Source: Gammaproteobacteria bacterium (lineage in GTDB: Bacteria; Pseudomonadota; Gammaproteobacteria; SZUA-229). From it: 32,832 nt of DNA. Below, piece by piece: positions 1-32,832 of this stretch. The notes beneath the pieces are model-generated. The model was not told the origin of the DNA, made no database searches, and was given only the letters and a program-made list of their open reading frames with translations. Position numbers and translations under genes: made by a program. Each line of letters starts with the position of its first letter. Position 1 is the stretch's first letter. The stretch spans positions 1 through 32,832 of the forward strand of contig JAUVDN010000016.1 of assembly GCA_030595325.1 (NCBI GenBank), read 5' to 3'.

Positions 1-307
1 GTGGCGGTATTTTCGTTTCCACTACCTGTTTTCCCAGCAACACCACATAACCTTCCTGTCGCTGTCCAACACCAGCCGTCTGATCATCGCTAAACTCAAA
101 ACTGTATAGGCGACAAATTTGTACGCCACCGCTCGGTCCTCTGCGCAACCAGCTGCGTTGTCTGGTCACCGTTGCATCCAAAAGCTGCAAACCAGCGCCC
201 TCACATTTCCTTTTACATACGTGTAAAGCAATCTCATTACACTGCTGAGTATCCCACCAGTACCAAATACCGGCCAAAATTAACGTTATTAACAGTAAAT
301 CGTCCAT
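1..307 (-). CDS. DUF3301-family membrane protein (partial, 3' end outside window)
   Basis: An open frame runs on the minus strand from an ATG at 307 to the window edge with no stop, giving 102 codons. The first residues (MDDLLLLITLILAGIWYWW, roughly 1-19) form a short hydrophobic membrane anchor. A soluble part follows with several Cys and Arg residues, including LQLLDATVTRQRSWLRR, then a beta-rich region ending near YVVLLGKQVVETKIPP. This layout (short N-terminal helix, a 'QLLD.TV' segment, a 'FEFS' strand, then G-x-V-hydrophobic) is what I know of the DUF3301 proteins of gammaproteobacteria, which are about 100 residues long and have no assigned function. Probably only the last few residues are missing. 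The gene is divergent from fabA. The family call is from memory of the pattern; the frame itself is clear. Confidence 0.72.
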   Translation of the reverse strand, partial: MDDLLLITLILAGIWYWWDTQQCNEIALHVCKRKCEGAGLQLLDATVTRQRSWLRRGPSGGVQICRLYSFEFSDDQTAGVGQRQEGYVVLLGKQVVETKIPP

Positions 308-380
308 CTTTAAGCATTACTTGACCCACAATGATTTCATCGTACAGCATTTTCCGATAAAATCACCAGATAATTAGACA

Positions 381-386
381 TATAAT
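381..386 (+). promoter_or_regulatory. candidate -10 box for fabA
   Basis: A perfect TATAAT lies 34 bases upstream of the fabA ATG. No good -35 hexamer sits 16-18 bases further upstream, so this is a weak call in AT-rich DNA. It falls in the divergent spacer shared with the DUF3301 gene. Confidence 0.3.
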
Positions 387-419
387 AATGAATTAACCCA
401 ACACGATTTGAGAGAACTT

Positions 420-956
420 ATGCTTGCCGATACGGAAACAGCTACTCGCCCTAGCTCCTATAGTTATGATGACCTACTAACTTGTAGCAGGGGTGAATTA
501 TTTGGCCCTGGTAACGCACAGTTGCCTGCGCCCAATATGCTGATGATGGATCGTATTACTCGTATTGCCGAAACCGGTGGTTCGTATGGCAAGGGTGAAA
601 TCCAGGCTGAGTTAGATATCAATCCCGATCTATGGTTTTTCAAATGTCATTTTGAAGGCGACCCTGTTATGCCGGGCTGTCTAGGTCTTGATGCCATGTG
701 GCAGATGGTTGGCTTTCATCTAGGCTGGTTAGGTCACCCTGGCCGCGGTCGCGCATTAGGTGTTGGTGAAGTTAAATTTACCGGTCAGGTTTTGCCTACC
801 GGTAAAACGGTGCAATATCAGATTGATATAAAACGCGTCATCGCCCGCGGTCTGGTCATGGGCATCGCTGATGCAACCATGTCTATCGATGGTCGTGAAA
901 TTTATGTGGCAAAAAATCTACGCGTTGGTCTGTTTACTTCGACAGAAGACTTTTAA
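420..956 (+). CDS. fabA: 3-hydroxydecanoyl-ACP dehydratase/isomerase FabA
   Basis: FabA dehydrates 3-hydroxydecanoyl-ACP and isomerises trans-2-decenoyl-ACP to the cis-3 form, the branch point of anaerobic unsaturated fatty acid synthesis; it is cytosolic. The catalytic pair is visible as His77 in [11 protein letters not shown] and Asp91 in GLDAMWQ, 14 residues apart as in the E. coli enzyme (His70, Asp84). I place the start at the ATG at 420 (178 aa, against 172 in E. coli). The frame also opens at a TTG at 408, but a GAGAG Shine-Dalgarno sequence lies between that TTG and the ATG with correct spacing. fabB follows 35 bases downstream, and the two are very probably co-transcribed. The family assignment is secure. 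Confidence 0.96.
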
Positions 957-991
957 AGAATTTAGCTAAGATTATAAATAAGGTTATAAAC

Positions 992-2209
992 ATGAAACGA
1001 GTCGTAATCTCTGGAATTGGAATAGTTTCCTGCCTCGGCAATGATAAAGATGCCGTACTGGAATCACTGCAACAAGGACGCTCTGGTATTAAATTCAAAC
1101 AGGAATATGCTGACATGGGCATGCGCAGCCATGTGGCAGGCAGTGTTGATATCAATGTCGATGACTTTATCGACCGCAAAGTTAAGCGCTTTATGGGTGA
1201 TGCATCGGCATACGCCTACATTGCAATGCAACAGGCCATCGATGACGCTAAACTGGACGAAAGCCTGGTTTCCAACATTCGTACTGGAATTATTATGGGC
1301 TCAGGCGGCGCTTCATCAGCAAATCAGGTGGCAGCCGCTGACATACTGCGCGAAAAAGGCATACGCAGAGTCGGCCCATACATGGTACCTCGTACCATGG
1401 CCAGCACTGTTTCTGCATGTCTGGCAACCCCTTTTAAGATCAAAGGTGTTAACTACTCAATCAGCTCTGCCTGTGCGACAAGTACACATTGCATAGGTAA
1501 CGCTTACGAGCTTATCCAAATTGGCAAGCAGGACATCATCTTTGCCGGTGGTGGCGAAGAAGAACACTGGTCACTGAGTATGCTATTTGATGCGATGGGT
1601 GCACTTTCAACAAAATATAACGAAACACCTGATAAAGCTTCACGTACCTACGATGCAGACCGTGACGGTTTTGTTATCGCTGGCGGCGGTGCCTGCGTTG
1701 TTGTGGAAGAGCTTGAACACGCAATCAAACGTGGTGCACCAATCTACGCTGAAATCGTTGGTTACGGTGCAACCTCTGACGGTGTCGACATGGTCGCACC
1801 TTCAGGCGAAGGCGCTATCCGCTGTATGCAGATGGCGACTCAAGATATCGAAGAAAATCTTGATTATATTAACTCTCACGGCACCAGCACACCCGTTGGT
1901 GATTCAAAAGAGCTATACGCGATCAAAGAAGCTTTTGGCGAAAATATTCCACCAATCAGTTCCAGTAAATCGCTAGCCGGACATTCTTTAGGCGCTTCTG
2001 GCGCACAAGAAGCAATCTACACCATGCTGATGATGCAGAATAACTTCATTCAAGCATCCGCCAATATTGAAACCATGGATGAGAATGCTGTTGATATGCC
2101 TATTGTCACACAACGTCAGGATAACGTAGATATCAACCTTGCTATGTCGAATAACTTTGGCTTTGGCGGTACTAACGCCTGCCTGGTAATGAAAAAATTT
2201 AAAAAATAA
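992..2209 (+). CDS. fabB: 3-oxoacyl-ACP synthase I (FabB)
   Basis: Beta-ketoacyl-ACP synthase I elongates the cis-3-decenoyl-ACP made by FabA, so the two genes together define the FabA/FabB route to unsaturated fatty acids. The protein has 405 residues, the usual length. The thiolase-fold active site is complete: nucleophile Cys161 (SSACATSTH), His296 ([11 protein letters not shown]), Lys326 and His331 ([18 protein letters not shown]). The C-terminal [13 protein letters not shown] glycine-rich strand is also present. A weak AAGG precedes the ATG. It sits directly behind fabA. Pairing with fabA and the sequence style favour FabB over FabF. Confidence 0.96.
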
Positions 2210-2277
2210 TGGTTAATAATTAAGCGCTTAACAGCACTTTTCTAATCTGATGCTACACTTGTTGGTAATGTAATATT

Positions 2278-2313
2278 AAAAGCAATAATAAAAGCAATAA
2301 TAAAAGCATAAAT
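2278..2313. repeat. 12-bp tandem repeat, three copies
   Basis: AAAAGCAATAAT occurs twice in a row and is followed by a third, slightly changed copy (AAAAGCATAAAT). The array lies in the spacer between fabB and the exported protein gene, about 25 bases ahead of that gene's start. It looks like a simple slippage array. Copy-number change could alter spacing in the promoter region, but no function is shown. Confidence 0.7.
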
Positions 2314-2338
2314 CATATAAAAGTTAAGTGGCTCACTC

Positions 2339-2839
2339 ATGAACAGATCAGCAAAAAATCAAGGACTTAAATTCAGCTTATTTAGCGCCGTACTGTTATC
2401 TTTATTTGCTTCAAATGCTATGGCCAATCGTCCGCCAATGGCGAATGAAAGCACCGAAGTCGTCACTGAAGCAGAACCTGCAGCTCCTGTCGTCACGCAA
2501 TCACGACCAGAAGCACCGGCAGAAGCAGCACCTGTCATGGCACCAGAAGAACCTTCAGCTGTAGGCAACATGATGCAGCAACAACAGAATCAACGAACGG
2601 TTCAAACTGGCGACATCATGCAATTACCAGCAACAGAACTACAGCCTGGTGAAACCTTAAGAATTCAATTACTCGATTACCCACGCCGCGGCATGAGCAT
2701 GGATAAAGTGCAAAACGAATATGGTCAACCGATGGCAACATCAGCAAGTGTGGGCACACCCCCTATCACACACTGGACCTACAGTGACCGCGTCGTTTAC
2801 TTCGAATATTCTACTGTGCTGCATGTGGTCGCTCGTTAG
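2339..2839 (+). CDS. exported protein with BamE/SmpA-like C-terminus, function unknown
   Basis: This 166-residue protein begins with a clear Sec signal peptide (hydrophobic core KFSLFSAVLLSLFASNAMA, probable cleavage near residue 29). There is no Cys after the core, so it is not a lipoprotein. Residues 30-80 are a low-complexity Pro/Ala/Glu linker and 80-90 is Gln-rich. The C-terminal 50 residues (PRRGMSMDKVQNEYGQP ... PPITHWTYSDRVVYFEY) follow the BamE/SmpA-like pattern 'RGMS-x-x-x-V-x-x-x-(F/Y)G-x-P', with an aromatic-rich strand. A periplasmic or envelope-associated role is inferred. The function is unknown, and it is not BamE itself because it lacks the lipobox. It stands alone between fabB and the PLP enzyme. 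Confidence 0.75.
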   Translation: MNRSAKNQGLKFSLFSAVLLSLFASNAMANRPPMANESTEVVTEAEPAAPVVTQSRPEAPAEAAPVMAPEEPSAVGNMMQQQQNQRTVQTGDIMQLPATELQPGETLRIQLLDYPRRGMSMDKVQNEYGQPMATSASVGTPPITHWTYSDRVVYFEYSTVLHVVAR

Positions 2840-2856
2840 AAAGAAGCTTTTGATCG

Positions 2857-3843
2857 TTGGTCATTGATCCACCATCAATAGAGTCTTCCGGGCTGGATGT
2901 TTCTGAGCTCGACGTTTCTGAGCTTGATATATCTTCTCTGGACATATCAAGCCTGTCAGATAGCCCACTACAGCAATTACACAGCCCCTTTCTCGAACAG
3001 GCCAACGTCCAACTCTTTGTTAAACGCGATGACTTAATGCACCCTCAGTTTGGCGGTAACAAATGGCGCAAACTGAAATACAATCTGCTTTACGCAAAAC
3101 AACACCAGTTTGATACCTTGCTGACCTTTGGTGGCGCCTGGTCAAACCATATCTATGCAACCGCTGCTGCCGGTAAACACTTTGGCTTTAAAACCATCGG
3201 CATCATTCGTGGCGAAAAACACACACCACCCAGTGCAACATTGTCGTTCGCTGAATCCTGCGGTATGCAACTAAATTATATTAATCGCACTGAATACAGA
3301 CAAAAACATGAAGCCCAGTTCTTACAGAAACTAAAAAAGCAGTACGGCGATGTCTACATTATTCCAGAAGGTGGCAGTAACCCGTTAGCAATAAAAGGAT
3401 GCCAAGAAATCATTGATGAAATATCCCAGAAATTAAATACGCCGTTTGATGTAATCTGTTGCGCCAGTGGTACCGGCGCAACGTTGGCAGGCATTACCTC
3501 TAAAATACACAGCGATCAATATGCTATCGGTTTCTCAGCGCTGAAAGGCGGCAAATTTTTAGAGCAGGAAGTCAGTCAGTTTCTACCAATTAAAGCAACG
3601 ATAAAAAACTGGCGTATCGAAGATAATTACCATTTTGGCGGATACGCAAAAGTAGATGACACACTCATTCAATTCATAAAAGATTTTCGCGATCAATATG
3701 GCATCATGCTGGACGCTGTATATACGGGAAAAATGTTTTTCGGTCTGTTTCAATTAATAGCACAAGGCCATTTTGAAAAACACTCTACAATCGTAGCTCT
3801 ACACAGCGGTGGACTACAGGGAAATGCAGGTTATAAATTGTAA
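2857..3843 (+). CDS. PLP-dependent enzyme, ACC deaminase/D-cysteine desulfhydrase family
   Basis: A fold-type II PLP enzyme of about 300 residues. The PLP lysine is Lys69 in GGNKWRKLKYN. FGGAWSNHIYATAAAG (about 91-106) forms the substrate loop, and CASGTGATLAGI is the phosphate-binding glycine loop. LHSGGLQGNAGY closes the protein. Family members cleave D-cysteine to pyruvate, ammonia and sulfide, or deaminate 1-aminocyclopropane-1-carboxylate. Sequence alone does not separate the two, though D-cysteine desulfhydrase is the usual activity in gammaproteobacteria. The start is uncertain: no ATG occurs before residue 61, so a TTG at 2857 is used, with AAGAAG some 10 bases upstream. The first 36 residues are a non-conserved repeat of LD(V/I)S(E/S) units. 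Confidence 0.85.
   Translation: MVIDPPSIESSGLDVSELDVSELDISSLDISSLSDSPLQQLHSPFLEQANVQLFVKRDDLMHPQFGGNKWRKLKYNLLYAKQHQFDTLLTFGGAWSNHIYATAAAGKHFGFKTIGIIRGEKHTPPSATLSFAESCGMQLNYINRTEYRQKHEAQFLQKLKKQYGDVYIIPEGGSNPLAIKGCQEIIDEISQKLNTPFDVICCASGTGATLAGITSKIHSDQYAIGFSALKGGKFLEQEVSQFLPIKATIKNWRIEDNYHFGGYAKVDDTLIQFIKDFRDQYGIMLDAVYTGKMFFGLFQLIAQGHFEKHSTIVALHSGGLQGNAGYKL
2893..2952 (+). repeat. 15-bp tandem repeat in the 5' end of the PLP enzyme gene
   Basis: Four consecutive 15-base units each encode Leu-Asp-(Val/Ile)-Ser-(Glu/Ser): LDVSE, LDVSE, LDISS, LDISS. A partial fifth unit (L-S-D-S) follows. The first two units differ at only two bases (CTGGATGTTTCTGAG and CTCGACGTTTCTGAG), which points to recent duplication. 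The array keeps frame. Confidence 0.85.
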
Positions 3844-3926
3844 GTGTTCTTACTTAAGACTTGTAACTAAATACTTCTCTGTAACCGTTTGCGCAAAAAA
3901 AATATATACGATAAAGTCAAAAGCCT

Positions 3927-4877
3927 ATGCAGACTCAATGCCCACATTGCGACACCCGATTCAGAGTCACTGAATCACAAGTAAATACTGCCGATGGTTT
4001 TGTACGCTGCAGTGTCTGCAAAGAAATATTTAACGCCATCGAAGTTGCCAGTCAAGACGAGCATCAGCATTCATTACTCAGCGAAGAAAACCCAGACAAT
4101 ATCCCATATACATTGATAGTTGATGACAATAGTTTTGATGGTGATAGTCAAGATACTTATGTTGACGATTTTGATGACCGCGATATCGAAAGTACACTTG
4201 AAGATGAACTTGAAGCTGAGGTTAACTCAGACACCATAACTGATACTGAAGACGTTAATTTCAACGAAACCTCAGCGACCGATGAAGCACGTAAAGATGC
4301 TTTCGACTTTTTCGACGAAGACAGCAATGAATCTTTATCACACGTCGTGCCTGATAAATATAGAAATAGCGATGACACAGATCGAGCGTCTGTCACCACA
4401 GGCATATTTTGGGGAATTGGCATCACGCTGCTCTGCACTACCCTGTTTGCCGAATACCTATGGTTTAATCGCAACCAGTTAAGCCAGCACACACAACTAA
4501 AAACATGGGCGGATGATTTATGCCAGCAGTTTGAATGCAAAGACGTTGCTATGCGTGATCCATCGCAAATAGAACTCGTTACCAGAAATGTTTATTCTCA
4601 TCCGAACGAAAAAAATGCGCTGATGATCAATGTCACCTTGAAAAATAATGCCAAATTTTCTCAACCTTTACCGGTAATGCAGGTCAGTTTTTCAGATATC
4701 CGCGGAGCTGCTATTGCATCGAGACGTTTTCTGCCAGAAGAATACCTGCCCATTGAAGACCAGCCAGCTGGTGCAAAACGACTGCATATACTGCAGCCAG
4801 ATACCAACATAACTTTTACCATGGCGATACAGGATCCGGGCAAACAGGCGCTGACTTACGAGTTTGACTTTTTATAG
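3927..4877 (+). CDS. zinc-ribbon (MJ0042) and DUF3426 membrane protein
   Basis: The N-terminus holds a four-cysteine zinc ribbon (Cys5, Cys8, Cys28, Cys31 in CPHCDTRFRV ... RCSVCKEIF), the MJ0042-type ribbon. Residues 45-150 form a strongly acidic, probably disordered linker. A single transmembrane helix follows at about 157-180 (GIFWGIGITLLCTTLFAEYL). The C-terminal domain, about 185-316, matches what I know as DUF3426, with beta-rich NVTLKNNAKFSQPLP and a final FDFL. The zinc ribbon would face the cytoplasm and DUF3426 the periplasm. The biochemical function is unknown. In many gammaproteobacteria this family lies just upstream of dusB-fis, as here, 75 bases before dusB. Confidence 0.85.
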   Translation: MQTQCPHCDTRFRVTESQVNTADGFVRCSVCKEIFNAIEVASQDEHQHSLLSEENPDNIPYTLIVDDNSFDGDSQDTYVDDFDDRDIESTLEDELEAEVNSDTITDTEDVNFNETSATDEARKDAFDFFDEDSNESLSHVVPDKYRNSDDTDRASVTTGIFWGIGITLLCTTLFAEYLWFNRNQLSQHTQLKTWADDLCQQFECKDVAMRDPSQIELVTRNVYSHPNEKNALMINVTLKNNAKFSQPLPVMQVSFSDIRGAAIASRRFLPEEYLPIEDQPAGAKRLHILQPDTNITFTMAIQDPGKQALTYEFDFL

Positions 4878-4952
4878 CTCTGTTAGAATACAGACTTACC
4901 ACCTTAATTGCTTATTTCACAATCGTTTAGAACCTGTCAAAATAGTCACCTG

Positions 4953-5966
4953 ATGAATATAGGATTATTTACATTTAACTCCCCTTTAATTCTGGCCCCC
5001 ATGGCCGGCGTGACCGACCGACCGTTCAGAAACCTGTGTTACCAGCTAGGTGCTGACTTATGTGTCTCCGAGATGGTCACCTCTGAAAAGCATCTGTGGA
5101 ACAGCAAAAAGACACAGTTACGCCTCAATCATGAGGGCGAGAAAGGTATTCGCAGCGTACAGATAGCCGGCACTGACCCAAAAAAACTGGCTGAAGCAGC
5201 GCAATTTAATGTACAGCACGGCGCACAGATTATCGATATCAACATGGGCTGCCCCGCCAAAAAAGTCTGCAATGTACTCGCTGGCTCTGCCCTGCTAAAA
5301 AATGAACCGCTGGTTGCAAAAATTCTCAGCGCTGTTGTTGATGCCGTCGATGTACCGGTAACCCTGAAAATTCGCACTGGCTGGGACCAGGAAAGTAAAA
5401 ATGCCGTCAATATCGCCAGAATAGCTGAGCAAAGTGGTATACAGGCACTTTCCGTCCACGGCAGAACACGCGCCGATGCCTACAAAGGTGAAGCCGAATA
5501 TGAAACCATCGCCAGCGTAAAATCTGAAGTCGCCATTCCTGTTATTGCCAACGGCGACATCACCGACCCGCAGAAGGCCAAAGAAGTACTCGCCTACACT
5601 CAGGCAGATGGTTTAATGATCGGCCGTGCCGCGCAAGGTAATCCATGGATTTTCCAGCAAATAAAACATTATCTGGCCGAAAGCAAAATGCTTTCACCAC
5701 CAAACAATCATGAAATCAGTAAACTGTTAAGTGAACACCTGCAAAATCTGTACAGTTTTTATGGTGAGTTTTCAGGTGTACGCATCGCACGTAAACATAT
5801 TGGCTGGTACCTTAAATCTATCAACAACCAGAGTCAGAACGATGTTGAGTCTTTCAGAAAACACGTGAACCAGATTGACGATGCCAGCACTCAGCAGCAA
5901 CTAGTTACCGATTTTTTCAATTTACAACAACCTTTAATAGCAGCCCGAACGGCACGAGCAGTATGA
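4953..5966 (+). CDS. dusB: tRNA-dihydrouridine synthase B
   Basis: A flavoenzyme that reduces uridine to dihydrouridine in the tRNA D-loop. The (beta/alpha)8 FMN domain starts with LILAPMAGVTDRPFRNLCY. The catalytic Cys100 lies in NMGCPAKKVCN, KIRTGW binds FMN, VHGRTR and ANGDI are further barrel signatures, and DGLMIGRAAQGNPWIF is the phosphate-binding end. I use the ATG at 4953 (337 aa; MNIGLFTFNSPLILAPMAG), which matches the DusB N-terminus; the frame also opens at a TTG at 4908, but that adds an unrelated extension. The last bases overlap fis by four (ATGA), showing translational coupling. DusB rather than DusA/C is supported by the fis neighbour. Confidence 0.95.
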   Translation: MNIGLFTFNSPLILAPMAGVTDRPFRNLCYQLGADLCVSEMVTSEKHLWNSKKTQLRLNHEGEKGIRSVQIAGTDPKKLAEAAQFNVQHGAQIIDINMGCPAKKVCNVLAGSALLKNEPLVAKILSAVVDAVDVPVTLKIRTGWDQESKNAVNIARIAEQSGIQALSVHGRTRADAYKGEAEYETIASVKSEVAIPVIANGDITDPQKAKEVLAYTQADGLMIGRAAQGNPWIFQQIKHYLAESKMLSPPNNHEISKLLSEHLQNLYSFYGEFSGVRIARKHIGWYLKSINNQSQNDVESFRKHVNQIDDASTQQQLVTDFFNLQQPLIAARTARAV

Positions 5967-6253
5967 GCGATCAAGATTTACAAGACTCCACACAAGACAA
6001 TTCCGAGAACAATACACAGGAAATATCGCAACTAAGTCACGCGGTAAAGCATTCCATCCGTCGCTACCTTTACGAATTAGAAGGCACTCAGCCAAATAAT
6101 ATGTATGAGATGGTACTCAAACAAATAGAGCAGCCTTTATTTGAAGCGATACTGGAACACACCAAGGGCAACCAGTCTCGTGCGGCGGCGCTGCTTGGGC
6201 TTAATCGTGGCACCTTGCGGAAGAAATTGCGTAGTTATAATTTACATAAATAG
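5963..6253 (+). CDS. fis: DNA-binding protein Fis
   Basis: A 96-residue nucleoid protein and growth-phase regulator. The C-terminal half is highly conserved: LYELEGTQPNNMYEMVLKQI, then EAILEHTKGNQSRAAALLGL and the recognition helix NRGTLRKKLRSYNLHK, a helix-turn-helix at about 70-90. The N-terminal 25 residues are polar and variable, where the invertase-activating hairpin sits in enterobacterial Fis. The start overlaps the dusB stop, so the dusB-fis operon is intact. No terminator is obvious right after the stop; the inverted-repeat element begins 12 bases later. Confidence 0.95.
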   Translation: MSDQDLQDSTQDNSENNTQEISQLSHAVKHSIRRYLYELEGTQPNNMYEMVLKQIEQPLFEAILEHTKGNQSRAAALLGLNRGTLRKKLRSYNLHK

Positions 6254-6265
6254 GTTTGTAGTACG

Positions 6266-6390
6266 CACTTGTAGGAGCGGATTTTTCTCATTCCGTGAAG
6301 TTTTGTTTTTTCTTTAGCTCTTGCAGTTTGATTTAAGTTTAATATTTTACTTTAGCATTGCGGTAGTCGCACCGCGGGCGAGTTACTTTT
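6266..6390 (+). repeat. left terminal inverted repeat of the fis-purH element
   Basis: It begins CACTTGTAGGAGCGGATTTT and is the reverse complement, with a few substitutions and a short indel, of 6901-7022. Its outer 29 bases are also related to the solo copy at 21192-21220. Confidence 0.75.
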
Positions 6391-6730
6391 CTTTATGAAT
6401 AACATCCATGTTATTCACCCTGCGGGCCGAGCAGAGCTCGTTCAAATTTGCTCCAGGCAAATTTAGTCAATAGCAAAAGAAAAGTAACCAAAAGAATGCC
6501 ATCCCACACGTTTGCCCCGAGAAAAACACTCGTGGCTCCTGAATGAAGCAGTGTTGCCAACGAGTCGCTCTGATGCGCCATCCGGGCGCACAGAGCTGAA
6601 TTCGCCGTCCATGGCGAATTCCCTCTACCAACACCACTTCATTCAGCAAACGAGAAGGGAACTTAAAAACAAACAAAGCACAACAAGCCTACTGTTTTAT
6701 TCTTTTGACTTCTCTTCGCATTAGCCGAGC

Positions 6731-6826
6731 CACTGAGGTGTTACCGGTGTCATGGGCTTTCTGTGAAAACTGTCTGAGCGATTTCTGCGAGTTTTTTCAC
6801 AGCATGATATCGGTAATGCATCAGTG
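6731..6826. repeat. large imperfect stem-loop inside the fis-purH element
   Basis: Arms of about 36-40 bases pair: CACTGAGGTGTTACCG at 6731 with CGGTAATGCATCAGTG ending at 6826, and further in CTGTGAAAAC (6761-6770) with GTTTTTTCACAG (6791-6802). The loop is about 20 bases. Pairing with only a few mismatches suggests selection or copying of a folded unit. Confidence 0.6.
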
Positions 6827-6877
6827 AGAACCCATGTGTTTTTTACAGGGGCGACTAGCGTCGCGACGGCCTTTTCT

Positions 6878-6911
6878 GGTTACTCTTTTGGGCTGTAGCA
6901 AAAGAGTAACC
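6878..6911. repeat. perfect 13-bp hairpin beside the right terminal repeat
   Basis: GGTTACTCTTTTG (6878-6890) and CAAAAGAGTAACC (6899-6911) are exact reverse complements around an 8-base loop. The related arm pair 6382-6394/6476-6488 carries the similar core GTTACTTTTCTTT, so the same motif is used at both ends of the element. Confidence 0.75.
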
Positions 6912-7022
6912 CGCCTGCGGGGCGGGACCCGCAATGCTAAAGTAAAGTATCAAACTTAAACCAAACAACAAGAACTAAAAAACAAAGCTTCGCGGAATGA
7001 GAAAAATCCACTCCTACAGGTG
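6901..7022 (-). repeat. right terminal inverted repeat of the fis-purH element
   Basis: It ends in CTCCTACAGGTG and pairs with 6266-6390. The exact 15-base core CCGCAATGCTAAAGT at 6929-6943 is the inverse of 6349-6363. It ends 113 bases before the purH start. Confidence 0.75.
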
Positions 7023-7135
7023 ATTACTGCACCCCTCGGAAGTAAACAACGCACTCAATCTCAAAGTAACAAAATTCACCCCACTCAGTTATAATTCGCC
7101 CTCCAAAAAATAAAACCCAAGTAAAAGGTGGCCCT

Positions 7136-8707
7136 ATGACCGATTCAACTCAACGCCCAGTTCGACGTGCACTTATCAGTGTTTCTGACAAAGAGGGCAT
7201 AGTCGAATTTGCCAAAGCGCTACACACGCAAGGCATAGAAATTCTTTCTACTGGTGGCACCGCCAAACTACTTATCGAGAACATGATCCCGTGCATGGAA
7301 GTATCTAAACATACCGGTTTTCCAGAAATTATGGATGGTCGTGTAAAAACTCTGCACCCGAAAATTCACGGTGGCATTTTGGGACGTCGCGGTATTGATG
7401 ATGGCGTGATGAAAGAAAATGACATCGCAGCTATCGACCTGGTCGTCGTTAACCTCTACCCTTTTGAAGCAACCGTTGCCAAAGAAGACTGTTCGCTGGA
7501 AGACGCCATCGAAAACATCGATATCGGTGGACCGGCAATGGTTCGTGCGACAGCCAAAAATCACGCCTATGTCAGCATCATTGTTGACCCGATTGATTAT
7601 CAGCGCGTACTTGAAGAATTACATAATAATGAAGGCTTGGTCAGTGATGCAACTCGTTTTGACCTTGCGGTTAAAGCATTTGAACATACCTCAAACTATG
7701 ACGGCATGATTGCCAACTACCTCGGCCGCGTTAAAGAAGACGGTACCATGGACGAACTGCCTCGAACCATCAATCTGCAATTTAACAAAGTACAGGAAAT
7801 GCGCTACGGCGAGAACCCGCATCAGCAAGCTGCTTTCTATACAGAAAAAAATGTTACAGAAGCCTGTATTGCTACCGCTAAACAGTTACAGGGTAAAGAG
7901 CTCTCGTATAACAATATCGGTGATACCGATGCAGCACTGGAATGTGTGAAACAGTTTGAGCAGCCATGCTGCGTCATCGTCAAACATGCCAACCCTTGTG
8001 GTGTAGCAATCAGCGATAACCTTCTAGAGGCCTACAACAAGGCTTACAGCACCGATCCTGAATCAGCTTTTGGCGGCATTATTGCCTTCAATCGCGAACT
8101 TGATGGCGATACAGCAAAAGCCATTGTTGAACGCCAGTTTGTTGAGGTAATTATTGCACCGAGTATCAGTGGTGAAGCAATTGATGCCGTTGCTGAAAAG
8201 AAAAATGTTCGACTACTCGAATGCGGGCAGTGGGAAGGTACGCAAGCGCGCATGGACTTCAAACGTGTAAACGGCGGTTTGCTGGTGCAGGACGCTGACC
8301 TGCTGTTACTTAATGAGATGAAAGTTGTCAGCGAAACACAGCCTTCTGAACAGGAAATGATTGACCTGCTGTTCAGCTGGAAAATTGCTAAATTTGTTAA
8401 ATCTAACGCCATCGTTTACGGTAAAAATAATATGACCATTGGTGTCGGTGCCGGTCAAATGAGCCGTATCAACAGCGCACGTATAGCGGGTATAAAAGCG
8501 GAGCATGCCAGTCTGGAAGTACCCGGCTCTGTCATGGCTTCTGACGCATTCTTCCCGTTTCGCGATGGCATCGATGCCGCGCATGAAGCAGGTATCGTTG
8601 CTGTTATTCAGCCCGGTGGTTCAATGCGCGATGATGAGGTCATCGCCGCAGCCAATGAATACGGCATGTCGATGGTATTTACCGGCATGCGTCACTTCAG
8701 ACACTAA
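7136..8707 (+). CDS. purH: bifunctional AICAR formyltransferase/IMP cyclohydrolase PurH
   Basis: This enzyme catalyses the last two steps of IMP synthesis: formyl transfer to AICAR, then ring closure. It has 523 residues, close to the usual length. The N-terminal IMP cyclohydrolase (MGS-like) domain spans about 8-195, with [24 protein letters not shown] and the [16 protein letters not shown] signature. The transformylase domain spans about 200-523, with [13 protein letters not shown], the catalytic KHANPCGVA (Lys283-His284) and [12 protein letters not shown] good Shine-Dalgarno AAAGG lies 10 bases before the ATG. In many relatives purD follows directly; here it lies 12.6 kb further on, after the cbb3 locus. 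Confidence 0.97.
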
Positions 8708-8779
8708 ATGGCCACATAGATTCAAGACTTAGTCTAAATAATTGAAATTAAAGTATTTAATTAAACCTTATCAATAATA

Positions 8780-8788
8780 TGTTATAAA
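8780..8788 (+). promoter_or_regulatory. candidate extended -10 promoter for the GGDEF gene
   Basis: TGTTATAAA fits the extended -10 pattern TGnTATAAT (TG at 8780-8781, hexamer 8783-8788). A start of transcription six to seven bases later falls at 8795-8796, on the second in-frame ATG of the GGDEF gene. The -35 region (TTAAAC at 8761) is poor, as is usual for extended -10 promoters. Confidence 0.4.
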
Positions 8789-8789
8789 G

Positions 8790-9917
8790 ATGCTCATGGA
8801 AGAAAAGCGACTCGAACAAAATAAACATTTACGAGACAAGCTGAATCAAATGCTCAAGGAAGCTCGACGTAATGAGCAAACGCAAACCTCGTTCGATAAC
8901 TTCTCCCTGTCTGTCGTTGCAGCACAAGGTCCGGAGGAATTGTTCAATCTCCTGTTAACCGATCAGAAAAAATTTCGTATCGATGAGATTCGACTTTGTC
9001 TGGTTGATCGCTTCCACGAAGTCGAACGCCTGCTCACCGAAAGTTACCAGAACAAATATACCGGACTGAGCTTTATCGATACCGAAACCAGTAATTTACT
9101 GATCTCTGATATGCCAGACATGCCTGTTCTCGGCACCCGCATATTAACTAAATATGACTGGTTAATCGGCTTCGATGACGAAAATAATTATAAATCAGCT
9201 GCCTTAATACCGTTAAAACGCGGCAAAGAAATCATCGGTGTGCAACTGTTGCTGAGCAAAGATGTCGATCGCTATAACCGGGGAGACGGCACAACCTTTT
9301 TAAAAAGGTTAGGTGCAATGATTGCTATCTCCATAGAAAACTGTATTAACAGACAACGAATACTAGAGCTTGGTTATCAAGACGGCTTAACCAATGCGTA
9401 TAACCGCCGCTACTTCGATGAACGCTTGAAACATGAGACAGACCGTTGTGTTCGCAATAAAACCGATCTGGTCTGCTTATTCATCGATGTCGATTTCTTC
9501 AAACAGATAAACGATAAACACGGCCATCAGGTAGGTGACGCTGTACTGGTTAGACTTGTCGCCCTGATGAGCGAACAGGTTCGCTCCAGTGATATCGTGG
9601 CACGTTATGGTGGTGAAGAATTTGCCGTCATTTTACCCGACACCGGAATCCAGCTCGCGCATGAAGTCGCTGAGCGTATACGTAGCAAAGTAGAAGCACA
9701 AAAATTGATTATCAATGACAATACGCTGGGCATTACGGTTTCCATCGGCCTGGCATCACTCAGCCAGATTAGATACCAGATAGAGTCCGACGAGAAAGAT
9801 CATTTACATGCCATGGAAAACCTTGATCAGCTGCTGCTAGGAAAAGCAGACGAAGCCTTATATCAGGCAAAACAGACTGGCAGGAATCAGGTAGTTATTC
9901 AAAAAATGGCCAGCTGA
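8790..9917 (+). CDS. diguanylate cyclase with N-terminal GAF-like sensor domain
   Basis: A cytosolic protein of 375 residues with no membrane helix. Residues 1-35 form a charged helical segment. About 40-185 is a GAF/DUF484-like sensor domain (DEIRLCLVDRF, SAALIPLKRGKEIIGVQLL). The GGDEF domain runs from about 195 to 372, starting YQDGLTNAYNRRYFDERL, with FIDVDFFKQINDKHGHQVGD for metal binding and an intact GGEEF at 274-278. It is therefore predicted to make c-di-GMP from GTP. An RxxD inhibitory site (Arg265-Asp268) sits exactly five residues before GGEEF, so product inhibition is expected. No Shine-Dalgarno sequence precedes the ATG at 8790; translation may start at the ATG at 8796 on a leaderless mRNA. 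The sensed ligand is unknown. Confidence 0.92.
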   Translation: MLMEEKRLEQNKHLRDKLNQMLKEARRNEQTQTSFDNFSLSVVAAQGPEELFNLLLTDQKKFRIDEIRLCLVDRFHEVERLLTESYQNKYTGLSFIDTETSNLLISDMPDMPVLGTRILTKYDWLIGFDDENNYKSAALIPLKRGKEIIGVQLLLSKDVDRYNRGDGTTFLKRLGAMIAISIENCINRQRILELGYQDGLTNAYNRRYFDERLKHETDRCVRNKTDLVCLFIDVDFFKQINDKHGHQVGDAVLVRLVALMSEQVRSSDIVARYGGEEFAVILPDTGIQLAHEVAERIRSKVEAQKLIINDNTLGITVSIGLASLSQIRYQIESDEKDHLHAMENLDQLLLGKADEALYQAKQTGRNQVVIQKMAS

Positions 9918-9942
9918 GCCGATTTTAATCAGCTTAGCTGGC
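9909..9942. terminator. possible hairpin terminator between the GGDEF gene and ccoH
   Basis: GCCAGCTGAGC (9909-9919) and GCTTAGCTGGC (9932-9942) form an 11-bp stem with one G-T or A-C mismatch and a 12-base loop. The stem overlaps the GGDEF stop codon and lies 45 bases before the ccoH stop on the other strand. No U-run follows, so intrinsic termination is uncertain. Confidence 0.35.
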
Positions 9943-9986
9943 TATCCTAAACGTAGTTACAAATTTCAGGATGATAGCTAATTACG

Positions 9987-10508
9987 TTAGTACTGGCTCT
10001 GCAATTGAATAGTATTTTGGCTACGTACATGACTACGTGCGTTCAACTTCCAGTCCGAATCAACTTTATCTTTACCTGAAATTTCAAAGTACCAGATACC
10101 TTCACTTATCGTCTGATTTACGTGACCGATATATTGATTACCTATACCGTGATCTAATACGACACTTATATCACTATTTTCACGCGTCGCATGTTGCAGC
10201 TGTAATGGCAAAATCTTTGGATAAGATTCAAGCAAGCCTTTATCAAATTGTATCTTGAGAATTCTTGCACTGTTATCAAATTCAATGATAGCGCTCAAGC
10301 CTAATTCAGCCGCTTTTTTATCACGCTCGATAACACGGTTAATCTCCAGCCCCAGTTTGTAATAATCATCTGCTACCAGACCATCATCCGTATCCAGCGC
10401 TAACCACATCATTACCACGCCCATGATAACAGCCGTGAATGGAATTAAAACCATCATCCATACCAGCGGATATTTGTGCCAGGGTTTGCTTTGTTCGTTT
10501 GTTTGCAT
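9987..10508 (-). CDS. ccoH: cbb3 oxidase assembly protein CcoH (FixH)
   Basis: FixH/CcoH is a membrane protein needed for assembly or stability of cbb3 oxidase and interacts with CcoN-CcoI intermediates. One transmembrane helix is seen early (LVWMMVLIPFTAVIMGVVMMWLAL), followed by DDGLVADDYYKLGLEINRVIERD, the characteristic 'VADDYYKxGLxIN' FixH motif. A periplasmic beta-rich domain of about 110 residues makes up the rest. I prefer the ATG at 10508 (173 aa); a GTG at 10520 would add four residues (VQKI), and neither has a strong Shine-Dalgarno. It is the last gene of the minus-strand cco operon, 31 bases after ccoG. Confidence 0.9.
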   Translation of the reverse strand: MQTNEQSKPWHKYPLVWMMVLIPFTAVIMGVVMMWLALDTDDGLVADDYYKLGLEINRVIERDKKAAELGLSAIIEFDNSARILKIQFDKGLLESYPKILPLQLQHATRENSDISVVLDHGIGNQYIGHVNQTISEGIWYFEISGKDKVDSDWKLNARSHVRSQNTIQLQSQY

Positions 10509-10539
10509 AATTTTTTGCACTGCGTTTTAGTCTTATCGT

Positions 10540-11991
10540 TTATTTAAATTTTGGACCTAAGAATCGCGCTTCCTCAACAACTCTTAATTCTTCGTAACCT
10601 TCCGCTTGCAGTGTAAATTCAATCTCATTACTGCGATGCTTCAGATTATAGGCATCGACCTGAACACGAACCGGCAACTCAACCACTTCGCCACTTTTCA
10701 CCATGATTTCGTCAGTATCTTTCTTAAGAGTTAACTCAGGAATGCCTTCGACAGTTAAAGTATACGTGTGATCGTGATTATCCATATTCAATAATTTTAT
10801 GATATAGACATTTTCAATCAGGCCATCATTGGTTTCACGATACAGACTATTCCGGTCACGTATTACGTCCATGCCAATCGGTGTACGCGTTAATATCGAG
10901 TAGAAGGCACCGACTGTAATACCAACTAATATCAACGCGTAAACGGCCATACGTGGCCGGAATACATGTGTCTGTATCCCCTTCAACGTATTTTCAGTGG
11001 TATAACGAATAAGCCCCTTGTCGTAACCCATCTTATCCATGACATCATCACAAGCATCGATACACGCCGCACAACCGATACACTGATACTGCAGACCATC
11101 ACGAATATCGATGCCCGTCGGGCAGACCTGTACGCATATGGTACAGTCGATGCAGTCGCCTAAACCTTCTGCTTTTTTATCGACTGATTTTTTTCGTGGT
11201 CCCATTGGTAAACCACGAGCCGAATCAAACGAAATAATCATCGTATCGTGGTCAAACATGGCACTTTGGAAACGTGCATAGGGACACATGTACATACACA
11301 CCTGCTCACGTAACCAGCCAGCATTACCGTAAGTCGCAAAGGCATAAAAGTAAATCCAGAACGTTTCCCAAGGACCATTGTTGAACGTTAAGAACTCTGT
11401 AGTCAGTTCACGAATCGGTGAAAAGTATCCAACAAAAGTCAGACCGGTAAATATAGAAAAAGCTAGCCAGATAAAATGCTTGGTGGTTTTTATTCTAATC
11501 TTACGGAATGAATTCGGCTGCTTATCCAGCTTAATCTGCTGTGGACGTGAACCCTCAACTTTTCGTTCTATCCACAAGAAAGCTTCTGTCCATACCGTCT
11601 GCGGACAGGCGTAACCACACCAGACACGACCGGCAAGTGCGGTAACAAAGAACAGGCCCAGCGCTGCAACGATTAATAATAAGGCGAGATAGAAGAAGTC
11701 CTGTGGCCAGAACACCATGTTGAGAATATAGAATTTACGCTCTGGTAGATCAAATAGAACCGCCTGGCGTTCGTCCCATTGCAGCCAGGGTACGATGTAA
11801 TACATGCCAAGCAACGCTGCCACACCCATGGTGCGTAATGCAGCGAACAAACCGTGTACTTCACGCACATAGATTTTTTTACGTTTTGCGTAAAGCTCCT
11901 GCTCTACCTTATCATTAGCGCTGACTTCATGTGCTTTAGGGCTTGTTTTAGGCTTAATTTTAAGCTTAATGTTAGAATCGTCTTCAACCAT
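10540..11991 (-). CDS. ccoG: cbb3 oxidase accessory copper/iron-sulfur protein CcoG (FixG/RdxA)
   Basis: A polyferredoxin-like membrane protein known to act as a cupric reductase supplying Cu(I) for cbb3 oxidase assembly. Two 4Fe-4S clusters are visible: Cys280, 283, 286 and 290 (CIDCTICVQVCP) and Cys304, 307, 310 and 314 (CIGCAACIDAC). The CxxxCP pairs GRVWCGYACPQTVW and CMYMCPYARFQ, which mark the family, are also present. Several transmembrane helices surround them (about 52-70, 100-120, 172-190, 208-222 and a late one), with a C-terminal Ig-like FixG domain. The start used is the ATG at 11991 (483 aa); an ATG at 12036 adds 15 residues that look unrelated. Confidence 0.94.
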   Translation of the reverse strand: MVEDDSNIKLKIKPKTSPKAHEVSANDKVEQELYAKRKKIYVREVHGLFAALRTMGVAALLGMYYIVPWLQWDERQAVLFDLPERKFYILNMVFWPQDFFYLALLLIVAALGLFFVTALAGRVWCGYACPQTVWTEAFLWIERKVEGSRPQQIKLDKQPNSFRKIRIKTTKHFIWLAFSIFTGLTFVGYFSPIRELTTEFLTFNNGPWETFWIYFYAFATYGNAGWLREQVCMYMCPYARFQSAMFDHDTMIISFDSARGLPMGPRKKSVDKKAEGLGDCIDCTICVQVCPTGIDIRDGLQYQCIGCAACIDACDDVMDKMGYDKGLIRYTTENTLKGIQTHVFRPRMAVYALILVGITVGAFYSILTRTPIGMDVIRDRNSLYRETNDGLIENVYIIKLLNMDNHDHTYTLTVEGIPELTLKKDTDEIMVKSGEVVELPVRVQVDAYNLKHRSNEIEFTLQAEGYEELRVVEEARFLGPKFK

Positions 11992-12109
11992 TATTAGTTT
12001 ATTACCTAATACTGTTATTGATAGCCAAAATAACATCGGCTATCACGCAGCATCATTTATTAAATCAATTAAATAATTAGCCTGCCAACATGCAGACTGA
12101 TAAAGAAAA

Positions 12110-12427
12110 CTACTTGTTAACCGTTGCAGAGTTTTCTTCAGCAGCAGATTTGGCGACTTCTATCGCTTCTTCTCTTGCTCGTTCTCTGGCTTTATTAATG
12201 GCTTCACAAGGTTTTAAAAAATAACAGGTCGCAGCAGCTGTAATAACACCAAAAGACCAGAATAGAAAAAAACAAATTGTGTAGATACCCAATCGACTAA
12301 TATCATAATCGAAGAATATTACTGCAGGATCGAATGCAGTGGTAAACAACACGGTAGCAATACCAGCCATGATAAAGGCCGGCCACATAACTGCTACTAC
12401 ACGTTGTATTAAAGGTATTGCATTCAT
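12110..12427 (-). CDS. small two-helix membrane protein of the cco operon
   Basis: A 105-residue protein with two predicted transmembrane helices (about 11-31, VVAVMWPAFIMAGIATVLFT, and 46-67, LGIYTICFFLFWSFGVITAA). It ends in a charged helical tail (KARERAREEAIEVAKSAAEE). The pattern 'hydrophobic-WP-x-F-x-x-A-G-x-A ... FDP ... FFLFW' is shared with small unnamed proteins I recall from cco clusters of beta- and gammaproteobacteria; I know no experimental function. It lies between ccoP (60 bases upstream) and ccoG (118 bases downstream) on the same strand. An accessory role in oxidase assembly is inferred from position only. Confidence 0.8.
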   Translation of the reverse strand: MNAIPLIQRVVAVMWPAFIMAGIATVLFTTAFDPAVIFFDYDISRLGIYTICFFLFWSFGVITAAATCYFLKPCEAINKARERAREEAIEVAKSAAEENSATVNK

Positions 12428-12487
12428 ACGCGCATATTACACATAGATTGAATCCATGTATATAACCCGCAACTGTTCAAGTACTGC

Positions 12488-13390
12488 CTAATCTGTTTTG
12501 TGCGATAAGCTGTAAACGTAAGCTGCCAGAATATGAGACTTGGCTTTACCAAGGAATTCACTGTGAGCCGGCATACTGCCACTACGTCCTTTCGCTATCG
12601 ATTCTTTAATACTGCGAGGTGAACCACCATACAACCAGATATTATTGGTCAGATTAGGCGCACCCAGTGCAACATTTCCCGTGCCGTCTGGCATATGACA
12701 ACCAACACAGAACATATCAAACTTCTCTTTACCGGCAGCAGCGACAGTTTCATCAACATCACGACCAGCAAGACTCATTACGTAAGTCGCGACCTTATCA
12801 ACACCGTCAGCGCCACCTAGTGGTGCTTCCCATGAAGGCATAGCACCGGTTCGTCCGTGCATGATTGACGCTTCGATTTGATCAGGTGCACCACCGTATA
12901 ACCAGTCGTTATCACGTAGATTCGGAAAACCAGGTGCACCACGTGCATCCGAGCCATGACATACCGAACAGTAGTTAACGAATAGACGCTCACCTGCATT
13001 CATTGCAGCTTCGTTGCTGGCAAGTTCAGCAACCGGTGTCTGTTCAAACTGTGCAAACAACGGACCAAATTCAGCATCAGCTGCAGCAACTTCTGCTTCG
13101 TATTCGCCCACTTCGGTCCAGCCAAGAATACCTTTAAAAGATCCCATGCCCGGATATAAAATCAGGTAACCGACAGCAAAAAATATAGTGAAATAGAACA
13201 TAAACAACCACCAGCGAGGTAGTGGATTATTTAACTCTTGCAGGTCTTCATCCCAGACATGCCCTGTGGGTACGCCGGCTTCAGTGTCAGCTTTATTAGT
13301 GCCTCTTAACAGATAGAACAACCAGACAATGCCGCCACCTGCGATTGCGATAATAAACCAACTCCAAAATTCGCTGGTAAAATCAGACAT
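12488..13390 (-). CDS. ccoP: cbb3 oxidase dihaem cytochrome c subunit CcoP
   Basis: CcoP carries electrons from soluble cytochromes to the CcoO/CcoN core. The protein has 300 residues, with two N-terminal membrane helices (about 8-28 and 60-80, the second WWLFMFYFTIFFAVGYLILYP, with the WDEDLQELNNPLPRWW signature between). Two periplasmic cytochrome c domains follow. The haem c sites are CSVCH (141-145) and CVGCH (228-232), with probable Met ligands at Met184 (GAMPSW) and Met273 (SMPAHS). A GAGGAA Shine-Dalgarno precedes the ATG. It follows ccoQ by about 100 bases. Confidence 0.97.
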   Translation of the reverse strand: MSDFTSEFWSWFIIAIAGGGIVWLFYLLRGTNKADTEAGVPTGHVWDEDLQELNNPLPRWWLFMFYFTIFFAVGYLILYPGMGSFKGILGWTEVGEYEAEVAAADAEFGPLFAQFEQTPVAELASNEAAMNAGERLFVNYCSVCHGSDARGAPGFPNLRDNDWLYGGAPDQIEASIMHGRTGAMPSWEAPLGGADGVDKVATYVMSLAGRDVDETVAAAGKEKFDMFCVGCHMPDGTGNVALGAPNLTNNIWLYGGSPRSIKESIAKGRSGSMPAHSEFLGKAKSHILAAYVYSLSHKTD

Positions 13391-13493
13391 AATAATTCCT
13401 CATAACCTTGTTTGTTTTATTCGTTAAACCAATACGGTTCATAGAACACATATAATTCAATCTATATAATTAAGAACAACCGTTGACGTTTAC

Positions 13494-13676
13494 TTATACA
13501 TCTCTACGTTGTTTATCAGTTAAATCTTTGTCGTCATCAAGCGCCATTCTTGCCGCTTCATCAAAATTGCTTTTACGTTTACCGCTCCATGCCCAAAAAA
13601 CGACACCGACAAAAAACACAAAAGCGAATACGGTCCAGGCTATCTGCCAGAAAATTTCAGTTGATGATGGTTCCAC
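13494..13676 (-). CDS. ccoQ: cbb3 oxidase small subunit CcoQ
   Basis: A 60-residue protein with one transmembrane helix (FWQIAWTVFAFVFFVGVVFW) and a polar tail containing KRKSNFDEAARMAL, the form typical of CcoQ/FixQ. CcoQ stabilises the assembled oxidase. Translation appears to start at a GTG (13676), since no ATG is available in frame before the upstream stop; GGAAC lies about 10 bases ahead. It sits between ccoO and ccoP in the standard order. Confidence 0.9.
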   Translation of the reverse strand: MEPSSTEIFWQIAWTVFAFVFFVGVVFWAWSGKRKSNFDEAARMALDDDKDLTDKQRRDV

Positions 13677-13713
13677 TAGTTCAGTTCCAATAAATTAATG
13701 ACAGTAACTGGCA

Positions 13714-14328
13714 TTAACGACGTTGTTTCACATGCAGACCAAGCGACTGCAAGTAGGCAACTACAGCATCAAGCTCTGTTTTGCCTTCTAATGTTGCAGG
13801 TGCTGCTTCAATTTCTGCATCAGAATATGGGTGTCCAAGCACTACCAATGTAGTCATCTTTGTTTGAATATCACCACTATCCAGCGCATTTTCTTCCAGC
13901 CACGGATATGAAGGCATGATAGATTCAGGCACTACATCACGCGGATTAATCAGATGTACACGATGCCATTCATCAGAGTAACGACCACCAACACGGTGCA
14001 AATCAGGACCCGTACGTTTTGAACCCCATAAGAATGGACGGTCGTAAATAAATTCACCGGCAACCGAGTAATGACCATAACGTTCAGTCTCTGCACGGAA
14101 AGGTCGAATCATCTGTGAGTGACAACCCACACAACCTTCACGAATATAGATATCACGGCCTTCTAACTGCAAAGCTGTGTACGGCTTCAAACCATCGACA
14201 GGCTCTGTTGTTGAATGCTGAAAGAATAGCGGCACAATCTGCGCGAGACCGCCCCAGACCACAACAACCAGTGATAGAACGATTAATACACCAACTTTGG
14301 TTTCAACCTTATCTTGAATACCTGACAT
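13714..14328 (-). CDS. ccoO: cbb3 oxidase monohaem cytochrome c subunit CcoO
   Basis: A 204-residue membrane-anchored cytochrome c. The N-terminal helix (about 13-35, [20 protein letters not shown]) anchors it. The single haem c site is CVGCH at 66-70 within [20 protein letters not shown], a hallmark of CcoO/FixO, and [20 protein letters not shown] follows. SIMPSYPWL contains the probable Met ligand. A GAGGAG Shine-Dalgarno lies just before the ATG, and ccoN ends 12 bases upstream, so the two are tightly coupled. Confidence 0.97.
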
Positions 14329-14340
14329 TATAATGCTCCT

Positions 14341-15765
14341 CTAGTGCGCTGCTTGTGGCTCAGGAATAGGCGCATGTATCGCCTTACCCTGTGCAATGGT
14401 TTTAGTCAGGTTGTACGCCATAATCAGCATACCCGTCAGGAACAGCAAACCGCCGCCTGCACGAACGATATAGAACGGATGCATTGCCTGCACACTTTCA
14501 ACGAAACTGTAAGTTAACGTACCGTCACTGTTAATCGCACGCCACATCAAACCTTGCATGATGCCTGAGATCCACATCGAAGTGATGTACAGCACGATTC
14601 CGATAGTCGCAATCCAGAAATGTGTTTCGATCAGCTTCTTACTGTATATCTCAGTATCAAATAATTTTGGAATCAGGAAGTACATCGCACCGATACTCAC
14701 CATCGCAACCCAGCCAAGCGCACCTGAATGTACGTGCCCGATAGTCCAGTCAGTGTAGTGTGATAATGCGTTCACTGTTTTGATTGCCATCATCGGTCCT
14801 TCGAAGGTAGACATACCATAGAAAGATACTGAAACAATCAGGAATTTAAGAATTGGGTCACTACGCAATTTCTCCCATGCACCTGACAACGTCATGATGC
14901 CATTAATCATACCGCCCCAGGAAGGTGCCAGTAGAATCAATGAGAAAGCCATACCTAATGACTGAGTCCAGTCAGGCAATGCGGTGTAATGCAAATGATG
15001 TGGTCCTGCCCAGATGTAAGTAAATGACAGGGCCCAGAAATGCACAACGGATAAACGGTAAGAATAAACAGGACGTTCAGCCTGCTTAGGAATGAAGTAA
15101 TACATGATGCCAAGGAAACCCGCAGTCAGAAAGAAACCTACCGCGTTATGTCCGTACCACCACTGCACCATCGCATCCTGCACACCAGAATAAACAGAAT
15201 ATGATTTAAGGAAACTAACAGGAAGCACTGCACTATTGACGATGTGCAACATTGCAACCGTGATAATAAATGAACCAAAGAACCAGTTAGCTACATAAAT
15301 ATGTTTTACACGACGCTTAGCGATAGTGCCAAAAAAGACCACTGCATAAGACACCCAAACCACCGTGATTAACAGATCAATCGGCCATTCAAGCTCAGCG
15401 TACTCTTTAGAGGAAGTGTAACCAAGTGGCAACGTAATAACCGCTGAAAGAATAACTAACATCCAGCCTATAAATGTGAACTGTGCCAATGCCGGAGCAA
15501 ACAGCTTGGTATGACAGGTACGCTGCACTACATAATAAGAAGTAGCAAACAATGCCGAACCACCAAAGCCGAACACTACCGCATTGGTATGCAACGGACG
15601 CAAGCGACCAAACGATAACCACGGTGTATCAAAGTTAAGTACCGGCCATGCCATCTGTGATGCGATAAACACCCCAACCAGCATGCCAACAATACCAAGA
15701 ACGACAGTTGCAATAGCAAACTGTCGGACAACGGTATAATCATAGGTCATTGTTTGATTATTCAT
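14341..15765 (-). CDS. ccoN: cbb3 oxidase catalytic subunit CcoN
   Basis: The haem-copper subunit where O2 is reduced to water with proton pumping, using high oxygen affinity. It has 474 residues and about 12 membrane helices. All key residues of the C family are visible: haem b ligands His59 (RPLHTNAV) and His346, haem b3 ligand His344 (HVHSGALGW), CuB ligands His206 (WWYGHNAV), His256 and His257 (AGPHHLHY), the cross-linked Tyr250 (SFTYIW), and Glu322 in TFEGPMM. These sit one residue earlier than in the Pseudomonas stutzeri enzyme as I know it. It heads the ccoNOQP group, 137 bases after the Yip1-like gene. Confidence 0.98.
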
Positions 15766-15795
15766 ACTTTTGTAGTCCGCTTAAGTAGTCATAAA

Positions 15796-15820
15796 CCTTA
15801 GTGAATAATATTCACTAAGG
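15796..15820. terminator. perfect 11-bp hairpin between the Yip1-like gene and ccoN
   Basis: CCTTAGTGAAT (15796-15806) and ATTCACTAAGG (15810-15820) are exact reverse complements with a 3-base loop. It lies 31 bases upstream of the ccoN ATG. No run of T follows on the minus strand (TTTATGACT), so it may be a partial terminator, an mRNA-stabilising hairpin at the 5' end of a processed ccoN message, or an operator dyad. Confidence 0.55.
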
Positions 15821-15838
15821 CTAAAGTTTAAAAATTAA

Positions 15839-15852
15839 TTTATATGTTTCAA
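15839..15852 (-). promoter_or_regulatory. weak second FNR-like box upstream of ccoN
   Basis: On the minus strand TTGAAACATATAAA matches the FNR consensus TTGAT-N4-ATCAA at 8 of 10 defined positions. Its spacing to a possible -10 (TATTAT at 15810-15805) is about six bases longer than the usual class II arrangement, so it could be chance in AT-rich DNA. Confidence 0.25.
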
Positions 15853-15902
15853 CTCAGACAGCAACAGTAAGGTTGCTAGCCTGTAAATTTTAATTGCTAA
15901 TG

Positions 15903-16502
15903 TTAGTCAACAAACTGTGGTGCAAAGCCGTTAAACCAAAGTATCGCCATTGACACCATCATCACAATTAACGCCACCATACCGACGGCAAGAATTGAAC
16001 TGGAGAATAGAAAACCACGATCTTCATCAATACCCATCATAACCGGCACACCGGTGTACAACAGTCGCACCGACAAAGCCAATGCCGGTAACCCGATAAC
16101 AAAGTTCAGCCACAATATAGGGAACAGTTCGACAATGCCGACTAAAAATAGTGGCGTTGCAGTGAATGCAGCTAAACGAATACAACGAGAAAGATTTTGC
16201 TCTGCTCCGTATGTTTTACCCATCCAGTGGATCATCAAACCCATACTGAAAACACCGATCAACATAACAAAGTAATAAGCGATAGCGATAATCAAAGCAC
16301 TATCAGGTGATAACTTTACAGCCTCACGCGCACCGATTTCCCATCCAAACCGAGTCGTTCCAAAATAACCGGAAACAGGAGCGATGGCTGCCATGATGAA
16401 TACATACCCGCAATAACATTTGCCGATAGTACATTCTACATCACGTATTTTTTTCCACTCTTCTGCTGGGTTAAACAGAATTCCGATTAGGTGTGACAGC
16501 AT
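15903..16502 (-). CDS. Yip1-family (DUF1282-like) multi-pass membrane protein
   Basis: A 199-residue integral membrane protein with about five transmembrane helices: near 34-47, 68-92 (ALIIAIAYYFVMLIGVFSMG), 109-125, 128-146 and 166-190. The N-terminus (MLSHLIGILFNPAEEWKKI) has the amphipathic 'P-x-x-x-W' segment that opens bacterial Yip1/YIPF-domain proteins. The function of bacterial members is unknown. It lies directly upstream of ccoN on the same strand, behind the FNR-type promoter at 16624-16664, so it is probably the first gene of the cbb3 operon. A Shine-Dalgarno CTGGAGAT precedes the ATG. Confidence 0.82.
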   Translation of the reverse strand: MLSHLIGILFNPAEEWKKIRDVECTIGKCYCGYVFIMAAIAPVSGYFGTTRFGWEIGAREAVKLSPDSALIIAIAYYFVMLIGVFSMGLMIHWMGKTYGAEQNLSRCIRLAAFTATPLFLVGIVELFPILWLNFVIGLPALALSVRLLYTGVPVMMGIDEDRGFLFSSSILAVGMVALIVMMVSMAILWFNGFAPQFVD

Positions 16503-16623
16503 AGATTATCTCCAGATTTCTTATTGCTTTTATATTGTTATATATAAATTAAGGGGGCAAGTAATTCCCACAAATAATACACCGATATATCGTTAATTCA
16601 ACTATCAAAAATAATTTGCGAGC

Positions 16624-16664
16624 AGTATAAATATTTACGCATAAAAAGACATGATATATGTCAA
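16624..16664 (-). promoter_or_regulatory. candidate FNR-dependent class II promoter of the Yip1-ccoNOQP operon
   Basis: On the minus strand TTGACATATATCAT (16664-16651) matches the FNR box TTGAT-N4-ATCAA at 8 of 10 positions. A -10 box TATACT lies at 16629-16624. The box centre would be at about -40.5 from the predicted start near 16617, essentially the -41.5 of class II FNR activation. A sigma70 -35 reading (TTGACA) would be 29 bases from the -10, too far. The predicted leader is about 115 bases. Confidence 0.6.
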
Positions 16665-16698
16665 AAACCGTCGACTCAAAACCTGAAGTTTTGTCAGG

Positions 16699-17439
16699 TT
16701 ATTTATCAGTATCGCGCTCACCAACCATGACTTTTAAACGATTCATATCCAGAATAGTGATATGCCTGCGATCGACTTCGATGATTTTTTCGCTCTGAAA
16801 AGAGGCAAATAAACGACTGACTGTCTCTACCGCCATACCAAGATAGTTAGCGATGTCCTGACGAGGCATACTCAGATTAAACTCGGTTTCTTTCCAGTGA
16901 CGCTCTTCCATGCGAGCCGCCAAACTAAGTAAAAAACTGGCAAGACGCTCTTCTGATGTCATTTTGCCTAACAACAGAAGCATCTTATGGTCTTCAGCGA
17001 CCTCTTTACCCATGATACGACGCATCTGCTTCTGCAAGCCTGGCACCTTATGACAGAGTGCTTCCAGGTCATCCAATGGCAACTCACAGACACTGGAGGT
17101 CTCAAGCGCAACCGCATTACAGGTATGATGACCTTCACCAAAACCATCCAGACCAAGCAGCTCGCCAGCTAAGTGAAAACCAACGATCTGCTCTTCACCA
17201 TTGGCACTTTCAGTCATTGTTTTTACACAGCCAGAACGCACCGCATACATTGCTCTCGATTTGTCACCATCACGATAAAGAAATTCATTTTTGTGTAGAG
17301 GTTTTGGCTGCTCGACTACTGCATCCAGATTTGCCAGATCTTCATCATTCATGCCATGCGGAAAGCACAGTTCACGTAGGTTACACTGCTTACAGCTAAC
17401 CTTTAAATGATCAATATCAAGACGTTTTAGTGTGCTCAT
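16699..17439 (-). CDS. fnr: FNR/Anr-type oxygen-responsive transcription regulator
   Basis: A Crp/FNR family activator of 246 residues. The four cysteines that hold the oxygen-labile 4Fe-4S cluster in FNR are present: Cys16, Cys19, Cys25 (CKQCNLRELC) and Cys118 (SSVCELP). About 40-140 is the cyclic-nucleotide-like sensor barrel, followed by a long dimerisation helix. The DNA-binding helix-turn-helix PRQDIANYLGMAVETVSRLF carries the E-x-x-S-R motif (Glu205, Ser208, Arg209) that reads TTGAT half-sites. It is transcribed away from ccoI and stands 196 bases upstream of the Yip1-ccoNOQP operon, whose promoter carries an FNR-like box. This is local control of a microaerobic oxidase by its own oxygen sensor. 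Confidence 0.95.
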   Translation of the reverse strand: MSTLKRLDIDHLKVSCKQCNLRELCFPHGMNDEDLANLDAVVEQPKPLHKNEFLYRDGDKSRAMYAVRSGCVKTMTESANGEEQIVGFHLAGELLGLDGFGEGHHTCNAVALETSSVCELPLDDLEALCHKVPGLQKQMRRIMGKEVAEDHKMLLLLGKMTSEERLASFLLSLAARMEERHWKETEFNLSMPRQDIANYLGMAVETVSRLFASFQSEKIIEVDRRHITILDMNRLKVMVGERDTDK

Positions 17440-17535
17440 AGTTTAAGATACAGCCTTTGGTTTCATCGGTTTAATTCGGTAGCGCATGCCTTGTATGCTA
17501 GTACCTTATTATCATATATCATTTAAACAATTGAT

Positions 17536-17565
17536 TTAACAAAGAACAAGCCTTTTCGCTACAAT
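17536..17565 (+). promoter_or_regulatory. candidate promoter of ccoI, predicted leaderless
   Basis: TTAACA (17536-17541) and TACAAT (17560-17565) each match the sigma70 consensus at five of six positions with an 18-base spacer. The expected transcription start is on or next to the ccoI ATG at 17572, and no Shine-Dalgarno precedes that ATG. Confidence 0.45.
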
Positions 17566-17571
17566 TAACGC

Positions 17572-20028
17572 ATGAAAAAAAACACAGAATCCTCTTTTTG
17601 TTTTCATTGTGGACTCCCTGTCCCCGATAAACTGGACATTACCGTTGAATATAAAGGCAAGCATGAACCCATGTGTTGCTATGGCTGTCAGGCCGTTTCA
17701 CAGGCAATCATCAATAGTGGTATGGATGATTTTTATAAATTCCGTACCAGCAACCCCGACAAACCCGAAGAGATTGTTCCTGAGTTTTTGCAACAGCTTA
17801 AAGCCTACGACTCCTCTTCCATACAAAAGAAATTTGTCGAAACCACCGATGAAGAAAACATATTAGAAGTCTCACTTATTCTTGAAGGTATAACTTGCGC
17901 GGCCTGTGTCTGGTTAAATGAAAAACACCTCAATGCATTACCTGGAGTAATCAGTGCGAACATAAATTACAGCAATCACCGTGCCCGGGTCAGGTGGGAT
18001 AATACAAAAATTCAACTCAGTGAAATACTCGAATCCATCTCGCGCATCGGTTATCTGGCACACCCCTATGATCCAGAACAGCATCAACGGATATTAGAGA
18101 ATGAGCGCAAACAACAAATAAAACGCATAGGACTGTCTGGCGTACTGGGCATGCAGATCATGATTTTCGCCGTTGCTATGTATACCGGTGAATGGTGGGG
18201 CATGGAAGAATCATTTAAACAGAGTTTCCGCTGGATAAGTCTCGCACTTACCCTTCCATTATTGCTTTTCACATCAAACATTTTCTTTATATCGGCATAC
18301 AGAGACTTAAGCAACAAACGTGTTGGTATGGACGTTCCAATCTCACTGGGTATCGGCATTGCCTTTATTTCCAGTCTGGTCAATACAGTTAATGGTGCCG
18401 GTGAAGTCTATTTTGATTCCGTTGCGATGTTCACCTTCTTCTTATTAACTGCACGTTACTTTGAAGTTGGTACTCGAAAACAAACATCCGAAGCCACTGA
18501 AGCACTGCTCAACCTAAAGCCGGCAATTGCTACCCGACTTATTGATTATGCTGATAAAAAATCAAACCGCATCGACGACCAGGAAAGTATCGCCGTCGCT
18601 GAATTAAACACAGAAGATTATTTATTAGTGCGCCCCGGTGAAATCATCCCCGCAGACGGAATAATAATAAATGGTATATCGGGTATTAATGAATCGTTGA
18701 TTACCGGTGAGAGTCTGCCGGTAACAAAACAGTCAGGTGACGCTGTAATAGGTGGCAGCACAAATACAGAAAACCCCTTGATCATACAGGTTAGCAAACT
18801 GGGTGAAGACTCTGTTCTATCATCGATCCAACGTTTAATCGATGAAGCGCAACACACCAAACCGGCCATCGCAAAACTCGCCGATAAAATTGCAACCTGG
18901 TTCATCTCTGTATTGCTTAGCATCGCAGCCATAGTTGCCTTCTACTGGTATAAAACTGACCCCACACAATGGCTAGAAATCACCATCGCTACGCTAGTAG
19001 TTAGCTGCCCGTGCGCACTATCACTGGCCACACCAACAGCTATTACAGCAGCTAGCGGGCAGCTAGCAAAAATAGGTTTATTACCTAAACGAGCTCATGC
19101 ATTAGAAACGCTGGCACATGCCACAGATTTTGTTTTTGATAAAACCGGCACGCTGACTGAAGGTAAAATAAAGTTAGAAAAAACCATACCGCTGACGAAT
19201 GACTATGACGATAATTTTGTATTAAACATTGCCGCGTCACTGGAAGCCAGTTCTGAACACCCTATTGCCCAGGCACTAATCTCTGCTAACAAACAAACAT
19301 TACTAACAGCTGACAAACTAACGCATACAACGGGTTTAGGTATACAGGGGGAAATTGATGAAAAAATTTGGTTCGTAGGTAACCAAGAATTTATTCAGCA
19401 ACACACCACTGACTCTTTTGAAGATGACACTGACCATAGCAGTAAAATATATCTGGCAAATCAAAATCGATGTGTCGCTATTTTTATTCTGTCAGATAAA
19501 ATTCGCAACGAAGCCCAATCACTTATAACTCAACTTCATCAGCAGCATAAACAGACACACTTGATGACTGGCGACCGTATCGAAAGTGCTAAACAAATAA
19601 GCCATCAACTAGGAATAGAACATTGTTCAGCAAACCTGAAACCTGAAGACAAACTAAAACAGGTAACCACTCTACAACAAAAAGGCGCCATCGTAGTCAT
19701 GACTGGCGATGGCGTAAATGACGCTCCCGTTCTAGCAGGTGCTGACCTTTCCATCGCCATGGGTAAAGGCACACAGCTGGCCGCTGCCACTGCAGACATG
19801 ATCTTAATCAGTAATAATATTGCACATATCTATCACGGCTATCTAATAGCGATAAAAACGCTGCGCATCATTAAACAGAATTTAAGCTGGGCACTGCTAT
19901 ATAATGTAATCGCAATTCCCGCTGCCGCTATGGGTTATGTCGAACCCTGGTTAGCTGCTATCGGCATGTCGCTTAGCTCATTAGTCGTTGTCTTAAATGC
20001 GTTGCGACTTAACAAGATGAAATTTTAA
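17572..20028 (+). CDS. ccoI: cbb3 oxidase copper-translocating P1B-type ATPase CcoI (FixI)
   Basis: CcoI exports copper across the inner membrane for insertion into CcoN. The 818-residue protein begins with a cysteine-rich segment typical of FixI (Cys10, Cys13, Cys35-Cys36-x-x-Cys39). An HMA domain with GITCAACVW (Cys109, Cys112) follows. Eight membrane helices follow, including the metal-site CPC at 479-481. Other P-type motifs are TGES (378), DKTGTLT with phosphorylated Asp523, SEHPIAQAL (His563) and TGDGVNDAP (711-719). The long Cys-rich N-terminus and the ccoS neighbour favour CcoI over CopA. It is divergent from fnr, with ccoS 26 bases downstream. Confidence 0.96.
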   Translation: MKKNTESSFCFHCGLPVPDKLDITVEYKGKHEPMCCYGCQAVSQAIINSGMDDFYKFRTSNPDKPEEIVPEFLQQLKAYDSSSIQKKFVETTDEENILEVSLILEGITCAACVWLNEKHLNALPGVISANINYSNHRARVRWDNTKIQLSEILESISRIGYLAHPYDPEQHQRILENERKQQIKRIGLSGVLGMQIMIFAVAMYTGEWWGMEESFKQSFRWISLALTLPLLLFTSNIFFISAYRDLSNKRVGMDVPISLGIGIAFISSLVNTVNGAGEVYFDSVAMFTFFLLTARYFEVGTRKQTSEATEALLNLKPAIATRLIDYADKKSNRIDDQESIAVAELNTEDYLLVRPGEIIPADGIIINGISGINESLITGESLPVTKQSGDAVIGGSTNTENPLIIQVSKLGEDSVLSSIQRLIDEAQHTKPAIAKLADKIATWFISVLLSIAAIVAFYWYKTDPTQWLEITIATLVVSCPCALSLATPTAITAASGQLAKIGLLPKRAHALETLAHATDFVFDKTGTLTEGKIKLEKTIPLTNDYDDNFVLNIAASLEASSEHPIAQALISANKQTLLTADKLTHTTGLGIQGEIDEKIWFVGNQEFIQQHTTDSFEDDTDHSSKIYLANQNRCVAIFILSDKIRNEAQSLITQLHQQHKQTHLMTGDRIESAKQISHQLGIEHCSANLKPEDKLKQVTTLQQKGAIVVMTGDGVNDAPVLAGADLSIAMGKGTQLAAATADMILISNNIAHIYHGYLIAIKTLRIIKQNLSWALLYNVIAIPAAAMGYVEPWLAAIGMSLSSLVVVLNALRLNKMKF

Positions 20029-20054
20029 AATCGTATTTCACATAAATATCTCCT

Positions 20055-20246
20055 ATGGATATAATCTACCTACTACTACCCGTCGCATTGATAATTGTAA
20101 TAATTATTATCGCTGTGTTTTTCTGGGCAGTTAAATCAGATCAGTTCGAAGATATGGAAGGACCTGCTTATCGCATACTGATGGACGATGATGAAGGTGA
20201 CAACAAGACACCTGTCGAGTCCACACAAAAAAATGAAAAAGACTAA
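20055..20246 (+). CDS. ccoS: cbb3 oxidase maturation protein CcoS
   Basis: A 63-residue protein with one N-terminal transmembrane helix (IIYLLLPVALIIVIIIIAVF) and the CcoS/FixS signature FWAVKSDQFEDMEGPAYRIL. CcoS is needed for incorporation of haem b and CuB cofactors into the oxidase. It follows ccoI closely and precedes the zinc-ribbon gene by six bases. Length and motif are typical. Confidence 0.95.
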   Translation: MDIIYLLLPVALIIVIIIIAVFFWAVKSDQFEDMEGPAYRILMDDDEGDNKTPVESTQKNEKD

Positions 20247-20252
20247 ACCCCT

Positions 20253-20819
20253 ATGTCCAAAGCATTCAACCAGTGCTCACTGTATCTACGTCCCGCACGA
20301 CACGATTTCACCCTTGATGATCTCGAATTATTTACCGCTGAGTTACGAAATATTCAGCTCATCTCGAAGACGATAGACAAACAGAGCAATTCTTATTACA
20401 CCGGTGACAACTATTTAGATTACATTGCTTACATGGGCTGCGCACCGAACATTAAATTTAAAGCCGACCCAAACAGCAAAAATAACAACGAAAATTTTTG
20501 CCAGATAACTCTTCACCAATATAAATCTCCTCATTTAATTGTAAGTCAGAAACAGGCAAGTGCGCCACTATGCCCAAACTGTAAAAACCCCATAAGAGAC
20601 TGGCAAGAAAATAAAACCAGCACAACAATACAATGCCCACTATGCAGCAATACGACTAACATTAACGACCTCAACTGGCGAAAAATGGCCGGTTGCGCAC
20701 AGCTGTTTATTGAGATTAGCGATATCTTCCCTAAAGAAGCATTGCCACAACAATCACTATTAGACAAACTGAAAGACATAACTAATACAGACTGGCTGTA
20801 TTTTTACAGTTGCCGCTAA
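20253..20819 (+). CDS. zinc-ribbon protein of unknown function, downstream of ccoS
   Basis: A soluble 188-residue protein. A four-cysteine zinc ribbon is visible in the middle: CPNCKNPIRDW, then about 20 residues later CPLCSN. No catalytic motif is recognised. Before the ribbon lies an alpha/beta segment (DDLELFTAELRNIQLIS); after it lie NDLNWRKMAGCAQLFIEI and a C-terminal TDWLYFYSCR. The gene starts six bases after the ccoS stop, so it is very probably in the ccoIS transcript. A link to oxidase maturation or regulation is inferred from position only. I recall unnamed proteins of this kind in gammaproteobacteria but no function. Confidence 0.82.
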   Translation: MSKAFNQCSLYLRPARHDFTLDDLELFTAELRNIQLISKTIDKQSNSYYTGDNYLDYIAYMGCAPNIKFKADPNSKNNNENFCQITLHQYKSPHLIVSQKQASAPLCPNCKNPIRDWQENKTSTTIQCPLCSNTTNINDLNWRKMAGCAQLFIEISDIFPKEALPQQSLLDKLKDITNTDWLYFYSCR

Positions 20820-20889
20820 TGGCAAAACCAATTGCTTACAAAGCATAAAAATACCGTATTTATCACTACACTTACGGGGTGAGGTTTTT

Positions 20890-21144
20890 ATGACAACAGA
20901 CAAACAACATCCACTAAAAAAAATACTCGTTTTAATAGAAATGGTAGGCGAGCATTACTGGAGTGTATTACTGATTGGTCTGGCGCTGTTTATCAGCGCT
21001 ATCGTTTACGGTTATTTCTTAAACCACCACACACTTTTTATGTTCAGCATCTATGGTGCCATCGCCTTCATTTTTGCCCTACCCGCGCTATTAATGATCA
21101 GTTACCTGTTAAACAGTCTTTTTGATTTGATCCGCAAACGATAA
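20890..21144 (+). CDS. small two-helix membrane protein, function unknown
   Basis: An 84-residue protein with two predicted membrane helices (about 24-46, YWSVLLIGLALFISAIVYGYFL, and 50-74, FMFSIYGAIAFIFALPALLM). It has short charged ends and lacks signal-cleavage features. A clear Shine-Dalgarno (GTGAGG) precedes the ATG, which supports real translation. It is 70 bases after the zinc-ribbon gene and could be the last gene of the ccoI operon or have its own promoter. Not recognised. Confidence 0.7.
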   Translation: MTTDKQHPLKKILVLIEMVGEHYWSVLLIGLALFISAIVYGYFLNHHTLFMFSIYGAIAFIFALPALLMISYLLNSLFDLIRKR

Positions 21145-21191
21145 TCCCAATCGTGAAGCACCAAAGGTGACACTCCTGCCAAGAGCGTTTT

Positions 21192-21220
21192 TGTAGGAGC
21201 GGAATTTTCTCATTCCGCGA
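21192..21220. repeat. solo copy of the fis-purH element terminal repeat (REP-like)
   Basis: TGTAGGAGCGGAATTTTCTC plus the following nine bases match the outer end of both terminal repeats at 6270 and 7018 with two or three changes. This copy is a better hairpin than those: GCGGAAT (21200-21206) pairs exactly with ATTCCGC (21213-21219) around six bases. It lies 47 bases after the two-helix gene and 100 bases before purD. Confidence 0.7.
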
Positions 21221-21319
21221 ACCCCTCAAACAAATAACCAACCTATTAGTGTAAAATACTGCGCTTTAAGTCATTCGCCCCCATTTTTTTCATAATACAA
21301 ACACCAAAGATCAATCATC

Positions 21320-22603
21320 ATGAATATCCTAATCATCGGCAGCGGTGGCCGTGAACACGCCCTTGCCTGGAAAGTCGCCCAATCACCTCTGGCTGACAAA
21401 GTCTTCGTTGCACCAGGAAATGCAGGTACCGCCTTAGAAAACAATATCGAAAATGTAGCTATAGGCGCAGAAGATATCCCGGCACTGCTTGAATTCGCCA
21501 AAACCAAGCAGATCGGCCTGACTATCGTCGGTCCTGAGGCCGCACTGGTTGATGGCATCGTTGATGCCTTCACCGAAAACAACTTAAAGATATTTGGCCC
21601 GACCAAAGCCGCTGCTCAACTGGAAGGCTCCAAAGCTTTCACTAAAGATTTTCTGGAACGCCACAAGATTCCTACCGCCTTTTACGGTAACTTCACCGAG
21701 ATCGAACCGGCTGTTGCCTACATCGAAGAGAAAGGCGCGCCTATCGTCATCAAAGCTGACGGCTTAGCTGCAGGCAAAGGCGTTATCCTGGCACAAACCA
21801 ACGAAGAAGCCATTGCTGCTGTCAAAGACATGCTGGCCGGTAATAAATTTGGAGATGCCGGTGCCCGCGTGGTTATCGAAGAATTTCTGTATGGTGAAGA
21901 AGCCAGCTTCATCTGTATGGTGGATGGCAAAAATATACTGCCGATGGCTAGCTCGCAAGATCACAAAGCGCGTGACAACGGCGACACCGGACCTAATACC
22001 GGCGGCATGGGTGCATACTCCCCTGCGCCAGTCGTCACACCTGAAATGCACGATCGCATCATGCAACTGGTCATCGAACCCACGGTTAAAGGCATGTCTG
22101 ATGAAGGCAATAGCTTCAGCGGCTTTTTGTACGCTGGGGTAATGATTAACGACGAAGGTATCCCCAAAGTACTGGAATACAACGTACGTTTTGGTGACCC
22201 GGAAACCCAACCGATCATGATGCGTTTAAAATCTGATTTAGTACAACATTGCCTGGATGCCATCGACGGGAAATTAGATAAAGCAGTCACTTCGTGGGAT
22301 GAACGTACGTCGATTGGCATCGTACTCGCTGCCGGTGGTTACCCTGAAAGTTATAACAAAGGTGATGTCATCAGCGGTTTAGAAAATACCGAAACCGACT
22401 CAACTAAAGTATTCCATGCCGGCACAGCTGAAAAAGATGGCAACATCATAACCAATGGTGGCCGCGTATTGTGTGCTGTAGCTCTAGGTGATTCAGTAAC
22501 TGAAGCACAGACGCAGGCTTATAAGTTAGTCGAAAAAATTAGCTGGAACAATGTGTACTATCGAACAGATATAGGGCATCGGGCAATAGCTAGAGAGAAA
22601 TAG
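21320..22603 (+). CDS. purD: phosphoribosylamine-glycine ligase PurD
   Basis: An ATP-grasp ligase joining glycine to 5-phosphoribosylamine, the second step of purine synthesis. It has 427 residues, the usual length. The N-terminal MNILIIGSGGREHALAWK, IKADGLAAGKGVILA (ATP-grasp), EEFLYGEEASF, and HKARDNGDTGPNTGGMGAYSPAP are diagnostic, as are YNVRFGDPETQP and the C-terminal GHRAIA. It ends at a strong bidirectional terminator shared with rho. Upstream is a REP-like sequence rather than purH. Confidence 0.97.
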   Translation: MNILIIGSGGREHALAWKVAQSPLADKVFVAPGNAGTALENNIENVAIGAEDIPALLEFAKTKQIGLTIVGPEAALVDGIVDAFTENNLKIFGPTKAAAQLEGSKAFTKDFLERHKIPTAFYGNFTEIEPAVAYIEEKGAPIVIKADGLAAGKGVILAQTNEEAIAAVKDMLAGNKFGDAGARVVIEEFLYGEEASFICMVDGKNILPMASSQDHKARDNGDTGPNTGGMGAYSPAPVVTPEMHDRIMQLVIEPTVKGMSDEGNSFSGFLYAGVMINDEGIPKVLEYNVRFGDPETQPIMMRLKSDLVQHCLDAIDGKLDKAVTSWDERTSIGIVLAAGGYPESYNKGDVISGLENTETDSTKVFHAGTAEKDGNIITNGGRVLCAVALGDSVTEAQTQAYKLVEKISWNNVYYRTDIGHRAIAREK

Positions 22604-22640
22604 TCGATACTCGTGCCTGACAAACACTTAAATAATAGAC

Positions 22641-22673
22641 AAAAAAATACCCGCTAAACGCGGGTATTTTTTT
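22641..22673. terminator. bidirectional intrinsic terminator between purD and rho
   Basis: AAAAAAATACCCGC (22641-22654) and GCGGGTATTTTTTT (22660-22673) are perfect reverse complements with a 5-base loop. The GC core with an A-run on one side and a T-run on the other serves both convergent genes. It is the clearest terminator in the window. Confidence 0.93.
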
Positions 22674-22687
22674 AACAACACTTGATA

Positions 22688-23944
22688 TTATCCTTTCATT
22701 GAATCAAAGAACTCAGCATTTGTCTTCGTTGCCTGTAGTTTACCCATAAGGAACTCGATTGCACCGATTTCATCCATAGGCTGTAACAAGCGACGTAATA
22801 TCCACATCTTTTGTAGCTCATCAGGTTTAGTAAGCAACTCTTCGCGACGCGTACCTGAACGGTTGATATTAATCGCAGGGAAGATACGCTTCTCTGTAAT
22901 ACGACGATCCAGATGAATCTCCATGTTACCAGTACCCTTAAACTCTTCGTAGATAACCTCATCCATCTTCGAACCGGTATCAACCAGTGCCGTAGCAAGA
23001 ATAGTGATACTGCCGCCTTCTTCGATATTACGCGCCGCGCCAAAGAAACGTTTTGGACGGTGTAACGCATGAGCATCAATACCACCAGTTAGTACTTTAC
23101 CTGATGAAGGAATCACAGTGTTATAAGCACGCGCCAGACGGGTTATCGAATCCAGAAGAATAACAACATCTCTTTTATGCTCAGCAAGACGCTTGGCTTT
23201 TTCGATAACCATCTCAGCAACTTGAACATGGCGACTCGCCGGTTCATCGAAAGTTGAAGAAACCACTTCACCACGCACACTGCGCTCCATCTCTGTTACT
23301 TCTTCCGGGCGCTCATCGATAAGTAATACGATAAGATCACAATCTGGATTGTTTGCTGCTATCGATTGCGCGATATGATTCAACATCATAGTTTTACCGG
23401 CTTTCGGTGGCGACACGATTAAGCCGCGCTGCCCCTTACCGATTGGTGACATCAGATCGATAATACGCGCAGTGATATCTTCGGTACTGCCGTTACCGCG
23501 CTCCATGATTAAACGCTCATTCGGATGTAACGGTGTTAAATTTTCAAAAGCAATTTTATTGCGCGTATTTTCCGGCGAATCAAAATTAATCTTGTCCACT
23601 TTAAGCATGGCAAAATAACGTTCACCATCTTTTGGTGGTCTGATTTTACCTTCGATGGTATCACCAGTGCGCATGCTGAACCGACGTATCTGACTCGGTG
23701 ATACATAGATATCATCGGGACCAGCTAAATACGAGCCTTCCGCCGAGCGTAAAAACCCAAATCCATCCTGAAGAATTTCCAGTACACCGCCACCAAATAT
23801 GTCTTCACCACCTTTTGCATGCGATTTTAAAATAGCAAAGATGATGTCTTGTTTTTTCGATCGAGAAACATTGTCTATTTTCATCGATGCAGCAAGCTCT
23901 AATAATTCGGGAACGGGTTGATGTTTTAGTTCAGATAGATTCAT
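22688..23944 (-). CDS. rho: transcription termination factor Rho
   Basis: A hexameric RNA-dependent ATPase that ends transcription. The protein has 418 residues, matching the 419 of E. coli. It has the N-terminal helical domain ([18 protein letters not shown]), the cold-shock-like RNA-binding fold ([20 protein letters not shown]), the Walker A loop SPPKAGKT (Lys184), catalytic Glu in [10 protein letters not shown], Walker [18 protein letters not shown], the Q loop [14 protein letters not shown] and the C-terminal [17 protein letters not shown]. It lies downstream of trxA on the same strand with a 207-base spacer. Confidence 0.98.
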
Positions 23945-24151
23945 AATTGGAAGGTGGTTTGATTTGAGTTTAGGAAATAAAGTGATGTCTGCCTTGTTTT
24001 ATACAAGATGCGTTACGTGCGTTATTACACGTTATGTAATGAGGCCTACAGACGACTACGCCTCTAAAGTTTTTTATATTGTTTTAGTCTTTGAAATCAT
24101 CATTACGAACACATGAAGAAGGTTCATATATTCGTAATGACAGGACAATAG
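23945..24151 (-). other. trxA-rho spacer / rho leader region
   Basis: There is no open frame of note. It holds a hairpin at 24101-24139 and a smaller dyad ACGTG-N8-CACGT at 24015-24032. In E. coli the rho leader is a site of Rho autoregulation; whether that applies here cannot be read from the sequence. Confidence 0.4.
24101..24139. terminator. hairpin after trxA, possible terminator or attenuator
   Basis: CATTACGAA (24101-24109) pairs perfectly with TTCGTAATG (24131-24139), and inside it ATGAA (24113-24117) pairs with TTCAT (24123-24127). It begins 13 bases after the trxA stop on the minus strand. A T-run does not follow directly, so termination would be weak, allowing read-through into rho. 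Confidence 0.45.
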
Positions 24152-24478
24152 TTACAGACTACTGTCAATAAATGCGGTTAATTGTGATTTAGATAATGCG
24201 CCTACTTTAGTCGCTTCTACATCACCATCTTTAAAAATCATTAATGTCGGAATACCACGGATACCAAATTTTGGTGGTGTTGCTGAGTTCTCATCAATAT
24301 TTAGTTTTGCGACTTTTAACTTGCCGGCATACTCACTGACAATCTCTTCAAGAATCGGCGCAATCATTTTGCATGGACCACACCATTCTGCCCAGTAATC
24401 AACTAATACAGGAATTTCTGACTTTAAAACGTCTTCTTCAAATGAATCATCTGTGACGTAAACAATATCGCTGCTCAA
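24152..24478 (-). CDS. trxA: thioredoxin 1
   Basis: A 108-residue cytosolic disulfide reductase with the active site WCGPC (Cys33, Cys36) in [16 protein letters not shown]. It also has the cis-Pro in RGIPTLMIF and the usual C-terminal helix (LTAFIDSSL). Translation appears to start at a TTG (24478), with GAGG about ten bases upstream; the nearby ATG at the GAGG is in another frame and stops after five codons. It stands between rho and the divergent rhlB, the usual gammaproteobacterial arrangement. Confidence 0.97.
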
Positions 24479-24805
24479 CGGGAAAACCTCATTTATTTTG
24501 TTATGTATGAATTATCGTATTAACGATTAAGAATTTATTATTGAAATCTTGTTATTGATATCTATGTAATAGAAACTATATTTTGAATTAATCTTGCTTA
24601 GTATTTTTGCTTGTAAACTTATTAGGTTCGAAGTCTTCGGAAATCAAGATAATGATGTCCTGTATATTAGACTATTTTTTAAATTTGTACACCCCCTAAT
24701 TTAGGGAACCCCTAAATAACTCTGTATCGACATCTCACCAGTAAACCTTCTCGACACAGACTTAATCAGAGATTCCCTAACAAATTTACTGTAAGCTACG
24801 CCTCC
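24479..24805. other. divergent trxA-rhlB intergenic region
   Basis: These 327 AT-rich bases hold no credible gene. They must contain the trxA and rhlB promoters. I see a short dyad CCCTAATTTAGGG near 24695-24707, followed by a direct repeat of CCCTAAAT, but no convincing promoter pair or riboswitch. rhlB has no Shine-Dalgarno upstream of its ATG. Confidence 0.4.
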
Positions 24806-26083
24806 ATGAATCATCACCTTACAGAAACACGCTTCAAAGACTTCAATCTTGACCCAAGTTTACTCAAAGGCATAGACGAAGCCGGTTTTGAATTTTGCAC
24901 ACCGATACAAGCACAGAGCATACCAATTGCTCTTACCGGTAAAGATGTTGCCGGTGAGGCGCAGACTGGAACAGGTAAAACAGCCGCTTTCATGGTGGCC
25001 TGTCTCAATCATTTAATAACCAAGCCTCAGCATGAAAACCGCCAGCAAAATCAGGTGCGCGCGATGATACTGGCGCCAACGCGTGAACTCGCCATCCAGA
25101 TACATAAAGATGCCTCTGTGATTGGTAAATACACCGGATTAAAACTAGGCCTGGCCTACGGCGGCACTGACTACGATAAACAGCGTAACATCCTGACCGA
25201 TGGCGTCGACATACTCATCGGCACACCAGGACGCACCATCGATTTCTTCAAGCAGAAAGTATTCAGCCTGAAAAACTGCGACGTAGTTATATTAGATGAA
25301 GCAGATCGTATGTTCGACCTTGGTTTCATCGATGACATGCGCTACCTGTTAAACCGTTGCCCTGATCCGGACAAACGTTTAAGCCTGCTGTTTTCAGCAA
25401 CCTTATCTCATCGTGTTGGCGAACTTGCCTACGTGCACATGAATGATCCAGCGGAAATTCGCATAGAAGCCGAAAATAAAACGGCCGATAAAATCGAGCA
25501 GTCTATCTATTACCCGGCTAACGAGGAAAAGATTCCTCTATTACTGGGCTTGATGAACAAAATCAAGCCCACTCGCAGCATCGTTTTCATCAACACCAAA
25601 CGCGTCGCTGATAAAGTGTACGCGTGGCTTGAAGGTAACGGTTATAAATCAGCCTTATTGTCTGGCGATGTACCACAGAAAAAACGAGAAGTCCTGCTAA
25701 AAAAATTCCAGGATGGTGAATTCAGCACTTTGGTTGCTACCGATGTCGCTGCCCGAGGTTTACATATCCCTGAAGTCAGCCACGTATTTAACTTCGACCT
25801 GCCACAATCAGGTGAAGACTATGTGCACCGTATCGGACGTACTGCCCGAGCAGGCGCCAGTGGTTTTGCCATCAGTTTTGCCTGTGAAGATTACGCGCAT
25901 TACATCATGGACATCGAAGAATATATCGATCAGAAAATTGGCAAAGAAGCGGTAACCAGTGAGTTATTGCCTAAGCCAAAACCACCGATTAAGATGGAAC
26001 GTAGACCTAGACCTGGTGGCAATCGTCCTGGTGGTAACCGCAACCAGAACCATGGTGGCGGAAATCGGAATCGACGTAGATAA
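24806..26083 (+). CDS. rhlB: ATP-dependent RNA helicase RhlB
   Basis: A DEAD-box helicase which in E. coli is the degradosome helicase. It opens HHLTETRFKDFNLDPSLLKG and shows the Q motif (CTPIQ), motif I AQTGTGKT (52-59), PTRELA, DEAD at 164-167, SAT at 197-199, and VATDVAARGLHIP and HRIGRTARAG in the second RecA domain. RhlB-specific stretches such as LKLGLAYGGTDYDKQ and VDILIGTPGR match the E. coli protein closely. The C-terminus (about 395-425) is a basic Arg/Gly/Asn-rich tail, probably an RNA-binding extension. It has 425 residues. It is divergent from trxA-rho. Confidence 0.95.
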   Translation: MNHHLTETRFKDFNLDPSLLKGIDEAGFEFCTPIQAQSIPIALTGKDVAGEAQTGTGKTAAFMVACLNHLITKPQHENRQQNQVRAMILAPTRELAIQIHKDASVIGKYTGLKLGLAYGGTDYDKQRNILTDGVDILIGTPGRTIDFFKQKVFSLKNCDVVILDEADRMFDLGFIDDMRYLLNRCPDPDKRLSLLFSATLSHRVGELAYVHMNDPAEIRIEAENKTADKIEQSIYYPANEEKIPLLLGLMNKIKPTRSIVFINTKRVADKVYAWLEGNGYKSALLSGDVPQKKREVLLKKFQDGEFSTLVATDVAARGLHIPEVSHVFNFDLPQSGEDYVHRIGRTARAGASGFAISFACEDYAHYIMDIEEYIDQKIGKEAVTSELLPKPKPPIKMERRPRPGGNRPGGNRNQNHGGGNRNRRR

Positions 26084-26089
26084 CCGGTC

Positions 26090-26165
26090 AATGAATAATG
26101 AATAATTGAAAAGCTAAAAGACAAAGCAGATTAATGTTTGTGTTTTTTATTATTCATTATTCATT
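26090..26165. terminator. long-loop AT-rich inverted repeat between rhlB and purK
   Basis: A 17-base arm (26090-26106) built on repeated AATGAAT units is an exact reverse complement of 26149-26165, with a 42-base loop. The right side continues as short direct repeats (TTCATTA, TTCACTG) to about 26187. It separates two convergent genes and could end both transcripts, but the stem is very AT-rich. Confidence 0.45.
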
Positions 26166-26197
26166 ATTCACTGTTCACTGTTCATTACGTTTTCCCT

Positions 26198-27343
26198 TCA
26201 CGAATCTGAAAGCTTACTAAAAACACCCTCAGCCACAACTAACGCGGACTCAACATCTTCTGCCAAAACGTTAAAGTGCCCCATCTTCCGCCCAGGGCGA
26301 GCTTCAGGTTTACCGTAGAGATGTAACTTAATATTGTTCTGAGCAAAGATATCAGCCCAGTTTGGCAACCACAGATCACCCAGCATATTAACCATCACCA
26401 CCGGCGACATCAGTCGAGTATCACCCGGTTTTAACCCACACATCATGCGCACCTGCTGCTCAAATTGTGAGGTAACACAGGCATCTTTGGTGTAATGCCC
26501 ACTGTTGTGGGGGCGTGGCGCCATCTCATTAAAGTACAGTACGTCATCTTCACTGACAAAAAACTCAACCGCCAATATACCCACATAAGACATGGCATCG
26601 GCAAGGATCGAAGCATTCTCAATGGCCAGTTTAGTTATCTCTTCACTAACCCTTGCTGGCACAATGCTCAGGTGTAACACGCCATTCCTATGCTGGTTTT
26701 CAGAGACCGGGAAATTAGCCATCTCAGCATTAGCATTTCTGGCAACGATGGCTGAAACCTCACAACGGATATTAATTTTTTTCTCCAGCACACAATCAAC
26801 TTTACCCACTTGTTCAAAAGCAGATTCAAGCTCAGCAACATCATTAACAACAAACTGACCTTTGCCGTCATAACCCAGCGTATTGCTTTTTAAAATTGCT
26901 GGAAAACCGACATCATCGGCTGCCTGCTGCAGCTCCTTTTCACTTAAAATTGCTGCGTATGGCACAGGCCGTAAACCTGCTTTCTGTGCAAACTGTTTCT
27001 CAATATCACGATTCTGGGCAATTTCCAGTGATTCAGCAACAGGGTAAACAATCGTTTTATCAGCGATAAAACGGACACTTTCAGAGGGAATATTTTCAAA
27101 TTCAAGCGTGATGGCATCGCACTGCTTTGCCATACTTTCGAGTGCAGCCTGATCGGTATATTCTGCCTGAATATGCACATCCGAAATATGGCCGGCGCCA
27201 CATAAAGGATCAGGATCCAGCACGATTACGCGGTAACCCATGGTACGGGCGGCCACGCAGAACATACGACCTAACTGGCCACCACCTAATACGCCAAGTG
27301 TAGCACCGGGCAATATTTGAGGGCTACTGCTATCAGCACTCAT
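26198..27343 (-). CDS. purK: N5-carboxyaminoimidazole ribonucleotide synthase PurK
   Basis: An ATP-grasp enzyme that carboxylates AIR to N5-CAIR with ATP and bicarbonate. The protein has 381 residues. The N-terminal LGVLGGGQLGRMFCVAARTM is the PurK signature; LKSNTLGYDGKGQFVV is the ATP-grasp glycine loop, and FNEMAPRPHNSGHYTKDAC is diagnostic of the active site. It starts two bases after the purE stop and hands its product to PurE. Confidence 0.97.
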   Translation of the reverse strand: MSADSSSPQILPGATLGVLGGGQLGRMFCVAARTMGYRVIVLDPDPLCGAGHISDVHIQAEYTDQAALESMAKQCDAITLEFENIPSESVRFIADKTIVYPVAESLEIAQNRDIEKQFAQKAGLRPVPYAAILSEKELQQAADDVGFPAILKSNTLGYDGKGQFVVNDVAELESAFEQVGKVDCVLEKKINIRCEVSAIVARNANAEMANFPVSENQHRNGVLHLSIVPARVSEEITKLAIENASILADAMSYVGILAVEFFVSEDDVLYFNEMAPRPHNSGHYTKDACVTSQFEQQVRMMCGLKPGDTRLMSPVVMVNMLGDLWLPNWADIFAQNNIKLHLYGKPEARPGRKMGHFNVLAEDVESALVVAEGVFSKLSDS

Positions 27344-27345
27344 AA

Positions 27346-27867
27346 TTAATCACCGTCTGGTGGTAAAGTCATCGCAAAAACACTCTGCTGCTGCTTTTCC
27401 CTGAATTCAGTTAATTTATCAGCAAGAGACGCATCTGTGATTGCCAACATAGATATCGCAGACAGTGCTGCATTCGCCGCACCGGCCTCACCGATAGCAT
27501 AAGTAGCGACAGGAATACCTTTTGGCATTTGTACGATAGAAAGTAAGGAATCCATACCTTTAAGGTGTTTTGATGGCACTGGCACGCCAAGTACAGGCAA
27601 TGTTGTTTTCGCAGCCAGCATTCCCGGTAGATGTGCAGCACCGCCCGCACCAGCAATAATTGCAGAAAAACCTTTAGCTCTCGCAGTGTCAGCAAATTCA
27701 AATAATAATTCTGGAGTCCTATGCGCTGAAACAACCTTTGCTTCATAGTCGACACCAAATGCTTGTAACTGCTCTACTGCATGTTTCATTACCGGCCAGT
27801 CACTCTGGCTACCCATAACAACAGCTATTTTACCTGCTCGACCCGATGAACTATTTTGTTGAGACAT
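27346..27867 (-). CDS. purE: N5-CAIR mutase PurE (class I)
   Basis: Converts N5-CAIR to CAIR. The 173 residues include [12 protein letters not shown] (substrate phosphate loop with Ser and Asp), SAHRTPE with the catalytic His, and [11 protein letters not shown]. The presence of purK directly behind it identifies the class I (N5-CAIR) pathway rather than an AIR carboxylase. It is the first gene of the purEK pair. Confidence 0.97.
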
Positions 27868-28097
27868 ACGCCTAACCTAATTTCCCAGAAAAAGCCGTCG
27901 ATTTTATACGATTTAATCCCTTTTTTATACTGCCAAATATTCTGCTCACACAGCAACCACTTTTATAACTATAATTCTTCGCAAAACACCCTGTACTCAT
28001 TCTAGAAAAAACGTTGAACCCTTAGTGTGTCGCTATCTTTCAAAAAATCGCGAATAACTTTCTATTTATGTGAACTTTGTCAGGTTTTCGACAATAA

Positions 28098-28125
28098 TTG
28101 TCGATTATTATATATTCTATAGAAT
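28098..28125 (+). promoter_or_regulatory. candidate promoter with overlapping dyads for the rhodanese/GGDEF-EAL pair
   Basis: TTGTCG (28098-28103) and TAGAAT (28120-28125) with a 16-base spacer make a moderate sigma70 promoter. Both hexamers sit inside perfect dyads (28089-28103 and 28114-28125), which could be operator sites. The predicted leader is about 110 bases. Confidence 0.3.
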
Positions 28126-28205
28126 TTTTACTATTATTAAGTCACTGCCCATCTGCTGACAAGCAAGGCAGGCAAATCTATAAATTAAAAATTTATGGGG
28201 CTCAA

Positions 28206-28241
28206 ATGACAACACGAAATAAACATTTCGTTACAGATTAA
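28206..28241 (+). CDS. possible 11-codon leader ORF before the rhodanese gene
   Basis: ATG to TAA encodes MTTRNKHFVTD. GGGG lies six bases upstream of its ATG. The stop is two bases before the rhodanese ATG, which has no Shine-Dalgarno of its own. A hairpin (28214-28231) lies inside it. Translational coupling is plausible, but so short a frame can occur by chance. Confidence 0.25.
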   Translation: MTTRNKHFVTD

Positions 28242-28243
28242 TT

Positions 28244-28726
28244 ATGTGCAATAAAAAAACCAGCGTTTTTAGTGACATCACTTTGCTTTCTATCACGATG
28301 GTTTCATTGCTGATGCTCTCACTAAGTACATTTGCTGAACAGGCACCCAACCTGTTCAAGCCGACAGTTGTTGTTCCCAAAAAAATTGCCGGTGTTAATA
28401 CAGTCAGTGCCGAACAGGTAATCGAACTTTTGACTTCAGCAACACCACCATTACTAATTGACGCACGGATAAAAAAGGATCGTGACTACGGCTATATAGA
28501 AAGCAGTATCAGCCTACCGGACATTAATACTAACTGTCAGACACTGAGTAAACTCATCACTGATAAAAACCAGCACCTGACGTTCTACTGTAATGGCGTG
28601 CAATGTGGCCGCAGCGTCGTTTCCATTAAAGTTGCCCGCTCTTGTGGCTATCATAATTTATCCTGGTTCAAAGGAGGTTTCGCCGAATGGAAAGAGAAAG
28701 GTTACCAGTACATTAAATATCGGTAA
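28244..28726 (+). CDS. periplasmic rhodanese-domain protein
   Basis: A 160-residue protein with a signal peptide (hydrophobic core TLLSITMVSLLMLSLSTFA, cleavage near residue 31) and a single rhodanese domain. The active-site loop is Cys116 in FYCNGVQCGRSVV, the 'CNGxxCxRS' type; a second Cys121 lies in the loop. LLIDARIKKDRDYGYIESSI is the conserved CH2A-like strand, although the usual 'IPGA' His/Pro is altered. It may transfer sulfur or bind sulfane sulfur in the periplasm, which fits an organism dealing with reduced sulfur, but the substrate is not known. The large c-di-GMP protein starts 21 bases downstream. Confidence 0.87.
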   Translation: MCNKKTSVFSDITLLSITMVSLLMLSLSTFAEQAPNLFKPTVVVPKKIAGVNTVSAEQVIELLTSATPPLLIDARIKKDRDYGYIESSISLPDINTNCQTLSKLITDKNQHLTFYCNGVQCGRSVVSIKVARSCGYHNLSWFKGGFAEWKEKGYQYIKYR

Positions 28727-28747
28727 CAGGACAGCGACAACCAACTA

Positions 28748-31579
28748 ATGAATATTAACCGCTTTACACTACAGAAAACATTAGCCGCCACTATTTTACT
28801 AATTGGCCTGATAGGTATCGGTCTGGTTATCGCCACTGATTTCACCTATCGTAAAGTTGCTTACAAACAACAGACAGACGCAGTCAATCAACTGATTGAG
28901 ATCAAGTCAATTGACTTAATTAAAAAATTATCGGAACGACAAAAAGAGCTGGGATTCAGACTGCAAAGTGAAACTGAGTTTTTAAAAGCATTCAATAATA
29001 AAAATACAAAAGGCATGGTCTACTGGCTGGATCAGGAATTCAACCGCTATTATGTAACCATAGGGTTAATCAAACTTGAAAAAATATTACTCTATGATGC
29101 AGACTTTAAACTAATCACCCATTCTGATCGTGGCGTAGACACCATAAATAGCGAGAAAACAGCCTGCTCTCAGCTTATCAAACACGTGGGCACACTACCG
29201 AACATTCAACGCACGAAACCGATATCACAGCTGTGTGAGTTTAATAACCGCCCGTTTCTGTCCAGCATTATTTCGATCGGCAGTATAAAACCTAAAGGTT
29301 ACATACAGGTAATTGCAGACCCTGCACACATACTGACTAAAATTGAAGCCGAGCTTGGCATTCCGCTAACAATCTACAACAGCAGCAATAAATTGCTTCA
29401 TCAATCAATCAACTGGCCGAACAACAAAGATTTATCAGAAAATCTGGTTAGCACACATACTATCTATGACAGTGAAAACAATGCTGCACTAAAAGTCAGT
29501 GGCGCATCAGACATAACCGCCTTTAAAAAGCATTTAGATGATACTCGCTATAATGTCTTAATCGGCGCCACCGCTTTAACGCTATTTACACTACTGTTTG
29601 CGCTGGTGATTTTGCATCGCGGTTTACTACCTTTATCTCACCTGCGAAAAGCGGCTGATAGCAGTGCTAAGGGTGAATTTATTTCAGTCGATGAAAAAGG
29701 TTACGCAGAAATAACTAAACCGATACATGCGTTCAACCTGATGGTCGGTAAAATCCAGTCACTGATTGACGACCTTAAAAACGAAGTTGTAAAACATCAA
29801 AAAACGGAAGACAACTTTAAACTAGCTAAAGAAACTGCTGAACAACACGCCCGCACCGCAAAACAACAGAGTAACTTCCTGCACATGACACTGCAGTCAA
29901 TTGTCGATGGCGTAATCACTACCACTGTGGATGGCTATGTTAAATCTATCAATCCAATGGCAGAACAATTAACTGGCTGGACCGAAGCAGAAGCTGAAGG
30001 CAAACCTCTAGTTCAGGTGATGCATGCCCTTAAAGAAGAGACCCACGCTCGAATCTATGACCCAACTGAAAACATAGAATACAAATCGGTACTTGATGAG
30101 CCGATTAGCGCTATTCTCATTCAACGCGACAGCAACATTGAAACACCCGTGGAATACATTGTGGCACCGATGCGTGACCACGAAGATGAAATCGCCGGTA
30201 TTGTTGTAATTATTCATGATGAGTCCGTACAGCGTTCACTCAATAGACAGTTAACATTCCAGGCAACTCACGATGCTTTAACCGGCCTAATCAACCGCTA
30301 CGAATTCGAGCACCGACTTAAGAATGTAATCTCATCACAGGCCGCGCACGAGTCAATCAACACGTTGTGTTACATCGATCTGGATCAGTTTAAGTTAGTC
30401 AATGATACCTGTGGCCATGCCGCCGGTGACGAGCTACTTAAACAAATCACCTTGTTGCTACAGACTACTTTAGACAGCGTTGGTACATTGGCACGCCTCG
30501 GCGGCGATGAATTTGGTTTATTACTGGAAAACACAACCATCAGCGAAGCCAAAGAAATTTCAGGCCGACTACTGGAGGTAATCAAAAACTTCCATTTCAC
30601 CTGGAACGAAAATACCTTTACATTGGGCGCTAGTATTGGCATCGCCCCCATTCCAAGTAACACAATCTCTTGTGAAGAGATTTTAAGCAATGCTGATTCT
30701 GCCTGCTATCTAGCCAAAGAAAGTGGTCGTAACCGCACTCAGGTATTTACTGAAGAAGATGACAAGCTATTAACGCAGCAGCGTGAGATGCACTGGGTTT
30801 CTCGCATCAATCACGCATTGGAAGAAAACCGCTTCCAGCTGTATTTCCAGGAAATCATGCCACTTAATAATCAGGAACAATCCTTTATCACCCATGGTGA
30901 GATCCTGTTACGCATGATTGATAAAGAAGGCGACATCGTCTCTCCCAGCAACTTCCTGCCCGCTGCAGAACGTTACAACATGATTACCCTGATTGATGAA
31001 TGGGTGGTAGAAAACTCGATCAAATGGCTGGCATCAAGTAAAGAAAAACTTTTAATCTCGGTTAATCTGTCAGGCATGTCGCTCTCCAGCAGAGACTTCC
31101 TGAATTTTGTCGTATCCAAGATAAAACAGTACAAAGTTAACCCCGAACTGTTATGTTTTGAGATAACAGAAACAGCTGCTATCAATAATTTAAGCACCGC
31201 TATTCACTTCATGAACATATTGAAGAAATTAGGCTGCTCTTTTGCATTAGATGATTTTGGCAGCGGCCTGTCTTCATTCTCGTACCTGAACAGCCTGCCG
31301 GTTGATTACCTGAAGATTGACGGCTCTTTTGTTATGGATATCGATAAAGACCCGATGCATTACGCTATGGTGAAGTCCATCAATGAAGTGGGACAGGTAA
31401 TGGGCATAAAAACCATCGCTGAATATGCTGCTTCTGAAGGTATTATTCGAAGCTTACGTGATATTGGTGTTGATAACGCACAAGGTTATGCTATTGCCAG
31501 ACCGATACCACTGGCGTCACTTAACCTGGAAAGCAAACCAGCTTTATCCGTTGTTGCGAATGATCAGCACGCCAACTAA
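28748..31579 (+). CDS. membrane PAS-GGDEF-EAL c-di-GMP turnover protein
   Basis: A 943-residue sensor protein. It has a membrane helix at about 12-30, a periplasmic sensor domain of about 240 residues, and a second helix at about 270-290. A HAMP region (about 290-345), a coiled segment, and a PAS domain (about 375-495; SIVDGVITTTVDGYVKSINP) follow. The GGDEF domain spans about 505-670 with intact GGDEF at 585-589 but no RxxD inhibitory site. The EAL domain (about 685-930) has EIL at 718-720 in place of EAL, and keeps Asn773, Glu805, Asp835-Asp836 (DDFGSG), Lys856 (LKIDG), Glu892 and Gln912 (QGY). Both synthesis and hydrolysis of c-di-GMP are therefore possible. Its stop is six bases from that of convergent cbbR. 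Confidence 0.94.
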   Translation: MNINRFTLQKTLAATILLIGLIGIGLVIATDFTYRKVAYKQQTDAVNQLIEIKSIDLIKKLSERQKELGFRLQSETEFLKAFNNKNTKGMVYWLDQEFNRYYVTIGLIKLEKILLYDADFKLITHSDRGVDTINSEKTACSQLIKHVGTLPNIQRTKPISQLCEFNNRPFLSSIISIGSIKPKGYIQVIADPAHILTKIEAELGIPLTIYNSSNKLLHQSINWPNNKDLSENLVSTHTIYDSENNAALKVSGASDITAFKKHLDDTRYNVLIGATALTLFTLLFALVILHRGLLPLSHLRKAADSSAKGEFISVDEKGYAEITKPIHAFNLMVGKIQSLIDDLKNEVVKHQKTEDNFKLAKETAEQHARTAKQQSNFLHMTLQSIVDGVITTTVDGYVKSINPMAEQLTGWTEAEAEGKPLVQVMHALKEETHARIYDPTENIEYKSVLDEPISAILIQRDSNIETPVEYIVAPMRDHEDEIAGIVVIIHDESVQRSLNRQLTFQATHDALTGLINRYEFEHRLKNVISSQAAHESINTLCYIDLDQFKLVNDTCGHAAGDELLKQITLLLQTTLDSVGTLARLGGDEFGLLLENTTISEAKEISGRLLEVIKNFHFTWNENTFTLGASIGIAPIPSNTISCEEILSNADSACYLAKESGRNRTQVFTEEDDKLLTQQREMHWVSRINHALEENRFQLYFQEIMPLNNQEQSFITHGEILLRMIDKEGDIVSPSNFLPAAERYNMITLIDEWVVENSIKWLASSKEKLLISVNLSGMSLSSRDFLNFVVSKIKQYKVNPELLCFEITETAAINNLSTAIHFMNILKKLGCSFALDDFGSGLSSFSYLNSLPVDYLKIDGSFVMDIDKDPMHYAMVKSINEVGQVMGIKTIAEYAASEGIIRSLRDIGVDNAQGYAIARPIPLASLNLESKPALSVVANDQHAN

Positions 31580-31585
31580 CAATCG

Positions 31586-32497
31586 TTAAGACAGACGAAT
31601 AAATTCTTTCGCCTGCTCTAGCACAAACGTCTTAAATACTTTAGCTATCGGTGATAAACGTTTACCTTTTCGCTGCATGACATACCAGTGCCGTTGAATA
31701 GGAAAATCACAAACATCAAGAATCTGTAACCGCTTAGTTTCCAATTCAAGTTCAAGCGTATGAATCGAAACAATGCCCAAACCCAAGCCAGCCTCAACCG
31801 CCTGCTTGATGGCTTCATTACTACTCATCTCGATACCTGTATGAAAACTCACCTCATGCTCAGCAAAAAAACGCTCAATCGCACTCCTTGTTCCCGAACC
31901 GGTTTCACGCACCACGAAGTTCTCATGCTCAAAACGTTCGAGCTTCAGCTGCTTCTCTGATGCCAATGGGTGTCTTGGCGAGGCGATCATTACTAATGGA
32001 TTATCCATAAAAGCTTCTGCCTCAACCTCCACACCTTCTGGCGGTTGCCCCATGATAACCAAATCTGGACGATTCGACTCCAGTTGTTCACGCAGGCTAG
32101 CGCGGTTAGTGACATCAAGCGAGATGGTGACATCTTCATATTGCCGTGAAAATGCCGCCAGCAGCCGTGTTGCAAAGTGGCTGGCGGTGGTCGCAACTGA
32201 TATTGATAAACGGCCAGACTGCACACCTTTAAGCCCATCCAGCACTACTTCAGCCTCATCCAGCATATGACCGATACTTCTACTGTAAGCATAAATCTCC
32301 CGCCCGGCAGCGGTCAGGTGCATCTTTTTACCTATCTGCTCAAACAAAGGCAAACCCGCGACCTCCTCTAACTGCTTGATCTGCATAGAAACACCAGGCT
32401 GACTCAGGTGTAATTCCTCAGCGGCACGAGTATAACTTAAGTGCCTTGCGGCGGACTCAAATACCTTGAGCTGCCTGAATGTAATGTTTAAAGCCAT
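31586..32497 (-). CDS. cbbR: LysR-type regulator CbbR of the Calvin cycle genes
   Basis: A 303-residue LysR regulator. The winged helix-turn-helix is at about 5-65 (TFRQLKVFESAARHLSYTRA, EELHLSQPGVSMQIKQLEE), followed by the co-inducer domain. The N-terminus (F-RQL-VFE-AARHLSYTRAAEELHLSQPxVSMQ) and the ending match CbbR as I know it. Divergence from a gene starting with a form II RuBisCO N-terminus supports the call. CbbR senses metabolites such as RuBP, phosphoglycerate or NADPH and activates cbb operons. AAGGAAA gives a good ribosome site before the ATG. Confidence 0.93.
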   Translation of the reverse strand: MALNITFRQLKVFESAARHLSYTRAAEELHLSQPGVSMQIKQLEEVAGLPLFEQIGKKMHLTAAGREIYAYSRSIGHMLDEAEVVLDGLKGVQSGRLSISVATTASHFATRLLAAFSRQYEDVTISLDVTNRASLREQLESNRPDLVIMGQPPEGVEVEAEAFMDNPLVMIASPRHPLASEKQLKLERFEHENFVVRETGSGTRSAIERFFAEHEVSFHTGIEMSSNEAIKQAVEAGLGLGIVSIHTLELELETKRLQILDVCDFPIQRHWYVMQRKGKRLSPIAKVFKTFVLEQAKEFIRLS

Positions 32498-32545
32498 AAA
32501 TTTGTTTCCTTAGTACTACAGGGTCGAAACCAATATCAGTGCTCC

Positions 32546-32626
32546 GCCGGTAACGCTATCGCTTATGCCGGCCTACGGTGAAAGCTGATTTTTTTGTAGG
32601 CTGGCATAAGCGATAGCGTTGCCGGC
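32546..32626. repeat. palindromic repeat with 31-bp arms in the cbbR-cbbM spacer
   Basis: Arm 32546-32576 (starting GCCGGTAACGCTATCGCTTA) pairs with 32596-32626 at 29 of 31 positions around a 19-base loop that contains a T-run. The core GCTATCGCTTATGCC resembles the dispersed palindromic repeats common in gammaproteobacterial genomes. It is more GC-rich than the surrounding AT-rich spacer, which suggests insertion. Confidence 0.8.
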
Positions 32627-32662
32627 GACAATCATACCATAAGCAAATACTTATTATAACAA

Positions 32663-32705
32663 TCAAAAACATTTAGTGTTAATTATGCTCAATCGGTTCT
32701 ATAGT
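32663..32705 (+). promoter_or_regulatory. candidate CbbR site and cbbM promoter
   Basis: Three TNA triplets (TCA 32663, TTA 32673, TTA 32683) are spaced exactly ten bases apart, giving two overlapping TNA-N7-TNA motifs, the CbbR consensus. A -10-like TATAGT follows at 32700-32705, and the -35 region is poor, as expected for an activated promoter. AT-rich DNA makes such motifs easy to find by chance. Confidence 0.35.
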
Positions 32706-32806
32706 ATGCGTCCTTGGTCGCGAAAGCCCTGCTTTTTGCATCAACCGAATTTAACTTTTCGATTTAATTATCGGATTTAATTTTCAATAATAATGAGGAG
32801 ATCTTA

Positions 32807-32832
32807 ATGGATCAGTCAGCACGTTATGCAGA
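32807..32832 (+). CDS. cbbM: form II RuBisCO large subunit CbbM (first 8 codons, truncated by window end)
   Basis: Only MDQSARYA is visible, preceded by a strong GAGGAG Shine-Dalgarno at 32795-32800. Form II RuBisCO proteins begin MDQSxRY (for example MDQSSRYVNL in Rhodospirillum rubrum), and a divergent cbbR is the expected neighbour. The call rests on eight residues plus context. A form II enzyme has poor CO2/O2 discrimination and suits low-oxygen, high-CO2 conditions, consistent with the cbb3 oxidase in this window. Confidence 0.75.

Follow-up and report, generated by a model that had tools for sequence, protein, structure and literature searches.

Structure of the element between fis and purH

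The window, i.e. the whole stretch of 32,832 nt that was analysed, carries a non-coding element of 757 nt (6266-7022) between fis and purH. Its two ends match each other in inverted orientation at 82.4% identity (query 1-125 against its own 637-757; 125 and 121 nt), much as a sequence-only reading of this DNA had described them, with imperfect terminal inverted repeats of about 122-125 bases. The repeat search also revealed further inverted pairs inside, two of them perfect over 13 bp (6382-6394/6476-6488 and 6878-6890/6899-6911), and the inner hairpins of that reading were thus recovered. Between fis and purH, and over the whole of 5966-7136, the ORF scan detected no ORF of at least 100 aa, so the statement that no transposase is encoded holds as well. 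Each half of the element folded better than all of its dinucleotide shuffles (z from -4.3 to -8.6).

The terminal inverted repeat was found to be composite, consisting of a REP, an AT-rich spacer and the outer end common to two homologous inner units; the ends are inverted, as had been read, without being one simple repeat. Its outermost part is the left REP (TGTAGGAGCGGATTTTTCTCATTCCGTGA; 6269-6305, plus strand), which is of the type present in the REPINs on both sides of a RAYT gene (L030) and gave dozens of short matches genome-wide. The right REP (6984-7020, minus strand) is its inverted copy, as evidenced by the self-match and by comparison with the flanks of the RAYT gene. A further REP of the type at the outer ends of the element was observed at 21191-21221 of the window.

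Inside the REPs lie the two units, or arms, both directed from the centre outwards. The A unit runs leftwards on the window (6352-6690, minus strand) according to the module map and the profile search, and its fold on the minus strand gave a z of -6.1. The B unit, a homologue of A, runs rightwards (6692-6941, plus strand), as determined from the module map, the profiles and the covariation (fold z -4.9). The A arm contains a GTTACTTTT...AAAAGTAAC hairpin with a perfect 13-bp stem (6382-6488, minus strand), the loop of which is enlarged in the fis-purH copy; an extra AACAUGGAUGUU hairpin inside this loop (6396-6417, minus strand) is also present in L131, L132, L137 and L140. The B arm carries a GGTTACTCTTTTG...CAAAAGAGTAACC hairpin, again with a perfect 13-bp stem (6878-6911, plus strand). 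Each arm has the GTTACTTTT...AAAAGTAAC hairpin at its outer end, within the genus as well as at loci from other families, and the scattered pieces of this kind that the sequence-only reading had mentioned correspond to it.

Copies and the same site in relatives

In the genome of origin (G000; 2.3 Mb, 83% complete), the nucleotide search retrieved about 19 long matches to the element with 73-90% identity, and its outer 35 nt gave several dozen short matches. PurH places the host among uncultured gammaproteobacteria, its nearest named records being MAGs of that class. Nucleotide matches were found in 16 of 18 relatives of the genus or family, and in none of 11 genomes of other families at the search sensitivity used. 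The genomes compared are mostly MAGs, the element ends are fuzzy and the assemblies often break at copies. All copies were intergenic; with the gene neighbours called by a simple ORF finder, 15 of 36 scorable copies lay between convergent genes and 8 between divergent genes. None of the copies with scored neighbours was an autonomous form, with a gene placed between its arms. Neither the plasmid nor the phage collection gave a match to the element, and the plasmids gave none to its G287 version; carriage on plasmids or phages was rejected on the basis of both collections.

The fis-purH spacer of G000 measures 882 nt, and subtraction of the 757 nt of the element leaves 125 nt, i.e. the length of an empty spacer. 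Outside the core the spacers are too diverged for base-exact empty sites; compared by length and content only, they are about 100-175 nt long and empty in several congeners (e.g. L039 and L045), and elsewhere contain a REPIN (L033), a B/B dimer (L038, L040), a different A/B dimer (L049) or an end-to-end palindrome (L037). The filled spacers therefore hold differing, non-equivalent copies across congeners. The sequence on the promoter side before purH is kept in most relatives. In the short palindrome of L037 (G001) the two outer ends alone are joined, resembling an armless deletion derivative. Both the further copies and the empty sites that had been suggested as a check were thus encountered. 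The contrary outcome, a single copy that is unbroken at fis-purH, is not what the genomes hold, since copies are many and the spacer is empty or non-equivalently filled in congeners.

A head-to-head dimer with a TwoAYGGAY arm

Module mapping revealed that in nearly every complete copy a minus-strand unit (A or B) comes first and a plus-strand unit (A or B) second. As an inverted dimer, the core joins two structured units of about 250 nt head to head. The A and B profiles find each other, the B profile matching the A arm of the window at 5.8e-28, which indicates that both units are homologous. The A arm is a member of the family TwoAYGGAY (RF01731), with a match at 6520-6666 on the minus strand that exceeds the gathering score (52.2 bits against 43; E 2.3e-7). 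Two hairpins with GGA terminal loops were located by hairpin analysis on the same strand of the window. The first (6598-6621), as read on the sequence, has the hexaloop AUGGAC with a C-G closing pair, and the second (6573-6591) is GCGCC-CGGAU-GGCGC. The B arm gave no Rfam match and, as judged from the profiles, is a homologue of the TwoAYGGAY arm and not a member of RF01731.

RF01731 was present in 18 of 274 gammaproteobacterial genomes and in 25 of 299 genomes of a phylum sample, with one weak hit only outside Gammaproteobacteria. Carrier genomes often had at least nine matches, these counts being lower bounds. Outside the genus the B arm gave weak hits only, in two other genomes. According to the coordinates from the 274-genome and phylum-sample searches, all 13 opposed RF01731 pairs within 1 kb were arranged minus-then-plus; exceptions to this order are L205 (plus then minus), L252 and same-strand runs in G554. 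The tandem same-strand TwoAYGGAY hits of G554 (C1:1379445-1380744 and 3660687-3662476) were about 0.4-0.6 kb apart. By sequence, the head-to-head design was also found in G287/G176, G104 and G259, and the inverted dimer recurs in distant gammaproteobacterial families.

The arm subtypes of G287/G176 retain their partner subtype at different loci, which shows that amplification has acted on the dimer as a whole. At one orthologous site of G287 and G176 (L226/L252) the flanks are 92-95% identical and the arm subtype differs, as if exchanged in place; the stems of these arms differ and the GGA loop is kept. In L222 and L232 an arm is broken by an insert of about 260 nt in both congeners.

REP borders and RAYT

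The outer 40 nt of the fis-purH copy are REPs (TGTAGGAGCGG...) of the type found in the REPINs that flank the RAYT gene of G000 itself. This gene (C101, L030) has TTGTAGGAGCGG...CCGCTCCTACA REPINs on both sides. The outer 40 nt thus correspond to a REPIN in having two inverted REPs of the resident RAYT, but the short spacer with a single hairpin is replaced by about 680 nt with two multibranched units. A recognisable REP was present at 16 of 32 core ends in G000, 38-87 nt outside the core. Most element ends of the copies in G001, G008 and G017 have no adjoining REP, and in the unrelated G287/G176 the end sequences differ from the REPs of the fis-purH copy. This indicates that the core does not depend on REP borders.

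Y1 transposase hits were obtained in 14 of 15 carriers. G017 (97% complete) carries the element and gave no Y1 transposase hit, from which it follows that a RAYT is not needed for keeping copies. RAYT as the only mobiliser of the core was also considered, and is weakened by the REP-less copies and by the Y1-less G017. In the search for target duplications the longest symmetric direct repeat was 4.3 nt, against 4.0 nt for random pairing, with fuzzy element ends; no target duplication or exact element end was found, the 32 core ends in G000 having been checked for REPs. A second Y1 transposase gene (L031; G000 C35:1792-2079) lies amid another palindromic repeat (GTAGGCCGTGATAAGCGNNAGCG), apparently a further REP family that has a RAYT of its own.

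Selection on the single-strand fold

In the B arms 66 pairs were evaluated, with 97.5% of the cells paired. None of 500 shuffles was as good, the shuffles being 86% paired and the slid controls 39-52%. Changes on both sides were seen in 36 of the 66 pairs, and the paired substitutions that had been proposed as a check were thus detected. In the A arms (two families), double changes occurred in 20 of 31 consensus pairs. On the unit strand G-U cells exceeded A-C cells (386:51 in B, 121:46 in A, where the split between B and A rests on profile scores, and 125:29 in G287/G176), and the excess reverses on the opposite strand. It follows that in both arms the selected strand reads from the centre outwards, and the covariation shows the fold to be under selection on that strand. 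The strand of the RF01731 matches agrees with the covariation strand. The asymmetry between G-U and A-C is compatible with RNA and single-stranded DNA alike.

A comparison of G287 and G176 at one orthologous site gave identities of 88-90% for the arms, 54% for the centre and 80-92% for the coding flanks. The B arm has invariant loop sequences of its own, namely CATGGGC, TGTCTGAGC and GCGAGTT.

GGA loops and predicted CsrA binding

Under a strict loop test (C-ANGGAN-G on a stem of 5 bp or more), the hairpin was present in all 35 G287/G176 arms and in 21 of 27 A arms. No antisense occurrence was detected in these arms, and dinucleotide shuffles gave at most 0.003 per arm. The hexaloop was found in none of 71 B arms, so CsrA binding is not a common function of all copies. 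The same loop was observed on unrelated stems in about a dozen other families.

The site of CsrA/RsmE is an ANGGAN hexaloop (SELEX RUACARGGAUGU), the SELEX hairpins mostly have four or fewer pairs, and sites separated by 10-63 nt are bridged by the CsrA dimer, with an optimum above 18 nt (PMC7652899). In those A arms in which both sites were recognised, the two GGA are 27-29 nt apart; the GGA stems of the A arm are often 8-10 bp, longer than most SELEX hairpins. CsrA is encoded in all eight carriers examined, which says little since the protein is common in the class. RF01731 had been proposed as CsrA-binding independently and earlier (PMC4333381), and from the strong motif match together with this prediction we infer that the A arms may bind CsrA. 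In the literature nothing relevant was found on a repeat carrying CsrA sites; the CsrA prediction for RF01731 was known before, and the repeat and dimer context appears to be new.

Discussion

The observations are best explained by a REP-bordered non-autonomous repeat with an inverted-dimer core, the arms of which are structured RNAs and the A arm of which is a putative dual CsrA site. We consider this explanation probable. The arm fold would act as RNA rather than as DNA. As the sense strand reads outwards in each arm, any transcript that runs through the element, from whichever side, would carry one sense arm on its 3' side, and the orientation of the insertion would not matter for the function. 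To CsrA/RsmA the A arm would offer a bridged dual site, serving either as a decoy or for binding in a 3' UTR. The element probably disperses by a RAYT-type mechanism that recognises hairpins in single strands and acts on the REP borders, where there are any, and it is plausible that the RAYT moves the REP-bordered copies. As a tentative extension, which we hold with clearly less confidence, the inverted-dimer elements may disperse themselves and seed gammaproteobacterial chromosomes with outward CsrA/RsmA-binding RNAs, and the copy number and position of the repeats would set free CsrA or attach neighbours to the Csr regulon.

The sequence-only reading had offered three alternatives, each of which holds in part, as the three describe different layers of a single element. 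The non-autonomous transposed element fits the dispersed copies and describes one layer only. The composite of REP-like units is correct for the outermost 40 nt, which are REPs of the resident RAYT, and the core differs. The structured RNA is favoured by the conserved single-strand fold, the strong covariation and the membership of one half in an Rfam family, but RNA and single-stranded DNA are not separated by the asymmetry. The head-to-head dimer, the TwoAYGGAY identity and the CsrA-type loops had been missed.

Alternatively, the fold could be selected as single-stranded DNA, the arms being long end structures that a Y1 (HUH) transposase recognises on excision and insertion and the loops its contacts, with no RNA function. 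This would fit the Y1 hits in 14 of 15 carriers, the match of the REP borders to the RAYT-flanking REPINs and the failure to see a target duplication, as is to be expected for Y1 elements. It is nevertheless unlikely, since REPs are missing from half of the ends, the ends in distant genera are different and the nearly complete carrier G017 has no Y1 hits. Moreover, end recognition would not require conserved inner arms, and the loops match the CsrA hexaloop exactly, in their spacing too. A purely passive, BIME-like role, in which the arms attenuate transcription or protect mRNA 3' ends and the loop sequence is irrelevant, is more doubtful still. The hairpins are very stable and the copies always intergenic, 15 of 36 scorable ones between convergent genes, but 8 lie between divergent genes, and the loops and internal loops are invariant while the stems change, which a role in stability alone does not need. 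That the element is only a decayed REPIN or BIME cluster folding by chance is highly improbable: the fis-purH copy has REPs on both sides and a core-less REPIN occupies the fis-purH spacer of the congener G014, but this is contradicted by the covariation (pairing in 97.5% of the cells, compared with 86% for shuffles and 39-52% for slid controls), by the RF01731 membership of the core and by cores found without REPs.

The preferred explanation, a REP-bordered repeat with structured RNA arms, can be compared with several known systems. MITEs have terminal inverted repeats, no transposase gene and dispersed intergenic copies. The element shares with them the terminal inverted repeats, the dispersed copies and the lack of a transposase gene, whereas no parent insertion sequence or target duplication was found and its interior consists of two covarying homologous units. 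Like the antagonist RNAs of the CsrB/RsmZ type it has ANGGAN loops and several putative CsrA sites; in contrast to them, there are two putative sites per A arm instead of many and many dispersed copies instead of one gene. It resembles the REPIN/RAYT system in its inverted REP borders, its extragenic and multicopy occurrence and its association with a RAYT (PMC3116915). A REPIN consists of two REPs and a short spacer, with 71 bp between the ends for GI (PMC3116915), whereas the REPs of the present element enclose about 600 nt of structured cargo, and most of the element family lacks REPs. Another close system is TwoAYGGAY RNA (RF01731, PMC2864571), of which the A arm is a member, with two GGA-bearing loops in both. 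That family has been described as a motif standing alone or as a candidate sRNA, whereas in the present element it makes up one of the two arms of a dispersed head-to-head dimer, continues into conserved 3' hairpins and has as its partner a homologous arm without an Rfam match.

The orphan family TwoAYGGAY thereby gains a genomic context, as the arm of a dispersed inverted dimer that is widespread in gammaproteobacteria, and the dimer accounts for the scattered GTTACTTTT...AAAAGTAAC pieces. The published CsrA prediction for RF01731 becomes concretely testable. The possibility is raised that a repeat family, and not a dedicated gene, supplies sites for the global post-transcriptional regulator CsrA, and a repeat that seems meaningless as DNA may give rise to RNA that binds a regulator.
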